From: an uncultured Verrucomicrobiota bacterium
GTDB lineage: Bacteria > Verrucomicrobiota > Kiritimatiellia > CAJWTS01
Length of the DNA stretch: 64,000 nt
Reading direction: 5' to 3'
Assembly (NCBI GenBank): GCA_913047795.1
Contig: CAJWTS010000005.1
Coordinates: 1-64,000, forward strand
Under the pieces are notes generated by a model. It did not search any database. It saw nothing but the letters and a program-made list of their open reading frames with translations, and was not told the DNA's origin. Within the stretch, counting starts at the first letter, position 1. Every line of letters begins with the position of its first letter. A program made the position numbers and the translations under genes. Shown one piece after another: positions 1-64,000 of this stretch.

Positions 1-344
1 AGAAGAAAAAATGCAGCTACTGATTTGTCTGGATAAGGTATTTTTTCCGCAAAAAATGCCTTATCTACACCTGGAAGTTCAAGAACATCCGATGTAATAA
101 CATCATTAATCACTTCTTTTAAAAATCCGCCGCCAGAACCAATTTCTATCTTAAAACCATCAGGAATATCTTTGGTATTTTCTTTGAATATTTCGTAATA
201 CTCCAGATATAATTTATGAAGAAAAACTTTTTTTTTAATAATATTTCTATGTAAAATTGTACTCTCAGCTTTATCAAGATCTTCGATGTTTTTTATACGC
301 TTAGTTTCTGACATTTTTAAGAGTTCAAGTAACCACGTAAACAT
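1..344 (-). CDS. SAM-dependent methyltransferase, partial at the left edge
   Basis: The frame is open from an ATG at 344 to the window edge (about 115 codons). It contains the glycine-rich SAM-binding motif EIGSGGGF followed by an acidic strand (SDVLEL), the usual start of a class I Rossmann methyltransferase. A second in-frame ATG at 314 (MSETKRIKN) is an alternative start; neither has a clear Shine-Dalgarno sequence. The DNA is strongly AT-rich, like the neighbouring glycosyltransferase and unlike everything after about 1.6 kb. Together the two suggest a surface-polysaccharide locus from a low-GC, possibly archaeal, genome. Substrate unknown; the C-terminal half is outside the window. Confidence 0.6.
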   Translation of the reverse strand, partial: MFTWLLELLKMSETKRIKNIEDLDKAESTILHRNIIKKKVFLHKLYLEYYEIFKENTKDIPDGFKIEIGSGGGFLKEVINDVITSDVLELPGVDKAFFAEKIPYPDKSVAAFFL

Positions 345-429
345 ATCATTTTGCAAATTATACTTGTATTTGAAAGTTTTTTAGCTTTGAATATAATAGT
401 TATTTTTTATACATTATCTGATTATTCAT

Positions 430-1470
430 TCATGGAAAGTTTTTGTAGTCAATTTCAAAAACTTTTATTTTAAATTCTTTGTAACCCATTTCGTTTGAAT
501 CAAAAACTTTTTTCATATAAGGATAATTTTCTTCATTGAAATAAATATCATTTAGAAATGGGAAAAAGTAACTTCCATCTTCTAGAATACCTATGTATTT
601 TAGTCCTTTAGTTTCACCATTAATAATTAATTCTTCGATTGTTTTTCCATACACACTTATCCTTACAACTTTTCCTGGCTCATACAGATCAGGATATGGA
701 TCTTTCCCTCTTGGGGATTTGAATGTTTTAAAATCATTATCGCCTGATGTGATATTCACGTAAGCCAGATAATCATTCACCACTTCATCTCTCAACATCT
801 TACCATCAAAATTCTCAACTAAATACTCAGTAAATTTAATTTTTTCATTTTCAAGAGCTAAATTTGGTGGACCATATCCAAAGCCTGTTATCCCCATCGT
901 GAATATACCAGAAAGAAGAATCACTATACCAACAATGATGACTAAGAAGGTGGATTTCTGCCTCTCATTAAAACTAAATGTGCTAAGTCCATAATCTGTA
1001 ACTCTTTGAATAGGAATGGTTGATAGAATGATCAAGAACGGAAACAATGAAAATAGATATCTTCTTTCATCTGCTATAGCAAACGGAATAATTAAAATGG
1101 AAATTGTGACTATTATCATAATCCAATTTGCTTTAATGTTCCTCAGTTTTTGTTTTATAGGTCTTAAAGAAAACAAAACCCCAAATGGTATTAAAACAAT
1201 CAAGTATGGAAATAAAATTCTAAATAGAACATTAAACAAATTTGCTAGTCCGTTTACTAACCTATCTGTCAACCCAGAAATACCATACTCTTCTACGAAG
1301 TTTATGATTCCTGGATCTTCCTGAGAAAATATCCCAGCATAATTATCTGCAAATATAGTTCCGGTGTACCATACGTAAAAAGGATCATCAAATTGGATAT
1401 ATCGCTGAACGAAAAGTGGTGAAATTATTATCAACAAAAATATCATATTCAGTGGACTTTGGCACTCCAC
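430..1470 (-). CDS. Membrane glycosyltransferase (GT39/ArnT-like), 5'-truncated
   Basis: This 346-codon frame has several hydrophobic segments (about residues 8-22, 85-105, 115-135, 140-155, 172-195) and then a soluble C-terminal domain of about 150 residues. That matches the C-terminal half of polytopic lipid-sugar-dependent glycosyltransferases; the motif ERRYLFSLFPFLII resembles the late-helix region of GT39-type enzymes. The N-terminal half, with the catalytic Asp residues of the first loop, is missing. The open frame starts only with a GTG at 1470, and an in-frame TGA lies about six codons upstream. The truncation falls where base composition changes, so it is probably a break at a chimeric junction. 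The style reminds me of ammonia-oxidising archaeal proteins, but this is recollection and was not searched. Confidence 0.5.
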   Translation of the reverse strand: MECQSPLNMIFLLIIISPLFVQRYIQFDDPFYVWYTGTIFADNYAGIFSQEDPGIINFVEEYGISGLTDRLVNGLANLFNVLFRILFPYLIVLIPFGVLFSLRPIKQKLRNIKANWIMIIVTISILIIPFAIADERRYLFSLFPFLIILSTIPIQRVTDYGLSTFSFNERQKSTFLVIIVGIVILLSGIFTMGITGFGYGPPNLALENEKIKFTEYLVENFDGKMLRDEVVNDYLAYVNITSGDNDFKTFKSPRGKDPYPDLYEPGKVVRISVYGKTIEELIINGETKGLKYIGILEDGSYFFPFLNDIYFNEENYPYMKKVFDSNEMGYKEFKIKVFEIDYKNFP

Positions 1471-1595
1471 TTGCTTTACAATTATTCATACGGCACGATG
1501 CCAATAACAAAAAAAGAGAACAGTAAATCTTACATTTCGGGTCCACTTTCTTTTTTCACATAATAATGCGTAGTTGATAGCGCTCCACTCTTTAC

Positions 1596-1763
1596 AAAAT
1601 CGTGCGCTTCCCAGACCGGGAGAAACATCAAATTTTTCTGGAACCGGAAGGCGTTGATGTGGACGAGACGTATGTTAATGGCTATTCCATGAGCCTCCCG
1701 CGTGATGTTCAGGAAGAGCTTGTTCATGCATTGCCGGGGTTAGAAGACGCGATCATGCTGCGC
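1596..1763 (+). pseudogene. mnmG: Fragment of mnmG (tRNA U34 modification enzyme)
   Basis: Frame 1596-1763 translates to about 56 residues that follow the middle of MnmG/GidA closely: [19 protein letters not shown], then YVNG, SLPRDVQ and LPGLEDA. MnmG is the FAD-dependent enzyme that, with MnmE, makes the carboxymethylaminomethyl group on tRNA wobble uridine; it is normally about 620 residues. Only this internal piece is present. Upstream the match stops after a few codons and an in-frame TAG lies at 1578-1580. Downstream, after LR at 1763, the frame runs without a stop into an unrelated PilN-like sequence. It is a fragment trapped between two unrelated sequences, not a gene. Confidence 0.75.
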
Positions 1764-2162
1764 AAAACCGTGGCCAGGAACCAGGCCGTGTGGGACGAGA
1801 TCGAGAGATGGAGAACGACTCGAACGGATGTCGCACTCCTTCTTGCCGCGCTTCAGCGCGAAGTTCCGGCCTCCGTGCAACTCGTGGAGCTGACATTCTC
1901 AGACGATTTAGCATTCGACGAAGAAAAGGGCGTCGTCCGACGCCTCAATTTGACAATCAATGGGCTGGCCGACGGCTTCAAGGCCAAGGACGCCGTCGAA
2001 AGACTAACACGCCGCCTGCAGGCGCTACCCGAGTTCACCAACTCGATCGAATCCGCCTCTGTTCCCCCCGGCGCCTTTGCAGCGGATCGGTCACCCGGTG
2101 CGCCCAAAAGTCGGCGCGTCTTTCGAATCGAATGCACGTTCTACGAGAGCCCACTTGAATGA
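1764..2162 (+). CDS. PilN-like pilus assembly protein, 5'-truncated
   Basis: About 132 residues matching the periplasmic part of PilN/GspL-C-type inner-membrane proteins: a helical stretch, then [10 protein letters not shown] and a ferredoxin-like half ending [10 protein letters not shown]. PilN normally starts with a short cytoplasmic segment and one transmembrane helix; both are absent because the frame is joined upstream to an mnmG fragment. No native start can be assigned. The 3' end overlaps the next gene by the four bases ATGA, the coupling expected for a pilN-pilO pair. PilM, usually upstream, is missing, as it would be if the contig is broken here. Confidence 0.6.
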
Positions 2163-2824
2163 AACTGCCCGAAGACAAGAAGCAACGCGTCCAGGTCATC
2201 ATCCTGATCTGCATGGGCATCGTCGCGGTGCTTTATGTCGTCCTGCACGCCGGAATCATACCGGTGACGAAAGGTCTCGAAAACCGCAAGAAGAAGCTCT
2301 CGATCGTAGAGGACAAGATCGAAAAGGCGAACCGCGATATCATGCAGACCAAGCGTCACAAGGCACAAAACACGGAGCTCGAATCAGAACTGGCGAATGC
2401 TTCCATGGCCCACCTGCTGCAGCACGAAGTCGGCAATTTCTTGCTGCCCGCGGCCCATCACATCCAGAAGCTCGTCGAGGAATCGGGGATCGGCGAACAC
2501 TCGGTCCACGGGATGGGTCCTTTGCGACTTCGCCAATGGAACAAGCGCAAGAATGAGCGCACCGTGATGTCGTACAGTGTGCGCGTAACGGTCGAATGCG
2601 CTTATTCGAATCTGGTTTTGTTTGCGGATCGCATGCTCGCCGACAATCCTTATGTCTCGTTCTCGGGCCTGAGCATATCCGCACAGAAGACCCAACCTGA
2701 AAAACACAAGATGGTGTTCGATATTCGTTGGCCGATATGGATTGACCTCGATGCGTATGACACCTACTCACGAATGGCGGCCAAACGTGCGGCAGAAGAA
2801 TCCAGCTCGGAGGAAGACGGTTGA
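2159..2824 (+). CDS. PilO-like inner-membrane pilus/secretion protein
   Basis: 221 residues with one N-terminal transmembrane helix (about 12-32), a coiled-coil stretch (about 38-80, rich in Lys/Glu) and a C-terminal alpha/beta domain. This is the layout of PilO, which pairs with PilN to align the pilus platform with the secretin. Sequence identity to named PilO proteins is weak by eye, so the call rests on architecture and position. It overlaps the PilN-like gene by ATGA, and its stop overlaps the TTG start of the next gene, so translation is probably coupled along the operon. Confidence 0.6.
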
Positions 2825-3246
2825 TTCGATTCCCGATATTCCTCTTCGTGGTAGGGCTGCTCTGCAACCCGCCGACCGTGACCGCGAAGGACGAACCAGT
2901 ACAGGCGGTGGATTCGAAGGCGATTGTCCAGGCCGCCATGACGCTCCGGGACCCCTTTTGGCCGGCAGGGTTTGTTCCCAGCAAAAAAGAAACCAACGTG
3001 GCTGTTGTCACCGAGGAGACGGTCGACCCCCCCAACTGGGCCGCTGCCCGCCGCCAGCTGAAAGTATCCGGAGTCAGCACGAAAAGCGGCCGCGCTTTCG
3101 TGGTGCTGGATGGAATCGGCATCGCGCAACCCGGCGAGATCATCGGTGTCCGCGACGCCCTGTACCTTTACAAGTTTCGAATCAAATCTGTATCGCGCCG
3201 GGGCATCAAGACTGAAAACGTTTCTGCGGTCCTCATAAAGAAATAA
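2821..3246 (+). CDS. PilP/GspC-like periplasmic protein
   Basis: 141 residues with a signal peptide (about 1-22, ending PTVTAK) and the sequence LRDPFWPAGF near residue 42. An 'RDPF-P' segment is typical of PilP and GspC proteins, which link the inner-membrane platform to the secretin. The C-terminal part (about 75-140, ending VSAVLIKK) is short and beta-rich, like their homology-region domain. The start is a TTG at 2821 that overlaps the preceding stop TGA, and no better in-frame start lies nearby. Position between a PilO-like gene and a secretin supports the assignment. Confidence 0.55.
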   Translation: MIRFPIFLFVVGLLCNPPTVTAKDEPVQAVDSKAIVQAAMTLRDPFWPAGFVPSKKETNVAVVTEETVDPPNWAAARRQLKVSGVSTKSGRAFVVLDGIGIAQPGEIIGVRDALYLYKFRIKSVSRRGIKTENVSAVLIKK

Positions 3247-3293
3247 TGACGATGCGGTTCGCCGCGCACAAACGAACAAACAAGGAGAAACCC

Positions 3294-4187
3294 ATGAACA
3301 GAACCCACTGCCTGAGCATCGGAACAGCCGTGCTGGCGATCGTGATCATAATCGGGTGCGACCACGACAAGCCGAATACAAAGCCCTCGGCCGGCGTCTT
3401 TACAGATTTTGACGATACGATCAGTTCGCTGCGGCTCGATCCGGATCTCAACACCCTGCGCGTGCGTCCGGACATCGTCACAGTCGAGTCCATATCGGAC
3501 TCGTTCGTGTTTGAAGTGGACGGCGGACAGGATCCGTTCACCTGGTCCGTCGCGAACGCCGGTAATGGCTCCGTGACGGTTCTCGCCGATAGCACGGCCC
3601 GTTACAACGTTACCCGCGTCGCCAAGAACGCCGTCGTCGTGTTCGACAGCACCGGCCACTGGGGTGCCAGCGAGGTTTTCGCGGTCAACGGGCTAACACT
3701 CATTCCCGCGGACGGGACAATCGAGGTCTCCGGCGGTACGATCCAATTCAGCGTGGTAGGCGGCGAACCGCCATACACGTTTAGCCTTGGGATGCCTGGC
3801 ATCGGAACAATCACTTCCGGCGGGCTGTACACTCGTACCGATGAAGGCGAACAATTCGTAACCGTCATCGATGCAAATGAAGGGACCGACTCATCCGAAA
3901 TCACCCAGCCGGCGGAGCAGCTTTCGATTGCGACCATCCCTGCTAGCGGCACGCTCGGCACCAATGACACGCTTATGACGCTGAATGTGGACGGCAGCGT
4001 CGGCCCCTACTTCTGGTTCATAGTCGCCGGAAGTACCCCGGGAGGCACAACGCTTAGCCCTGCCAGCGGCTCGAGCACGGTGTTCGACCGTGTTGCGCCG
4101 CTTGCCGATGGCTTTACGATCGTCAGTGTTACAAACCTCATCGGTTTGTCCGCAAGTCAGGGCATCGTCATGAACCAGAGCGACTAG
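3294..4187 (+). CDS. Lipoprotein with Ig-like repeats in the pilus operon
   Basis: 297 residues. The chosen ATG at 3294 follows a good Shine-Dalgarno (AAGGAG) and gives a lipoprotein signal, a hydrophobic stretch ending IIIGC with the lipidated Cys at about residue 22. An ATG at 3246 would put a charged tail before the signal. The mature part is made of three or four beta-sandwich units (for example FEVDGGQDPFTWSV, FSVVGGEPPYTFSL, LNVDGSVGPYFWFI), each with a G-G--P-F/Y-W/F core typical of bacterial Ig-like repeats. It lies immediately before the secretin gene, so a role as an outer-membrane pilotin or a surface part of the same machine is plausible but unproven. Confidence 0.6.
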   Translation: MNRTHCLSIGTAVLAIVIIIGCDHDKPNTKPSAGVFTDFDDTISSLRLDPDLNTLRVRPDIVTVESISDSFVFEVDGGQDPFTWSVANAGNGSVTVLADSTARYNVTRVAKNAVVVFDSTGHWGASEVFAVNGLTLIPADGTIEVSGGTIQFSVVGGEPPYTFSLGMPGIGTITSGGLYTRTDEGEQFVTVIDANEGTDSSEITQPAEQLSIATIPASGTLGTNDTLMTLNVDGSVGPYFWFIVAGSTPGGTTLSPASGSSTVFDRVAPLADGFTIVSVTNLIGLSASQGIVMNQSD

Positions 4188-4235
4188 CGCACGAATAGGA
4201 CCACACCAAACAAGAACAAGACACGGAGAATACCC

Positions 4236-6068
4236 ATGAAAAAAGAAATACTGTTGGTCATCATGATCCTGGCCGTCGCCGCCTTTGTCGGTGCTCAGGA
4301 TCTGCCGTCTGCCGGCGCGCCCGTCGGTGCCGCACCTGCTGCTGAGCTCGCGCCGAAAGCGCCCGCCGGCATCGATCCCGACACGCCGGCCGAGCTGCCC
4401 GACCCGGATCTGGCGGCGAGTGACGACGTGATCGAATTCCTTGAACCCGAGGCCGAGGCAACCATCACCGCCGTGGCCGATGACGAGGACCTGATCAGCA
4501 TTACGGTCGACGACGTTCCGCTTGAAGACGTGGTGCGTATGTTCACGAAGCTATCGAACGCCAACATCATCGCTACGCCCTCGAATCTCGCCGGCACGGT
4601 CACCGTCAGTCTGACTGACGTCGAATGGCGCCCCGCGTTAAGCTCGATTCTCGAGATGCACAACCTGGCGCTGGTAGAGAAGACGCCCGGAAGCGACATC
4701 TGGACCATCGTGCCGCGCGCGGCCGACGCCGCCGAACCGATGCATGTACAGGTCATCAAGCTGAAGTACGCTACGGTAGCCGATACGGCCCACGTTGTGC
4801 GCGACATGACGAGCACGGAAGGCGGCACGGTGTCCGAATTTCCATCGCGCAATACGATCGTCATGCGTGCCACGGCAAGTACAATCGAGGAAGTCCTGTT
4901 GTTGATCGATGAGATCGATATCCCACGCGATCAGGTCTACATCGAAGCCAAGTTCGTCGAGATCATCTATGGCCAGGGCGAAGACATCGGCGTCGATTGG
5001 AAAATGCTTGAAGGCTACAGGATCGGTCTCGGCGGTATAACCCGTTCCTACTCCGATGCGCGCACGACCGAGAGATCGGAAACCGAGACGTCCCGCCGTC
5101 TGCACGAGGAATCACGGTTGGACGAAATTGCCTCGCAGTTCGACATGTTCAACGTGCAATTCGAAGATTCCGCGTCGACATTCCTCGAGTCGCCCCCTGA
5201 CTCAGGGAATTACGTCCAAGAGATCACGGTTGAGCCGACGCGCAACATGACGGACACACTCAACGACGAATTGGCAATCGAACGCGCGACGGCGGATATC
5301 GTCACGCGCACGATCGAGGACGTACGTACGGCCGTCTTGTCGGCCTCTGATCTTGAGATCGTGATCAGCGCCCTCAAGCAGATGAACGGCGTCTCGATCA
5401 TCTCGAATCCAAAAATCATTGTCGCTAACGGGGAGAAGGCGAAGATCCATATCGGTGAGAGCGAACCGAATATCAAAGGTACGGTTACGCCCGGGCAGGA
5501 AGGCCAGGCCAATACAACAACCTATGAACTGGATCCGACACAGCCGTACTTTCGTTTCGGCATCGAATTGGACGTGGTCCCGACGGTAAACACCGAAAGC
5601 AACATTACCGTGGAAATCCTTCCGAAAATCACGCGATTTATTCGCAATAAGGTTGCTCCGGACGGAATCTCCTATCCGATCACAGCGGAAAAAGAAATCC
5701 GGACGCTGTTTAGCCTGGCGAACGGGAAAACGGCAGCCATTGGCGGCTTGACTAAGACCGAAGATCGCGATACTCGAAAGTCGATCCCGTTTCTTGGTGA
5801 CATACCCTTGCTGGGGAAATACCTGTTCTCGCATAAAAGCATGCAGACGGAACAGGAAGAGACCATTATCTTCGTCACGGTTGGCTTGGCCAACCCGGAT
5901 ATCATGGACCCCGACGTCGGCTACCCGGAATACACGGAAGAAACGCGCAAACAGCTGATTCGGCGACAGGTCCGCAAACGTGAATACCACAAGGAACTCG
6001 ATGAATTGCAGTCCGTTGCTGATCGCGCTACGCGTTACGACCAGGTTCGAGACCAGCTGCGTAAGTAA
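4236..6068 (+). CDS. Secretin (PilQ/GspD family) outer-membrane channel
   Basis: 610 residues. Signal peptide 1-20 (ends FVGAQ), then an Ala/Pro-rich linker and a secretin N0-type domain at about 86-160 (SITVDDVPLEDVVRMF...). An N1/NolW-like domain follows at about 170-235 (VIKLKYATVADTAHVVRDM), then the secretin core at about 235-560 with VYIEAKFVEI, ISNPKIIVANGEKA and FLGDIPLLGKYLFS. The last motif is the typical C-terminal secretin signature. Secretins form the ring through which pili or folded proteins pass the outer membrane. A Shine-Dalgarno-like ACGGAG precedes the ATG. No ATPase or prepilin peptidase gene is in the window. Confidence 0.9.
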   Translation: MKKEILLVIMILAVAAFVGAQDLPSAGAPVGAAPAAELAPKAPAGIDPDTPAELPDPDLAASDDVIEFLEPEAEATITAVADDEDLISITVDDVPLEDVVRMFTKLSNANIIATPSNLAGTVTVSLTDVEWRPALSSILEMHNLALVEKTPGSDIWTIVPRAADAAEPMHVQVIKLKYATVADTAHVVRDMTSTEGGTVSEFPSRNTIVMRATASTIEEVLLLIDEIDIPRDQVYIEAKFVEIIYGQGEDIGVDWKMLEGYRIGLGGITRSYSDARTTERSETETSRRLHEESRLDEIASQFDMFNVQFEDSASTFLESPPDSGNYVQEITVEPTRNMTDTLNDELAIERATADIVTRTIEDVRTAVLSASDLEIVISALKQMNGVSIISNPKIIVANGEKAKIHIGESEPNIKGTVTPGQEGQANTTTYELDPTQPYFRFGIELDVVPTVNTESNITVEILPKITRFIRNKVAPDGISYPITAEKEIRTLFSLANGKTAAIGGLTKTEDRDTRKSIPFLGDIPLLGKYLFSHKSMQTEQEETIIFVTVGLANPDIMDPDVGYPEYTEETRKQLIRRQVRKREYHKELDELQSVADRATRYDQVRDQLRK

Positions 6069-6077
6069 CCGTCGGCC

Positions 6078-7766
6078 ATGAAGCGCCTACCCAGAGAGGC
6101 ATGGCACTATGCCATTCTGCTGGTCCTGCTTCTGGCAACGGCGGCGGTCGCCGTACAGGCGACGCTATCGTTCCTGGAGGGCCAGGTCCCGATCGCGGCC
6201 CGGCGACCGGTCATCCTGTCCATCTGGTCGCTGACGCTCGGTTTCATGCTCATCGCCGGAGCGTTCAGCCTCTGGGCCATCCAATTTTCCGCCGAGGCTG
6301 AGAGCCGGCGACGCGTCGGCCGTTTCGTAGATGCCATGGATTTTCTGCGCGATGGCCTGCTCATTATCGACGACCGTGGCCGTGTCACCGGATCCAATCC
6401 GTCGGCGCGCACGTTGGCCGGACAAGAAATTGAAAGCGGTACACCTGTCCGCGAAATCTTCGGCGTTCTGACAGACGACGACATCCAGGCGCTGATCGAA
6501 GGTCACGTACCGGAAGAGTTCGAGCGCCAAATCGAACACCCTGGCGGGAATCGACAATATCGATTCCGATCGCAACCATCGGAGGACATGAAACTGATCC
6601 AGATCAGCGACGTCACTGAAATCGATCGGCAACAGCAGCAACATCGCCGCGTCGCGCGGCTTCAGCTCATCGGCCAGATTTCAACCAAGGTCGCTTACGA
6701 GTTCAACACCGTGTTGTGCAGTGTCATCGGCTACGCGTCCCTGATCGAGCACCTGATTCCCGAGACCAAAGACGTCAAGTCGTCGCTGGATGCGATTACG
6801 CGCAACACGGAGAAAGGCATCGCCCTCGCAGGCCAGTTGATTGAACTGGGCAAGCTCGACCATGCGGAGTCTGCGTCGCGAGGCCTCAAGGATCATCTCG
6901 AAATGGCAGGTGAATCGATCCGCACCGTGCTCGACGGCGACTGGCAAATAGATCTCTCCGTCGCCGACGACATCCCTCCGGTCGCACTGCCGGGGGTGCA
7001 GGTTGAACACGTCGTGCTGAATCTCGGCCTGCTCGCCGCGGATCTATTCCCGGGCCAGGGCGTCGTGCGCATAACGGCCCGGCAACCCGGCCAATCATCC
7101 CTGTTCAGGGTGGGCGCACGATACGCGGCGGTAATCGTTGTCTCGGTCGAAAATCCCGAACAAGAACGCCGCGCAGGCGAGACGACCATTGTTGAACCGG
7201 CCGACGAAGAGGAATCCGGCGCACTCAAGTCGATTCTCCATTCCATGGTTGAAGAGGCGGGCGGAGCTCTGGACTTCATGACCAACACACAAGGCTGGCC
7301 GGTTTTCCGCCTCGCGATTCCTCACGGGAATCTTCTCTCGATGCACCCCGGCGAGTCCGACCTGCCGGAAGCACTGCGCAGCTACGTCTCGCAATGGCAC
7401 GTTCTGGTCGCCGGTCCGGTGCGCATGCAACATCACCTGCGTCAGCACCTGCGTGATATGGATCTTAACATCTCAACGTTAGACAACATTGTAACGGCGC
7501 TGGCACGAATCGAAGAAAGCAAAGATATCGACGTGATGTTCATGGACGAGAAACTGCTAGGAAGCGACGTGTCGGGAATTCTGCGCGCGGTAATCAAGCT
7601 GCGGCCGACAATGGGCGTTGTCGTCCTCTCCGATCGTGAAGGCACTATAGATTCGCCCGCGAACGAGCCACAGGCCGTGTTCGCGTCCTCCCAGGCGGAC
7701 TCGGGACAACTTACGCGGTCGATGATCGAAGCGAAAAGCCTGGCCATTCGACGCCGGAAAGATTGA
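6078..7766 (+). CDS. Degenerate membrane hybrid histidine kinase
   Basis: 562 residues: two transmembrane helices (about 12-30 and 46-68), a PAS domain (about 84-180), a HisKA-like helix pair (about 190-265), a broken ATPase region (about 300-430) and a receiver-like domain (about 445-555). Key residues are lost. The phospho-accepting 'H-D/E-FN' box reads VAYEFNT (Tyr for His), the N-box reads NLGLLAADL without its second Asn, and no DxGxG motif is visible. The receiver keeps a possible phospho-Asp (VMFMDEKL) but lacks the acidic pair near its start. It is probably a signalling scaffold or pseudokinase controlling the secretin operon it ends, starting 9 bp after the secretin stop. Confidence 0.65.
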   Translation: MKRLPREAWHYAILLVLLLATAAVAVQATLSFLEGQVPIAARRPVILSIWSLTLGFMLIAGAFSLWAIQFSAEAESRRRVGRFVDAMDFLRDGLLIIDDRGRVTGSNPSARTLAGQEIESGTPVREIFGVLTDDDIQALIEGHVPEEFERQIEHPGGNRQYRFRSQPSEDMKLIQISDVTEIDRQQQQHRRVARLQLIGQISTKVAYEFNTVLCSVIGYASLIEHLIPETKDVKSSLDAITRNTEKGIALAGQLIELGKLDHAESASRGLKDHLEMAGESIRTVLDGDWQIDLSVADDIPPVALPGVQVEHVVLNLGLLAADLFPGQGVVRITARQPGQSSLFRVGARYAAVIVVSVENPEQERRAGETTIVEPADEEESGALKSILHSMVEEAGGALDFMTNTQGWPVFRLAIPHGNLLSMHPGESDLPEALRSYVSQWHVLVAGPVRMQHHLRQHLRDMDLNISTLDNIVTALARIEESKDIDVMFMDEKLLGSDVSGILRAVIKLRPTMGVVVLSDREGTIDSPANEPQAVFASSQADSGQLTRSMIEAKSLAIRRRKD

Positions 7767-8595
7767 CGTTGTCAATCAGGCGCGTGCGTCCGACCACGGC
7801 GGCCAATGCCAGTAACGACCACTCATCGAGATCTGCGACCGGCTTGAACGTCCGCCAGTCCACGATTTCGACGTAGTCAACGGCAATGGTATCGGGGCCG
7901 GCAAGATGCTCGCCTACCATACGCTTGACCGTCTCCGCGCTCCGCTCGCCCTGTGCATACGCACTCCGGGCCAGATCCAGTGCCTCGCTGAGACACACGG
8001 CCTGCTCGCGTTCGCGGGGCGCGAGGTACGCATTGCGCGAACTCATTGCCAGCCCGTCTTTCTCGCGAACAGTCGGCGCGACAAGCACCTCTATCGCCAG
8101 CCCGCGATCCTGCTGCAACTGTTGAATGATGCGCGCCTGCTGCGCATCCTTCTGCCCAAAGACAGCCACCTGCGGACGTACGATATCGAAGAGAATCGTC
8201 ACGATTCTGACCACGCCCTGAAAATGACCGGGACGCGAAACTCCGCAGAGACCGCAGGCGAAAGGAATCTCGGCCGCCGACGGCGCCTGTCGGTCTGGAT
8301 AGATATCGGCCGCCGACGGATGAAAAATGATGTCTACGTCCGCCTCCGAACATAGTGCCGAATCGCGTTCGAAGTCGCGAGGATAACGATCCAGATCCTC
8401 GCCGGGACCGAACTGGGTCGGATTAACGAAGATGCTGGCAATCAGGCAGTCGCAGCGGGTGCGTGCATGACGCATCAGGGAGAGATGCCCCTCATGAAGA
8501 AATCCCATCGTCGGCACAAACCCGATGCGCCGTCCCCCCAGACCGAGGCGTTCTACGGCATCCCGCATTTCAGTAACTGCGCTGATGATTTGCAT
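7711..8595 (-). CDS. panC: Pantothenate synthetase
   Basis: 294 residues. PanC joins pantoate and beta-alanine with ATP to give pantothenate in the cytoplasm. The adenylate-forming motifs are present: PTMGFLHEGH at 28-37 (HIGH-like), FVNPTQFGPGEDL, FGQKDAQQARII and the KMSKS-like DGLAMSSRNAYL. Length is normal for the family. Its 3' end overlaps the 3' end of the convergent kinase-like gene by 56 bp, so the two transcripts are antisense over that stretch. No panB or panD is near. Confidence 0.95.
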   Translation of the reverse strand: MQIISAVTEMRDAVERLGLGGRRIGFVPTMGFLHEGHLSLMRHARTRCDCLIASIFVNPTQFGPGEDLDRYPRDFERDSALCSEADVDIIFHPSAADIYPDRQAPSAAEIPFACGLCGVSRPGHFQGVVRIVTILFDIVRPQVAVFGQKDAQQARIIQQLQQDRGLAIEVLVAPTVREKDGLAMSSRNAYLAPREREQAVCLSEALDLARSAYAQGERSAETVKRMVGEHLAGPDTIAVDYVEIVDWRTFKPVADLDEWSLLALAAVVGRTRLIDNVNLSGVEWPGFSLRSSTA

Positions 8596-8627
8596 CGAAC
8601 TGCTGGCTCCGGGCAGGCCCGGCCTGA

Positions 8628-9482
8628 TCAGGAACTGTCGTCGTCGTCGTCGCTCGCTCGATCCAAAACCCGACGCTCGTCGCGCGTCAGACTGCGCATC
8701 CCGCTTCGCGCTATTTTTTCAAGTACACGGTCAACATCCTCGGCGCTCGATGTCGGCCGCTCGTCACGCGGAACAACACGCATGCGGCGGCGCCGCACGC
8801 GGGCGATGACATCGTCGAGCACGCCTTGCGCGGAAGGGTGCGCCGGCTCGGCGCGCATGAACCGCCGACAGTATAAAAAGCCGACCAGCAATCCGATCAG
8901 GTGCACACTGTGTGCCACCTGGCCACTCGACGGCACGAGCATGAGATACAGAGAGAGCACAGCGTAGCCGAGCGCCAGAGTCCGGCCGGTAATCGTAACC
9001 GGTATCACAAAGAAGAGGAGCAACGTAATTTTTCGATTTGGGAAAAGCGTTCCGAACGCGCCGACGATGCCCAGGACGGCGCCGGACGCCCCGATGCAGA
9101 ACCCTTCTCCATGCTCAAAAAAGAGCCACGCCAGGCGGCCAAAAAACAGCCAGGCCAAACCCGCGAGGGCACCGGAACAGAAATACAATCCCAGAAAGCG
9201 CCGGGTCCCGATCGCCCGCTCCGTTTCCGGCCCCAGGAAAAACAGGCCGAGCATGTTGAAGAAGATGTGCCCCAGGTCCGCATGTAAAAACATGTAGGTC
9301 ACGGGTTGCCAGAGGAAGAGATACTGCATGAAGCCCCGGTTGAGCGATAAGGCCAATTCCAGGCGGCCGCCCAGCGGTCGCGACAGCCATTGTTGCAAGA
9401 GAAAGGCGGCAAACGTGGCGATCAACAGATTCTTGACCCCCGCCGTGATCCTGAAGCCGCTATCGTATGTCGGATTGGCCAT
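8628..9482 (-). CDS. Rhomboid-family intramembrane serine protease
   Basis: 284 residues with about six hydrophobic helices. The catalytic serine motif GASGAVLG and the later histidine segment HSVHLIGLLVGFLY are both present, as is the HADLGHIFFNM loop typical of rhomboids. These enzymes cleave single-pass membrane proteins. The ATG at 9482 was chosen over one 14 codons upstream because it follows GAGGG and lies 4 bp past the mazG stop. A cytoplasmic C-terminal tail of about 90 residues is rich in Arg and ends in a run of Asp, an extension with no obvious domain. Confidence 0.88.
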   Translation of the reverse strand: MANPTYDSGFRITAGVKNLLIATFAAFLLQQWLSRPLGGRLELALSLNRGFMQYLFLWQPVTYMFLHADLGHIFFNMLGLFFLGPETERAIGTRRFLGLYFCSGALAGLAWLFFGRLAWLFFEHGEGFCIGASGAVLGIVGAFGTLFPNRKITLLLFFVIPVTITGRTLALGYAVLSLYLMLVPSSGQVAHSVHLIGLLVGFLYCRRFMRAEPAHPSAQGVLDDVIARVRRRRMRVVPRDERPTSSAEDVDRVLEKIARSGMRSLTRDERRVLDRASDDDDDSS

Positions 9483-9486
9483 GTGA

Positions 9487-10278
9487 CTATCCCTCGTCCG
9501 CCTTGACCGCGTTCCAATGCTCATTCAACTCGGTCGGCGACGTGTCGCCGAGGGTCTTGCCTTCCTCCTCGAGGCGGCGCTCCATTGTTTTGAATCGGCG
9601 AACAAATCGTCGTGTGCTGCCATCCAGCGCGTCCTCCGCATCGATTCCCGCGAACCGGCTCAGGTTGACGGCGGCAAACAGTAAATCGCCTACTTCTGCG
9701 CGTATCGCGTCGCGCTCGCCGGAGGCGAGCGCCTCCCGCACCTCGCCCAATTCCTCGTTCACTTTCGCGGCGACGTCATCGATCTGCTGCCAATCAAAAC
9801 CTACGCGTGATGCACGTTCCTGCAATTTCTGCCCTTTCGACATGGCTGGAAGTCCGCGCGGCCATTCGCCCAGAGCGGACGACGGGGCGGCGCAACCCGC
9901 ATCGCTTTTTTCGCGTGCTTTGATCTCATTCCAATTAGTCACAACTTCGTCGGCATTCGCCACGTCGGTATCACCGAACACGTGCGGATGGCGCCGGATC
10001 AATTTATCACAGATCGCCGCGGCCACGTCGTCCAGCGCGAAATCATCTGCCTCAGCGCGGATCTGGGCCTGAAATACGATCTGCAGCAGCAGGTCGCCCA
10101 GTTCGTCACAATGCCGGGCCGGATCGCCGTCGTCAATGGCATCCAGGACCTCGTAACATTCTTCGACCAGGTAGGGTTTCAATGTATCGAGCGTTTGTTC
10201 GCGATCCCAGGGGCAGCCGTCTTCCGATCGCAGACGCCGCATAATGTCGACCAACTTCTGTACCGCGTCTAATGGCAT
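9487..10278 (-). CDS. mazG: Nucleoside triphosphate pyrophosphohydrolase MazG
   Basis: 263 residues from the ATG at 10278 (another ATG at 10305 would add nine). Two MazG-type helical domains are visible. The first has CPWDREQTLDTLKPYLVEE, EECYEV and DELGDLLLQI; the second has EELGEVREAL and AEVGDLLFAAVN. The acidic EExxE and ExxD pairs bind magnesium. MazG hydrolyses (d)NTPs to the monophosphate and pyrophosphate, cleaning damaged nucleotides or affecting alarmones. It sits in a minus-strand run with the rhomboid gene 4 bp downstream. Confidence 0.93.
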   Translation of the reverse strand: MPLDAVQKLVDIMRRLRSEDGCPWDREQTLDTLKPYLVEECYEVLDAIDDGDPARHCDELGDLLLQIVFQAQIRAEADDFALDDVAAAICDKLIRRHPHVFGDTDVANADEVVTNWNEIKAREKSDAGCAAPSSALGEWPRGLPAMSKGQKLQERASRVGFDWQQIDDVAAKVNEELGEVREALASGERDAIRAEVGDLLFAAVNLSRFAGIDAEDALDGSTRRFVRRFKTMERRLEEEGKTLGDTSPTELNEHWNAVKADEG

Positions 10279-10312
10279 GGGTGAGGTCCGAAAGACGCCC
10301 GGCAAACACGGG

Positions 10313-11026
10313 TCAGCCGCGTGTCAATGCGCATAAATCGTCGAGGATATCCGGTGACATCTCCTCGAACACGTAGTCCACCCCGCCGAAGTCCTGATAG
10401 GTCGAATAAACATCGGGCACGGCGCTGCAACGAACGCCGCTGACGAGTGCCGCACGACAGGTCGCGCTATCTGCTGCCAGCGCGACACACATGCCGGGTG
10501 GCGTGCCGACTTTCCGCGCCAGCTCCGCCCAGGCTTGCGATCGCAACGAGTGACCTGCGTCTTCGTCAATTGCGTGCAACACGATCTTTTCAGCGTCGAA
10601 CCCCGCCTTCTTGAACACCTGTTCGGCAAGGTCCGCCCCAAGGAAAGAGATCGCGCCAATCGCCATGCCGCGCTGCTCGGCGGAATCGATGAGTCCCGCG
10701 CAACCCTTCCGCAGCGCGATGTTTCCGCCCGAAAGCGTCAGTCGCACGCCCTGCGCGATCTCCCCGGCAAGTTTGGCTGCGGACAGGCGTGGTTTATCCA
10801 GGGCACGCAGCAGGGCCTCGGTGTACGTGGCGACCGGAGCGTCCAGGCAATAACGCACGAACAGGGGGGGCGTCACGGCGACATCCCGATCGGCAAAGAC
10901 CGTCTTCACGACGTCAAATGCGATCTGTCGTCCGTCGATCGCCACGTGTTCCAGATCGAACAGCAGCGCTGGACGGGGCTCGGACACGGGATCGGTATCT
11001 TCGATGGAAACCTCTTCTATCGACAT
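10313..11026 (-). CDS. HAD-superfamily-like protein with altered catalytic motif
   Basis: 237 residues. The fold order is that of a haloacid-dehalogenase-type hydrolase: strand LLFDLEHVAIDG at about residue 20, a helical cap, AISFLG as motif II and a C-terminal CVALAADSATCRAALVSG segment in place of the usual 'GDS--D---A--AG'. Motif I in active phosphatases is DxDxT/V; here the second Asp is Glu (DLEHVA) and motif IV reads AADSATC. The protein may therefore be inactive or altered in chemistry. It precedes mazG on the same strand, 35 bp from the chosen mazG start. Substrate unknown. Confidence 0.6.
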   Translation of the reverse strand: MSIEEVSIEDTDPVSEPRPALLFDLEHVAIDGRQIAFDVVKTVFADRDVAVTPPLFVRYCLDAPVATYTEALLRALDKPRLSAAKLAGEIAQGVRLTLSGGNIALRKGCAGLIDSAEQRGMAIGAISFLGADLAEQVFKKAGFDAEKIVLHAIDEDAGHSLRSQAWAELARKVGTPPGMCVALAADSATCRAALVSGVRCSAVPDVYSTYQDFGGVDYVFEEMSPDILDDLCALTRG

Positions 11027-11206
11027 GCTTGCCTCCTGAAGGACTCACCTCGCCGAATCTTTTCAGTCTGTTCGCGGCACAGCGCGAATATGTATGTATC
11101 GGCCTAGGTGGTTCGCACTATACGCATAGCGCCGGTATAGTGTCAACCGGTGGGCCGCCCGGTCTCACGCGGAACGACTTGGGCAACGCCATTCGGACCG
11201 GCCGTC

Positions 11207-12769
11207 TCATCGCAGCGTGATTTCGCGAAAGGCCATGGGTAGATCGCGCGCGACGTCTGACGCGCTTAGCCCGGCCTGCGAGGTACTCCAGGCTGCATGA
11301 TCGCCGGCCGCACCGTGCAGGTAGGCTCCCGCGGACGCCGCGTCAAGAGGGCCGAGTCCCGACGCCCAGAGCCCGGCTATCAGGCCCGCCAACACGTCGC
11401 CCATGCCGCCACAGGCCATGCCTGGATTGCCGGTCAGATTAATGCGCGGCGGGTGGTCCGGGCGGGCGACAATCGTTCCGGAGCCCTTCAGCACCACCGT
11501 CGCACCTGTCATGCCAACGGCATCCTGTACTGCTTGCCATCGATCGGTCTGCACGGCGCGCGTGTCACGGCCAAGCAGCCGTCCCATCTCGCCCGGATGC
11601 GGGGTCAGCACAACCTGCGCCCCGGCGCCGGCAATCTTTTCGGCCGATCCGGCCATGACGTTGAGTGCGTCCGCGTCGAGGACAAGATTCCCGGTATAAC
11701 GCCCCAGCGCGTCCCCAACGATCGCCCGCGTATCATCGGTCGCCATCATGCCCGGGCCCATCAGGATGGTCCCGAAATCATCGAATCCATTCGCCCAATG
11801 CTCATCAAAATCCGCCGCCACGCCGCCGGCCGGCGACTCCCGCACCGGCTGGACCATGGCTTCGGGCACGGCGCCGGCAACGGCACTGAAAAGTGTTCGC
11901 GGCACCGCCACGGTCACCAATCCGACACCCGAGCGCACCGCCGCCCGGGCGGCGAGCGTCACCGCACCAGGATACAGCGTTGAACCGCCCACGATCAGCA
12001 AGCGGCCATAAGAACCCTTGTGCGACATCCGCTTGCGTGGCCCGAAAAGACTGCGTAGATCTTCGGCGGTTATCAACTCACGGTCGCAGGGCAATCGCGC
12101 GGCGAAGTCCGGCGGGATACCGATGTCTACCACATGCACGCGTCCGACATATTCGACCGCCGGCTGCGCCACGAGTCCGCGCTTGGCATACCCCATCGTA
12201 ACCGTAACGTCAGCCACAACCGTGTCACCCATCGGCTCGCCGGTGTCCGCGTTGAGTCCCGACGGAATATCGATCGCCACGACGGGTGATCGTGCCGCCA
12301 GACTGTTCACGTACTGAATCGCGCCGGCGGCCGGTCCGCGGGCCGGCCCCTTGACGCCGGTACCCAGGATGCCGTCCACCACCACATCCGCGGCGACCTG
12401 CGGGCTGAGCGTGGCCCACTCGTCCTGCGTCGGAACTTCGACGAGCGGCACGCCCGCATCCTTCATTTTGCTCATGTGCAGCAAGGCGTCGCCGCGCACG
12501 TCGCCGCGCGATCCCGCAAGCCAGACCTCGACCTCCATTTCTTCTTCAGCAAGGATCCGTGCCGCCGCAAAAACATCGCCGCCATTATTTCCGCGGCCGG
12601 CATACAGGTGAACGGTCGGTCGTGAACGACCGGCAAACCCGGCAAGATAGGCAACGACATCGGCCACACCCTGGCCGGCGCGATCCATCAACACATCGCC
12701 CGGCGTGCCCTGTTCTTCGATCGTGCGCCGATCCAATTCACGCATCTCCGCCGTGGTGACGATCCTCAT
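11207..12769 (-). CDS. nnr: Bifunctional NAD(P)H-hydrate repair enzyme (epimerase/dehydratase)
   Basis: 520 residues from the ATG at 12769 (MRIVTTAEMRELDR). The N-terminal half is the NAD(P)HX epimerase (YjeF_N), with GRGNNGGDVFAAARIL and DGILGTGVKG. The C-terminal half is the ADP/ATP-dependent dehydratase of the ribokinase-like fold, with GSYGRLLIVGGS, LTPHPGEMGRLLG and GMACGGMGDVLAGLIAG. The fused enzyme repairs hydrated NADH and NADPH. The frame continues upstream to 12838, overlapping pdxJ, but the family start fits 12769. Transcribed after pdxJ on the minus strand. Confidence 0.93.
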   Translation of the reverse strand: MRIVTTAEMRELDRRTIEEQGTPGDVLMDRAGQGVADVVAYLAGFAGRSRPTVHLYAGRGNNGGDVFAAARILAEEEMEVEVWLAGSRGDVRGDALLHMSKMKDAGVPLVEVPTQDEWATLSPQVAADVVVDGILGTGVKGPARGPAAGAIQYVNSLAARSPVVAIDIPSGLNADTGEPMGDTVVADVTVTMGYAKRGLVAQPAVEYVGRVHVVDIGIPPDFAARLPCDRELITAEDLRSLFGPRKRMSHKGSYGRLLIVGGSTLYPGAVTLAARAAVRSGVGLVTVAVPRTLFSAVAGAVPEAMVQPVRESPAGGVAADFDEHWANGFDDFGTILMGPGMMATDDTRAIVGDALGRYTGNLVLDADALNVMAGSAEKIAGAGAQVVLTPHPGEMGRLLGRDTRAVQTDRWQAVQDAVGMTGATVVLKGSGTIVARPDHPPRINLTGNPGMACGGMGDVLAGLIAGLWASGLGPLDAASAGAYLHGAAGDHAAWSTSQAGLSASDVARDLPMAFREITLR

Positions 12770-12821
12770 CGCTCGCCCTTCCCCGTGCCGCCCGGTCCCA
12801 TCGCCGCTGCTTGCCTGGTGA

Positions 12822-13562
12822 TCACGCCTGCCCCCCATCGTAGGCGTCCATGGCGCAACGCATCTCGCGAACCGCCGCGAGCATACCCACGATTACAGCA
12901 CGCGCGACCATGCTGTGCCCGATGTTCAGAGTACCGAGATGGGGAATCCGAAGAATCCCGCCGATGTTATCGAGATTGATGCCGTGTCCCGCATTCACAC
13001 GAAGCCCCGCGTCGCGGGCCTGGCCGGCGCCGGCGATCAGCCGCGCGCATTCCGAATCCTGCTCGGCGCCAGTGGTATCACAATAGCGGCCCGTGTGGAG
13101 CTCGATCGTGGGCACGCCGAGATCGGACGCGGCCGCAATCTGCGCTGGATCCGGATCGATAAAGAGACTGACTTCGATTCCCGCTCCCGCCATCGCGGCC
13201 ACCACGGGTACAAGCGCATCACGGGTCCCGGCAGCATCCAGGCCGCCCTCCGTGGTCAATTCCTCGCGTCGCTCGGGCACAACACAGACCTCGGCCGGAC
13301 CCACATCCAGGGCGATCGCCACCACGTCCGTGTTGTTCGCCATCTCCAGGTTCAGCGGCAACGCGACCGCACGGTGAATCGCGCGGACATCACGCTCCTG
13401 GATATGCCGGCGATCCTCTCTGAGATGCACCGTGATGCCGTCCGCACCGGCCTCACGACAAAGCTGCGCCGCCTCCAGCGGATCCGGATACGTTGTCCCG
13501 CGCGCCTCCCGAACGGTCGCCACGTGATCAACATTCACACCCAATTGTAAGCGATTGTTCAT
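12822..13562 (-). CDS. pdxJ: Pyridoxine 5'-phosphate synthase
   Basis: 246 residues. PdxJ condenses 3-amino-2-oxopropyl phosphate with deoxyxylulose 5-phosphate, the last ring-closing step of de novo vitamin B6 synthesis. Signature stretches are LGVNVDHVATVREARGTTYP at the N-terminus, HLREDRRHI, NLEMANN, ELHTGRY and LNIGHSMVARAV, with the catalytic Glu and His residues in place. Length is standard. It precedes nnr on the same strand. Confidence 0.96.
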   Translation of the reverse strand: MNNRLQLGVNVDHVATVREARGTTYPDPLEAAQLCREAGADGITVHLREDRRHIQERDVRAIHRAVALPLNLEMANNTDVVAIALDVGPAEVCVVPERREELTTEGGLDAAGTRDALVPVVAAMAGAGIEVSLFIDPDPAQIAAASDLGVPTIELHTGRYCDTTGAEQDSECARLIAGAGQARDAGLRVNAGHGINLDNIGGILRIPHLGTLNIGHSMVARAVIVGMLAAVREMRCAMDAYDGGQA

Positions 13563-13613
13563 GCCCTACCCTTCTGCCGAACCTAGCATCCGCCGACAAC
13601 CCGGTCAAAAAAT

Positions 13614-13641
13614 TTGATCAGGGCCGTGTATAGCGTATTCT
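13614..13641 (+). promoter_or_regulatory. Possible sigma70-type promoter for the manA-like gene
   Basis: TTGATC at 13614-13619 and TATTCT at 13636-13641 are separated by 16 bp, about 36 bp before the ATG at 13678. Each hexamer matches the consensus at four of six positions. It lies in the short divergent gap between pdxJ and the manA-like gene. Confidence 0.35.
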
Positions 13642-13677
13642 AGGCGGACGGACCAACCGGGCCGTCGTTAGGCGACC

Positions 13678-14664
13678 ATGGACAACAACCTGCATATGCT
13701 GTACCCCTTGACCTTTGTGCCGGTGTACCGGGACTATATCTGGGGTGGCACACGCCTTGCCGATCTCTACGGGCGCGCCCCCTCTACGCCGCAATGCGCC
13801 GAGTCCTGGGAACTCGTCGATCGGGACGACGGCATGAGCATCGTGCGCAACGGCCCGCTGGCCGGCACGTCGCTGTCGACGCTGATGCAGACACGCGCCG
13901 AAGACCTTGTCGGCACGTCCGGCGCGGCGCGCTTTCCCCTGCTGGTCAAGATTATCGACGCGGCGCATGACCTGAGCATCCAGGTTCATCCCTCGGACGA
14001 CACGGCACCGCTTACAGGCGGCGAACCGAAGTCCGAGGCCTGGTATGTACTCGAGGCCGGCCCCGACGCATGTATTTACGCCGGGCTGAAGGCGGGTACG
14101 AATTCAGCGGCACTCACCGCAGCGGTCGCCGAGGAACGGGTTCTGGATGTTGTCCATCGGTTACCCGTACGCAAGGGTGACGCGTTTGAGGTGCCGGGGG
14201 GTCTCGTGCACTCCATCGGCCGAGGATGCCTGCTGCTGGAGATCCAACAGAATTCAAACACCACCTACAGGGTCTATGACTGGGGTCGCACCGGCACCGA
14301 CGGAACCCCACGCGAGTTGCACATGGACAAGGCCGTCACCTGTATCGACTGGGACAGGCCACCGCCCGCCACCCGGCGATCGGATTCGGGCGAGACCCTA
14401 TCATCCGAAACACCGCTGGTCCTATCGCCCCATTTTCGGATATACGAACGCGCCCTGACGAAGACATGGCGGCAAGAAAAGCCGCCGACCGAGTATGAAA
14501 TTCTGTTTGTCTGCGCCGGGGAAGCGCGCATAGCCGGCGGCGGCATACAGGCGCACCTTTCCCTCGCGACGACCTGCCTTGTTCCGGCCGCGGTTTCGTC
14601 GTACACCGTCGAACCGCTGCGGCCGGACACACGCCTCGTGCGCGTGCGGCCACCGGCGTGTTAA
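13678..14664 (+). CDS. manA: Class I mannose-6-phosphate isomerase, short type
   Basis: 328 residues, the short bacterial form. The zinc cupin motifs are visible: VYRDYIWGGTRL near the start, IQVHPSD, EAWYVLEA, and later HSIGRGCLLLEIQQNSNTTY with YDWGR. The enzyme interconverts mannose 6-phosphate and fructose 6-phosphate, feeding GDP-mannose and glycan synthesis. An ATG at 13696 (MLYPLTF) is an alternative start. The 3' end overlaps the convergent ROK kinase gene by 4 bp. The exact sugar is inferred from family. Confidence 0.85.
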   Translation: MDNNLHMLYPLTFVPVYRDYIWGGTRLADLYGRAPSTPQCAESWELVDRDDGMSIVRNGPLAGTSLSTLMQTRAEDLVGTSGAARFPLLVKIIDAAHDLSIQVHPSDDTAPLTGGEPKSEAWYVLEAGPDACIYAGLKAGTNSAALTAAVAEERVLDVVHRLPVRKGDAFEVPGGLVHSIGRGCLLLEIQQNSNTTYRVYDWGRTGTDGTPRELHMDKAVTCIDWDRPPPATRRSDSGETLSSETPLVLSPHFRIYERALTKTWRQEKPPTEYEILFVCAGEARIAGGGIQAHLSLATTCLVPAAVSSYTVEPLRPDTRLVRVRPPAC

Positions 14665-15620
14665 GCGGTGTGCCGCGCCACCGCCAGCGTGGCCAGGTCG
14701 CCGATGCGCGCGCCCAGCGAACTGGCCTCCACCACACATGCCTCGCGTGGCCACTTCCACGTGTAACGCGCCAGTTTCTCTCGTACCGGCCCCAACAGGA
14801 ATTCGCCCTCGTTCACGGCTACCGTGCCCAACAGTATAACGGCCGGGTTCAGCATCTGGATAATGTTCCCTATCCCGTGCGCCATGTGCTCCGTATAGGC
14901 CTCCCACTCGGACAGCGCGAACGTATCGCCGGCACGCGCAGCCGCCGTCACGGTCTGCAACGTGATCTTGTCGATGTCACCGCCCGCATGGTCGATCATC
15001 GCCGTCTCGATTCTTTCATCACGTATGCGTGCCTTCAAGCGTTCCGCCACGGCGCGTCCGCCGACGTACAGTTCAAAGCAACCGTGCAGGCCACAGGGAC
15101 AATCGGGACCCTCCGCGTCCAGGCAATAGTGGCCCAGTTCCCCGGCCATATCGGTGACCCCCTGGACAAGCTCTCCGTTGTTGATAATCCCGCCGCCCAT
15201 GCCCGTGCTATTCGTCAGAAATACAAGAACCGCGGCGTCGCGATGCCGACCAAAGTACTTCTCAGCCAATGCTCCGGCATTGGCATCGTTGTTCATTACC
15301 ACCGGGCGATCAAACGCGGCTTCAGCGAGTGCCACGATCGGGACGTCGACCCAGCCCGGATTGTTCGCCGGCTGCATAATGATGCCGCGCGCCACGCTCA
15401 GAGGGCCAGGCGCCGAGATACCAATACGCTCGATCGCGCCCATCGACAGGCCCGCCTGATCCAATGCCAGCTGCGCGGCCTGCACAACGCGCGGCATGTA
15501 ATCGTCCACGGACGGCACGTCCAGCATATCAAATCGACTGTGTCCCCTTACGTCCCCATCTGTATTTCCGACGCAGACCGACGTCTTGGTCCCACCGATA
15601 TCGATTCCTAGAATGTTCAT
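14661..15620 (-). CDS. ROK-family sugar kinase (glucokinase-like)
   Basis: 319 residues. The N-terminal phosphate loop DIGGTKTSVCVG and the ROK zinc motif are clear: GHYCLDAEGPDCPCGLHGC gives GH...CxCGxxGC. ROK proteins phosphorylate hexoses such as glucose, N-acetylglucosamine or N-acetylmannosamine, or act as repressors. No DNA-binding helix-turn-helix precedes the kinase fold, so this is an enzyme. It overlaps the downstream thpR start region by 4 bp in a minus-strand pair. The sugar cannot be fixed from sequence. Confidence 0.9.
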   Translation of the reverse strand: MNILGIDIGGTKTSVCVGNTDGDVRGHSRFDMLDVPSVDDYMPRVVQAAQLALDQAGLSMGAIERIGISAPGPLSVARGIIMQPANNPGWVDVPIVALAEAAFDRPVVMNNDANAGALAEKYFGRHRDAAVLVFLTNSTGMGGGIINNGELVQGVTDMAGELGHYCLDAEGPDCPCGLHGCFELYVGGRAVAERLKARIRDERIETAMIDHAGGDIDKITLQTVTAAARAGDTFALSEWEAYTEHMAHGIGNIIQMLNPAVILLGTVAVNEGEFLLGPVREKLARYTWKWPREACVVEASSLGARIGDLATLAVARHTA

Positions 15621-16213
15621 TCCGGACTGCCTACCAGATCCCAGGTGTGGAGTACACGGTATTTCGCGCCGGACGGTTCCTGATGGCTCTGATACAGGTT
15701 GATCGCGTCAATCACCTGCTCACCGAACAGCGTTGTATCGTGCGCCGTCAGTACCGGCAACCATGTGGACGAACCACGCGCGGATCGCACGCGGCCGAGA
15801 GTCACATGCGGTGTATAGGGTCGGTCCTCGATCACAAGGCCTGACGCGCGCACGGCCACAGCAAGACGGGCCTGCACCGCCTTGAGCGGCCCGTCGTCAC
15901 CGCCGACACCAGCCCACAATACCCGCGGCGTCCCGCCGCCGAAGCTGCCCAATCCCCGGATCGAACACGGCAATGCCGGGCAACCGGCGAGTGATTCGCT
16001 CACCCTCTCGCGAATTGCGTCCACAAGGCAGGGCTCGATATCACCGAGAAAAACAGCCGTCAGGTGCATCATCTCCGGAGCAACCCAGCTGGCGCGGACG
16101 TCGACCGCACGCAACTCGGCTTGCGCCCTTGCCAACGCGTCGCGAATATGCACTTGGATCGGCATGCCGATGAAGCAGCGCAGACGCCCGCTATCTCCCT
16201 TATCCGTTTGCAT
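15617..16213 (-). CDS. thpR: RNA 2',3'-cyclic phosphodiesterase (2H family)
   Basis: 198 residues from the ATG at 16213 (MQTDKGDSGRLRCFIGMP). The two HxTx motifs that define 2H phosphoesterases are present, HLTAVFLGD and HVTLGRVR, with the family spacing. ThpR opens 2',3'-cyclic phosphates on RNA and can run the reverse 2'-5' ligation. The open frame continues far upstream, antisense to trpF, but the family start is here. Its stop overlaps the start of the ROK kinase gene by 4 bp, so the two are cotranscribed. Confidence 0.9.
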   Translation of the reverse strand: MQTDKGDSGRLRCFIGMPIQVHIRDALARAQAELRAVDVRASWVAPEMMHLTAVFLGDIEPCLVDAIRERVSESLAGCPALPCSIRGLGSFGGGTPRVLWAGVGGDDGPLKAVQARLAVAVRASGLVIEDRPYTPHVTLGRVRSARGSSTWLPVLTAHDTTLFGEQVIDAINLYQSHQEPSGAKYRVLHTWDLVGSPE

Positions 16214-16327
16214 GTACAGCAAAGTAAGCACTCGCGCTATGCAGGTGCAAGCCGTGCCCTTCGCCGCCGGGCTTCCGGGGTCGAAAAGGCCGATCGTCTC
16301 CGCTAGACTACGCAACTTGAGGTCATG

Positions 16328-16960
16328 ATGTCGACGAGCACCGAAATCAAAATATGCGGCTTGACCAATGCCGAGGACGCCCAGTTCGCAATGGACGCGG
16401 GCGCGGACTATCTCGGCTTCGTGCTCTACGCCCGATCGCCGCGCGGAATCGACGCCCCCGCCCTGCGCGGTATTCTGGATCGATTGACGCGACCTCCGCG
16501 CGCCATCGCCGTCTTCGTCAACGAATCTCGCCAGGTCGTGGAAACCGTGGCCGCGGAATGCGCGCTGCATGCCGTGCAGATACACGGCGACGAGACACCC
16601 GATGCCTTCGAAGGATTGTCGGTCCCGGTCTGGCGCGCGCTGCATGTCGGCGCCGACACCTGCCGGCCAGATCCCGCCCGATGGCCTGCATCACGGTATG
16701 TCGTTGACGCTCCCGCGGGAAAGAAGTATGGAGGCACCGGAAACGTGGCAGACTGGCCCGCCGCGCGATCCGTTGCGCTGGCCCATCCGGTCATGCTCGC
16801 CGGGGGATTGACCGTCGAGAACGTGGCGGACGCGATTTGCACGGTGCAGCCGACGGGGGTCGATGTCAGCAGCGGCGTTGAGGCGGAACCCGGGATCAAG
16901 GATCCGCGTCAAATTGAAGCGTTTATTCGAACCGCGCGCGCGGCTGGAACACAAGAATGA
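16328..16960 (+). CDS. trpF: Phosphoribosylanthranilate isomerase
   Basis: 210 residues. A (beta/alpha)8 enzyme of tryptophan synthesis that isomerises N-(5-phosphoribosyl)anthranilate. Motifs: [12 protein letters not shown] with the catalytic Cys, [17 protein letters not shown] and GLTVENV...GVDVSSGVE with the phosphate-binding Gly and catalytic Asp. Two adjacent ATGs (16325 and 16328) precede it; the second is better spaced from the TTGAGG ribosome-binding site. The stop overlaps trpB by ATGA. Confidence 0.95.
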
Positions 16961-18150
16961 ATCGTAAAGCAGAATTGATAACGGAACCGGATGCGAACGG
17001 ACATTTCGCGCAATTCGGCGGACGCTACGTTGCCGAGACGCTGATGCCGATCCTGCTGCAAGTCGAGGCGGCCTACCACGACGCACGGAACGACCCCGCG
17101 TTCCAGGCAGCGCTCGACACCCTACTCGCAGATTACGTCGGCAGGCCCTCGCCACTCTTCCTGGCCGAGCGCCTGACCGAGGCCTGGGGCGGTGCGAAGA
17201 TTTACCTGAAGCGCGAAGATCTCAACCATACCGGTGCGCATAAAATCAACAATACGCTCGGCCAGGCGCTGGTCGCGCAACGCATGGGCAAGCGGCGCTT
17301 AATGGCCGAGACCGGCGCCGGGCAGCACGGCGTGGCGACCGCGACGGCGGCGGCGCTGCTCGGCATGGAATGCGAGGTCTACATGGGAACCGAAGACATG
17401 CGTCGCCAGGCACCGAATGTGCGGCGCATGGAGTTACTGGGAGCCACGCTTTCTCCCGTCGAAAGCGGCACCTGCACCCTGAAGGACGCGATGAGCGAGG
17501 CCCTGCGCGCATGGGTGACGCATGTCGAAACGACGTTCTACGTGATCGGATCGGTCGCCGGACCCCATCCCTACCCGATCATGGTGCGCGATTTCCAGAG
17601 CGTCATCGGTAAAGAGACACGCGCGCAAATGATGATAAAGGAAGGCGCGTTGCCGGCCCTGGTCCTGGCCTGCGTCGGCGGCGGCAGCAATGCGGCCGGT
17701 ATTTTCGCCGAATTCCTACAGGACGACGTGCGCCTCGTTGGTGTCGAAGCGGCCGGACATGGCATTCTCACCGGTCAGCACGCGGCCAGCATCGGCGCGG
17801 GCTCGGTCGGCATCCTGCACGGCAGCAAGTCCTACGTGCTGCAAGACGACGCCGGCCAGATCGACAACGCCCACTCGGTAAGTGCGGGCCTCGACTATCC
17901 CGGCGTGGGCCCCGAGCATTCGCTCTGGGCCTCGACCGGTCGCGTAGACTACTGCAGCATAACGGACGAGGAGGCCCTCGCCGCCTTCCACGAAATCACC
18001 CGCCTCGAAGGAATCCTGCCGGCGCTCGAGTCTTCGCATGCCCTGGCCGAGGGCCGTAAGCGCGCGAAGGACTACAATGCGTCGCAGAGCATCGTGATCA
18101 ATCTCTCGGGCCGCGGAGACAAGGACGTCGATAACGTGCTGAACGCATGA
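16957..18150 (+). CDS. trpB: Tryptophan synthase beta chain
   Basis: 397 residues, normal for TrpB1. It condenses indole with serine using PLP. Visible features: [12 protein letters not shown], the PLP lysine in [13 protein letters not shown], the catalytic Glu region [13 protein letters not shown], the phosphate loop [12 protein letters not shown] and the C-terminal [10 protein letters not shown]. It overlaps trpF upstream and trpA downstream, each by ATGA, giving a tightly coupled trpFBA set. No trpE, trpG, trpD or trpC gene is in the window. Confidence 0.97.
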
Positions 18151-18977
18151 CGCCGGGCGAGCGACCGTATATCGCATCTATCCCTCAGAACATGAAAACG
18201 AATCGCATCGAACAGAAATTCGAAACGCTGAAACGCGACGGCCGAACCGGGTTGGTGGCCTTCCTGATCGCCGGTGACCCGGACATGGCGACGTCTGAGA
18301 CGAACTTCCGCGCGGTCATCGAAGGTGGGGCCGATGTGCTCGAGATCGGTGTTCCGTTCTCCGATCCAACGGCCGATGGTCCAACGATCCAGGCGGCCGG
18401 ACAGCGCGCCCTCAAGGCCGGCACAACGCTAAGTGACACACTGAAACTGGTTGGCCGGCTGCGCCGCGATTACGACACGCCAATTGTGCTCTTTGGCTAC
18501 GCGAACCCCTTCTTGGCGTACGGCTACAAACGACTGGGCGCGGATGCGGCCCGTGCCGGCGTTGACGGGCTGCTCGTGGTCGACATGCCTTTCGAAGAAT
18601 CGGGCGAGCTGCTCCCCCACCTGGACGAACATGCACTCTGCTTCGTTCCCCTGATCGCGCCCACGACGCCCGAAGACCGGGCCAACCGGGTGCTGAGTCG
18701 CGCGCGGGGGTTCATCTATTATGTCTCGCTGACGGGTGTCACCGGCGCGCGAACATCTCTGGCCGAGGGCATCGGGGAACACGTTACGATGCTACGACGC
18801 TGCTCCGATCTTCCCGTCGCTGTCGGCTTCGGTATCAGCGACGGCGACCAGGCACGGCAGGTTGCGGAAAGCGCCGATGCGGTCGTCGTCGGCAGTGCCT
18901 TCATACAGGCCGCAGTCGACGACCGGTTGCCGGCGCTCGTCAAAGAGATTCGCGATGCGTTAGACGGCGCCAGTTGA
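18147..18977 (+). CDS. trpA: Tryptophan synthase alpha chain
   Basis: 276 residues from an ATG overlapping the trpB stop; an internal ATG at 18192 ([10 protein letters not shown]) gives 261 residues and fits the family N-terminus better, so the true start is uncertain. TrpA cleaves indole-glycerol phosphate and channels indole to TrpB. Motifs: LIAGDPD, the catalytic Glu in [45 protein letters not shown] and [13 protein letters not shown]. It ends 17 bp before the convergent rnd gene. Confidence 0.96.
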
Positions 18978-18994
18978 ATGGCGGTTCACAAAGA

Positions 18995-20143
18995 TCAGGA
19001 GGAACGCGGCTTCGCGTTCCATTTCTCGATCGCATCGAGTAGCGCGTCCGTGATCTGCTCGCGGCGCCAGCCATTGAGCTCCTCAGGAATCTCGGCCGAT
19101 TCACTGCCGCCGGTTACCTGGTAGACGAGTTCCTCGACAGCGCGGCGACGCGCGACCAGCTCGACGGCGATTCCCAACTCCTCCGCGCGATGTTCCACGA
19201 TCTTACGCAGCGTCTGGACCAGTTCATCGAAACCTACGATGCGCCGCCGGCGCGGTAGCGGTGGCGGCCATGCCGTCTCGGGTAGGTCGAGCGCCGTCTT
19301 GATCTCAGCGGCGATCGCCGGTCCGCTGCGGCGCCCTTCGCGCGCATGAAGGCCGGCCGCTTCGCTGACGCCCTTTGCCGTGATGGGACGCCGACTCACC
19401 AGGGCAAGGATAGCGGCCTGCGTCAGGACGAAGTTGCGCGGGCGGTCTCGCTCGCGAGCTTCACGTTCGCGCCAGGCGCATAAACGCTGCAGCACGGCAA
19501 GGTCAAGTGGCCGCATGCGCGATGTGCGACCGACGCGCAGATAATACATATCGGGATCCGGCAGGAAACGATCGACGTCACACGAACTGCGCACGGCCTG
19601 CGCGACCCATGTTTCACGACCCTTCGCGCGAAGTTCGCAATCGACCAGTTCGTAAAGCTCGAGCAGATGCTCGACGTCTTCGCGGGCATAGCGCACCTGT
19701 GCATCCGTCAGCGGCCGGCGAACCCAGTTGGTCCGCGTCTCGTGCTTGGGCAACTCGACGCCGATCAGGTTTCGCGCAAGCGCCTGGTAGCCTCCGCCGG
19801 ATGAATGCCCGATGTACCCGGCCGCAATCTGTAGATCATAGAGCGACTCGGGAATCACGCCGCAATAATGGTAAAGGACCTCTACGTCCTCGCTGCACGA
19901 ATAGAAGACTTTGACGACGCCGGGGTCGGCCAGCACGGCGCCTAGCCGCTTCCCGTCCGGGACGCGGACCGGATCGACGAGGTCCGTGTAAGTCCCGTCG
20001 TTGATCTGGATCAGTCCGATCTGGGGAAAGAACGTTCGTGTACGGACGAACTCGGTATCGATCGCCAGCACGCGCTGGCGCTGCCAACGCTTACACGCCG
20101 TGGCCAGCTCCTCCGCGTTTTCGATAATGGGAGACTGGTTCAC
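18995..20143 (-). CDS. rnd: Ribonuclease D
   Basis: 382 residues. A DEDD-family 3'-5' exoribonuclease for tRNA 3' processing. Exo I is LAIDTEFVRTRTF, Exo II is VFYSCSEDVEVLYHY and Exo III is YAREDVEHLLELY; an HRDC-type helical domain follows at about 210-290. Length matches RNase D. The start overlaps the fabI stop (ATGA at 20140-20143), so the two genes are translationally coupled. Confidence 0.93.
   Translation of the reverse strand: MNQSPIIENAEELATACKRWQRQRVLAIDTEFVRTRTFFPQIGLIQINDGTYTDLVDPVRVPDGKRLGAVLADPGVVKVFYSCSEDVEVLYHYCGVIPESLYDLQIAAGYIGHSSGGGYQALARNLIGVELPKHETRTNWVRRPLTDAQVRYAREDVEHLLELYELVDCELRAKGRETWVAQAVRSSCDVDRFLPDPDMYYLRVGRTSRMRPLDLAVLQRLCAWREREARERDRPRNFVLTQAAILALVSRRPITAKGVSEAAGLHAREGRRSGPAIAAEIKTALDLPETAWPPPLPRRRRIVGFDELVQTLRKIVEHRAEELGIAVELVARRRAVEELVYQVTGGSESAEIPEELNGWRREQITDALLDAIEKWNAKPRSS
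19001..19026 (+). terminator. Possible transcription terminator after trpA
   Basis: A perfect 8-bp stem (GGAACGCG and CGCGTTCC) with a 4-base loop is followed by ATTTCT. It lies 24 bp past the trpA stop, inside the 3' end of the convergent rnd gene. The T run is weak, so the call is tentative. Confidence 0.35.
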
Positions 20144-20934
20144 TTCTCATGCGGCCGAAGCTCGCCGGCGATAATCGATGCGCCGCCGTCAACATGAAGT
20201 ACCTCTCCCGTTATCATCTTTGAATAGGTACCCAAAAGGTAGGTCACGGCGTGCGCCACGTCCGTGCGGGCCGTGTCGGTATCCCATGGCAACGGGCTCA
20301 GTGTCGCCCACAGACCTGAAAGATCACTGAAGCCGGGAATGCTTGTCGCGGCCTTGGTGGCCAACGGTCCGGCCGATACGGCGTTGATTCGGATGCGGTC
20401 CTTACCGTGCCGGCGCGCGAGACTGCGCACGACCGCTTCGAGGGCCGCCTTACAGACCCCCATCCAATTGTAACCCGGGTACACGTGGCGCGTATCGAAG
20501 GTCATCGCAACCACGGATCCACCCTCCGGCATCGCTGCACTCGCGTGGCTCACAACCGTTGCCAAGGAAATGCTACTGATCTCAAGGGCCTGTTTGATAT
20601 CGTCCACGGCCTCGGTATGAAACTCCTCGCCGAGGCAGGTCTTGGGATTGGCGTAGGCCAGCGAATGGACGACACCGCCGAGATTATCGATATCCTTGAA
20701 GAGCGCCTCGATCTCTCCATCGACCGTCACATCGCAATATCTTAGGTTTAGCCGCTCCTTCTCCTCGGCGGTCAATTTTTTGCTGCGATCGATAAAAATC
20801 CGCTTCATTCGCTCATTTTGAACCGTATAGACAACGGTTCCACCCATCGCTTCGATCGTTTGCCCGACCGCATAGGCAATCGAGTCAGTGTCGAGAAGGC
20901 CCATTATCACGTACGTTTTGCCCTTTTCTACCAT
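20140..20934 (-). CDS. fabI: Enoyl-[acyl-carrier-protein] reductase (NADH) FabI
   Basis: 264 residues from the ATG at 20934 (MVEKGKTYVIMGLLDT). An atypical short-chain dehydrogenase that reduces the trans-2 double bond in the last step of fatty-acid elongation. FabI features: YVIMGLLDTDSIAYAVGQ as the nucleotide loop, VHSLAYANPK, the Y-x6-K active site in YNWMGVCKAALE, AVSAGPLATKAATSIPGF and a C-terminal HVDGGASI. Upstream frame to 21027 has no better start. First gene of a fabI-rnd operon. Confidence 0.95.
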   Translation of the reverse strand: MVEKGKTYVIMGLLDTDSIAYAVGQTIEAMGGTVVYTVQNERMKRIFIDRSKKLTAEEKERLNLRYCDVTVDGEIEALFKDIDNLGGVVHSLAYANPKTCLGEEFHTEAVDDIKQALEISSISLATVVSHASAAMPEGGSVVAMTFDTRHVYPGYNWMGVCKAALEAVVRSLARRHGKDRIRINAVSAGPLATKAATSIPGFSDLSGLWATLSPLPWDTDTARTDVAHAVTYLLGTYSKMITGEVLHVDGGASIIAGELRPHEK

Positions 20935-21082
20935 AGTCACGAATTCTCCGGTTTGATTGCCCTGTAGCCGTTCCCCTAGCGTGAAGCGTGGCGCGCGATC
21001 ATAGTAGAGCTGGGGTCCAGCTGGCAAGCGTCACATTCGCGAGGCCCAGGACATGGAGAGGAGAAAATAGGAAAGTTTCACC

Positions 21083-21110
21083 TTAACAAGGCCACAATCT
21101 TTGCTATTCT
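21083..21110 (+). promoter_or_regulatory. Possible promoter for the FHA-wHTH regulator
   Basis: TTAACA at 21083-21088 and TATTCT at 21105-21110 with 16 bp between them, five and four of six matches to consensus. The predicted 5' leader to the ATG at 21201 is about 85 bases. It lies in the divergent gap to fabI. Confidence 0.35.
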
Positions 21111-21200
21111 CAAGATAGCGGTCCACACGACGTCACAATCTTGTCGGTGGTTTTCGCAAGTAGTTGACGTCGCGATCAACACAATAAAGGGAACTATATA

Positions 21201-21821
21201 ATGAACGGTGTCATCGCAAAATTGGTAGTGAAGGAAGGCATCCCAGGCCAGGACGGTCGGGAAATCAGCCTTGATAGCAACGAAACGATTATTGGCCGCG
21301 CCGGGGAAGCTGACCTTGCTTTGGACAGCACATTCGCCAGTCGCCAGCATGCCTCGATTACTCGCTCAGACGGTGCATATTGGCTAACCGATATGAACAG
21401 CAAAAACGGCACGCTGTTGAACGACAAACCCATCACCGCCGCCATTCAGCTGACCGACGGATCCGATATCCGAATCGGTGATATTGTGCTGTCGTTTGTG
21501 GACCCCGCGGTGACGCGGGTGTACTCCGGCACGAAGGTGGCTCCGCTGCCGATCCGCATCGACTCTGCAACGCGCGAAATTTGGGTCAAGGGTCAGAAAG
21601 TGAAACCGGACCTCACGGTGAAACAGTTCGACCTGTTGACTTACTTGTATGCCCGTGCGGGCGAAGCGGTCAGCAAAGAGCAAATTGCCGAAGAAGTCTG
21701 GAAAAAAGAGGGCGTGAACGACTACCAGGTCGACAAGATGGTGAGTCGCCTCCGCGAAAGCATCGGCAAGGAGTGGATCCAGACGGTCTGGGGCTACGGC
21801 TACCGCCTACGGCTCGATTAG
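21201..21821 (+). CDS. FHA-domain winged-helix transcription regulator
   Basis: 206 residues. Residues about 25-95 form a forkhead-associated domain: IIGRAGEADLAL, SRQHASITR and DMNSKNGTLLN carry the conserved Gly-Arg, Ser-x-x-His and Asn-Gly residues that bind phosphothreonine. Residues about 115-206 are an OmpR/PhoB-type winged helix (LTVKQFDLLTYLYARAGEAVSKEQI, VDKMVSRLRESIG, WGYGYRLR). The usual receiver is replaced by a phosphothreonine reader, so the input is probably a Ser/Thr kinase rather than a histidine kinase. An eukaryotic-like kinase is encoded at 47164-48375, but no direct link is visible. Target genes unknown. Confidence 0.85.
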   Translation: MNGVIAKLVVKEGIPGQDGREISLDSNETIIGRAGEADLALDSTFASRQHASITRSDGAYWLTDMNSKNGTLLNDKPITAAIQLTDGSDIRIGDIVLSFVDPAVTRVYSGTKVAPLPIRIDSATREIWVKGQKVKPDLTVKQFDLLTYLYARAGEAVSKEQIAEEVWKKEGVNDYQVDKMVSRLRESIGKEWIQTVWGYGYRLRLD

Positions 21822-22088
21822 ATTGGTCTCCGTCTTCTGCGTCGCGACGCACCGTCTCGAGCGAGAACGCCGATAAGCACACGGCGATGTATTCGGCACC
21901 TCCGGAGCAGCGGAGTGCTGTACCGAACCCATTCGCCCTTATGCGCGATAACGGCTTCTCCTGCTTTCACGTCAACGCTGTACCGGCCGCGGACATGCCG
22001 GTCGGCGAATGGATATGCGTGGCACTATCTTTCTCCGTTCGCGGGACGATTGAATTCACGCCACCTATGATCCGCCTTGCGCAAACGC

Positions 22089-25000
22089 CTACTCAAGAAC
22101 AACACGAATCATGCTGAGCCCGGCCGTATGCACCTGCAGGGTATAAACGTTCATCGGCGGCGTCGCCGGGATGCCGGTCGTTACCGTAAAGAAGCCCGCG
22201 AGCAAATTCGTTGATTGCTCAATCCGGTACGATCGATTCGACGCGCTGAACCAATTCACCGCCGGGCCGGAACCGGCGGCCGGATCGAAATCAGCAATGG
22301 CAAAGACGGACTCGGCATTCGTGGGATCCGTACCCGCTTTGTGTTCCTCCCAATTGAACAACCCATCGAAATCCGAGTCGATCATAGCCAACGCATCGAA
22401 GTTACTGGTCCAACCATGCGCGGCGAACCACCATTCAGGCGTATCGTTACTGGCCAGGTTTTCACCAAACGTGGAGTAAATGCTGCCCGTGGATACAATC
22501 GTGGGCCATGTGAAATTCATGTAGGCCAGGCCGTATCCGGCGGCAATCTCGGCTCCGTTGGTCAGTACGCTATCGATATGGTAGTAGGTATCGGCCGTGA
22601 TCTCAAAATTGGTCGCTGTGCCGTTAACAACCCAGACCACCCCGCTCGGCTGAATCGCACCGTTCGATCCGGCGACCGACGTAATGCGGTGTTGGTGCAG
22701 CGCGAATCCGGCCGCAATGGTGCGGGCGCGGTCGAGCGTCAGAATCAGTGGATTCTGATTCGTCTGTCCAATCGGCACGTCGCCCGTCCATCCGCTGAAG
22801 ATCATGTTGCTGCCGGGTGCCGCGCTGATCACAACGCCCGTCGTCCCGGCGTTGTACCATCCGCCCGTCGTATCAACGCCGCCGCCGCCGCCCGCCGTGG
22901 CGGACAGCAGGTATTGCGTCGACCAATTCCACGTAACCGATGAATCGGCGGTCAGCGCGAACCAGCCCGTATTCGTCGCAACCGTGCCCGTTACCAGCAC
23001 GTCATCAATGCCCGGGTAGACATTGATACCGGTTGCCTGTTTTTTATTCAGGCGCAGGTCGACCGCCGTATTGGTCGCGAGATCCACCACGTATTCCACC
23101 CACGTGGATACGGATGTGATCGATATCGCCGCATGAGACGCCCAATTGGTCCCGTCATACGAGACCTCGACATCGAGTTGATTCGCCATCGCTCCGCGGG
23201 CCTGTCCATAGAACGAGACCCGGCACATGCCGGTCGGAAGGCGGGGCGCCTGGACGTACGAATTGGTCCCGATGCCGGCACTATTGGCGAACCACAACGC
23301 ATTTGAACCCGAATGCGCGCCGAAAAATTCCCAGTTGCGTACATCATTCACGGTCCACCCATTGAAGTTCGTCGACAACATCGCAAACCCCGGCGGGCCG
23401 GACATTGGAAACGGCTCCTCGAATGATTCCATCGCAAGCACGGAAAACTTCTGGCTGGCCGGCGCGGCACCGGTGCCCGCCCATCCGACGCAAACGAACT
23501 GCGTTGCGCCGGCCACGACGACCGGGTTCGTTATCGTCGCACGCACAAGCCCCCCGGGAGCAAACTCGTGAATGCCCTCGCCGGGATCCGCCATGCCGTA
23601 GACGGAGCCAATCGTCAACTCGTTCGATGGTGCCAGGGATAAGACGCAGAATTCCTGTGAGCGCCCGTAACGCCCCTTAGCATCGCGCGCCTCGATCGCG
23701 ACATTCGTTACGGGCTGCAGCAGCATCACGGCCCCGGTCCAGACACCGTCCACAAAGGAACCGGATACGTTGGGCAGGATTGGAACTGCACGCGGCTTGT
23801 GTTCCTCTATGACAATATCATCCACATACCAACCCTCGTGTCCATTGCGCGTATGATCGACACTATCGAATCTGAATCGGATGCGAATCTGCGACCCCGT
23901 GCACGCGCTGAGATCCACCATGGCCGTCACCCAGGCGCCGCCTGTCGGGTCGGGAAGCGTCACGGCGCCGGCATGGTTTCCAGCCAGCGTCGAATATGGC
24001 CCGCCGTTTTTCGACACATCAACCGTCACGTGGTCAAATCCCGGGTCCGCCTCCGTCTCGAGCAGATAGTTGAATGTAAGCCACAGGTTCGAGACACTGC
24101 CGGTCAGGTCGATCAACGGCGATACCAGCGTACCCTCCGACGCCCCGGCATCGTAGTCCCCGCCCCCGCCGACACTCTCACCCTGCCCGTAGTACATGCT
24201 GGATGTCGCGCTATGTCCCGGATCCGCCGCACGGCCCGTCGTGCGATGCCAGAGACCGCTGCCGGAGCCGAAGCTGTTGTCGATCGTGAATCCGTCATTT
24301 CCGTCCTCAAAGTCCGCCGTATACAGAATGTCTGCCTCCGTCCAGGCCGTGAGGGTAACGGCGTCCGCAAAATCCGCCTCGATCTCGACACTCGAAGTCT
24401 GTGCCGTGATGGATACCGTGAACAGCCGCGCGACGTGCTGCGTTTTGCTGACGGTACCCCAGGCAAAATGGGTCGCACGATCGACGGATCGCCCGGAGAA
24501 ACAAACGTCATCGATGTTCCAGCCCGGATACGTCACCGAACCGTCGGTGGGGCCCATGCCCCAGCGCACGTATACGGTTGATTGACCGTCGGCCACGGCC
24601 GAGAGATCAAAGGACTGCGCGAGCCATGCCCCGTCGCAGAACGACCCTCCGATGTGGGTCCAGAGCTCCACCCAATCGACACCGTTTGAGCTGACTTCTA
24701 TGTTGGCCTTGTCGTAAGTCGAATTCTCCGCGCCAAGCCATCTCCGGAATTTCAACGCAACGTCCGTGTAGCCCACGCAGTCGATCGCATGCGTCGTCAG
24801 GTGGGCACGCGGCAGGTTGTTCGCATAATCCCCGGCCAGGTTGTACCCGTAAATATTGGTGCCGGTATGCCCAGTGTTCGGATCGTTACAATGACTGGCC
24901 GTCGCCAGGGGGTCCCCGTAAGCCCATTGCCCCTCCGTCGTCCAGCCGGGATCGGTATCAAAGTCGTAACAGGCGAAGTCTTCCTCCGGATACGGTAGCG

Positions 25001-28000
25001 CTGCCAGGGCGATGGTCCGTCGATGAACGGCCCCGGAGACAGTATTGGAGAAGACCGCAACGGTGTCATAGGAGCCGACCGGCAGCGCGGCCGCCGCCGT
25101 GGTAATACTGACGGTAGCCACCTGCGTAACGCCCGAGGCCAGCAGCCCGCCCGCCGGCGCGACCTGCACCCAGGCCGCGGTCACCACGGTCGTCCAACTC
25201 ACCGACACGGGCCCCGTGTTGCTGACCGTGTAGACCTTGCCCGTCCCGCCGAACGCGGTGTCTTCAACAAAACTCGCGCTCAGTCCGTCCGGCGGATAGA
25301 CCTGCAGCTGGTCCGGCACGATCACCATCCGCACCGGGATCGTCACCTTCGACATCTGTACGTCATTGCCCCGTACCGTGATCTCGCCCTCGTACGTGCC
25401 CGGCGCTTCGTCCCCCGACACGAACGATACGCTCACCGTCTCGGCGTTGCCCGCGGCGATTCCCGTCGCGGACCGCGGATCGATCTCCAGCCACGGCGCA
25501 TCCACCTCCGCCAGCGCATCGGCCAGGTTCATCCGGCCTCCCGACACACATAACCCCCCGAGCGTCGGGTCCACCGTGTCCATCAATGCCGCCTTCATCT
25601 CCGCCACCGTCAGCCCCTCGTTCTGCGACAGCAGCAGTGCACAGGCGCCCGCCACGTGCGGCGCCGCCATCGACGTTCCATTGAACGACACGTACCCGCC
25701 CCCGCGCTTGCAGCTCAGGATGCTCGTGCCCGGCGCCCCCAGGTCCACCGACTGCAGACCCCAGTTCGAAAAACTCGACCGCGCATCGTTGTGATCGCTC
25801 GACATCACGCTCACGACGTTCTCCGAGTCGTAGCTCGACGGGTAATGCGGCGTCGCGTCGTTGTCCCTCGCGCTGTTGCCCGCCGCCGCCACGAACACCA
25901 CCCCGGTCGCACCGGCCGCGTCGATCACATCCTTGAGCGACTGGTCAAAGCCGCCACCGCCCCAGGAGTTGTTCATCACATGCGCCCCCATCAACGTCGC
26001 GTACTCGACGCACTCGATCGCGTCCGCCGTCGACCCGCTGCCACCCGCAGACAGGAACTTCAGCGCCATGATCCGCACCTCCCAGCTCACGCCCACAACC
26101 CCGACCCCGTTGTTACCGACCGCTCCCACCGTCCCGGCCACGTGCGTGCCGTGGTCATGGTCGTCCATCGGGTCGGCGTCTTCGTTCACGAAGTCGTAGC
26201 CATAGATGTCATCCACCTGCCCGTTGCCGTCGTCGTCGATCCCGTTGCCCGCGATCTCGCCCGTGTTGCTCCACATGTTCGCGCGCAGATCCTCGTGGTT
26301 GTAGTCCACCCCCGTGTCGATCACCGCCACCACCATCTGCTCACGACCCTGCTGCACGTCCCATGCCTCCGGCCCATCGATGTCCGCATCCGTCGTGCCC
26401 CCGGTCTGCCCCGTGTTGTGCAGGCCCCACAGTTCCGAGAAACGAGGATCGTTGGGTATCGTCGCCGTCGCCTCGACCAGGTAGTTCGGCTCGGCGTACT
26501 GCACCCCCGGCATCGCGTTGTAGGCCGCCAGTGCCCGCTCCACACTCAACTCCGCCGGCAGCTTCACCAGGCATAATCCGTGCACCAGCTTGCAGGCCCA
26601 TACGATCTGGCCACCGCCCGCACGGTCCAGCTCCGGCGCCCAGTCCGCTTGCCCGCACTCGAACCGCACCAACAGCTCGCCCGCCACGTACGGCACCCCT
26701 TGCGCGATCCGTGTAAAGTCCCGCTCCACCTCCTCGCCGCCAGCGGCCGGACGCGACACGGCCCGGCTCGTCTCGCGCGTCGATATCACAAAGTCCAGCG
26801 TCCCGTCCGCCGCTACACCGTTACTGATCACCAGTTCCCGCTCCGCCACCATGCCCGGCAGGTTCGTCACCACCAGCAGGTTCGTCGGGTTCACCACCAG
26901 CTCCGAACTCGTAAATATCGTCAGTGCCACGCCACGCGTCGTGCCCAGCCCCGTCGTCACGTTGCTGAAGCTCACCTGGTCCAGGTACACCCCTTCTCCC
27001 AGTGCGTTCGCCGCCGTGTTCACGCTCACCGTCACCGCTCCCACCGATCCCGCGCTCAGCACACCGCCCGTCGGCCCCACCGTTGTCCACGTCTGCGTGC
27101 TCCCGCCCGACCACTCAACCGCGACCGGTCCCGCGTTGCTCAGCGTGTATACCCCCGTGCCCGGACTGAATGGCCCACCCGGGTGCCCGCTCCACGCCTG
27201 CCCTGCCGGAGGATCCACGCGCAGGTAGTCTTCCACCCCCTGCCCGCTGAGCACCACGCTCACCTGCGGCTCATCCGCGTCGTTGCTGCCGATCACCACC
27301 GTCGCTTCGTTCGACTCCGTCCCCGCCGGCTGGTACCGCACCCCGATCGTCTCCGTCTGCCCGGGGCTTAACACCAGCGGCAAGGCCGGTACGTTCAACA
27401 GTTCGAACGCCCCGCTCCGTATCGTTGCCAGCGCCGTCGGCCCCTGCTGCGACTCCCCGCTGTACGCCGCCGGTTCCCAGCCCTGCACCAGGCCGTCGTC
27501 AAAATTCTCGCCGAAGACATCGAAACCCAAGGCCGTGATGATCAGATCGTGCGATGCGTTGCTGTTGACGACCTGAATCACGCCGGTGCTTGTCAGCGAT
27601 TGAATGACCTCGCCGAACGGCATCGCGAAATCATTGGACGGTGAGATCGAATCGATAACCTGGATCGCACCCGGGATCGGAAGAATCTCAAGCGAGACCA
27701 CGCGTTCACGCACAAAGCCGGATACCTCGTTCGAAAACGTAACGGCGGAATGATAGAGACCGGTGGGAAATGCGTAGACCGCAGGACCCAGCGACACGGT
27801 TACGCTGGTGCTGCTACCAGCCGTAAGCGTACCTCCGGTCGCAGTCAGACCGGCCCATGGTTGCGTGCTCTGCGCGTACCAGGGAAGATTGCTTGCCCCG
27901 GTATTGCGCACCGTGTACGTCAGGTTCGATGGCGCGAAGGGGCCGCCCGTGAATCCGGTCGTTACGAGCCCGCCGAGTGGCGTCACGACCAGGTCGTCAA

Positions 28001-31000
28001 CGCGACGTCCCGTCAGGCACACATCATCGATGTTCCAGCCGGGATAGGTAACCGCGCCATCCGTCGCACCCATCGTCCAGCGAACATGCAGGTTCGGTTG
28101 GCCGTCCGCAACGGATGCAATATCGTAGTCAACGGCGATCCAGCCACCGTCACAGAAACTGACGCCGTCGTGAAACCATACGATCGTCCAGTTCGTTCCA
28201 TCGGGACTAACCTCGACCGACGCGTTGTCAAAAGCGGAGTCATCAATGCCCAACCAACGACGGAAAGAAAGACGAACATCTTTATATGCCGCGCAGTCGA
28301 TCGGCGGCGTGGTCAGGTGGTGCTGTGGAATGTTGTTCGAATAATCCCCGGCCAGGTTGTACCCGTATACATTTGTACCCGTGTATCCCGTCGTTGGATC
28401 ACCGCAATCGCTTCCGCTGCCCAACGGCTGCCCGTAAGCCCATTGCCCCTCCGTCGTCCAGCCGGGATCGATTTCGAGATCGAAACACTGGATGTTATCG
28501 GGCGGCGGCGGTAGAACCGTCACGCTTATCGGGCGTGGATAAACGGCCCCGGAAACAGTATTGGAGAAGACCGCAACGGTGTCATAGGAGCCGACCGGCA
28601 GCGCGGCCGCCGCCGTGGTAATACTGACGGTAGCCACCTGCGTAACGCCCGAGGCCAGCAGCCCGCCCGCCGGCGCGACCTGCACCCAGGCCGCGGTCAC
28701 CACGGTCGTCCAACTCACCGACACGGGCCCCGTGTTGCTGACCGTGTAGACCTTGCCCGTCCCGCCGAACGCGGTGTCTTCAACAAAACTCGCGCTCAGT
28801 CCGTCCGGCGGATAGACCTGCAGCTGGTCCGGCACGATCACCATCCGCACCGGGATCGTCACCTTCGACATCTGTACGTCATTGCCCCGTACCGTGATCT
28901 CGCCCTCGTACGTGCCCGGCGCTTCGTCCCCCGACACGAACGATACGCTCACCGTCTCGGCGTTGCCCGCGGCGATTCCCGTCGCGGACCGCGGATCGAT
29001 CTCCAGCCACGGCGCATCCACCTCCGCCAGCGCATCGGCCAGGTTCATCCGGCCTCCCGACACACATAACCCCCCGAGCGTCGGGTCCACCGTGTCCATC
29101 AATGCCGCCTTCATCTCCGCCACCGTCAGCCCCTCGTTCTGCGACAGCAGCAGTGCACAGGCGCCCGCCACGTGCGGCGCCGCCATCGACGTTCCATTGA
29201 ACGACACGTACCCGCCCCCGCGCTTGCAGCTCAGGATGCTCGTGCCCGGCGCCCCCAGGTCCACCGACTGCAGACCCCAGTTCGAAAAACTCGACCGCGC
29301 ATCGTTGTGATCGCTCGACATCACGCTCACGACGTTCTCCGAGTCGTAGCTCGACGGGTAATGCGGCGTCGCGTCGTTGTCCCTCGCGCTGTTGCCCGCC
29401 GCCGCCACGAACACCACCCCGGTCGCACCGGCCGCGTCGATCACATCCTTGAGCGACTGGTCAAAGCCGCCACCGCCCCAGGAGTTGTTCATCACATGCG
29501 CCCCCATCAACGTCGCGTACTCGACGCACTCGATCGCGTCCGCCGTCGACCCGCTGCCACCCGCAGACAGGAACTTCAGCGCCATGATCCGCACCTCCCA
29601 GCTCACGCCCACAACCCCGACCCCGTTGTTACCGACCGCTCCCACCGTCCCGGCCACGTGCGTGCCGTGGTCATGGTCGTCCATCGGGTCGGCGTCTTCG
29701 TTCACGAAGTCGTAGCCATAGATGTCATCCACCTGCCCGTTGCCGTCGTCGTCGATCCCGTTGCCCGCGATCTCGCCCGTGTTGCTCCACATGTTCGCGC
29801 GCAGATCCTCGTGGTTGTAGTCCACCCCCGTGTCGATCACCGCCACCACCATCTGCTCACGACCCTGCTGCACGTCCCATGCCTCCGGCCCATCGATGTC
29901 CGCATCCGTCGTGCCCCCGGTCTGCCCCGTGTTGTGCAGGCCCCACAGTTCCGAGAAACGAGGATCGTTGGGTATCGTCGCCGTCGCCTCGACCAGGTAG
30001 TTCGGCTCGGCGTACTGCACCCCCGGCATCGCGTTGTAGGCCGCCAGTGCCCGCTCCACACTCAACTCCGCCGGCAGCTTCACCAGGCATAATCCGTGCA
30101 CCAGCTTGCAGGCCCATACGATCTGGCCACCGCCCGCACGGTCCAGCTCCGGCGCCCAGTCCGCTTGCCCGCACTCGAACCGCACCAACAGCTCGCCCGC
30201 CACGTACGGCACCCCTTGCGCGATCCGTGTAAAGTCCCGCTCCACCTCCTCGCCGCCAGCGGCCGGACGCGACACGGCCCGGCTCGTCTCGCGCGTCGAT
30301 ATCACAAAGTCCAGCGTCCCGTCCGCCGCTACACCGTTACTGATCACCAGTTCCCGCTCCGCCACCATGCCCGGCAGGTTCGTCACCACCAGCAGGTTCG
30401 TCGGGTTCACCACCAGCTCCGAACTCGTAAATATCGTCAGTGCCACGCCACGCGTCGTGCCCAGCCCCGTCGTCACGTTGCTGAAGCTCACCTGGTCCAG
30501 GTACACCCCTTCTCCCAGTGCGTTCGCCGCCGTGTTCACGCTCACCGTCACCGCTCCCACCGATCCCGCGCTCAGCACACCGCCCGTCGGCCCCACCGTT
30601 GTCCACGTCTGCGTGCTCCCGCCCGACCACTCAACCGCGACCGGTCCCGCGTTGCTCAGCGTGTATACCCCCGTGCCCGGACTGAATGGCCCACCCGGGT
30701 GCCCGCTCCACGCCTGCCCTGCCGGAGGATCCACGCGCAGGTAGTCTTCCACCCCCTGCCCGCTGAGCACCACGCTCACCTGCGGCTCATCCGCGTCGTT
30801 GCTGCCGATCACCACCGTCGCTTCGTTCGACTCCGTCCCCGCCGGCTGGTACCGCACCCCGATCGCCTGCGTCTGCCCGGGGCTTAACACCAGCGGCAAG
30901 GCCGGTACGTTCAACAGTTCGAACGGTCCGCTCCTTATCGTTGCCTGCGCCGACGGCCCCTGCTGCGACTCCCCGCTGTACGCCGCCGGTTCCCAGCCCG

Positions 31001-32705
31001 CCGGGGCCATCACCACGTCGCCGCCCGCGTAGCTATGCCCGTTGTACCACTCCTGCTCCGCCCCCACGCTCTCTCCGCTCAGCTCCGCTTCCCCCACCAG
31101 CACGTCATCAAAAAAATGCGTCGAGATGAACCCCGGATCCGTAAACCCCAACAGCCCGATCTGCCCGCTCGCGAGATCCGTTGACACCAGGGTCTGCACC
31201 AGGTTTCCGTTGATGTAGAACTCGAATTGCGACCCCTCGGCAACGACCCTGAGGTCGTTCCACTGCCCCGGTGGATTGAGATGGGGGGAAGAGGTCCAGC
31301 CGGCGAGCAAGGTCACCGATCCGTCGATCAACTTAAAGACAAGGAACGACGTGTTATCGAATCCGAAGGCGTAGCACGATCCGCTACCGGGCTCGGCCTC
31401 GGCGCCCGGTGTTGCGCGGAAGATCATGTACGTGGCGTATCCATTGGACTCTTCACGTTTCAGTCGGGCTTCATAGGTGAAGTCGGAAAAGGTCTCGAGG
31501 CCATAGGCCGATACCATGCTCCGCGTGCTCGGAGGGGCCGCGATCGCGGCACGATATTCTCCGCCGACAACCGACCAATCCGCATCGACATCCTCTACCC
31601 AGCCCGTCGCCTGCCCGCTATTGAAGGTCTCACTGAACGCGTCGAATTCGATTTCGCTAATGATCAGATCATTCGAAAGGCTACTGTTCACGATCGTAAC
31701 CGTGCCGGTCGACTCCAGGCCGATAATGGTGTCACCAAACGGCACCACGGCGTCATTGCTGGGAGCAATCGAGTCAATCACTCCGATCTCGCCAGGCGAC
31801 AACAGCACATCCAGCACGGCGTCTATGTTCTGAATGGTGCCCTCCCCGACATTCACGAAACTCACCACAGCCGCGTATTGCCCGGTCGAAAGCGCGTCGG
31901 TCGGCGTCGTGAGCGAGAAAACAACGCTCGTTTCGGCGCCAGCCGGTAGATTGCCGAACCCGGGCGAGAGGCCCAGCCAGGGCGCAGCCGGGGCAGCCAA
32001 CCAGGACAGGTTATTACTCCCCAGGTTGCGCACTGTGTAGGTGGCATTGGATGGATTGAACGGCCCGCCCCGGAAACCACTCGAGGCGAAAGCTGTCGCC
32101 GGTGCAATTCGCAGGTTGTCGATGGGCACACCTCGCAAGCACAGGTCGTCAATGTTCCACCCAGGGTAGGTGACCGACGCATCCGTGTTCCCCATGCGCC
32201 AACGAATCTGTAGCGTAGCCTGGTTATCGGCGAGGGCCGCGATGTTATAGCTTACAGGCTGCCATGCTCCGTCGCAGAAGGCACCGCCGGCATGGGCCCA
32301 GATCTCGGTCCAGATCGTGCCATCGGCACTGACCTCGACCGCGGCCTCGTCAAAGGCGTCGTTCTCCATGCCCAGCCATCTCCAAAACGAGAGTGTGACG
32401 TTGGTGAACCCGGAGCAGTCGATTGCATCCGTGGTGAGATAGGTCGGACCCAGATTGTTGGCGTAATCACCCGCCAGATTGTAGCCATACACGTTGGTGC
32501 CCGTGTACCCGGAAGCCGGGTCGCCGCAGGCGCTGCCCGCGCCTGTCGGTGAACCGAAAGCCCACTGCCCCTCCGTCGCCCAGCCGGGGTCCACCTCGAA
32601 GTCGTGGCAGACGATCGGCTGATCGGCACAGGCCGACAACGATACCAGTAGCAAGGCCCACAAGACCCCCCATAGAGATGTTCCGGATATTTGACGCCCC
32701 GACAT
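22089..32705 (-). CDS. Giant secreted lipoprotein with two subtilisin-type (S8) protease domains
   Basis: 3,538 residues. Signal 1-26 ends in a lipobox LSAC. An adhesive-looking module (PGW-TEGQWA-G...GYTGTN-YGYNLAGDY) occurs three times, at about 33-192, 1409-1566 and 2579-2736. Two S8 units follow modules one and two: each has a propeptide (VPYVAGELLVRFE), VAVIDTGVDYNHEDL, HGTHVAG and NGTSMAAPHVAG. Triads are Asp958/His1013/Ser1173 and Asp2130/His2185/Ser2345. A LamG-like segment lies at about 369-562, a MAM-like region at about 2796-2962, InlB-type repeats at about 3270-3400 and a terminal DSDFDGLFNWEEHKAGTDPTNA module. A surface or released protease or adhesin is likely. Both catalytic cores look intact and are almost identical in DNA. 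Confidence 0.85.
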   Translation of the reverse strand: MSGRQISGTSLWGVLWALLLVSLSACADQPIVCHDFEVDPGWATEGQWAFGSPTGAGSACGDPASGYTGTNVYGYNLAGDYANNLGPTYLTTDAIDCSGFTNVTLSFWRWLGMENDAFDEAAVEVSADGTIWTEIWAHAGGAFCDGAWQPVSYNIAALADNQATLQIRWRMGNTDASVTYPGWNIDDLCLRGVPIDNLRIAPATAFASSGFRGGPFNPSNATYTVRNLGSNNLSWLAAPAAPWLGLSPGFGNLPAGAETSVVFSLTTPTDALSTGQYAAVVSFVNVGEGTIQNIDAVLDVLLSPGEIGVIDSIAPSNDAVVPFGDTIIGLESTGTVTIVNSSLSNDLIISEIEFDAFSETFNSGQATGWVEDVDADWSVVGGEYRAAIAAPPSTRSMVSAYGLETFSDFTYEARLKREESNGYATYMIFRATPGAEAEPGSGSCYAFGFDNTSFLVFKLIDGSVTLLAGWTSSPHLNPPGQWNDLRVVAEGSQFEFYINGNLVQTLVSTDLASGQIGLLGFTDPGFISTHFFDDVLVGEAELSGESVGAEQEWYNGHSYAGGDVVMAPAGWEPAAYSGESQQGPSAQATIRSGPFELLNVPALPLVLSPGQTQAIGVRYQPAGTESNEATVVIGSNDADEPQVSVVLSGQGVEDYLRVDPPAGQAWSGHPGGPFSPGTGVYTLSNAGPVAVEWSGGSTQTWTTVGPTGGVLSAGSVGAVTVSVNTAANALGEGVYLDQVSFSNVTTGLGTTRGVALTIFTSSELVVNPTNLLVVTNLPGMVAERELVISNGVAADGTLDFVISTRETSRAVSRPAAGGEEVERDFTRIAQGVPYVAGELLVRFECGQADWAPELDRAGGGQIVWACKLVHGLCLVKLPAELSVERALAAYNAMPGVQYAEPNYLVEATATIPNDPRFSELWGLHNTGQTGGTTDADIDGPEAWDVQQGREQMVVAVIDTGVDYNHEDLRANMWSNTGEIAGNGIDDDGNGQVDDIYGYDFVNEDADPMDDHDHGTHVAGTVGAVGNNGVGVVGVSWEVRIMALKFLSAGGSGSTADAIECVEYATLMGAHVMNNSWGGGGFDQSLKDVIDAAGATGVVFVAAAGNSARDNDATPHYPSSYDSENVVSVMSSDHNDARSSFSNWGLQSVDLGAPGTSILSCKRGGGYVSFNGTSMAAPHVAGACALLLSQNEGLTVAEMKAALMDTVDPTLGGLCVSGGRMNLADALAEVDAPWLEIDPRSATGIAAGNAETVSVSFVSGDEAPGTYEGEITVRGNDVQMSKVTIPVRMVIVPDQLQVYPPDGLSASFVEDTAFGGTGKVYTVSNTGPVSVSWTTVVTAAWVQVAPAGGLLASGVTQVATVSITTAAAALPVGSYDTVAVFSNTVSGAVYPRPISVTVLPPPPDNIQCFDLEIDPGWTTEGQWAYGQPLGSGSDCGDPTTGYTGTNVYGYNLAGDYSNNIPQHHLTTPPIDCAAYKDVRLSFRRWLGIDDSAFDNASVEVSPDGTNWTIVWFHDGVSFCDGGWIAVDYDIASVADGQPNLHVRWTMGATDGAVTYPGWNIDDVCLTGRRVDDLVVTPLGGLVTTGFTGGPFAPSNLTYTVRNTGASNLPWYAQSTQPWAGLTATGGTLTAGSSTSVTVSLGPAVYAFPTGLYHSAVTFSNEVSGFVRERVVSLEILPIPGAIQVIDSISPSNDFAMPFGEVIQSLTSTGVIQVVNSNASHDLIITALGFDVFGENFDDGLVQGWEPAAYSGESQQGPTALATIRSGAFELLNVPALPLVLSPGQTETIGVRYQPAGTESNEATVVIGSNDADEPQVSVVLSGQGVEDYLRVDPPAGQAWSGHPGGPFSPGTGVYTLSNAGPVAVEWSGGSTQTWTTVGPTGGVLSAGSVGAVTVSVNTAANALGEGVYLDQVSFSNVTTGLGTTRGVALTIFTSSELVVNPTNLLVVTNLPGMVAERELVISNGVAADGTLDFVISTRETSRAVSRPAAGGEEVERDFTRIAQGVPYVAGELLVRFECGQADWAPELDRAGGGQIVWACKLVHGLCLVKLPAELSVERALAAYNAMPGVQYAEPNYLVEATATIPNDPRFSELWGLHNTGQTGGTTDADIDGPEAWDVQQGREQMVVAVIDTGVDYNHEDLRANMWSNTGEIAGNGIDDDGNGQVDDIYGYDFVNEDADPMDDHDHGTHVAGTVGAVGNNGVGVVGVSWEVRIMALKFLSAGGSGSTADAIECVEYATLMGAHVMNNSWGGGGFDQSLKDVIDAAGATGVVFVAAAGNSARDNDATPHYPSSYDSENVVSVMSSDHNDARSSFSNWGLQSVDLGAPGTSILSCKRGGGYVSFNGTSMAAPHVAGACALLLSQNEGLTVAEMKAALMDTVDPTLGGLCVSGGRMNLADALAEVDAPWLEIDPRSATGIAAGNAETVSVSFVSGDEAPGTYEGEITVRGNDVQMSKVTIPVRMVIVPDQLQVYPPDGLSASFVEDTAFGGTGKVYTVSNTGPVSVSWTTVVTAAWVQVAPAGGLLASGVTQVATVSITTAAAALPVGSYDTVAVFSNTVSGAVHRRTIALAALPYPEEDFACYDFDTDPGWTTEGQWAYGDPLATASHCNDPNTGHTGTNIYGYNLAGDYANNLPRAHLTTHAIDCVGYTDVALKFRRWLGAENSTYDKANIEVSSNGVDWVELWTHIGGSFCDGAWLAQSFDLSAVADGQSTVYVRWGMGPTDGSVTYPGWNIDDVCFSGRSVDRATHFAWGTVSKTQHVARLFTVSITAQTSSVEIEADFADAVTLTAWTEADILYTADFEDGNDGFTIDNSFGSGSGLWHRTTGRAADPGHSATSSMYYGQGESVGGGGDYDAGASEGTLVSPLIDLTGSVSNLWLTFNYLLETEADPGFDHVTVDVSKNGGPYSTLAGNHAGAVTLPDPTGGAWVTAMVDLSACTGSQIRIRFRFDSVDHTRNGHEGWYVDDIVIEEHKPRAVPILPNVSGSFVDGVWTGAVMLLQPVTNVAIEARDAKGRYGRSQEFCVLSLAPSNELTIGSVYGMADPGEGIHEFAPGGLVRATITNPVVVAGATQFVCVGWAGTGAAPASQKFSVLAMESFEEPFPMSGPPGFAMLSTNFNGWTVNDVRNWEFFGAHSGSNALWFANSAGIGTNSYVQAPRLPTGMCRVSFYGQARGAMANQLDVEVSYDGTNWASHAAISITSVSTWVEYVVDLATNTAVDLRLNKKQATGINVYPGIDDVLVTGTVATNTGWFALTADSSVTWNWSTQYLLSATAGGGGGVDTTGGWYNAGTTGVVISAAPGSNMIFSGWTGDVPIGQTNQNPLILTLDRARTIAAGFALHQHRITSVAGSNGAIQPSGVVWVVNGTATNFEITADTYYHIDSVLTNGAEIAAGYGLAYMNFTWPTIVSTGSIYSTFGENLASNDTPEWWFAAHGWTSNFDALAMIDSDFDGLFNWEEHKAGTDPTNAESVFAIADFDPAAGSGPAVNWFSASNRSYRIEQSTNLLAGFFTVTTGIPATPPMNVYTLQVHTAGLSMIRVVLE
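25026..27483. repeat. Internal direct repeat, copy 2 (coding order), 2,458 bp
   Basis: This block matches 28542-30999 with a constant offset of 3,516 bp (exactly 1,172 codons). I found only eight base differences: one near the left end (about 25037) and seven between 27350 and about 27460. It encodes residues about 1741-2560 of the giant protein, including the second S8 protease domain. Flanking sequence on both sides is clearly diverged or different. Confidence 0.92.
28542..30999. repeat. Internal direct repeat, copy 1 (coding order), 2,458 bp
   Basis: Partner of 25026-27483. It encodes residues about 569-1388 of the giant protein: the end of a choice-of-anchor-like domain, Ig-like units, the propeptide and the first S8 domain. 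Sampled lines here are richer in G+C (one line 72%) than sampled flanking coding sequence (one line 52%), hinting that the block has its own history. Confidence 0.92.
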
Positions 32706-32729
32706 AAATCAACCCCAAGCGAGCCCTAA

Positions 32730-32758
32730 ATTATACCAAAAATAGTCGTTTTTTACAA
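32730..32758 (-). promoter_or_regulatory. Sigma70-type promoter of the giant protease gene
   Basis: On the minus strand TTGTAA (32753-32758) and a perfect TATAAT (32730-32735) are separated by exactly 17 bp. The -10 box ends 24 bp before the ATG at 32705, which would give a short leader. This is the best consensus promoter I found in the window. Confidence 0.65.
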
Positions 32759-32889
32759 TAGAGGCCCCTAATCAGGCCCTCCAAACCTACCGCGGGATGC
32801 ATGCCGTCTTGGACGGCGTGTCGGCTCAAGAATCCGCGCGCGCGCTGGCGGGCTTGCCACGACCGGTACGAACTGCTGTAATATCGAGC

Positions 32890-33018
32890 ATGCTCGGTCT
32901 TTCAATGGTTGCTGAGAGTGTCGTGATGCTGATTCTAGCGCTCGCCGCCGCCGGAGCATTTGCGACGATCCTAATCGTCTTCCTGCGTAAGCTCAGCAAT
33001 CTCGAAAAGTACAAATAG
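32890..33018 (+). CDS. Possible 42-residue membrane peptide
   Basis: A short frame from ATG 32890: MLGLSMVAES, then a hydrophobic helix of about 22 residues rich in Ala, Ile and Leu, and a basic tail ending LSNLEKYK. That is the shape of a single-pass small membrane protein. There is no clear ribosome-binding site and I do not recognise a family, so it could be chance. Confidence 0.3.
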   Translation: MLGLSMVAESVVMLILALAAAGAFATILIVFLRKLSNLEKYK

Positions 33019-33096
33019 GCGGCAAGCTTCTCACGCGCCCGCTCCTCTTCTGACCGCGACGCCCACGCGCTCGAGCCACCGCCCCCCCCATTCGTC

Positions 33097-35166
33097 CTAT
33101 CGGGAACCTGGCGCACGCTGCGAAAGAATCTGCAAGCCGTGTACCAGGACGAAAACGGCCACGCCGAGAACGTACACGATAAATTTCGAGACACCGAACT
33201 GTGCCGCGAACAGATCCGGACGCAGCAGAAGAAATACGGTCAGCGCGAGCAGAATGGCCTCGTGAATCCGGTTTCGACGAAGAAGGAAATTCTGAGTCAA
33301 CGAGGCAAAGGCGAACATCGCGATCACACCCGTGATAAGGATAATCACAATATGCCCCACGCCGGACACATTGATGAGCAACAGGTCCGTGTTGAAGATG
33401 AACATGAAGGGCAGTATCGCCGTTCGGATATCGTACTTAAACCCCTGGATGCCGGTACGAATCGGGTCCGCCTTGGAAATCGCGGCGGCCGCATAGGCCG
33501 CCAAGCCCACCGGCGGGGTATCGTCGGCAAGAATGCCGAAGAAAAAACAGAAAAGATGTGCCGCGATCAGCGGCACCACGAGGCCCATCTCGGCGCTAAG
33601 GTCGCGGATCAAGGGCACCGTCAGAATCACCATCACGATGTAATTCGCGGTCGTGGGCAGCCCCATGCCGAGTATCAGGCTCGCGACGGCAGTGATCAGC
33701 AGCAGCAGCACAAAGTTTTCGCCCGCGATGGCGTGCACAACCTCCACGATCCGCGCGCCCAGGCCAAGGTTCACCACGCCGACGATAATTCCGGCGGCGG
33801 CGACAGCAACGCCGATAGGCATCATGTTGCGGCCGCCCGCGACCAGGCTGGCCCATAGCTGGTTCGCCGTCAATCGAAGCGCGGCCGCCAGGCTTTCGCG
33901 GCGGCGCGTGGCGTTCCACACGTTGCGCAGCACGACCAGGGCCGCGAGTGCCAGAATCGCGTAGAAGGCCGAGTACTCCGGTGAGTAGCGCTTCACCACC
34001 AGCACGTAAATCAGAAACGCGATCGGTATCAGGAAGTGCACGCCCCCGATGAAAGTCTCGCCGAAGCGCGGCAGGTCCTTGGGGTCCATACCCTTGAGCC
34101 CCAGCTTGGAGGCCTCGAGATGCGTAATGTAGATCAGGGCGATGTACGAGATGACCGCCGGAACAAACGCAGCGCGCACGACCTCGTAGTAACTGAGTCC
34201 GCAGTAGACCGCCATGAGAAAAGCCGCCGCACCCATAATCGGCGGCATGAGTTGGCCGTTTGTACTCGCCGCAACTTCGATCGCGCCGGCCTTGACGGCG
34301 GGATAGCCCGCCTTTTTCATCAACGGGATCGTGAACGTGCCCGTTGTCACCGTGTTGGCGATACTCGAGCCAGACACCATGCCCGTCAATCCGCTGGCCA
34401 GGACCGCGGCCTTCGCGGGTCCGCCCTTGAAGCGCCCCAACAGGGAGAACGCGAGCTGGATAAAATACTGGCCGCCGCCCACCTTCTCCAGCATCGCCCC
34501 GAAAAGGACGAACAGAAACACAGTCTTGGCCGAAACGTCGAGCGGAATGCCGTAAATTCCCTCGGTCGACATCGCCAACTGGCCGATCAACTTGCGCAAG
34601 GACGCGCCTTTCGCGGACAGGATATCCGGCATGAACTCACTGCAAAAGCTGTAGAGAATGAACAGCAACGCAATGATCGGGAGCGGTTTACCCAGCGCGC
34701 GACGCGCGGCCTCGAGCAACAGGCTGACGAGAACCACGCCGGCAAAGATGTCTCTCGGATAGAGCGATCCGCGCCGCTCCGCGATCCCGGCGTAGTCGAT
34801 GGCGTAATAGAGCGCCGCCAAAACGCCGAGAACGGCAAGCACGTAGTCGGGCCAGTAAATACGATCCGTCTTGTACAGCACCCCGGCCGGGCCGCTCCCG
34901 GTTCGATCAATCCATCCGATGATGCGGCGCCCCTTCAACATCGGAAAACTCAGGAAAACGAGCGCCAACGCGAACGCCAGGTGAATGCAGCGTGTGATAT
35001 CCGAATTGAGAAGCAGGACCGTGGGTAGCGCGAACTGGAAGAGGGACCAGGCGCCCGCAAGCAGTGGAATCAGGATACCGGCGACGCCCCGGAGCGTCCG
35101 CGATCCGAATTCCGCCTCAACGTACGCGGAGGCATCGGTATTCGGATCGTCGCGCGGCGGCGTCAT
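33097..35166 (-). CDS. TRAP transporter fused permease (4TM-12TM, TAXI type)
   Basis: 689 residues, strongly hydrophobic, in the fused DctQ-DctM layout used by TAXI-type TRAP systems. The large-subunit hallmark stretches are present: FGAMLEKVGGGQYFIQLAFSL, GSSIANTVTTGTFTIPLMK, GQLMPPIMGAAAFLMA and LGMGLPTTANYIV. It imports organic acids or amino acids with sodium, using the receptor encoded just upstream; the genes overlap by ATGA at 35163-35166. Substrate cannot be read from the sequence. Confidence 0.93.
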   Translation of the reverse strand: MTPPRDDPNTDASAYVEAEFGSRTLRGVAGILIPLLAGAWSLFQFALPTVLLLNSDITRCIHLAFALALVFLSFPMLKGRRIIGWIDRTGSGPAGVLYKTDRIYWPDYVLAVLGVLAALYYAIDYAGIAERRGSLYPRDIFAGVVLVSLLLEAARRALGKPLPIIALLFILYSFCSEFMPDILSAKGASLRKLIGQLAMSTEGIYGIPLDVSAKTVFLFVLFGAMLEKVGGGQYFIQLAFSLLGRFKGGPAKAAVLASGLTGMVSGSSIANTVTTGTFTIPLMKKAGYPAVKAGAIEVAASTNGQLMPPIMGAAAFLMAVYCGLSYYEVVRAAFVPAVISYIALIYITHLEASKLGLKGMDPKDLPRFGETFIGGVHFLIPIAFLIYVLVVKRYSPEYSAFYAILALAALVVLRNVWNATRRRESLAAALRLTANQLWASLVAGGRNMMPIGVAVAAAGIIVGVVNLGLGARIVEVVHAIAGENFVLLLLITAVASLILGMGLPTTANYIVMVILTVPLIRDLSAEMGLVVPLIAAHLFCFFFGILADDTPPVGLAAYAAAAISKADPIRTGIQGFKYDIRTAILPFMFIFNTDLLLINVSGVGHIVIILITGVIAMFAFASLTQNFLLRRNRIHEAILLALTVFLLLRPDLFAAQFGVSKFIVYVLGVAVFVLVHGLQILSQRAPGSR

Positions 35167-36137
35167 TCCAATATGCCCGCTTCGCGGTAGTACCGCTCAG
35201 CGCCGGAATGGAGCGGTGCCGTCAGTCCTTCGCGCATGCTTGCATGGCTGAGATTCCCGAGGGCGGGGTGTAACTTCTTGAACTCGTCGAGATTCTCGAA
35301 GACTTCCTTCACGACCGCGTAGACGACGTCGTCGCTGACTGTCGATGAGGTCACGAACGTCGTCACCACGCCGATGGACACCACATTTTTCGTGCTGGAG
35401 GCCATCGGGTAGAGCTTGTCCTCGACGGGGATGATGGCGGTGGCGTAGTACGGGTGCTTCTCAAGCAACGCCTCCATGCCCACGATCGGCACGAAGTGAA
35501 CCTTGCGCTTGCCGGACGTTGCTTCCTGGATCGTTCCCGCCGGATGACCAACCGTGTAGAAGAACGCATCGATGCGATCGTCCTGCACCATCTTCGGCGC
35601 TTCCGCGGCCTTCAAGGACTCGGCGCGCAAATCCTTATCCGGGTCGATTCCCGCCGCGGCGAGGATGTGCAACGCATTGCCCCGGTGCCCGGACCCCGGA
35701 TTTCCGATGTTGACGCGCTTGCCCTTTAGATCAGCTAACGATTGAATCCCGCTGTCGTCCGCAGCCACGAGCGTGACAATCTCGGGATGCAGGCTAAACA
35801 CAGAGCGCAGATTTTTCTGCGGCGTGCCGTCCCAATCGGCTTCGCCGTGCCAGGCCTGGTACTGGCGGTCCGATTGCGCCACACCGAACTCGATATCGCC
35901 CGTGAGCACAGCGTTGATGTTGTAGACCGATCCGCCGGTGGATTCGACCGAGGCACGAATCCCGTACTCCGCGCTCTTGCGATTGATCATCTTGGAAATC
36001 GCGCCCCCCACCGGGTAATAGACGCCGGTCACGCCACCCGTTCCGATCGTTACAAATTTTCGCTTGGGGCCGGACTCGGTCCGCGAGCAACCGACCAGCA
36101 GGCCGAGGCAGATAGCAGCGACGAAGATGCGTTTCAT
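35163..36137 (-). CDS. TAXI-family TRAP transporter solute receptor (lipoprotein)
   Basis: 324 residues. Lipoprotein signal MKRIFVAAICLGLLVGC, lipidated at Cys17. The mature protein begins KFVTIGTGGVTGVYYPVGGAI, the standard opening of TAXI receptors, followed by ESTGGSVYNINAVLTGDIEFGVAQSD and GKRVNIGNPGSGHRGNA. Such receptors bind small dicarboxylates or amino acids such as glutamate. Overlap with the permease gene shows they form one transcript; a GGAGG-type site precedes the ATG. Confidence 0.93.
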   Translation of the reverse strand: MKRIFVAAICLGLLVGCSRTESGPKRKFVTIGTGGVTGVYYPVGGAISKMINRKSAEYGIRASVESTGGSVYNINAVLTGDIEFGVAQSDRQYQAWHGEADWDGTPQKNLRSVFSLHPEIVTLVAADDSGIQSLADLKGKRVNIGNPGSGHRGNALHILAAAGIDPDKDLRAESLKAAEAPKMVQDDRIDAFFYTVGHPAGTIQEATSGKRKVHFVPIVGMEALLEKHPYYATAIIPVEDKLYPMASSTKNVVSIGVVTTFVTSSTVSDDVVYAVVKEVFENLDEFKKLHPALGNLSHASMREGLTAPLHSGAERYYREAGILE

Positions 36138-36421
36138 GGGCTTGTTTCCTCCAGAGAATTGATCGATCGGATACGTTCATCGCACACTGCCACATTGGGC
36201 AAACCTTTGTCAAACGAGCCCGGTAAGTGACTCGCGCGACCGTCCCTCGACAAATCAAGATCCATCCAGATCACGGGTGTGTAGCACCGGGATGAGCTGT
36301 AAGGCACCCACCGCAAGCCCCCGTTTTCAGTCGGTATTCACAACAGCAACAGCGGCCTGGCGCCACAACCCGTATCGCCGGGACGGCCAGGCGAGTAAAC
36401 GGCCGGGAAGACGTTGCGGTT

Positions 36422-36805
36422 CTATGTCGGCTGGATCTCGCCGCGCCGGCGGATGATCGCGTCCGCCAGCTCGGTAAGATGTGCCTGCGGCAGCGTCCGA
36501 GCCGTCTCGAGGCAGGTCGCCGGACAGTTCGAATGATTCAGGACGGCGCCGACCATAGCGGCACTCAATTTGTCGTTGGCTTCCTTGAGGGCGAGATCGA
36601 ACAGTTTCTCCACGCCCTCCGGGTTGAGATCCTGCTCGTGCCTAACGTACGACTGAAAGGCCTTCCATCGATAGTGCTCAGGATTCGGGTCGCGCGTTCG
36701 TTCGCATTCATGGTCGAAGTGGCGCAGGATGGATTCGGTGATCACGCCCGCGTCAACCCAGGCCGTGGTGAAGCCGAGCCGTCCGAAAATCTCACTGGAC
36801 TCCAT
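36422..36805 (-). CDS. Hypothetical protein, 127 residues
   Basis: The frame starts at ATG 36805 (MESSEIFGRLGF); another ATG at 36811 adds two residues. Predicted as soluble and largely helical, with two Cys near the C-terminal third (SNCPATC) and no signal peptide or membrane segment. I do not recognise a family. It lies 64 bp downstream of htpG on the same strand and could share its transcript. Confidence 0.55.
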   Translation of the reverse strand: MESSEIFGRLGFTTAWVDAGVITESILRHFDHECERTRDPNPEHYRWKAFQSYVRHEQDLNPEGVEKLFDLALKEANDKLSAAMVGAVLNHSNCPATCLETARTLPQAHLTELADAIIRRRGEIQPT

Positions 36806-36868
36806 GTTCATGCAATGCCCGGGCCTGCCCGCAGGCGCCAGGGCCGACGAGACGCCGACCCCGTTTAG

Positions 36869-38908
36869 CTAGGACTCCGCCTTCTTCTTCGCCGCTTTCT
36901 TTTTGGACCCGGTCGTGGTCGCCGCTTTCTTTTTGGGCCCGGCCGTGGATTTCTTTTTTGCGCCTGCCGGCTTCGCCGCCTCGTCCGCGTTGTTCGGTGC
37001 AGCGCCCCCATCGAGCTCGGCGAGCATCAATGCGTTCACGCGCGTGGCGAACGAAGATGGGTCACTGAGTTTGGAGCCCTCGGCGAGTACGGCCTGGTCG
37101 TAAAGCAAACGCCCGTAACCTTCGATCGCGGGATCGGAATCATTGTCGTCGTAGCGCTTCTGCAGCGCCACGACCACCGGGTGCGAGGCGTTCAACTCGA
37201 GAATGCGTTGCGACGGCGGAACGCCCGCGTCCTGCCCCATGCGCTTCATCAGTCGCTCCATGTGGGCACTCATCTCATGCTCGTCAGCAACAAGGCAAGC
37301 GGCACTGTCGGTGAGCCGGCTGGAGAGGCGCACTTCCTTGACCTCGCCGATCTTTTCTCCGAGGTGCCCGAGCAGCCCCTTGAAGGTCTTCTCGTCCTTT
37401 TTCTTCTGTTTCTCGTCAGACTTGTCCCCGCCGATGTCGCCCTTGTCCGCCGCCTTCAGCTTTTTGCCATCGTATTCCTGAAGGGACTGCGTCACCCACT
37501 CGTCGATCGGGTCACTCAGCAGGAGAACCTCCTGCCCGCGTGCCTGGAAGACTTCGAGATAGGGCGACTCGCGCATGTCGTCCAGGTTCTCGCCGACAAG
37601 GTAGTAGATCTCCTCCTGGTCGCTGGGCATCGCCGCGACATAATCCTGCAGGGTCACATGCGTGTCATCATCGTCGGACTTGGTCGAGCGAAAGAGGAGC
37701 AGGTCGGCCAGCTTGTCCTTGTTCTCGAAGTCGGCGTGCACGCCTTCCTTTAGGACAGCACCGAACGCGGAGTAGAAGGTCACGTAATCGTCGTAGCGCT
37801 TCTCCTTCATGTTTTTCAAGGTGCCGATCAGCTTCGCGACCAGGTTCTTTTTGATCTTTTCGAGCATCGGGTTGTGTTGCAGCATCTCACGCGAGACGTT
37901 GAGCGGAAGGTCGGAAGCATCGACGACACCCTTCACGAAGCGAAAGTACTCGGGGATCAGGTCCTTGCAGTCGTCCATGATGAAGACGCGCTTGACGTAA
38001 AGATGGAGTCCCGTCTTGGAGTCGGGCATGAAGAGGTCGAAGGGCCGCTGGCGCGGCAGATAGAGCAATGCTCGAAACTCAATCACGCCTTCCGCCGTAT
38101 AGTGAACGGTCTCCAGCGGGTCGTCGTAGTTGTGCGAGACGTGGTGGTAGAATTCCTTGTGCTGCTCCTCGTCGACGTCGTCCTTGGGCCGCAGCCAGAT
38201 GGCCTGTTGTGAATTAAGCGTCTCCTCCTCGATCGTGGTCGTCTTCTCCTCGTCCTCGCCATCGCCGGATGTCTTCTCGACGTCCATGACCACCGGGTGC
38301 TCAATGAAGTCGGAGAACTTGGTAACCAGTTGGCGGAGCTGCCACTGCTGAAGGTAGTCGCTCGCTTCCTCGCGCATATGCAACGTGATGTCCGTTCCGC
38401 GCGAGGTCTTCTCGACTTCTTCGAGCGTGAAGGTACCGCTACCATCCGACTCCCACTTGATGGCCCCTGACTGCCCCGCGGCGCGGGAGACAACCGTAAC
38501 CCGGTCCGCGACCATGAACGCGGAATAGAAGCCCACGCCGAATTGCCCGATCAGCTCGGGCAACTCCTTGTCCTTGGCCTCCTGTATCTGATCCATGAAG
38601 GCGCGCGTGCCGGAACGGGCGATCGTGCCGAGATCCTCCGCGACCGTTTCGCGACTCATGCCGATTCCGTTGTCTGTGATCGTAAGCGTCTTCTCCTCTT
38701 CATTGGCGACCAGCTTGATTTTCCACTCCGCGTCGCCCTCCAGGATATCGGCGTTGGTGAGGGACTCGAACCGCACCTTGTCGATCGCGTCGGCCGCATT
38801 GCTGATCAATTCGCGGAGAAAGATCTCCTTATGCGAGTAGAGCGAATGGACAATAATGTCCATCAACTGCTTCATCTCCGTTTTGAACTCGTGTGTCTCG
38901 GCCGTCAT
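36869..38908 (-). CDS. htpG: Hsp90-family chaperone HtpG with a basic C-terminal tail
   Basis: 679 residues. The GHKL ATPase domain is clear: FLRELISNAADAIDK, ITDNGIGM, LGTIARSGT and GQFGVGFYSAFMV; middle-domain motifs RRVFI-like KRVFIMDD and LPLNVSREMLQ follow. Bacterial HtpG is usually about 620-640 residues. Here about 40 extra residues follow, starting near DEAAKPAGAKKK and made almost only of Lys, Ala, Thr, Ser and Gly with KKK repeats, resembling the tails of histone-H1-like proteins. Other parts look normal, so ATP-driven folding should be intact. Confidence 0.95.
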   Translation of the reverse strand: MTAETHEFKTEMKQLMDIIVHSLYSHKEIFLRELISNAADAIDKVRFESLTNADILEGDAEWKIKLVANEEEKTLTITDNGIGMSRETVAEDLGTIARSGTRAFMDQIQEAKDKELPELIGQFGVGFYSAFMVADRVTVVSRAAGQSGAIKWESDGSGTFTLEEVEKTSRGTDITLHMREEASDYLQQWQLRQLVTKFSDFIEHPVVMDVEKTSGDGEDEEKTTTIEEETLNSQQAIWLRPKDDVDEEQHKEFYHHVSHNYDDPLETVHYTAEGVIEFRALLYLPRQRPFDLFMPDSKTGLHLYVKRVFIMDDCKDLIPEYFRFVKGVVDASDLPLNVSREMLQHNPMLEKIKKNLVAKLIGTLKNMKEKRYDDYVTFYSAFGAVLKEGVHADFENKDKLADLLLFRSTKSDDDDTHVTLQDYVAAMPSDQEEIYYLVGENLDDMRESPYLEVFQARGQEVLLLSDPIDEWVTQSLQEYDGKKLKAADKGDIGGDKSDEKQKKKDEKTFKGLLGHLGEKIGEVKEVRLSSRLTDSAACLVADEHEMSAHMERLMKRMGQDAGVPPSQRILELNASHPVVVALQKRYDDNDSDPAIEGYGRLLYDQAVLAEGSKLSDPSSFATRVNALMLAELDGGAAPNNADEAAKPAGAKKKSTAGPKKKAATTTGSKKKAAKKKAES

Positions 38909-38925
38909 CGTCTTCCTCCTCTGTG

Positions 38926-39987
38926 CTAACGCGGTATGAAGTTTGTCCGGGGCGTAATGGTCAGAATGGTTTCGGCCACCAGGCGCGCCGTGTTATCGAG
39001 ATCTTTTAACGAGCAGGTCTCGACCTGCGTGTGCATGTATCGATTGGGAATCGACACCAGGGCCGTAGCCACACCTTCACGGGTCACCTGCAACGCCGCC
39101 GCATCGGTGCCTGTGACGCCGGGATCGGTGGTGAACTGGTGGGGAACCTTCTTCTTGCGGGCGACCTCCACGAGGCGCTTACCCAGCACCGGGTTGATAT
39201 TCGGGCCGCTACAAAGAATCGGACCTTTGCCGAGCGCAACGTCGCCGACGATCCGCTTATCGATACCGGGCGTATCTGATGCGAACCCGACATCGAGCGC
39301 GATCCCAACCTGCGGGTCGATCCCGTAGGCGCTGGTACGGGCGCCGCGAATACCGATCTCTTCCTGCGCGGTGGCCACCGCGTAGACACTCACCGACAGT
39401 TTGCGACGGCGCAGACGTTTCATCACTTCCGACGCGACGAAAGCACCGGTCTTGTTGTCGCAACTCTTTGAGCTGAAGAGGTCGTTTTTCAGCATCATGA
39501 AATTTGGCGTGTACGATGCGTAGTCCCCGACCTTCACGTGTTTTTCGGCGTCCTTGCGGTTTCGCGCGCCGATATCGATCCATACGTCCTTGATCTCAAC
39601 GGCCTTACGACGTTCCTCCGGGGAGGCCAGATGGATCGCCTTTTTCCCGATCACGCCGTCGATCGTGCCCTTCTCCGCGAGCACCTTGACCTGGCTGCCC
39701 GGCAAGGTCACACGATCGATTCCGCCGACGGCCGCCACGTGCAGATATCCGTTGTCGGAGATATGCGTCACGATGAAGCCGATTTCATCCAGATGTCCGG
39801 CCAGCATGATACGCACATCGGCACCGGGATTAAGAACAGCGATCGCATTTCCGTGAACGTCGGTCCGTACCTCATCGGCGTATTTTTGCGTGCGCTGCAC
39901 CCAGACGCGCCGCGCTGCGTTCTCGAAACCCGAGGGCCCGCACTGCGCCAGCAGCTTCTTTAGAAAATTGAGTGATTCTATATCCAT
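38926..39987 (-). CDS. M42-family metallo-aminopeptidase
   Basis: 353 residues. M42 (FrvX-like) enzymes are cocatalytic-zinc aminopeptidases that form tetrahedral dodecamers. Metal-binding and active-site stretches are visible: [38 protein letters not shown] with the catalytic Glu pair, [13 protein letters not shown] and [11 protein letters not shown]. Length is standard. It starts 193 bp from the divergent leuC and ends 17 bp before htpG. Confidence 0.93.
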
Positions 39988-40128
39988 CTATCTTTTTCCT
40001 CCCTGTGCAGCCGCGGAATCTTCATTGAAAAAAGGCGTGGTATTATGCGCATTCCTCGGCCGGTGTAAAGTCTCGTGTACAACGTGCCGGCCGGTTGCGC
40101 CGGTTCGGACGCTGTCCGCCAATCTGGC

Positions 40129-40157
40129 TTGTCAAAATATTCGCGCTGTGGCATTAC
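40129..40157 (+). promoter_or_regulatory. Possible promoter for leuC
   Basis: TTGTCA (40129-40134, five of six) and CATTAC (40152-40157, three of six) with 17 bp spacing, 23 bp before the leuC ATG. The weak -10 box makes this tentative. Confidence 0.25.
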
Positions 40158-40180
40158 TTATCCTTGGGCTGAGGCCAATT

Positions 40181-41575
40181 ATGCGCGCTAATCTGTTCAA
40201 TAAAATATGGGATCTGCACACCGTCGGGCAGCTGTCGTCCGGCCAGGACCAGCTCTTCATAGGGCTGCATCTGGTTCACGAGGTCACCTCGCCCCAGGCG
40301 TTCCAGATGCTGAAGGAGCGGGATCTGGCGGTCCGTCATCCGGAAAGGACGTTCGCGACGGTGGATCATATTGTACCCACCAGCACGCAGACCCGCCCCT
40401 TTGCCGATGCGCTTGCGGAAAAAATGATGCAGGCGATTGAAAAGAATGCCGACGAGCACGATATCTCGTTTTTTGGACTGGATTCCCAAAACCAGGGCAT
40501 CGTGCACGTCATCGGCCCCGAATTGGGCCTGACCCAGCCGGGCATGACCATCGCCTGCGGCGATTCGCATACCTCGACGCACGGTGCTTTCGGCGCGATC
40601 GCTTTCGGGATCGGCACCTCGCAGGTCCGTGATGTGCTGGTTTCACAGACGCTGGCGATGTCCCGCCCGCGTGTTCGTCGCATTTCGATCGATGGCGCGC
40701 TGGGTCAGGGCGTTTACTCCAAAGACGTCATTCTCCGCATCATCGCCGAGCTGGGCGTCAACGGCGGCATCGGATACGCCTACGAGTTCTCCGGAACGGC
40801 CATCCGGGCCATGAACATGGAAGCGCGCATGTCGATCTGCAACATGAGCATCGAAGGTGGCGCGCGCGTCGGCTACATCAATCCTGACGACGTCACCTTC
40901 GAATACCTGGACGGACGGCCCTACGCGCCGAAGGACATGGCTCGCGCAACGGCATTCTGGCAGTCCATCGCCTCGGACGACGATGCCGACTATGACGACA
41001 TCGTGGTCTTTGATGCGGATACAATCGAACCGATGGTGACCTGGGGCATCAACCCGGGACAGGCCGTCGGCGTAACGAAGACCACTCCGGAAATCGCGGC
41101 CCTGCCGAACGAGGAACGGGAGACTGCCGAGCAGGCCTACCGGCACATGGACCTGGAAGAGGCGCAACCGGTCGGTGGCATACCCATCGACGTCGCCTTT
41201 ATCGGCTCCTGCACCAACAGCCGGATCACCGACCTGCGCGAAGCGGCACACATTGCACGCGGGCGACGCGTCGCCAATGGCGTCAAGGCGCTCGTCGTGC
41301 CCGGATCCCGTCAGGTTCACCGCCAAGCGGTCGAAGAGGGGCTCGATAAGATTTTTACGGATGCCGGCTTCGAATGGCGCGCCGCCGGATGCTCGATGTG
41401 TCTGGCCATGAATCCCGATCAGCTGCAAGGCCGGGAAATCTGTGCTTCCTCGTCCAATCGTAATTTCATCGGTCGACAGGGCTCCCCCACCGGGCGCACC
41501 ATGCTGATGAGCCCCGCAATGGTTGCGGCGGCGGCCGTAAAAGGCGAAATCACCGACGTCAGGGAGCTGCAGTAA
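40181..41575 (+). CDS. leuC: 3-isopropylmalate dehydratase large subunit (or related hydro-lyase)
   Basis: 464 residues from ATG 40181, preceded by TGAGG. Aconitase-superfamily large subunit: [32 protein letters not shown] and the iron-sulfur cysteines in GSCTNSRI and CSMCLAMN. Length suits bacterial LeuC (about 465). LeuCD isomerises 2- to 3-isopropylmalate, but related pairs hydrate dimethylmaleate or citraconate. No leuA or leuB is in the window and an isocitrate-lyase-superfamily gene follows, so the substrate is less certain than the family. The stop overlaps leuD as TAATG. Confidence 0.88.
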
Positions 41576-42192
41576 TGGACTTATCGCGCGCCCAGATCAG
41601 CGGAACCGGCATTCCCGTACGCGGCAACGACATCGACACCGACCGCATCATTCCGGCACGGTTCATGAAGTGCGTCACGTTCGAGGGCCTGGGCGAGTAC
41701 GCCTTTCATGACGAACGGTTCGCCGAAGACGGCAGCGCCAAAGACCATTCCTTCAACGACGAACGATACCGGAACGGAAACATCCTGATCGTGAACAAGA
41801 ACTTTGGTTGCGGCTCATCCCGCGAACACGCGCCGCAGTCCCTGAACCGATTCGGCATCACCGCCGTGATCGGAGAAAGCTTTGCAGAGATCTTCGCGGG
41901 GAACTGTGCGGTAATGGGCATTCCCGCCGTCCGCGCCACCGAAAACGATGTGCAGCAATTGATGTCTGGTGTGGAAAAGGACCCTTCGGTCGACGTCGCG
42001 ATCGACCTGGAGGAACAGGCCGTTCGTTTCGGCACGGAACAGTTCGCCGTGACCCTGCCCGACTCCGCGCGCAAAGCACTGATCAGTGGCACCTGGGATA
42101 CAACTGCCATGCTACTCGCGAACGACGCGGCGATCGCTGCAACGGCTGCGCGGATTCCATACATGGTTGATTTCGCCGTGTCCAAATCTTGA
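41575..42192 (+). CDS. leuD: 3-isopropylmalate dehydratase small subunit (or related)
   Basis: 205 residues, swivelling-domain subunit. Motifs: GNDIDTDRIIPARF and NFGCGSSREHAPQSL, which position the substrate over the cluster held by the large subunit. Length matches proteobacterial LeuD. It overlaps leuC by one base (TAATG). The same caveat on substrate applies as for leuC. Confidence 0.88.
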   Translation: MDLSRAQISGTGIPVRGNDIDTDRIIPARFMKCVTFEGLGEYAFHDERFAEDGSAKDHSFNDERYRNGNILIVNKNFGCGSSREHAPQSLNRFGITAVIGESFAEIFAGNCAVMGIPAVRATENDVQQLMSGVEKDPSVDVAIDLEEQAVRFGTEQFAVTLPDSARKALISGTWDTTAMLLANDAAIAATAARIPYMVDFAVSKS

Positions 42193-42214
42193 ACCAATCC
42201 ACGGGGAGGGCCGC

Positions 42215-43096
42215 ATCACCGGACCAGCCCAACTTCGCCGGCTGCTCACCAAGCCGGGCATCATCCGCAGCCTTGGGGCACACGATGTCTTCACCGCATT
42301 GATCGTTGAACAGACGGGCTTTGAAACCGTCTTCATCGGTGGCTTCGGCACCAGTGCTTCACAACTTGGCCTGCCCGACCTCAATTTTCTCTCTATGACG
42401 GAAATGGCCGATGCCGTGCGCCGCATGGCGACGCGCGTCTCGATTCCCGTAATCGCCGACGGCGATACTGGCCACGGTGATTTGCACAACGTCGCGCGCA
42501 CCGTGGAAGCATTCGAGCGCGCCGGGGCGGCGGCAATTCTCCTCGAAGACCAAGTCATGCCGAAACGATGCGGACACTTTTCCGATAAACATGTCATCCC
42601 CGCGGCCGACATGGTTAAAAAATTCAAGACGGCCCTTGCGGCACGGAGCAATCCCGATTTCGCGATCTTTGCCCGTACCGACGCGAGGCAAATGAACGGC
42701 CTGGATGATGCGATCGCGCGCATCAATCGCTATTGTGATGCCGGTGCCGACGTAGCTTTTATCGAGGCTCCGCAATCGCGCGACGAATTGGAAGAGATCC
42801 CAAGACGTGTCGACTACCCGCTCATGGCAAACATGCTCACCGGTGGCGTGACGCCGATTCTCAGCAGTACCGAGCTCGCGCAAATGGGGTACAAGATTAT
42901 GGTCTGCCCCATCGAGTCACTCAGCGTCTGCGCCGCCGCCATGCAGGCACTCTGCGCCGCCCTGCGTGACGAGGGCCGGGTCGACGCCGTCGCGGATGCA
43001 GCCCTGTCGTTCGACCAGCTCAAGGCCCTGCTCGGCCTCGATCGCTACGTCGGGATTTCTTCCGAATCGGGAGACGACGCGCCGGGTTCCGACTAG
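42215..43096 (+). CDS. Isocitrate lyase/PEP mutase superfamily lyase
   Basis: 293 residues if translation starts at 42215. Superfamily motifs: GAHDVFTALIVEQ, VIADGDTGHGD binding magnesium and MPKRCGH, the K-x-CGH loop with the catalytic Cys of C-C bond lyases (methylisocitrate or dimethylmalate type); PEP mutase itself lacks it. No ATG, GTG or TTG sits near the expected N-terminus. The codon at the family start position is ATC, 4 bp after GGGGAGGG. The frame is open upstream into leuD without a better site. It follows leuD by 22 bp and probably acts on a product of that hydro-lyase. Confidence 0.82.
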   Translation: MTGPAQLRRLLTKPGIIRSLGAHDVFTALIVEQTGFETVFIGGFGTSASQLGLPDLNFLSMTEMADAVRRMATRVSIPVIADGDTGHGDLHNVARTVEAFERAGAAAILLEDQVMPKRCGHFSDKHVIPAADMVKKFKTALAARSNPDFAIFARTDARQMNGLDDAIARINRYCDAGADVAFIEAPQSRDELEEIPRRVDYPLMANMLTGGVTPILSSTELAQMGYKIMVCPIESLSVCAAAMQALCAALRDEGRVDAVADAALSFDQLKALLGLDRYVGISSESGDDAPGSD

Positions 43097-43107
43097 CCCG
43101 GAAACAA

Positions 43108-43142
43108 AAAGCATGTCCGCCGCGGGGGGACGGACATGCTTT
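43108..43142. terminator. Bidirectional terminator hairpin
   Basis: A perfect 12-bp inverted repeat (AAAGCATGTCCG and CGGACATGCTTT) with an 11-base GC-rich loop lies between two convergent genes, the lyase ending at 43096 and the His-rich protein ending at 43167. A-rich and T-rich flanks suit termination from both sides. Confidence 0.8.
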
Positions 43143-43166
43143 CGAAGACGTCCCGATCGGCACGGG

Positions 43167-43646
43167 TTAATGCTTGTGGCTGGACCCTTCGTGCTTGTGC
43201 CCTGATCCCTCCGCCTTAGGGCTGGAACCCTCAGCCTTGCCGCGCGCAGGCGCCTCGGCAAGCTTCGCGCCGGTCATGATCGTCACGCCGGAGCGTTCGG
43301 ATACCTTTCCTGAAAGCGTCACCTTCTGTGCGGCGTGGGCGGCAAGATGTGCTCTCATCTTTTCATCCGGAGCCAGGAGCACAACGTCTCCAGCCGGCAT
43401 CAGCAATCCAACCGGACCGCCCGCGGCGATACAGCCTTTGGCACACGCCGCGTGCGCTGGCCCCTTGTCCCCGGCCTTGACGTAGCACTTGAGGTCCACC
43501 ACTTCACCGGTCACCACCTTCGCGGCGGCCGGCGCCTTGACACTGCCTGCGCGCTTACCACTGCCTTCGGCGTGCACCATCGCCACGCCAATCATTCCCG
43601 CTACGGCCGCAACACCCGCGAACCGCATTGCTGTGCTTGTCTTCAT
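43167..43646 (-). CDS. Exported protein with His/Lys-rich tail
   Basis: 159 residues. Signal peptide about 1-26 (MKTSTAMRFAGV...VHAEG), preceded by a strong AGGAG site. The core has VVDLKCYVK and HAACAKGCIAAGGPVGLL, giving three cysteines and a histidine in a compact pattern, then a small beta segment (KVTLSGKVSERSGVTIM). The last 25 residues repeat EGSSxKxEGSGHKHEGSSHKH. This suggests a periplasmic metal-binding protein, perhaps for copper, nickel or zinc. I have seen the CYVK/CAKGC core in unnamed exported proteins but cannot give a family name. Confidence 0.6.
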   Translation of the reverse strand: MKTSTAMRFAGVAAVAGMIGVAMVHAEGSGKRAGSVKAPAAAKVVTGEVVDLKCYVKAGDKGPAHAACAKGCIAAGGPVGLLMPAGDVVLLAPDEKMRAHLAAHAAQKVTLSGKVSERSGVTIMTGAKLAEAPARGKAEGSSPKAEGSGHKHEGSSHKH

Positions 43647-43750
43647 TTGCTGATCTCCTGTATTTGTTCAGACTTTGTGTAACGCGCGTTTCATCTCGAC
43701 GCACAAATCCCTGACAGCATCCGTCTATTCGCCCGGCCGCGTCAAGCATG

Positions 43751-45160
43751 TCAGTTTATGTTGCGCCGGTTGCCGATACGCCGCTCGGCCAATGACTCAA
43801 CTCCGATCGCGATCCAAAGCAGGCCGTGCTCCAGAGCACGTGTCCCGGTGTTCCAGGTCTCCGGCATATCGTTGTATTCGTAATAGAAGAGCATGTAATA
43901 AAGACCCCAGAGCCCGCTCAGAATCAGCAGCCAGGCGCGCGGACGAAGCGCCGTGACCGCAATTAAGCCGATCGCGTACCAGGGAAACACGGCTGGAATG
44001 AACAGGAACCAGACCAATAACGATCGCTGCACAGCCGTGACGGCCGATCCCGGCGAAGCATCGCCGCGTAGATACCGGACGCAGGTCCAGCCAACGAGGA
44101 GCACCACGATGCCTACGCTCGTGGAACGTGGTGCCGGACTCAGCCATGCGATCACGCCGAAGGCCCCTTCGTTGCGGACCCAGTCCCGCCCATATTCCCG
44201 GAGTCCCGCCGTCAACTGTGCCAGACCGACGTCCATGAACGGCAGGTACGCGACGAAACAGAGGCCCGCGGTCACACCGCAAAAGAGTGTCGCCGCGCGA
44301 AAAGATCCGCGCGTGCGGAGAATCACGGTGAGCGCAACGGGCAGGACCACAAGAGGATAGATCTTCGCCAAGACCGCGCCGGCACAGGCCGCCGCTGCCG
44401 CAAAGACCCACTTCAGTTGCCCATCCGCCAGTCGTCGCTCCAGCGCCAGGACGCAGATTACGAGGAACAGACCAACCAGGCTGTCCAGGTGTGCCGAGTT
44501 CGCCACCTCCTTGAGTACGATCGGATTCCAGGCATAGATCAGCACCCAGGCGCGCGGACGCCGAAGAGCCTGCAGGGCCGTCAGGATCGCGCCAATGGTC
44601 AGCATGTCCACGGCAAGGAACACGATCCGTTGTCCGAGCCAGTCCCAGGGCGTAAGCCATGCGCCAAGCAAGAAGGCCCACTGTGCGACCGGCGGGTAAA
44701 TCGTTGAAACCTCCGGATACCCGATGCGATCCAGAATAACCTGGGCGTCCGCGTCCGCCAGGGCATCCGCAAAGGGTTGCGGCGCCAGGGCGACGACGTC
44801 GAGTGGTGCAAAAGCATACGGATTGACACCATGCAGCAACGCGGCCCCGTCCAGCACGTAGCGATAGCAATCGTTTTCCTGGATCAGACCAGATGGGAGC
44901 ATCATCAGCCGCGCGGCAACGGCGACACCCAGAATGAAAGGCAGCCGAATTGAGACATCTTGCGCATGGCGCATAACGCGCCAACCGGCAGACAGAAACC
45001 CCAGCCATCCGATCGCGTACGCCGTCACAAAGAGCGGTATCGGGCGCTCCGCGTGTCCATCGCCGTAGACGAACTGACCGCTTAGCCAGGTAGTCGACAG
45101 GCTGAAAATCAGGACACAGAGCGCCGAAGCCAAGTCGGCAGCTACGAATTTCGCTTTCAT
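43751..45160 (-). CDS. GT87-like polyprenol-phosphate-mannose glycosyltransferase
   Basis: 469 residues from ATG 45160 with about ten to twelve hydrophobic helices. A loop after the second or third helix carries LIQENDCYRYVLDGAALLHGVNPYAFAP, the GT-C pattern with an acidic catalytic pair and an NPYA motif seen in GT87/GT39-type mannosyltransferases. YPPVAQW and AKIYPLVVLPVAL are further family marks. It would transfer a sugar from a polyprenyl phosphate in the membrane. It diverges from the GHMP kinase gene. Confidence 0.75.
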   Translation of the reverse strand: MKAKFVAADLASALCVLIFSLSTTWLSGQFVYGDGHAERPIPLFVTAYAIGWLGFLSAGWRVMRHAQDVSIRLPFILGVAVAARLMMLPSGLIQENDCYRYVLDGAALLHGVNPYAFAPLDVVALAPQPFADALADADAQVILDRIGYPEVSTIYPPVAQWAFLLGAWLTPWDWLGQRIVFLAVDMLTIGAILTALQALRRPRAWVLIYAWNPIVLKEVANSAHLDSLVGLFLVICVLALERRLADGQLKWVFAAAAACAGAVLAKIYPLVVLPVALTVILRTRGSFRAATLFCGVTAGLCFVAYLPFMDVGLAQLTAGLREYGRDWVRNEGAFGVIAWLSPAPRSTSVGIVVLLVGWTCVRYLRGDASPGSAVTAVQRSLLVWFLFIPAVFPWYAIGLIAVTALRPRAWLLILSGLWGLYYMLFYYEYNDMPETWNTGTRALEHGLLWIAIGVESLAERRIGNRRNIN

Positions 45161-45311
45161 CAATATGGGGGCAACGCGCAATGGATCATACACGTTCGCG
45201 ACGTCTATGTCCTGCCGGACAGGTTGCCGCGCAGGCCCCGCCCCACATTGCGTCGATGCGTTCGAGCGGACTTGAATCCTGCACGATTTGTCCCCTATCC
45301 TTGAAATCTTG

Positions 45312-46325
45312 ATGCAACAAGTCCATATCGCACGCGCGCCCGTCCGCGTCGACCCGGCCGGCGGTGGCACGGACGCACCGCCCTTCTGCACCGACTACGG
45401 CGGGAGGGTTGTGAATTTCGGCGTCGCGCTCTACATCCACGCCCGACTTGCGATCCGGAACGACGACCCGACGGTCACGATCACAAGCCGTGATCTGGGT
45501 GTGACTATCGAGTCCCCCAACGTCCAGGCACTCGAAATTAACGGTGAGCTGGATCTGCTCAAAGGGATTGCTCGGCGCATGGACCCCCCGTGGGGATTTC
45601 ACCTGACGGTCGAGTCCGACGTGCCACCCGGAAGCGGACTTGGATCATCCGGGGCGGCCAGTGTCGCCTGCGTGGGCGCGTTCGATCAGGCATCCGGCAT
45701 CGACCGCAGCCAGGTTGAGGCCGCCGAGCTGGCCAACGCCGTGGAGCGTGAGGACCTCGGCATGCCGGGCGGCAGCCAGGACAGCTACGGGGCGGCGCTT
45801 GGCGGCATGAACCTGATTACCTACCATCGGGACGGCAAGACAACGGCCCATTCACTCGCCGTGCCCGATGCGATGCGGCATGAGCTCAATCGGCGAAGCG
45901 TGCTGGTGTATACGGGCGAAGTCCATCTCTCGGGCAGTATTCACCACGACATCAAAGAGAGTTACGCCCTGGCCGACAGTCCGACGGTGGACGCGATGAA
46001 GCATCTTGCGCGTGTCGCAGCATCCGCCGCGGAAGCACTTGAAGCCGGCGAGACCGATCGATTCGGTGCCTGCCTTGCGGAGAACTGGGTTCATCATAAG
46101 CGCCTGCACCCCAGCTGCACGAGCGCCCGGCTTGAGGCGTTCTACGACGCGGCGCGTGCCTTCGTCGTGGGCGGAAAAACATGCGGTGCCGGAGGGGGCG
46201 GCTGCATCCTGTTTCTGGCCCGAGAGGGCCAACGACACGATCTGCGCGAGACCTGTATCGGCCTGGGGGGGGTTCCCTACCCCTTTCAGATTGCGCCGGA
46301 AGGGCTTGTTCGGTGGTCGGTATAG
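45312..46325 (+). CDS. GHMP-family sugar kinase (HddA-like)
   Basis: 337 residues from ATG 45312. GHMP kinase motifs: ARAPVRVDPAGGGTDAPPF at the N-terminus, PPGSGLGSSGAASV as the phosphate loop and KTCGAGGGGCILFLA near the C-terminus. The GGGTD opening is typical of heptose-7-phosphate and fucose kinases rather than galactokinase or mevalonate kinase. It may serve surface-sugar activation with the divergent glycosyltransferase. Exact substrate unknown. Confidence 0.82.
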   Translation: MQQVHIARAPVRVDPAGGGTDAPPFCTDYGGRVVNFGVALYIHARLAIRNDDPTVTITSRDLGVTIESPNVQALEINGELDLLKGIARRMDPPWGFHLTVESDVPPGSGLGSSGAASVACVGAFDQASGIDRSQVEAAELANAVEREDLGMPGGSQDSYGAALGGMNLITYHRDGKTTAHSLAVPDAMRHELNRRSVLVYTGEVHLSGSIHHDIKESYALADSPTVDAMKHLARVAASAAEALEAGETDRFGACLAENWVHHKRLHPSCTSARLEAFYDAARAFVVGGKTCGAGGGGCILFLAREGQRHDLRETCIGLGGVPYPFQIAPEGLVRWSV

Positions 46326-46662
46326 ATCGGCTGCAACCCACTCGATAATGGGTACTTCGAGCCCTCCCAGTCGCCGCACACGGCGAAAGATGGCGTCGTT
46401 ACACATGCGTTTGATGCGTGGGATTCTCTCCAGATCCATGCGGCGGATCAGTTCGCGCGCATGTCGTTGTCCCTCTTTTTCAGTAGCGCCGGATTTACAG
46501 CAGCACAAGTACTTGGTGCTGCCAAGTACGCGCTCGCGGTTTTGACCGGCCCGCGCAATCCTGAGAACCCGTCAACGCCCTGGATTGTCGGGGAATGGTC
46601 TTTTTTATGCCGTTTGAAGTCGGACTTGAACGGGGGCACGCTTTGTGCTCCGATAAAAGGCG
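46326..46662. other. Gap between GHMP kinase and pseudopilin genes
   Basis: 337 bp without a confident gene. On the minus strand, 46465-46330 translates to a protein-like stretch (MDLERIPRIKRMCNDAIFRR, then LGGLEVPIIEW) that continues into antisense of the kinase. It may be a remnant of a lost gene or chance. Confidence 0.4.
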
Positions 46663-47148
46663 GTGGAAAGCAGTCGCACAATACATTTCCGTCGTGGCTT
46701 CACGGTATTGGAGATCATGATTGCAGTGGGCATCATCGGCCTGCTCGCATTGATCGCAATTCCGGCCTTTATGAAGGCACGGCAAAGAACCCAGGTGACG
46801 CAGATAGCCAGCAATTTGCGCGTGTTTAGCCATGCGTTCCAGCAGTACGCAATCGAGAACGGAGACTACCCGCCGGATTCACACCTGCCCGCCCCGTACC
46901 ATCTGCCGAACACCCTGATAGAGGAGTATATCAATGCGCCGCTCTGGGCGGCAACGACATCCCTCGGCGGCAACTACAACTGGGAGGGGCTCGACAGCTA
47001 TCCGTATGCCGGCATTTCGATCTTTGCGGCTACTGCGCCAGTTGCACGTTTCCAGGAGCTGGACGAGATGCTGGATGACGGCGTTCTGTCCGAGGGCCAA
47101 TTCCGCCAGACACCGAACGGTCGCTACACGTTTATCGTCGAGGAATAA
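46663..47148 (+). CDS. Type II secretion/type IV pseudopilin-like protein
   Basis: 161 residues from a GTG start preceded by AAAAGG. The N-terminus has a prepilin cleavage and methylation site, RRG followed by FTVLEIMIAVGIIGLLALIAIP, with Glu at +5 and the hydrophobic helix of class III prepilins. The globular part (about 50-161) is rich in Tyr, Pro and Asn, as in many pseudopilins of PVC bacteria. It stands alone, far from the secretin operon at 1.7-7.8 kb, and converges with a Ser/Thr kinase gene 15 bp away. Confidence 0.85.
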   Translation: MESSRTIHFRRGFTVLEIMIAVGIIGLLALIAIPAFMKARQRTQVTQIASNLRVFSHAFQQYAIENGDYPPDSHLPAPYHLPNTLIEEYINAPLWAATTSLGGNYNWEGLDSYPYAGISIFAATAPVARFQELDEMLDDGVLSEGQFRQTPNGRYTFIVEE

Positions 47149-47163
47149 CTCCGGGCACGTCGC

Positions 47164-48375
47164 CTACAGCAGCGTAACGCGCTGCGTCTTGGGGTCGACC
47201 AGTGACGACAGGTATTCTGATAGATCGCGAGCCAGCTGTGTATCTGCGCCGGACTGGACCATCTGGTGATCGATCACAACCAATCCGTCGTCGCCCGATT
47301 CTGCTTCCTTTGCGTCACGGAAACGCTTCTGGGGATCGGGATCGATCAGGCGCTGGATGATTCGAACCAACGGTTCGTTGCGGCGCACGTCGTCCGGCAG
47401 TAGGCTATCGAGTCGAGCCGGTAACTCCATCTTCACACCCAGCAGGCGAGCCTCATCGATAACGCTGACATCCAGCATTGGTTTACCCCGTAACAACTCC
47501 AGGCCCAGAAGACCCACGCTGTAGAGGTCGGTCGCGATCGATCCCGTGCGGCGCTCATGTGTCTCGGGCGCCATATACAGTGGCGACCCCAGAAGGAAGG
47601 ACACTTCTTCGCCGACCATTACCGCTCGTCCGAAGTCAACGACTTTAACGGTGCCCAAGCGGTCAATCATGATGTTGCCGGGCTTCACGTCATAGTGCAG
47701 GAAATTCATTTCGTGCAGCCGTTCGAGGCCGCGCAGGACGCGGCGCAGCACGTAGACCACAACCTCCGGCCGCAGCCGGGCGGGGCTGTCCGGATCGAAT
47801 ACAAACAGCCGCCCACACAATCGCCCCCAGTCGTCCGGCCCCGTCCGTTGCTTTGCCACTTGCAAGTTTTCGGGATTAAGCAATCGCGTCAAATCAAGTC
47901 CGTCGATCGCGTCCATCTGGACGTATCCGATGCCGTAAGTCTCTTCGTAGGAGTGACGCGATACGAGATTCGGGCTCTGTAAGACCTGCAGCTGCGTCAA
48001 TTGCGATGCGATGCGGCCCATGTCCCGCCAGTATTCCTGCGGCGAGCGATAAAGCTCCGGATCCATCACCTTGATGGCGTGACGCGTTATGCACCCGCGT
48101 GCGCCCTGACGCAGGCCCAGGAAAACGACGCCCTGACGTCCGCGGCCAAGCTCCTCCAGCAACTGGTATGCGACCGGGTAATGAATGCCACGCGCATCTA
48201 GAATCGCGCGGTAGTGCCGCCGCAACTCGTCCATGGCAACCGCCGTCTGGTCGGGCACCGGCGCCGGATCCTCGCCCTGCGGCATCACCAGCGTCGAGGC
48301 GACAGATACCGGCCGTTTCAGAGCGCCTACAGTCGTCGATCCATCGGCCGCGATCAGTTTTTTGTCGGTAGTCAT
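47164..48375 (-). CDS. Eukaryotic-like Ser/Thr protein kinase
   Basis: 403 residues, no membrane segment. Kinase subdomains: ELGRGRQGVVF (P-loop, about residue 75), AIKVMD (ATP lysine), FLHYDVKPGNIMI (catalytic loop), VKVVDFGRAV (metal Asp in DFG) and YMAPETHE. The catalytic Asp is kept but the preceding Arg is Tyr, so activation-loop phosphorylation may not be needed. N-terminal 65 residues are low in structure with several Thr, possible autophosphorylation sites. It could phosphorylate proteins read by FHA domains such as the regulator at 21201. Confidence 0.88.
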   Translation of the reverse strand: MTTDKKLIAADGSTTVGALKRPVSVASTLVMPQGEDPAPVPDQTAVAMDELRRHYRAILDARGIHYPVAYQLLEELGRGRQGVVFLGLRQGARGCITRHAIKVMDPELYRSPQEYWRDMGRIASQLTQLQVLQSPNLVSRHSYEETYGIGYVQMDAIDGLDLTRLLNPENLQVAKQRTGPDDWGRLCGRLFVFDPDSPARLRPEVVVYVLRRVLRGLERLHEMNFLHYDVKPGNIMIDRLGTVKVVDFGRAVMVGEEVSFLLGSPLYMAPETHERRTGSIATDLYSVGLLGLELLRGKPMLDVSVIDEARLLGVKMELPARLDSLLPDDVRRNEPLVRIIQRLIDPDPQKRFRDAKEAESGDDGLVVIDHQMVQSGADTQLARDLSEYLSSLVDPKTQRVTLL

Positions 48376-48390
48376 CCTGCCTTTAATCTA

Positions 48391-48419
48391 AAAATAATCA
48401 GGTTATCGCCAATCGTCAA
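48391..48419 (-). promoter_or_regulatory. Possible promoter for the Ser/Thr kinase gene
   Basis: On the minus strand TTGACG (48414-48419, five of six) and TATTTT (48391-48396, four of six) are separated by 17 bp. The -10 box ends 15 bp before the ATG at 48375. Confidence 0.45.
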
Positions 48420-48511
48420 GCTCGATACAGCCAATCCATTAAGCCCTGAATACGTATATCCTGACCTAATCATGACACGCCCGGACGGATATGGCAAGTG
48501 AATGCTTGCAG

Positions 48512-48552
48512 GATCATTGATCGTTATGATTAGATTCGATCATGTTCGATCA
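48512..48552 (+). promoter_or_regulatory. Possible DeoR-type operator at the regulator start
   Basis: A perfect 11-bp palindrome GATCATTGATC (48512-48522) is followed by two direct copies of TTCGATCA at 48535 and 48545, 10 bp apart. TGATCG (48518) and CGATCA (48537) also form an inverted pair. The sites overlap the start codon at 48542, as expected for autoregulation. Confidence 0.35.
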
Positions 48553-49297
48553 GGAGCGGCAACATAGTATATGCACCCTCATCGCCCGAAACGGGCGGCA
48601 AACTGTGCGTGAACTGCAGTCTGCGCTAGGCGCTTCTCCGGCCACTATTCGGCGTGACCTCACCCATCTTGACCGTATCGGTCGTATTATTCGCGTACAC
48701 GGGGGGGCGATCGATCCAGGGCAATTTGGAGGGGAAAAGACCTTCGACGATCGCGGTCGTCGAGAGCGTAGATCGAAAGCTGCGATCGCTGACAGCGCTG
48801 TCGATATTGCACGGGGCTACGGCGTCGTATATGTCGACGCGGGCACGACCTGCCTCCCGATTGGCCGTCGATTGTTGGGTGTCGCCGATCTCACGATTTA
48901 TACGAATTCGATCCCGCTCGCCGCGACACCGGGTACCGCGGCGGAAGTCGTCTGTATCGGCGGCACGGTCAAGCACGTCAGCAGCGCACTTGTCGACGGC
49001 CTCGCACTGGGATGGATCCGACGTCTGCGGTTTCCGCTCGCATTCATCGGAGCATCGGGCCTGTCTGCGACTGACGGTGCGTCAGCGAGTGCGACCGACG
49101 AAGCAGCACTCAAACAGCTCGTTATCGAACGCTCCGAACGGTCCGTGCTCGTCGCGGACAGCACCAAGTGGGATCGCGCGGCCGATGTCGTCTTTGCCGA
49201 CTGGCCCGTCATCAACGACTGGATCTGCGACGACCGCCTCGCGCCGCGCGCCGCGAAGGCGGTTCGCGATCACGGCGTCAACGTGATCCTAGCCTGA
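48542..49297 (+). CDS. DeoR-family transcription regulator
   Basis: 251 residues. N-terminal DeoR helix-turn-helix (about 5-57): RQTVRELQSALGASPATIRRDLTHLDRIGRI-type sequence ending IRVHGGA. The C-terminal sugar-phosphate-sensing domain (about 75-235) has VYVDAGTTCLPI, IYTNSIP, VVCIGGTV, FIGASGLS and VLVADSTKWD. DeoR proteins usually repress the operon they precede until a phosphorylated ligand binds. It lies 72 bp upstream of the corrinoid methyl-transfer genes on the same strand and is the best candidate regulator for them. Confidence 0.9.
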   Translation: MFDQERQHSICTLIARNGRQTVRELQSALGASPATIRRDLTHLDRIGRIIRVHGGAIDPGQFGGEKTFDDRGRRERRSKAAIADSAVDIARGYGVVYVDAGTTCLPIGRRLLGVADLTIYTNSIPLAATPGTAAEVVCIGGTVKHVSSALVDGLALGWIRRLRFPLAFIGASGLSATDGASASATDEAALKQLVIERSERSVLVADSTKWDRAADVVFADWPVINDWICDDRLAPRAAKAVRDHGVNVILA

Positions 49298-49369
49298 GCC
49301 CCGGTTCCCGGCATGCCAACCAATATTGATAGTCCTTCCGCCCTACCCACCGACTGAGAAAGCTGCCGC

Positions 49370-51304
49370 GTGCCCCAGACACCAAAACAGTTGATGCATG
49401 AAGCCATGTCCATGGGACAGCCCTCGCGCGTTCCAACCATGTGTCAACTCGCGATCGGCCACGTGATGCTCAACACGGATATTCATCCGATCGACTATTT
49501 TCTCTCGAGCGATGCCTACGCCGAGGGCTTGCTGCGTATGCGCGAAGCCTACGACTTCGACGGTATCCTGCTACACAAGCCCGGACGCGAGCCGGAATTC
49601 GGCGGATTGATCGACTCGATCGACCGCGATCTGGATGAGCCGACAATCTACTTGAAAGACGGTACGCGCATCGAGTGCATGCGAAATGACGATCCGTACT
49701 ACCGCGATGACGGCCGCTATACTCGCCCGGCCGTGCCCGATCTGGACCCGGCCAATCCCTTCTCCTGGGCCGCGGAGTCCTTCATGCATTGGAGTATCCA
49801 CAAAGGTTCTACGAACTGGCGTCAACCTGATGCGTTTCCCGATTACTGGTTCGACGCGATCGACGCGGTACGGAAGGCCCTCGGGGACGCGTATTCGATA
49901 CACGGCGAAGTGCGTGCGCCCATCGATCATTTCTTCATGGCGGCCGGAATCGAGGAAGGCGCCCAGGCGTTCATTCTCCATCGCGACCATACGCACCGCC
50001 TGATGGATGCATTCGCAGACATTACAGCCGCGTGGGCGGTTGCTCAGGTGCATCGCGGATGCGACGCCATCAAGATTTCTTCGCCCTTCGCCGGCGCTGC
50101 TTTCCTGTCCCCCGAGATGTACGCGGAATGGGTGGTACCCTACGAGGGACGTGTCGCGAGCGCCGTACGAGCAGCCGGTGCATTTGTGTACACGCATACC
50201 TGCGGCGCGATCGGCGACCGGCTCGATCTCATGACCCGCTCGGGCCTGAGCGGGGTCGAGACGCTGGACCCGCCGCCGCTTGGAACGGTTGAACTGGACG
50301 AAGCGAAGGACTTGCTGCGGGATCGCCTTTTCATCAAGGGTAATATCGACCCGGTCAACGGGCTGCTGCGTAACGACCTGGCAACCGCGCGCAGGGTCGT
50401 CGAAGACGTTTACGCGGTCGGCTGCCGTGGCGGGCAATACATCCTCAGCACGGCCTGCAGTGTCGCACCCCCTACACCGCCGGAGAATATCCGGCTCCTG
50501 GCTGAATGTGTCCGCCGGCATGCCGGCACGAAGAGTCCATGGACGCCCGCCAACCTTCCCCGTAAGGCGCCCGCGAATGCGTTACCTGTACCGTCCGCTG
50601 CTGCGACAGACGACGCCACCGGCGTAGACGATTTCGCGACAGACGGCCGGACCGACTACGCCCTGATGAACCAGATCCTCTACGAAGGTAACGCCGCGAA
50701 GGTGAAGGAAATGACGGAGCGCGCTTTGACCGAAGGCCTTCCGCCGCGCACGATCCTGGCCAATGGGCTGATTGCCGGCATGAGCGTCGTCGGCGAAGAC
50801 TTTAAGCAACGCCGGCTCTTTCTACCCCAGGTGCTGATCGCCGCCAAGGCGATGAAGGCCGGCATGGCCATCCTGCAGCCCTTGCTGACCGACCAGGATG
50901 GCCAGAACTCGCACAGCGGCACGCTGCTGATGGGAACGGTTAAGGGAGATCTACACGATATCGGTAAGAATATCGTATGCATGATGGCCGAGGGCGCCGG
51001 ATTCAATGTCATCAACATCGGGGTGGACCAAAACGTTGACGCCTTTATCCAGGCCGCCCGGGAGCACAAGGCCGACATCGTAGGCATGAGTGCACTATTG
51101 ACCACAACCATGGTGTATATGAAAACGGTGATCGACGCGTTCCACGAGGCAGGAATGGACGACGTCTGTTTCGTATGTGTCGGCGGCGCGCCGGTAACCG
51201 AAATGTTCGGTGACGAAGTTGGGGCCGATGGCTACGCGGACGATGCCCCGAGTGCCGTTGAATTGTTTCGAACGCTGATGGAGAAAAAATGCCGGTTACC
51301 TTGA
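49370..51304 (+). CDS. Fused UroD-type methyltransferase and corrinoid-binding protein
   Basis: 644 residues from a GTG. Residues about 1-385 are a uroporphyrinogen-decarboxylase-fold methyltransferase (MtaA/CmuA type) with HTCGAIGDRL, a His-x-Cys zinc site, and GNIDPVNGLL. Residues about 420-500 are a helical B12-binding cap (GNAAKVKEMTERAL, LIAGMSVVGEDFK). Residues about 515-640 are the cobalamin domain with DLHDIGKNIV, where His is the lower cobalt ligand, and GMSALLTTTM. CmuA shares this fusion, but other families use it too; the methyl donor is unknown. It overlaps the RACo gene by 16 bp. Confidence 0.88.
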   Translation: MPQTPKQLMHEAMSMGQPSRVPTMCQLAIGHVMLNTDIHPIDYFLSSDAYAEGLLRMREAYDFDGILLHKPGREPEFGGLIDSIDRDLDEPTIYLKDGTRIECMRNDDPYYRDDGRYTRPAVPDLDPANPFSWAAESFMHWSIHKGSTNWRQPDAFPDYWFDAIDAVRKALGDAYSIHGEVRAPIDHFFMAAGIEEGAQAFILHRDHTHRLMDAFADITAAWAVAQVHRGCDAIKISSPFAGAAFLSPEMYAEWVVPYEGRVASAVRAAGAFVYTHTCGAIGDRLDLMTRSGLSGVETLDPPPLGTVELDEAKDLLRDRLFIKGNIDPVNGLLRNDLATARRVVEDVYAVGCRGGQYILSTACSVAPPTPPENIRLLAECVRRHAGTKSPWTPANLPRKAPANALPVPSAAATDDATGVDDFATDGRTDYALMNQILYEGNAAKVKEMTERALTEGLPPRTILANGLIAGMSVVGEDFKQRRLFLPQVLIAAKAMKAGMAILQPLLTDQDGQNSHSGTLLMGTVKGDLHDIGKNIVCMMAEGAGFNVINIGVDQNVDAFIQAAREHKADIVGMSALLTTTMVYMKTVIDAFHEAGMDDVCFVCVGGAPVTEMFGDEVGADGYADDAPSAVELFRTLMEKKCRLP

Positions 51305-52929
51305 CAATCGATTCCAGAGAGATCGCGGCGGTGCCGGAGAAGTCGATCTTCGATCACGCCGAGCAGCTTGACGTTCGCGTTCCGACCTCATGCTTCAAGC
51401 AGGGGAAATGTCGTGAATGCCTCGTCGAAATTCTCGAAGGCATGGATTTGCTAACGCCGCCCAGCGACGAGGAGGCCCATCTCGAAGAAAACTTTCGCCT
51501 GTCCTGCCGTACGCACGTTGCCGCGACGGAGGGCCGTGTCCGCTGCCATACGCTGCGCCGCGCCCCGTTACGAATCCAGGAAGGTGGTCTCGACGTCGCG
51601 GGCGACCTTGAAATCGATCCGGCCGTGACCCGCGACGGTGATCGTGTCCTTTTGGACGGAGTCGAAATCGCACAATCGCCCGGACCGCTGCTCGGCCTGG
51701 CCGTGGATATCGGGACGACAACGGTTGTCATGCGTCTTGTCGACCTGGAAACGGGTAACGTGCTGGCCGTGCAGTCGTTCGAGAATCCTCAACGATTCGG
51801 CGGATCCGACATTATGGCACGCATCAAGTACGACGGCGACCACAAAGGACGCCTGTTGCGGCGCACCTTGCTTGGATACCTGAACCACGCCATCGAGGAC
51901 CTTCCCTGTGATCCGACGACGATCTACGAAATGGTGGTCGTGGGCAACTCGACGATGCGCGACATCTTCTTCGGCCTGGACGTACAATCGATCGGTCAGA
52001 AACCGTATCGGTCCCTTACAGAGCACGACTTCCGCGAAGGCAAAGTCGACACAACGCAACTGTGCCGACCAGCGCGCACGTTTCGATTTCCGATTCATCC
52101 CGAGGCACGGGTTGTCGGCCTGCCCCTCGTTTCGGGACATGTGGGCGCGGATACCGCAGCCTGCATGTTGGCTATCGGCATCGAAAACGAGAACCGAACC
52201 TTCGCCCTGATGGACATTGGAACAAACACGGAACTACTGCTGGGCAACGGCGAACGCGTGATGGCGGCGTCCTGTCCGGCGGGACCGGCCTTCGAAGGCG
52301 GAAAACTCTCCTGTGGCATGCCCGGACTCGATGGCGCAATCGAGCGTGTCGGCCTGGACGACACCGGGCGGCCGGACCTGACCGTCATCGGAGATCAGCC
52401 ACCCGTGGGTATCTGCGGGTCCGGCTTGATCGACCTCGTCAGCGAATTGCTGCGTATCGGCCGGCTCGATACAATGGGCCGGTTTACCGCTGAAGACGAG
52501 ACCGTGTTCACGCTCGACCCGACGCAGAACGTTTACCTGACGGAGCCGGACATCGGAGAACTAGCCCAGGCAAAGGCCGCCAACGCATCGGGACTGCACA
52601 TTGTCTTTGAACATTACGGCATCGCCTTCGAAGAGGTGGACGTCTTCTATCTCGCCGGCGGATTCGCGCGCCATATCGATGTAGAAGCAGCCAAACGGAT
52701 CGGATTAGTGCCGGACATCCCTTCCGCAAAAATCGTTCAGATCGGAAACGCGGCGATCCTCGGCGCGACCCGCGCCCTCGTCTCGATGCGAGAGCGCGAG
52801 TCGCTCGAGAAAATCGTGCGGCGCATAGAACATGTCGAGTTGGAGCAGAACCCACATTTCTTCGACTACTTCGTGGAGGGATGCCAGTTTGTTCGCATCC
52901 AGCGATTGGATCCCGAAGCATTTATCTAG
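51289..52929 (+). CDS. Reductive activator of corrinoid proteins (RACo-like), ferredoxin-ASKHA fusion
   Basis: 546 residues. Residues about 1-85 form a [2Fe-2S] ferredoxin domain with CFKQGKCRECLVEI and a later SCR cysteine. The rest is an ASKHA ATPase: DIGTTTVVMRLVDL, VVGNSTMRDIFFG, LMDIGTNTELLLG, GICGSGLIDLVSE and YLAGGFARHID. RACo uses ATP to reduce inactive Co(II) corrinoid to Co(I), restarting the methyl carrier encoded just upstream. The overlap with that gene fits a stoichiometric partnership. Confidence 0.93.
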   Translation: MPVTLTIDSREIAAVPEKSIFDHAEQLDVRVPTSCFKQGKCRECLVEILEGMDLLTPPSDEEAHLEENFRLSCRTHVAATEGRVRCHTLRRAPLRIQEGGLDVAGDLEIDPAVTRDGDRVLLDGVEIAQSPGPLLGLAVDIGTTTVVMRLVDLETGNVLAVQSFENPQRFGGSDIMARIKYDGDHKGRLLRRTLLGYLNHAIEDLPCDPTTIYEMVVVGNSTMRDIFFGLDVQSIGQKPYRSLTEHDFREGKVDTTQLCRPARTFRFPIHPEARVVGLPLVSGHVGADTAACMLAIGIENENRTFALMDIGTNTELLLGNGERVMAASCPAGPAFEGGKLSCGMPGLDGAIERVGLDDTGRPDLTVIGDQPPVGICGSGLIDLVSELLRIGRLDTMGRFTAEDETVFTLDPTQNVYLTEPDIGELAQAKAANASGLHIVFEHYGIAFEEVDVFYLAGGFARHIDVEAAKRIGLVPDIPSAKIVQIGNAAILGATRALVSMRERESLEKIVRRIEHVELEQNPHFFDYFVEGCQFVRIQRLDPEAFI

Positions 52930-52933
52930 ACCG

Positions 52934-53386
52934 ATGCCTGCCTGCTACGCATTTCGAGATCGTGCCTTGCGCCGCTGGTCGTCCGACCATCTCCGGCTCG
53001 AGGATATGGGTGACACACGCCTGCTCGCCGTATTCGATTACCGGGGTTCATCGTGCAGCAACGATGCTTTCGACATGATTTTCGAGGTTACGCTGGAATC
53101 TGTTAACGGGCGGCGGCGCATCGTATCGAGCCGCTTACGTCTTCACCGGGAGACCGCAGCGCTGGACACGATGTGTGCGTTCGGCCAGGCGGGCAGTCTG
53201 TTCAAGGCGGAAATCGACAGCTGCCGTCCGCTTGAAGGCAGATGGCTGGAAGACGCGCTCGAATGGGAAGCGGAGGTGGAACCCGCAGGCTGTCTTTGCG
53301 AGCCGACGTACCGTAATCACAAATGGCGAATCGTGCTACAAACGATCCATTATAGACTGGAGAATCCCCACGATGACACTGCTTGA
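52934..53386 (+). CDS. Conserved-looking 150-residue protein of the methyl-transfer operon
   Basis: The ATG at 52934 lies 4 bp after the RACo stop, and the 3' end overlaps the next gene by 14 bp, so it belongs to the operon. No signal peptide or membrane segment. It is soluble and beta-rich, with paired-looking features: FDYRGSSCSNDAF near residue 33 and PAGCLCEPTYRNHKWRIVLQT near the end. The four Cys and the HKW segment could bind metal or contact an electron donor. I recall similar unnamed proteins beside corrinoid methyltransferases but know no function. Confidence 0.7.
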   Translation: MPACYAFRDRALRRWSSDHLRLEDMGDTRLLAVFDYRGSSCSNDAFDMIFEVTLESVNGRRRIVSSRLRLHRETAALDTMCAFGQAGSLFKAEIDSCRPLEGRWLEDALEWEAEVEPAGCLCEPTYRNHKWRIVLQTIHYRLENPHDDTA

Positions 53387-54272
53387 ACAACTCGCACAGA
53401 AGACGCTGGTCGGTGATGGGGCCATGGGAAGCCAACTTCAAAACGCGGGGCTCGAACCGGGCGGCTGCGGCGAAGCCTGGAACATCGAACATCCCGATCG
53501 TGTGCTCGCCATTCAGCGCGGGTACGTCGCGGCGGGATCCGATTGTCTGACCACGAACACGTTCGGCGGCTGCCGCGTCATGCTTGAACGCCACGCGCTG
53601 GGCCATGAAGTTGCGGCCATCAACCGGGCGGCGGTCGAGATTGCGCGCGAAGCCTTCGGTGACCGCCCCGGCTTCGTGATCGGCGACATCGGGCCCTTCG
53701 GCGGGCTGATGGAACCCTACGGCGAGGTCCCCGCGGCGGACGTCCGCGACGCATTTGGTGAACAAGCACGCGCCCTGGTGGACGCGGGGGCCGATGCGAT
53801 CATTATCGAGACGCAGACCGCGTTCGAGGAATTGAAACTCGGCATCGACGCGGCCCGCGAGGCCGGTGCCACTTGCGTTATTGGGTCCATGGCCTACGAC
53901 GTGGGCCAGGATGAGAGCCAGATCTTCACCATGATGGGCATTCATCCGCAGATGGCCGCGGAGTTCTTGAGCGAAAACGGCGCGGACATCGTCGCGCTGA
54001 ATTGCGGAACGGGCATGGACATGCGGTATGCCGAGCATGCCGTGCGTGTGTACCGCGAAACGTGCAATCTGCCGCTCATGGCTCAGCCTAACGCCGGCCT
54101 TCCAGAGCTCATCAAAATGAAGGTGCATTACGGCGAGAGCCCGGAACAGATGGCGGCCGGCGTTCCCGGATTGCTCGCAGCCGGGGCGAACATTGTTGGC
54201 GCGTGTTGCGGCAGCACGGCCGATCATATCCGCTTGATTCGAACAGCCGTCGATCAACACGCTGAAACGTAA
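53373..54272 (+). CDS. Homocysteine S-methyltransferase domain protein
   Basis: 299 residues from ATG 53373. A (beta/alpha)8 homocysteine-binding barrel like the first module of cobalamin-dependent methionine synthase: LVGDGAMGSQLQNAGL, TNTFGGCRVML, GPFGGLMEPYG and AGADAIIIETQT. The zinc ligands are the Cys in ALNCGTG and the Cys pair in GACCGST. It has no folate, B12 or activation module of its own, so it probably takes the methyl group from the separate corrinoid protein of this operon to make methionine. Confidence 0.9.
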   Translation: MTLLEQLAQKTLVGDGAMGSQLQNAGLEPGGCGEAWNIEHPDRVLAIQRGYVAAGSDCLTTNTFGGCRVMLERHALGHEVAAINRAAVEIAREAFGDRPGFVIGDIGPFGGLMEPYGEVPAADVRDAFGEQARALVDAGADAIIIETQTAFEELKLGIDAAREAGATCVIGSMAYDVGQDESQIFTMMGIHPQMAAEFLSENGADIVALNCGTGMDMRYAEHAVRVYRETCNLPLMAQPNAGLPELIKMKVHYGESPEQMAAGVPGLLAAGANIVGACCGSTADHIRLIRTAVDQHAET

Positions 54273-54286
54273 ACGCCCCGGACATC

Positions 54287-54622
54287 ATGCGACATAAATT
54301 AGCCACCGCGAACACTTCCGCCGAGCAACTCCTGCCCCCGATACAGTCGGACGGCTCCGGCATCGGCGTGAACTATGTGGAAGAATATGTCGCGGCGTTC
54401 AACGCGACGCTGGAAGACGGCCGCCGCGTATCGTGCACGCGCAAGGGCCTCAAAATTACGCTCACCGTTGGCGATCAACGCGGCCACGGGCTCATGCGAC
54501 GCCTCGCGAACGGCCCCGACCCAAAGCAGATCCTGCGCCTGGCACTCGACGAAAGCGCAGGGGCCATCGGCTGCCGAATCATCATCGACGACGGGGTGAT
54601 CTATCTCGAAGAGTCGTCCTGA
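54287..54622 (+). CDS. Hypothetical 111-residue protein ending the methyl-transfer operon
   Basis: Starts 14 bp after the homocysteine methyltransferase gene. Soluble, no signal. The middle reads VEEYVAAFNATLEDGRRVSC, RKGLKITLTVGDQRGHGLMRR, then a helix and IGCRIIIDDGVIYLEESS, suggesting a small alpha/beta fold. The two Cys residues are far apart in sequence. No recognised family; an accessory role in the same pathway is inferred from position only. Confidence 0.6.
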   Translation: MRHKLATANTSAEQLLPPIQSDGSGIGVNYVEEYVAAFNATLEDGRRVSCTRKGLKITLTVGDQRGHGLMRRLANGPDPKQILRLALDESAGAIGCRIIIDDGVIYLEESS

Positions 54623-54670
54623 CACGTTGCCGGCGCCCCTCTTACACGCGCAACAGATGGGAAACACAGG

Positions 54671-56860
54671 TTAATGCCGCTGGCGCACGGAACCGGTCCG
54701 CGGGTCGACCGTCAGATCTCCAACGTCGTCCGGCACGCGCAGAAACGTGTATTCGGCCCTGGTGCCGAGCACCCCCAGATCATCGCCGCGGGGGTCATCA
54801 TCAATGCGATATACGGATTTCTTCACTTCGGAGGAAAAGGCGATCCGGGCACGGTAGGGAAAAATCTTATCGCTGGCCGTCAGGACGGCTAGTTCGTACT
54901 CGCCGTTACGGAGCACGATGCAGCCGCGGCGGAAAGGTCGGCATCGTACGTAAAACGTCTCCGTCCCGCGGTACAGGCAGAGCAGCGTCTGTTCCGTATC
55001 ATTGTCGACCACGACAACGGACAACCCATCAAGTCCCGAATCCGGGTTGTAGTCTCCCGCTTCTCTGAACGACTGGAGGTCGGCAGCGATCTCAAATCCG
55101 TTCATGATTGTGCGGTTCCTTGCCGCCCGACCCAAGGGCTCGCCAGGTATGATGTCTCCCAAAAGCGCCAGGGCCATCGTCGCTTTCATCGGTTGGGACA
55201 GCGCCTCGAAATGCGCAATCGCTCTCCCAAGACTTGATCTGATTGCCTTCCGAAAGGCGGCCTGCCGCGCATCAATACCGATCTCCGCGTCGTAGAAGAT
55301 AGCCAACTCGCACAACGCAGCGTAATCCTTCTGATGATCCTTCTTCAGAATCAGGTTGCGCAGTGTTCGGGCAAGCGTTCGGCGTAACGCCATGTTCGTC
55401 GTCCCGCGCAAGACCGGGCGAAGAATCCGAAAGCCCTGCATTCGGTCGGTTCGAAGGTGGAAAATACCCCACCGTGCATACACCCGCCAGAGGTGTTCCT
55501 GGACCTCTCGCAACTGTGGATACGGAACAAGGTACACCTTCTTGCGCGCGGCAAAGACGAGCTGTCGACGTCGATCAGCCTCCGTCGCGTTGCCGGGCAG
55601 GGCCTTGTCGGCAATTTCTGCCAGTTCCTTGTCCAGCAACGGCCAAGGATCAAATGCTTGATCGGCGAGTTGGGCACGCCAGGCCTCCACAGCCGTGCGG
55701 TGCATGATCACGTCGGCCCGCTTCTGGGCCTCGCGGGCGGCGCTCACCAAGTCACTAATGTCTCGCTGGCTAAGGTAGCCCAGATCCGTCAGCTTCTCGA
55801 TATCGAACGCTTCAACAGGCTCGACATGGCCATAGAAATTGGCGATCTGATACTCCAGTTTGCGCATGCACGGCTTAAGCCGAAGCGCCTGGTCCTGTGT
55901 CGACTGAATGGCTCCCTCGTAAATCTCGACCGCCGAACACGTTGTGATCACCGCCGCTTCGCCCTGCAAAACCCCGTCACCAACACGAACGAATACATCC
56001 ACAAGGCGTTCTTCAAGTTTGCGGCGAAGCGACTTCTGGGTAGTAAATTCGAGACGCCCCTCCGACCAGGTTTCCTGGGATCCTGCCAGATCAAGTTTGC
56101 GCAATGCGGCCTGGTAAAACGGGATCGCTTCGGCGTGCTTCCCCGCCCGGTCCATGCGGCGCGCGTACACGTACAGCTCCTCGCCGCGGAAACGTCCCGC
56201 GCGCAATTCACGCGAGATCCCGCTGTTCGCCGAGACTGAAACCAGGATACGCGCGCCCTCAAGCAGCCAACGCTCGGCGTTGTCGGTGTCGCCGGCGACA
56301 CTGGCGCGCTTCCAGCGTGCGATGAGATCCTTCTGATAGGCCGCCAGGAAATCCGGATCGGCGGCAACGTAGTCGGTCAGAATCTGTTGCACGAGAACGT
56401 CAGCCTCGGCCTCGGCGCCGGCCTCGACCGCGCGGTGCCAGCGTCGCTTGAGGTGATCCCCCCATTCCTGGCGCATCGCCGTCAGTTGATACGCATCCGG
56501 CGCCTCGCGCGCCAGAATCTGCATATCCGCCTCCGCGGCCGCGAAGCGGCCGGCTTCTTTGTTGGCGTAGAACCGATTGTCCAGGACATCGCCCAGCATG
56601 CTCCGGGCGTCTTCGCGCTCCTCTCGCGACACGGGGTCCGCTTGAACCTCCCGGATCAGGGTCAGTGCCCGGTCCGGATCCGAATATCGAACGCGTTTGA
56701 TCTCGGCGGCTCGCGCGGAATCGGCGACGGCTGGCCCGGGGTCGCCGTCGCCGCCCGGGTGGGCAAGGCGAACGACGCTGATCGCCAACCAGGCCACAAT
56801 GGTCAGGAAGATCACGGCCCTCAGGGGCCGTTCACGAAATATGATCCACGCGTGCCTCAT
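54671..56860 (-). CDS. Membrane-anchored helical-repeat protein, unknown function
   Basis: 729 residues. One N-terminal membrane anchor (about 15-32, VIFLTIVAWLAISVV), then about 560 residues of helix-rich sequence with Ala/Arg/Glu patterns that resemble degenerate TPR repeats (for example AGRFAAAEADMQILAREAP, AGKHAEAIPFYQAALRKL). A final beta-rich domain (about 600-729) has LSVVVVDNDTEQTLLCLYRG and YELAVLTASDKIFPYRA. The anchor and order suggest a periplasmic scaffold with a C-terminal sensing or binding domain. I do not recognise the family. Confidence 0.65.
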   Translation of the reverse strand: MRHAWIIFRERPLRAVIFLTIVAWLAISVVRLAHPGGDGDPGPAVADSARAAEIKRVRYSDPDRALTLIREVQADPVSREEREDARSMLGDVLDNRFYANKEAGRFAAAEADMQILAREAPDAYQLTAMRQEWGDHLKRRWHRAVEAGAEAEADVLVQQILTDYVAADPDFLAAYQKDLIARWKRASVAGDTDNAERWLLEGARILVSVSANSGISRELRAGRFRGEELYVYARRMDRAGKHAEAIPFYQAALRKLDLAGSQETWSEGRLEFTTQKSLRRKLEERLVDVFVRVGDGVLQGEAAVITTCSAVEIYEGAIQSTQDQALRLKPCMRKLEYQIANFYGHVEPVEAFDIEKLTDLGYLSQRDISDLVSAAREAQKRADVIMHRTAVEAWRAQLADQAFDPWPLLDKELAEIADKALPGNATEADRRRQLVFAARKKVYLVPYPQLREVQEHLWRVYARWGIFHLRTDRMQGFRILRPVLRGTTNMALRRTLARTLRNLILKKDHQKDYAALCELAIFYDAEIGIDARQAAFRKAIRSSLGRAIAHFEALSQPMKATMALALLGDIIPGEPLGRAARNRTIMNGFEIAADLQSFREAGDYNPDSGLDGLSVVVVDNDTEQTLLCLYRGTETFYVRCRPFRRGCIVLRNGEYELAVLTASDKIFPYRARIAFSSEVKKSVYRIDDDPRGDDLGVLGTRAEYTFLRVPDDVGDLTVDPRTGSVRQRH

Positions 56861-57470
56861 CTGATGAAACTGCCGAGCCTGCGATGAACATTGGCTCCCA
56901 TGGCGTCCGCCTCCTCAAGCCCGGCGTGTGCAGAATCTTTGCACGTCGGGCAATATAGCGCGCGCGGTCGAGAATGCCGAGTGCAATTGAGTGCACCCGG
57001 CGCGGCGGGCGGTACCGCGACGATGCGGCCGCCGACGGGCTTCGAGGCGGCTCATCATTCAAAAAGAATGGGCGCGCCATGAAGTGGCCCGCCCGGGAGG
57101 CCTGAGATCACTCGGGATCAGATCGATAACCCTTGTGGTGAAGACCCATGGCCTTCAGTGCCGCGTTTCCTGATGTTTCTCGACCTCGGCCCCTCGAATC
57201 ACGAACGTCGGTCTAACGGGCGAAGCAAACCCACCATCGCTTGCGTAACGGACAGGAAGTTCTTCACGGGAATCGTCAAGTACTACGAACTGTAAATCGA
57301 GATTAGCACCGGAACAGGGGCGATAAAGGCGGCGATTCCTCCGGACGACGTCCGTCCAGATGTTGACCTCAAGGACGCGAAAAGCATCCTGCGCTGGTTA
57401 AAAGGCTCAAGGACACTGATCGCGGATTACGGGTACGGCGAGCTGGATCTACAGCTACCGTTCTGACCCT
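56861..57470. other. Gap between two anchored-protein genes
   Basis: 610 bp, mostly non-coding. It contains a likely broken gene end at about 57229-57466 and an imperfect GC-rich inverted pair near 57069-57092. I see no promoter or RNA gene. Confidence 0.5.
57229..57466 (+). pseudogene. Probable gene remnant (C-terminal end)
   Basis: Frame ending at the TGA 57464-57466 reads as a plausible protein C-terminus (IEISTGTGAIKAAIPPDDV, then LKDAKSILRWLKG and DYGYGELDLQLPF). Upstream in the same frame TIACVTDRKFFTGIVKYYEL is separated from it only by a TAA stop. No start or ribosome-binding site is visible. It looks like the decayed 3' end of a gene of unknown family. Confidence 0.4.
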
Positions 57471-58475
57471 TTACGGGGAGAACTTCTTGTACATGAAGTT
57501 GTCCCAAGGGCGGATCCCGTCGTGACCCGGCACCGGCATGCGGCGCACCCAATGCCATACACGATGGTCGTCCGACGGCTGGGGAGCACCGTTAAAAACC
57601 AGGATTTCGCGTTGCCAGATCCGGTCCGGCAACCAGACCCAGCGACCGGCATAGTATTTCGAGCTCGAGCGCCCATCTTCCTGTACCCGGACACGAACGT
57701 CGATGTCGTCCTGCGCAGGGGCAGGCTCCGGCGCAGGCATCACTGGTTCAGGAACCACAGGCGTCGCGACCTCACGCGGCTCCTTCAGACCGTTCGAAAC
57801 CGGGGCTGGAACTGGCACCGGTCGCACGGACGGTTTGCGCCGCAGTCGCGCCAATCGCTTCAAGCCCTCTCCAAGGCTTCGCCGCGCCGTCAGAATCTCT
57901 GCGCGGCGGCGCAACTGTTCACGTTGCGTCCGAATCTCGCGCGCGCCGTCAAACTCGGACTTGCCCACAAGGTCTCTCTCCAGTCCGGCAAGGAACGTAT
58001 CGTATCGCCCCGCCAACAAGAGGACGCCCCTATCTTTGTCGTCCAGCATGGCCAGCAAATCTCTGTGAAACGACTTCTGCAGATCACGAACTTGCGTCAA
58101 CGTATCTTCGTTCTCACCGTCTGGAACATACGCATTGAGGATGTAGTTCTCGATCGCAGCCCGTACGGCACGCACGGCATCGAGCTTGCGCGCACTGCGC
58201 GCAGTGGCCTCCATCTTGTGCAAGTCCTTGCGATACCCTGACCCCAGTAGTCGAATGGCTTCCGCGTACGTTACGGAATTCGTTCGCAGCCCCTGCTCGT
58301 AGGCTGTTTGGGCCGCGTCGAAGACGGCGGCTGACCCGGTGCCGGCCAGCAAGAGATAGATCGCCGTTGCAGTCCAACGCGTTATCCGCCTTCGTCTTCG
58401 GCCCAGCCGTTGTATGCGCGCGGCGATCCCCTTGGGCCCGCTGAGTTTGTCTTCCGTCTGACGTCGGTTCTGCAT
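57471..58475 (-). CDS. Membrane-anchored protein with Pro-rich linker, unknown function
   Basis: 334 residues. A basic N-terminus (IQRLGRRRRRITR) precedes one membrane segment (about 36-53), then a long helical region (about 55-205) rich in Arg, Ala and Glu, a Pro/Val/Glu linker (about 215-255) and a C-terminal beta-like domain with conserved-looking Trp residues (YYAGRWVWLPDRIWQREILV, WHWVRRMPVPG). Type II orientation would put the last domain in the periplasm. Unknown family; it resembles the 729-residue neighbour in layout (anchor, helices, beta end). Confidence 0.6.
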   Translation of the reverse strand: MQNRRQTEDKLSGPKGIAARIQRLGRRRRRITRWTATAIYLLLAGTGSAAVFDAAQTAYEQGLRTNSVTYAEAIRLLGSGYRKDLHKMEATARSARKLDAVRAVRAAIENYILNAYVPDGENEDTLTQVRDLQKSFHRDLLAMLDDKDRGVLLLAGRYDTFLAGLERDLVGKSEFDGAREIRTQREQLRRRAEILTARRSLGEGLKRLARLRRKPSVRPVPVPAPVSNGLKEPREVATPVVPEPVMPAPEPAPAQDDIDVRVRVQEDGRSSSKYYAGRWVWLPDRIWQREILVFNGAPQPSDDHRVWHWVRRMPVPGHDGIRPWDNFMYKKFSP

Positions 58476-58564
58476 TTATCGCTCTTCTCGCGCTTGGCCC
58501 GAAGTCATGCGGACCCGTATGGCGTCTCTGTCGAATCGCCCGGGACACCCGCCGGCATTCGGAG

Positions 58565-59521
58565 TCATGTGCCGATCGGATGCCAGGTTGTTTTGACTTC
58601 CTGTGTTTCTAGAATCTCGTAAGGCCCTTGGGCAGTCTCGGATGACCAGTCCGACCCGCCGCGTAGAATCGCGCGCTTGACGTTACCGGCCGCGCAGGCT
58701 TGAAGATCACGAATATCGCTCGCGGCGTCCCCGCAATACACCACGGCATTGACGTCCATGTGGCCCGCCAGGTGCGGCAGCAACTCGCCGGCCGGAGCTG
58801 TCAGAACATTTACCACTCCGCCAGGGACGTCCGATGCGTGTAGGACTTCGGCAAATGTAACCGCACAGAGGGGTCGTTCCGCGGCCGCAATGACCAGTGC
58901 CGTGTTGCCACCCACAATCGCGGGCACCAAGCTGGAGACAAGCCCCAGTAACGCACTGTCTTCGGGAGCCACAATGCCGACGACACCCGTCGGCTCGTAA
59001 ATCGAGAAATTGAAATGGGCGCTTGCGACGGGATTAACGCTACTGAAGACCTGCTGGTACTTATCCGCCCAACCGGCGTAGTAAACACAGCGATCAATCG
59101 CCAGTTCAACTTCGTTGATGGACGCCTGGCGCGTATGACCTATCCACTGAAGCTCATCGGCAAACTGCGGCTTCCGGCCTTCCAGCATCTCCGCAACGCG
59201 ATAGAGTATCTGGCCTCGATTGAATGCCGTCGCGGCGGCCCAGGCCGGTTGCGCCGCGCGCGCAGCCTGTACGGCATCGCGCAAATCCTTCTTCGTACAG
59301 CGACATACATTCGCCAACGTCGTTCCTTCGGAGGATTTCAACTCGTAGTAATGGCCCGACTCTGTTCGAGGGAATTTCCCGCCGATGTAGATCTTGTACG
59401 TCTTGTTTACGGGCAGGCGTCGGCGCCCGTTGCCTCGATCGGCGGATGGCGACGCTACGGACCGTCTCCTGGTCGTCCTCATCCGCGATGACTTCGCCCG
59501 TGGTTGACGTGATTTGGCCAT
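58565..59521 (-). CDS. Half-length aldehyde dehydrogenase paralogue without catalytic Cys
   Basis: 318 residues. After a basic N-terminal extension of about 40 residues it follows the cofactor-binding half of aldehyde dehydrogenases: YKIYIGGKFPRTESG, AFNRGQILYRVAEMLEGR, YYAGWADKYQQVF, GVVGIVAPEDSALLGLVSSL and GGVVNVLTAP. It stops before the catalytic half, so it has neither the catalytic Cys nor the ELGGK glutamate. It sits directly after a full-length paralogue in a deoC operon, an arrangement I recall from other bacteria, so it is probably a structural or regulatory partner rather than a chance truncation. Confidence 0.82.
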   Translation of the reverse strand: MAKSRQPRAKSSRMRTTRRRSVASPSADRGNGRRRLPVNKTYKIYIGGKFPRTESGHYYELKSSEGTTLANVCRCTKKDLRDAVQAARAAQPAWAAATAFNRGQILYRVAEMLEGRKPQFADELQWIGHTRQASINEVELAIDRCVYYAGWADKYQQVFSSVNPVASAHFNFSIYEPTGVVGIVAPEDSALLGLVSSLVPAIVGGNTALVIAAAERPLCAVTFAEVLHASDVPGGVVNVLTAPAGELLPHLAGHMDVNAVVYCGDAASDIRDLQACAAGNVKRAILRGGSDWSSETAQGPYEILETQEVKTTWHPIGT

Positions 59522-59545
59522 GATGATTTCTCTACGTATCTCTTA

Positions 59546-61006
59546 TCAATTCAGGCTCAGGTACGGTAGCAATCCGTGCATGCCGCCTTCCCGGCCCAAG
59601 CCGCTTTCCTTGTAACCGCCGAACGGCGATCCCGGATCAAACTTGTTGAATGTATTCGCCCAGATCACGCCCGCACGCAACCGGGACGTCATCTCGAATA
59701 TCTTGGCCCCCTTGTCCGTCCACACGCCGCCGGACAATCCGAAGGGCGTGTTGTTCGCCTTCTCGATGGCCTCTTCCGCCGTCCGGAAGGTCTGAATGGT
59801 AAGTACGGGTCCGAATATTTCTTCCTGTACGATGCGGTGTGACTGCGATGCATGGTCGAAGAGTGTCGGGCGGCACCAGAACCCCTTCTCGGGCAACGTG
59901 CAGGCGGGTTGGTACATGTCGGCCCCTTCCTCACGGCCAAGCTTCAGGTAGTACTCGATCTTCTTGAGTTGCATGCGCGAATTGATCGCACCGACATCGG
60001 TATTTTTGTCAAGCGGATCGCCTACGATCAGCGTCTCCATGCGATCCTTGAGCTTCTGCACCAGCGACGTTGCGATCGACTCCTGCACCAGGAGGCGGGA
60101 CCCCGCGCAACAGACATGCCCCTGGTTGAAAAAGATCGCGTTGATAATTCCCTCGACTGCCTGGTCGATCGGCGCATCCTCAAAAACAATGTTGGCTGCC
60201 TTGCCCCCCAGTTCGAGCGTGAATTTCTTGCCCGTACCGGCCAGGTCGGACTGAATTTTCTTGCCCACGGCGGTCGACCCCGTAAACGCAATTTTGTTGA
60301 TACCGGGATGATTAACCAATGCGGCACCGGTCTCCCCCGCACCCGTAACGATGTTCACAACACCGGGCGGAAGATCCGCCTCCGCGATGACCTCGGCCAG
60401 TTTGAGGGCCGTCAAGGGCGTGGTCTCGGCCGGTTTCAGCACAACGGTGTTGCCGGTCGCCAGGGCAGGCGCGATCTTCCAGGCTGCCATCAAGAGCGGA
60501 AAATTCCAGGGGATCACCTGCCCGGCGACACCAAGGGCCCGGGGCGACTTTCCGGGGAATGCGTAATCGAGCTTGTCAGCCCAACCGGCGTAGTAGAAAA
60601 AATGTGCCGCCGCTAACGGAACATCAACGTCGCGAGACTCGCGGATCGGCTTGCCGCCGTCCATCGATTCAATCACCGCAAACTCTCGCGAACGCTCCTG
60701 GACAATACGTGCGATCCGGAAAATATACTTTCCACGTTCGGACGGTTTCATCTTTGACCAGACCGTGTCGTAAGCCCGGCGGGCCGCCTTGACCGCGCGA
60801 TCTACGTCGTCTGGTCCCGCATCGGCAACATCTGCCAATTTCTTCTCTGTGGAAGGACTGATCGTACGGAAATATTTTCCGCTCTTCGGTTCGGTGAATC
60901 GCCCGTTAATGAACAAGCCATACCTTTTCTCCAACTTCACATTGGCGGTTCCCTCGGGCGCCGGTGCGTAGGTCCAGTCCGTATCAAATGTCAGTTTGCT
61001 CGCCAT
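59546..61006 (-). CDS. NAD(P)-dependent aldehyde dehydrogenase
   Basis: 486 residues, full length. Motifs: VIPWNFPLLMAAWKIAPAL for cofactor binding, GSTAVGKKIQ, the general-base Glu in LELGGKAANIVFEDA and the nucleophile in NQGHVCCAGSRL. C-terminal PFGGYKESGLGREGG is standard. Because deoC ends 5 bp upstream, the likely substrate is acetaldehyde released by the aldolase, oxidised to acetate. The half-length paralogue follows 24 bp downstream. Confidence 0.93.
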   Translation of the reverse strand: MASKLTFDTDWTYAPAPEGTANVKLEKRYGLFINGRFTEPKSGKYFRTISPSTEKKLADVADAGPDDVDRAVKAARRAYDTVWSKMKPSERGKYIFRIARIVQERSREFAVIESMDGGKPIRESRDVDVPLAAAHFFYYAGWADKLDYAFPGKSPRALGVAGQVIPWNFPLLMAAWKIAPALATGNTVVLKPAETTPLTALKLAEVIAEADLPPGVVNIVTGAGETGAALVNHPGINKIAFTGSTAVGKKIQSDLAGTGKKFTLELGGKAANIVFEDAPIDQAVEGIINAIFFNQGHVCCAGSRLLVQESIATSLVQKLKDRMETLIVGDPLDKNTDVGAINSRMQLKKIEYYLKLGREEGADMYQPACTLPEKGFWCRPTLFDHASQSHRIVQEEIFGPVLTIQTFRTAEEAIEKANNTPFGLSGGVWTDKGAKIFEMTSRLRAGVIWANTFNKFDPGSPFGGYKESGLGREGGMHGLLPYLSLN

Positions 61007-61011
61007 GGTCT

Positions 61012-61926
61012 TCAGTCCATCGAGAAATAGTCGATCGATTGGTATACGCCGTCGCGTTCCTTAGCGATCTGCATCAGAATATCGTTCGCCAGGCGGCTCG
61101 CGCCGAACCGAAACCAGTCCGAAGTCATCCACGCCTGGCCCAGTGTTTCGCGCAGCATCACCAGATAGTGCCATGACTGCTTCGCGCGGGCAATGCCCCC
61201 GGCAGGCTTCATGCCCACCATCCTGCCGGTCGCGTAGAAATAATCACGAATCGCCTGCAGCATGACGAAAGAAACCGGCATCGTCGCGGCCGGCTCCACC
61301 TTGCCCGTCGACGTCTTGATGAAATCGGCACCGGCATGCATTGCCAGCACACTCGCACGTCGTACATTGTCCAAGGTGCCCAGCTCGCCGGTTTCGAGGA
61401 TCACCTTGAGACGTGCTTCGCCGCAGGCCCCTTTCACCTCGGCAATCTCGTCAAAGACCGCCGCATACTCGCCTTCCAGAAATGCGCCGCGGGAAATGAC
61501 CATATCGACTTCGTCCGCGCCCTCGCTGACTGCAAAACGCGTATCGTCGATTTTGACCTTCTTGCTGGACTGCCCGCTTGGAAACGCCGTCGCGACGGAG
61601 GCCACATTGATTCGACTGCCTTCCAGCGCCCGACGCGCAACGCCCACGAGAGTCGGATAAACACAAATAGCAGCAACATGCGGAATATCCGGCAGGGCGT
61701 CGTGCAAATGCCGCGCCTTGTAGCACAGCTGCCGAACCTTGCCGTCCGTGTCGCGGCCTTCGAGCGTCGTCAGGTCGATCATGCTCAGGGCCAGTTTGAG
61801 TGCCGTTACCTTCGAATCGCGTTTGATGCTGCGCGTTTGAAAGCGCCCCACGCGTTCTTCGACGCCAACGGTGTCAACGCGCGTGACCGACGCCATGGCC
61901 GGCAGGATAAGCTCAGAAGTCGTCAC
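61012..61926 (-). CDS. deoC: Deoxyribose-phosphate aldolase
   Basis: 304 residues, longer than the classic 220-260 forms and like the long DeoC often found beside aldehyde dehydrogenases. It cleaves 2-deoxyribose 5-phosphate to glyceraldehyde 3-phosphate and acetaldehyde. Motifs: SMIDLTTLEG, CVYPTLV, DEVDMVISRGAFLEG, LKVILETGELG and the Schiff-base lysine in ADFIKTSTGK. Its start overlaps the preceding gene by 14 bp, placing that unknown gene in the same operon. Confidence 0.95.
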   Translation of the reverse strand: MTTSELILPAMASVTRVDTVGVEERVGRFQTRSIKRDSKVTALKLALSMIDLTTLEGRDTDGKVRQLCYKARHLHDALPDIPHVAAICVYPTLVGVARRALEGSRINVASVATAFPSGQSSKKVKIDDTRFAVSEGADEVDMVISRGAFLEGEYAAVFDEIAEVKGACGEARLKVILETGELGTLDNVRRASVLAMHAGADFIKTSTGKVEPAATMPVSFVMLQAIRDYFYATGRMVGMKPAGGIARAKQSWHYLVMLRETLGQAWMTSDWFRFGASRLANDILMQIAKERDGVYQSIDYFSMD

Positions 61927-63145
61927 GCATCAGCTCCCGTCGCCCGGGCAGAGCTCGACCGGGTTGCTCGTCCAGCTCACCCTTGTCCATGACCTGTTCG
62001 ACTTCTTCGCGCAGCCGTTCAAGCTCCTCGGTCAATGCTTCGATCTTTCCATCAAGGGTCTCGTTCTGCGCCCGAACGGTCTTTAGTTCGTCCAACAACT
62101 TCGCCACGAGTCCCTTTTCTATTTCCAGGCGGCGTACCTGTGAATCGAGACCCGCCTGGTCCTGTATCGCGGTCGTAAGCGCTTGCTCGACCTCGTTTAG
62201 ATCCGGAACCGTTTCTTCTTCGAGCGCCACGCGATGCGCGCTCGCTTCGCGCACGCGGCTTCGCTCGAGATCGTTCACCTCTTCGCGCGTCTTCTGGCGC
62301 TGAATCTGCGCCAGCCGAATCGGCGCGATGTCCATTTGAAGCTGCTCGATCGAGGAGAAGAGCGTTCCCAGGCCGCGGTAGACGTCCGTCAATTCGTTCT
62401 GCCAGGCCGTCATCTCCTTGCCGTACGCCGGTCGGTAGGCCAGCAGGCTTTTGTACGCGGCCTCCGCGCGAGCGACCATCGCTTCCAGGCGCGCGCGTTC
62501 GCGGTCGGCCGAGCCAACCTGCTTAAGCAGCGAGAGTAACTCGAGACGACGAAGGTCTGTGGCCTCCATTTTCTCACGCAGCTCGTCCTGATCGTCGCGC
62601 GCAATCTCGAGCGACTGCTCCAAATGGGAAAAGCGTTCGGGACGGCCGTCCACCTTAGCGACGGGCGGAAGCTCGAAGTCCGCATCCTTTTTCGCGACGA
62701 TCACGCGCCTCGAAAAATCACCATAGGCATATGCGATGGTATACGCCGCTTCATCGATATGAACGACCGGATACCGGCTCCCCTTCTGAAGGAACAAGAA
62801 GCCGGGCTGGAGCGCCAGGGGGCGACGAATCACGATCGTATTTGTCTCCAGGGACGTGTCGCTCTGCCACGCCCGCGCGGTCGCATGACCCCACTCGTCC
62901 TGGTTAGGCAGGAAAGCGATGCGCGGCACATCTGCCCTGTCGCGGCAAACCACGAGGTAGCCGTTCTCCAAAACGGCCGGGCAGACGTAGACATCCCCGC
63001 CCTTCGGATACGGCAAAGCCGCGCCCGGATCCCGCAGGCGCATGCTGCGGTGCATGACCGCGGTTCCAACCGGCGTCGGCACGGCCCAAACATGCTGGTC
63101 GATGCAGACACATGTCAGGAGGACAAGATAGACACGGGCGTTCAT
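61913..63145 (-). CDS. Exported coiled-coil protein, unknown function
   Basis: 410 residues from ATG 63145 with a signal peptide (about 1-21, ending HVWAVPT). Residues about 25-165 look like a small beta domain (DVYVCPAVLENGYLVVCRDR, TIVIRRPLALQPGFLFLQKG). Residues about 175-395 are a long coiled coil full of Leu, Glu and Arg heptads (LEQSLEIARDDQDELREKME). The 3' end overlaps deoC by 14 bp, which is unusual for a structural protein next to a catabolic gene. No family recognised. Confidence 0.7.
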   Translation of the reverse strand: MNARVYLVLLTCVCIDQHVWAVPTPVGTAVMHRSMRLRDPGAALPYPKGGDVYVCPAVLENGYLVVCRDRADVPRIAFLPNQDEWGHATARAWQSDTSLETNTIVIRRPLALQPGFLFLQKGSRYPVVHIDEAAYTIAYAYGDFSRRVIVAKKDADFELPPVAKVDGRPERFSHLEQSLEIARDDQDELREKMEATDLRRLELLSLLKQVGSADRERARLEAMVARAEAAYKSLLAYRPAYGKEMTAWQNELTDVYRGLGTLFSSIEQLQMDIAPIRLAQIQRQKTREEVNDLERSRVREASAHRVALEEETVPDLNEVEQALTTAIQDQAGLDSQVRRLEIEKGLVAKLLDELKTVRAQNETLDGKIEALTEELERLREEVEQVMDKGELDEQPGRALPGRRELMRDDF

Positions 63146-63380
63146 AGTTGGTCGCCGTCTGCCTGGGGCAGACGGGCGGCACTCCCATGCTTGAAACCTT
63201 ACCCCCATTGTTCTGAATCGGCAATGTCAAAGCCAATGGTTGCGGCGGCGAGGGTTTTCACGACGCGCCTGGGGACAGACCCCGGGTGGGCTGGATGCGA
63301 TAACCAGACACAGGCCCGGGCGTCCGTTCGGCCGCGAGACGAATGCCGATGATCGGCGGGCACCATTGGGACGGCCGGAC

Positions 63381-63683
63381 TCAGGCAGGCGCCGACTTGT
63401 CGCGGCGTTTCCTCGGCTTCTCCGCGGCGGCGTATCGCTTCGAATGGCGGGGGTAGCCATAATACTGGTATCCATAACCCCGCCCGAATACGATAGCTTC
63501 ACTCAAGATGCCAAGTGGCGGGGAATCGATAATTATGACGCTGTAATTGTTACGGGCCCATTCGACGAATTGTTCGAATTTCCCGGTCTCAAGCACCTCC
63601 GTCGGGCTCACACCCTCGATCACCCCCCTGCAGACCGGCAATGCCTCCTTGATCCGCAGGTTGCCCTGAGACGCGGGCCGGGG
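63381..63683 (-). pseudogene. Remnant of a bacterial tyrosine kinase (CpsD/Wzc type)
   Basis: About 100 codons open from a TAA at 63684-63686, without an ATG. The text follows the middle and end of BY-kinases with pieces missing: VIEGVSPTEVLETG, then FEQFVEWARNNYSVIIIDSPPLGILSEAIVFG (the Walker B region VIIIDSPP) and a tyrosine cluster RGYGYQYYGYPR before a basic end. The Walker A and A' loops are absent and the spacing is too short, so it cannot be an active kinase. It sits just after rpiB on the same strand. Confidence 0.6.
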
Positions 63684-63686
63684 GGG

Positions 63687-64000
63687 TTAAGGGTCGATCT
63701 TCTGAACGCGACGCCGATGACGCCCTCCGTCGAACGGGGTCGCAAGCCACGCATCAACGATTGCCTGCGCCATTTCGATCGTGACCATGCGTTCGCCGAT
63801 CGAGATCATGTTCGCGTCATTGTGCGCCCGGGCCAACTCCGCTGTTTCGACGTTCCAGCACACCGCGCATCGGACACCGGCCATGCGGTTGGCCGTCATG
63901 GCCTCACCGTTGCCCGAGCCCCCCAATACGATCCCGCGCGGGCACTCGCCCGCCGCAACCGCCGCCGCCGCCGGGCGAATATAGTCCGGATAGTCCGTGG
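63687..64000 (-). CDS. rpiB: Ribose-5-phosphate isomerase B, partial at the right edge
   Basis: About 104 codons, open at the window edge and ending at 63687. RpiB/LacA features: DYPDYIRPAAAAVAAGECPRG-type helix, VLGGSGNGEAMTANRMAG, VCWNVETAELARAHNDANM and FDGGRHRRRVQKI. The GNGE variant resembles the actinobacterial-type RpiB. It interconverts ribose 5-phosphate and ribulose 5-phosphate. The N-terminus, with the first active-site Asp, lies outside the window. Confidence 0.9.
   Translation of the reverse strand, partial: TDYPDYIRPAAAAVAAGECPRGIVLGGSGNGEAMTANRMAGVRCAVCWNVETAELARAHNDANMISIGERMVTIEMAQAIVDAWLATPFDGGRHRRRVQKIDP

Follow-up and report, generated by a model that had tools for sequence, protein, structure and literature searches.

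Gene content of the locus

The window analysed here, a stretch of 64,000 nucleotides from an uncultured Verrucomicrobiota bacterium, carries five linked genes on the + strand (positions 49370-54622). They are tightly packed, with overlaps of 16 and 14 bp and gaps of 4 and 14 bp, and form a single operon, as described in the initial annotation. The first gene (49370..51304, +) encodes a 644-aa protein in which a UroD-type zinc methyltransferase (PF01208, approximately residues 1-385) and a corrinoid-binding part (PF02607 and PF02310, approximately residues 433-640) share one reading frame; the proposed fusion of a methyltransferase to its corrinoid carrier is thus borne out. In relatives, the UroD and corrinoid genes are unfused. 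Searches with Rfam control elements, riboswitches included, gave no match in the window or in seven related loci, and a promoter/terminator scan yielded no count clearly exceeding those of shuffled sequences.

The UroD domain carries the zinc residues His276, Cys278 and Cys363, and so displays the H-x-C ... C motif of the thiol-type MtaA/CmuA enzymes. The corrinoid His lies in DLHDIGK, at position 527 of the fusion protein. Among homologues, His276 and Cys278 are kept in 82 of 82 sequences and Cys363 in all 80 that are readable at this position; His276 and Cys278 lie within the search pattern, so that their conservation results partly from selection, and Cys363 lies outside the patterns. The MtaA/CmuA family model TIGR01463 aligns to residues 162-383 only, with 96.3 bits for a curated cut-off of 235.4 bits. 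In a tree that included MtaA in part only and few characterised enzymes, the window UroD falls in a clade of 82 sequences (support 0.87), with CmuA, MtaA and a second type, UroD2, outside. We define this clade as a UroD methyltransferase subfamily apart from MtaA and CmuA. The genome carries a second UroD and corrinoid pair on another contig, and the operon itself has a single UroD.

The second gene (51289..52929, +) encodes a RACo-type ATP-dependent corrinoid reductive activator with an N-terminal 2Fe-2S domain. PF14574 (E 8e-71), PF17651 and Fer2 all score above cut-off and correspond to the middle and C-terminal ASKHA domains and the 2Fe-2S domain; Cys35, Cys41, Cys44 and Cys73 are invariant across five cassettes and the closest solved structure is 3zyy. 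The fourth gene (53373..54272, +) encodes a homocysteine S-methyltransferase (HMT; PF02574, E 4e-58, 198 bits) with zinc ligands Cys211, Cys278 and Cys279. It is 58-68% identical to the HMTs of related cassettes, and its closest solved structure is 1q7m, the N-terminal half of Thermotoga maritima MetH. Both products had been assigned in the initial annotation, as an ATP-driven activator and a homocysteine methyltransferase barrel with zinc cysteines, and domains and residues agree with these assignments. In Phaeobacter and Desulfovibrio, RamA/DUF4445 proteins are known to reactivate the B12 used in methionine synthesis (PMC5764234).

The two remaining genes encode small proteins of 150 aa (sm1, 52934..53386, +) and 111 aa (sm2, 54287..54622, +), the latter serving as a marker of the cassette. 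Neither matched any Pfam or NCBIfam model, and their predicted structures (AF2 pLDDT 83 and 87, respectively) gave no fold match in the PDB. Both are nevertheless real genes: homologues occupy the same operon position elsewhere (17 sequences aligned for each), and these proteins, first listed as small unknowns, prove to be conserved and outside described families. In sm1, four Cys are invariant, with GCxC among them, and an HKW motif is present. The sm1 counterpart of most relatives forms the C-terminal half of a fusion with a MetH-activation-like domain, which matches Met_synt_B12-type proteins with 98.8% probability. This domain is absent from the window, and none was found elsewhere in the genome by a search run without a positive control. 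We infer that sm1 and sm2 belong to the receiving and reactivation cassette, not to the donor enzyme; they constitute two conserved protein families, for which we predict a part in reactivating B12.

A proposed receiver cassette with interchangeable donor enzymes

Several phyla share this gene set in an unchanged order, which argues against a chance association. The order RACo - activation/sm1 - HMT - sm2 was found with three different donor enzymes. The first is a UroD of the window type, also present in six related loci. The second, UroD2, with H-N-D/GGG at the zinc site, precedes a B12-RACo-ACT-sm1-HMT-sm2 series on a plasmid of Gemmatirosa kalamazoonensis, and this type also occurs in a likely Opitutaceae group. 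The third is an MttB-family enzyme (PF06253, 310 bits) which precedes the cassette in Verrucomicrobiales genomes, where it is followed by ETF beta/alpha, FAD oxidoreductase and dimethylglycine-dehydrogenase-like genes. An HMT gene lies within less than 6 kb of the UroD gene in 14 of 80 related loci (P ~ 2e-14 at a roughly estimated 0.9% per locus). In four distant loci among these 14, just UroD, B12 and HMT are left; in some relatives, MetF-like and pterin methyltransferase genes lie inside the cassette cluster.

Judged by gene order, the cassette is donor-neutral, other bacteria apparently coupling RACo-sm1-HMT-sm2 to other methyltransferases. Because the donor gene varies while the receiving genes keep their order, uptake of the methyl group would fall to UroD, with homocysteine as the acceptor. 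We therefore favour a reading, to which we give a probability of about 0.72, where the operon encodes a donor-specific, corrinoid-mediated pathway forming methionine; the genes with their domains and key residues, and the conservation of their order, are observed, and all catalysis is deduced from them. UroD would bind a methylated donor at its His-Cys-Cys zinc site, with a soft leaving atom (most likely sulfur, possibly selenium or a halide), and hand its methyl to Co(I) in the corrinoid part of the fusion. From its family and the conserved order, HMT would bind homocysteine on its Cys3 zinc and take the corrinoid methyl, releasing methionine and Co(I). Co(I) oxidised to Co(II) would then be re-reduced by RACo, using ATP and its 2Fe-2S cluster as expected for the family, presumably with the assistance of sm1 and sm2.

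If so, a conserved receiver cassette converts methyl-corrinoid to methionine and the swap of one gene gives access to a different methyl donor. Its carriers are uncultured bacteria of several phyla and at least one named isolate: G. kalamazoonensis has a complete version, which makes the mechanism open to experiment.

Methyl donor and alternative readings

In UroD methyltransferases, His-Cys-Cys ligands are reported for S/Se-type enzymes and carboxylates for O-type enzymes (PMC10418091). A donor whose methyl is bound to S, Se or a halide is therefore more likely. CmuA, the chloromethane enzyme, also shows H-C-C in our alignment, so the motif is no proof of a sulfur donor, and methyl halides stay among the donor classes first proposed. 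Methoxylated compounds and methylamines, which had been proposed along with them, are disfavoured because the window zinc site is His-Cys-Cys. An O-methylated sugar, a methoxylated aromatic or a methylamine is accordingly a quite improbable donor, even with a DeoR-type gene upstream, a sugar-kinase homologue adjoining UroD in relatives and carbohydrate genes beside more distant UroD relatives; in addition, enzymes that demethylate amines come from other families; MttB is one of them, and relatives pair it with this very cassette.

The DeoR-family gene (48542..49297, +; PF08220 and PF00455) ends ~70 bp upstream of the operon and likely encodes a local regulator. Its presence agrees with the initial annotation, which took it as a hint of a sugar-linked signal; no DeoR gene was found near UroD among 80 related loci, and for want of this conservation the hint is weak. 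A better one, still indirect, is a recurrent GHMP sugar-kinase neighbour. The kinase gene lies directly 3′ of UroD in 16 of 23 close relatives; in the window it lies 3 kb upstream of UroD, with two genes between (45288..46325, +, ATG start probably at 45312; PF00288/PF08544). The HddA-like product has the heptose 1-phosphate kinase 3k85 as its closest solved structure and scores 178 bits with the HddA model NF049969 (equivalog cut-off 600). An S-methyl sugar as donor is thus a guess. It is a long shot that UroD and the GHMP kinase form an undescribed pathway demethylating a methylthio-sugar (or a related thioether of S-adenosylmethionine turnover), where only the methyl would reach methionine, via corrinoid and homocysteine, and the kinase would handle the sugar. 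As to 5-methylthioadenosine salvage as the role of the GHMP kinase, MtnA-type isomerase and PNP/MTA-phosphorylase-type genes were present in all 23 genomes tested, so their co-occurrence speaks neither for nor against it, and no new MTR kinase has to be invoked.

The host genome contains full-length metH and metF, and the operon is therefore only one of its ways to methionine. With MetH complete, the host does not strictly need methionine from the operon, and the idea that the operon stands in for an absent methionine synthase was rejected for this genome; no full-length MetH was seen in a few relatives. The initial annotation would have been overturned by a complete metH elsewhere plus methyl transfer to folate or coenzyme M: the former was found, and the latter is not indicated, since the operon has an HMT and, in the whole genome, pterin domains occur in MetH and a FolP-like protein only. 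Its corrinoid path to methionine is supported as regards fusion, reactivation and, from gene order, homocysteine as acceptor. Avoidance of folate applies to the window locus; some relatives have a MetF-like gene and a pterin methyltransferase gene in the cluster, and there a folate-linked role is possible.

Such clusters bear on a non-canonical split methionine synthase, which would receive methyl mainly from methyl-tetrahydrofolate via a pterin methyltransferase encoded elsewhere, with UroD as an accessory. One related genome groups MetF-like, pterin methyltransferase, B12, HMT, RACo and sm2 genes; Phaeobacter has a split MetH together with a RamA-like protein (PMC5764234), and Ruegeria shares its split MetH with glycine-betaine demethylation (PMC12478193). 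We consider this improbable for the window, given the complete MetH and the pterin-domain inventory of the host, the fusion of UroD to the corrinoid domain, and the absence of a pterin gene of that type within 6 kb of UroD in 80 loci. Salvage of methyl-selenium or methyl-sulfide compounds, as in type I mlp clusters of anaerobes, also combines UroD, corrinoid protein and reductive activator with H-C-C zinc sites, and the authors of that work propose that the methyl goes onward to a thiol and then to methionine (PMC10418091). It too is unlikely here: type I clusters hold two or three Mlps against one UroD in the window operon, and HMT is not among the core genes given in the results of that study (PMC10418091).

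A reverse flow, where methionine would methylate the corrinoid via HMT and UroD would methylate a thiol, fits two zinc enzymes of thiol-handling type. Methyl-corrinoid transfers can run both ways, but the formation of methionine from methyl-cobalamin and homocysteine is downhill, and the Verrucomicrobiales cassette, with its MttB-family and dimethylglycine-oxidising genes, implies a flow from donor to homocysteine, making the reverse very improbable.

Comparison with known systems

CmuA shares with the window protein the N-terminal UroD, the C-terminal corrinoid fusion and the H-C-C motif, but it lies outside the 82-member clade, and no HMT is annotated among the five genes shown for cmuA on pCMU01, whereas the window operon has one. 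MtaA/MtbA and the type I Mlps (PMC10418091) have the UroD fold, H-C-C ligands, a corrinoid partner and a reductive activator in common with the window. They differ from it in the acceptor gene, HMT in the window, whose UroD scores far under the MtaA/CmuA cut-off; a type I mlp cluster comprises at least Mlp2 and Mlp3 with a corrinoid protein and activator (PMC10418091), which a single UroD does not provide. Compared with MetH and separate activation proteins (e.g. T. maritima TM0268/TM0269), to whose MetH the HMT barrel is closest, the window has no folate domain, contains a RACo and is without the activation-like domain.

The split MetH/MtgBCDE systems of Phaeobacter inhibens and Ruegeria pomeroyi (PMC5764234, PMC12478193) resemble the window in their separate HMT, corrinoid protein and RamA/RACo-type activator. 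They include a pterin (folate) subunit that the window operon lacks, which places it outside this group, and it has, as its donor enzyme, a UroD in one chain with the corrinoid domain. Both sides also have a further small protein linked to reactivation, DUF1638 in split MetH systems and sm1/sm2 in the window; these are not the same, sm1 and sm2 having no Pfam match. In MtgBCDE/split MetH, the corrinoid protein is common to donor demethylation and methionine synthesis (PMC5764234, PMC12478193).

Gene content of the operon

All five genes of the operon described in the initial annotation were confirmed. They encode a 644-aa fusion of UroD, the proposed methyl-picking enzyme, with both corrinoid-binding domains (49370-51304), the ATP-dependent corrinoid reductive activator RACo (51289-52929), the small protein sm1 (52934-53386), the zinc homocysteine methyltransferase HMT (53373-54272) and the small protein sm2 (54287-54622), successive genes overlapping or standing apart by at most 16 bp. 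The UroD zinc residues (His276, Cys278, Cys363), the DLHDIGK motif of the corrinoid domain, the 2Fe-2S ligands of RACo (Cys35/41/44/73) and the catalytic residues of HMT (Cys211/278/279) are intact. A DeoR-family regulator is located ~70 bp upstream; its earlier use as a guide to the signal is not well supported. A GHMP sugar-kinase homologue (45288-46325) lies 3 kb upstream of the operon, and the interval (46663-48375) holds two genes, one (+) for a protein with a prepilin-type N-methylation motif, the other (-) for a Ser/Thr protein kinase. Two adjoining aldehyde dehydrogenase genes occupy 58565-61006, one full length (486 aa), the other shorter (318 aa), its match to the family profile being confined to the first half.

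A conserved cassette with exchangeable putative donor enzymes

In relatives the corrinoid protein is encoded by its own gene, unlike the fusion of the window. Six loci from Planctomycetota and Verrucomicrobiota (L049, L051, L053, L054, L059, L061) show, as far as their contigs extend, one run RACo - activation/sm1 - HMT - sm2 - UroD; in three of them (L049, L054, L059) a corrinoid gene precedes the run. Genome G108 carries corrinoid - RACo - activation/sm1 - sm2 with HMT adjoining on the opposite strand and UroD on a different contig. In five Verrucomicrobiales genomes, which also encode corrinoid - UroD - GHMP kinase at a separate site, an MttB-family enzyme and a corrinoid gene precede RACo - activation/sm1 - HMT - sm2, followed, where the contig permits, by ETF beta, ETF alpha, an FAD oxidoreductase and a dimethylglycine-dehydrogenase-like protein. 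At L154-L158 (Verrucomicrobiales; e.g. L155:653-14382) the MttB-family frame is of the non-pyrrolysine type, and cassette and ETF/dimethylglycine-dehydrogenase-like genes together probably form a glycine-betaine-to-methionine and dimethylglycine oxidation operon. A second type, UroD2, shows H-N-D and GGG at the zinc-site positions that align with H-x-C and C. It is used by a likely Opitutaceae group and by plasmid 1 of Gemmatirosa kalamazoonensis, where UroD2 - corrinoid - RACo - activation/sm1 - HMT - sm2 (L162:2817-9324) is colinear with the window; this places a copy in a named isolate. Some of the UroD2 loci (L128-L132, L162) add MetF-like, pterin methyltransferase and amidohydrolase genes.

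The donor enzyme varies across loci while RACo, sm1, HMT and sm2 remain constant, and this is the main evidence placing UroD on the donor side with homocysteine as acceptor. The mechanism initially put forward, from methyl donor via corrinoid to homocysteine with RACo, is in this way well supported by comparative genomics. No description of the cassette was found in the open-access literature searched.

Four Cys and an HKW motif of sm1 are invariant in 17/17 aligned sequences. In most relatives sm1 is the C-terminal half of a larger protein whose N-terminal half, not reached by Pfam search, resembles activation proteins of the Met_synt_B12 type (98.8% probability in hhalign, E 8.6e-17); the window carries the sm1 half alone. 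The 110-aa sm2 marks the cassette, with identical neighbours at every site whose surroundings were read. Both predicted models are confident (pLDDT 83 for sm1, 87 for sm2), and a PDB fold search with them returned nothing at E <= 0.001. We infer that both proteins act in corrinoid reactivation or docking.

Host genome

The operon had also been read as a self-contained route to methionine. Such self-sufficiency is not well supported: the genome (3.5 Mb, 132 contigs, completeness 93.5%), whose contig C5 includes the window, encodes a full-length MetH on contig C27 and MetF on C15. Its pterin-domain proteins are MetH and a FolP-like protein only. A C-terminal piece of a second MetH (corrinoid and activation domain; C48:27598-28971) runs into a contig end. 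A second UroD and corrinoid pair (C17:24396-26164; L033:8256-10174), with an H-x-C...C zinc motif, groups with MtaA; the surrounding 18 kb yielded neither HMT nor RACo of the cassette type. The UroD subfamily of the window is rare in the class sample (4/288 genomes at E <= 1e-60), which suggests horizontal transfer.

The methyl donor

The window UroD belongs to an 82-sequence clade (support 0.87) that leaves CmuA, an MtaA fragment, UroD2 and HemE outside. Among homologues His276 and Cys278 are conserved in 82/82, partly through selection, as one of the two peptide patterns used to gather loci spans them; Cys363, outside both patterns, is conserved in 80/80. His-Cys-Cys is reported for S/Se methyltransferases, with carboxylates in O-type enzymes (Kountz and Balskus, PMC10418091), so O-methyl or amine donors, among those proposed earlier, are not well supported.

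Since a GHMP kinase gene directly follows UroD in 16/23 close relatives and 0/57 distant ones, the kinase is assigned to the donor side in this subclade. The surroundings of more distant UroDs vary: HMT and corrinoid genes accompany some of them, and others lie by NamZ, SIS, PIG-L or sugar transporters. In L086, L089, L105 and L106 (Anaerolineae, KSB1), distant members lie beside NamZ, SIS, PIG-L and sugar ABC-transporter genes, with no corrinoid gene detected near UroD. A putative role in methylthio-sugar salvage fits; MtnA and PNP-type genes, present in 23/23 genomes tested, do not discriminate on this point.

Amidohydrolase-family genes occur near cmuA on pCMU01 (L121:4668-5900) and in some cassettes (L049:4349-5620, L128:15236-16561), possibly by coincidence. 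A methyl halide may also be the donor of the window UroD, because CmuA likewise shows H-C-C.
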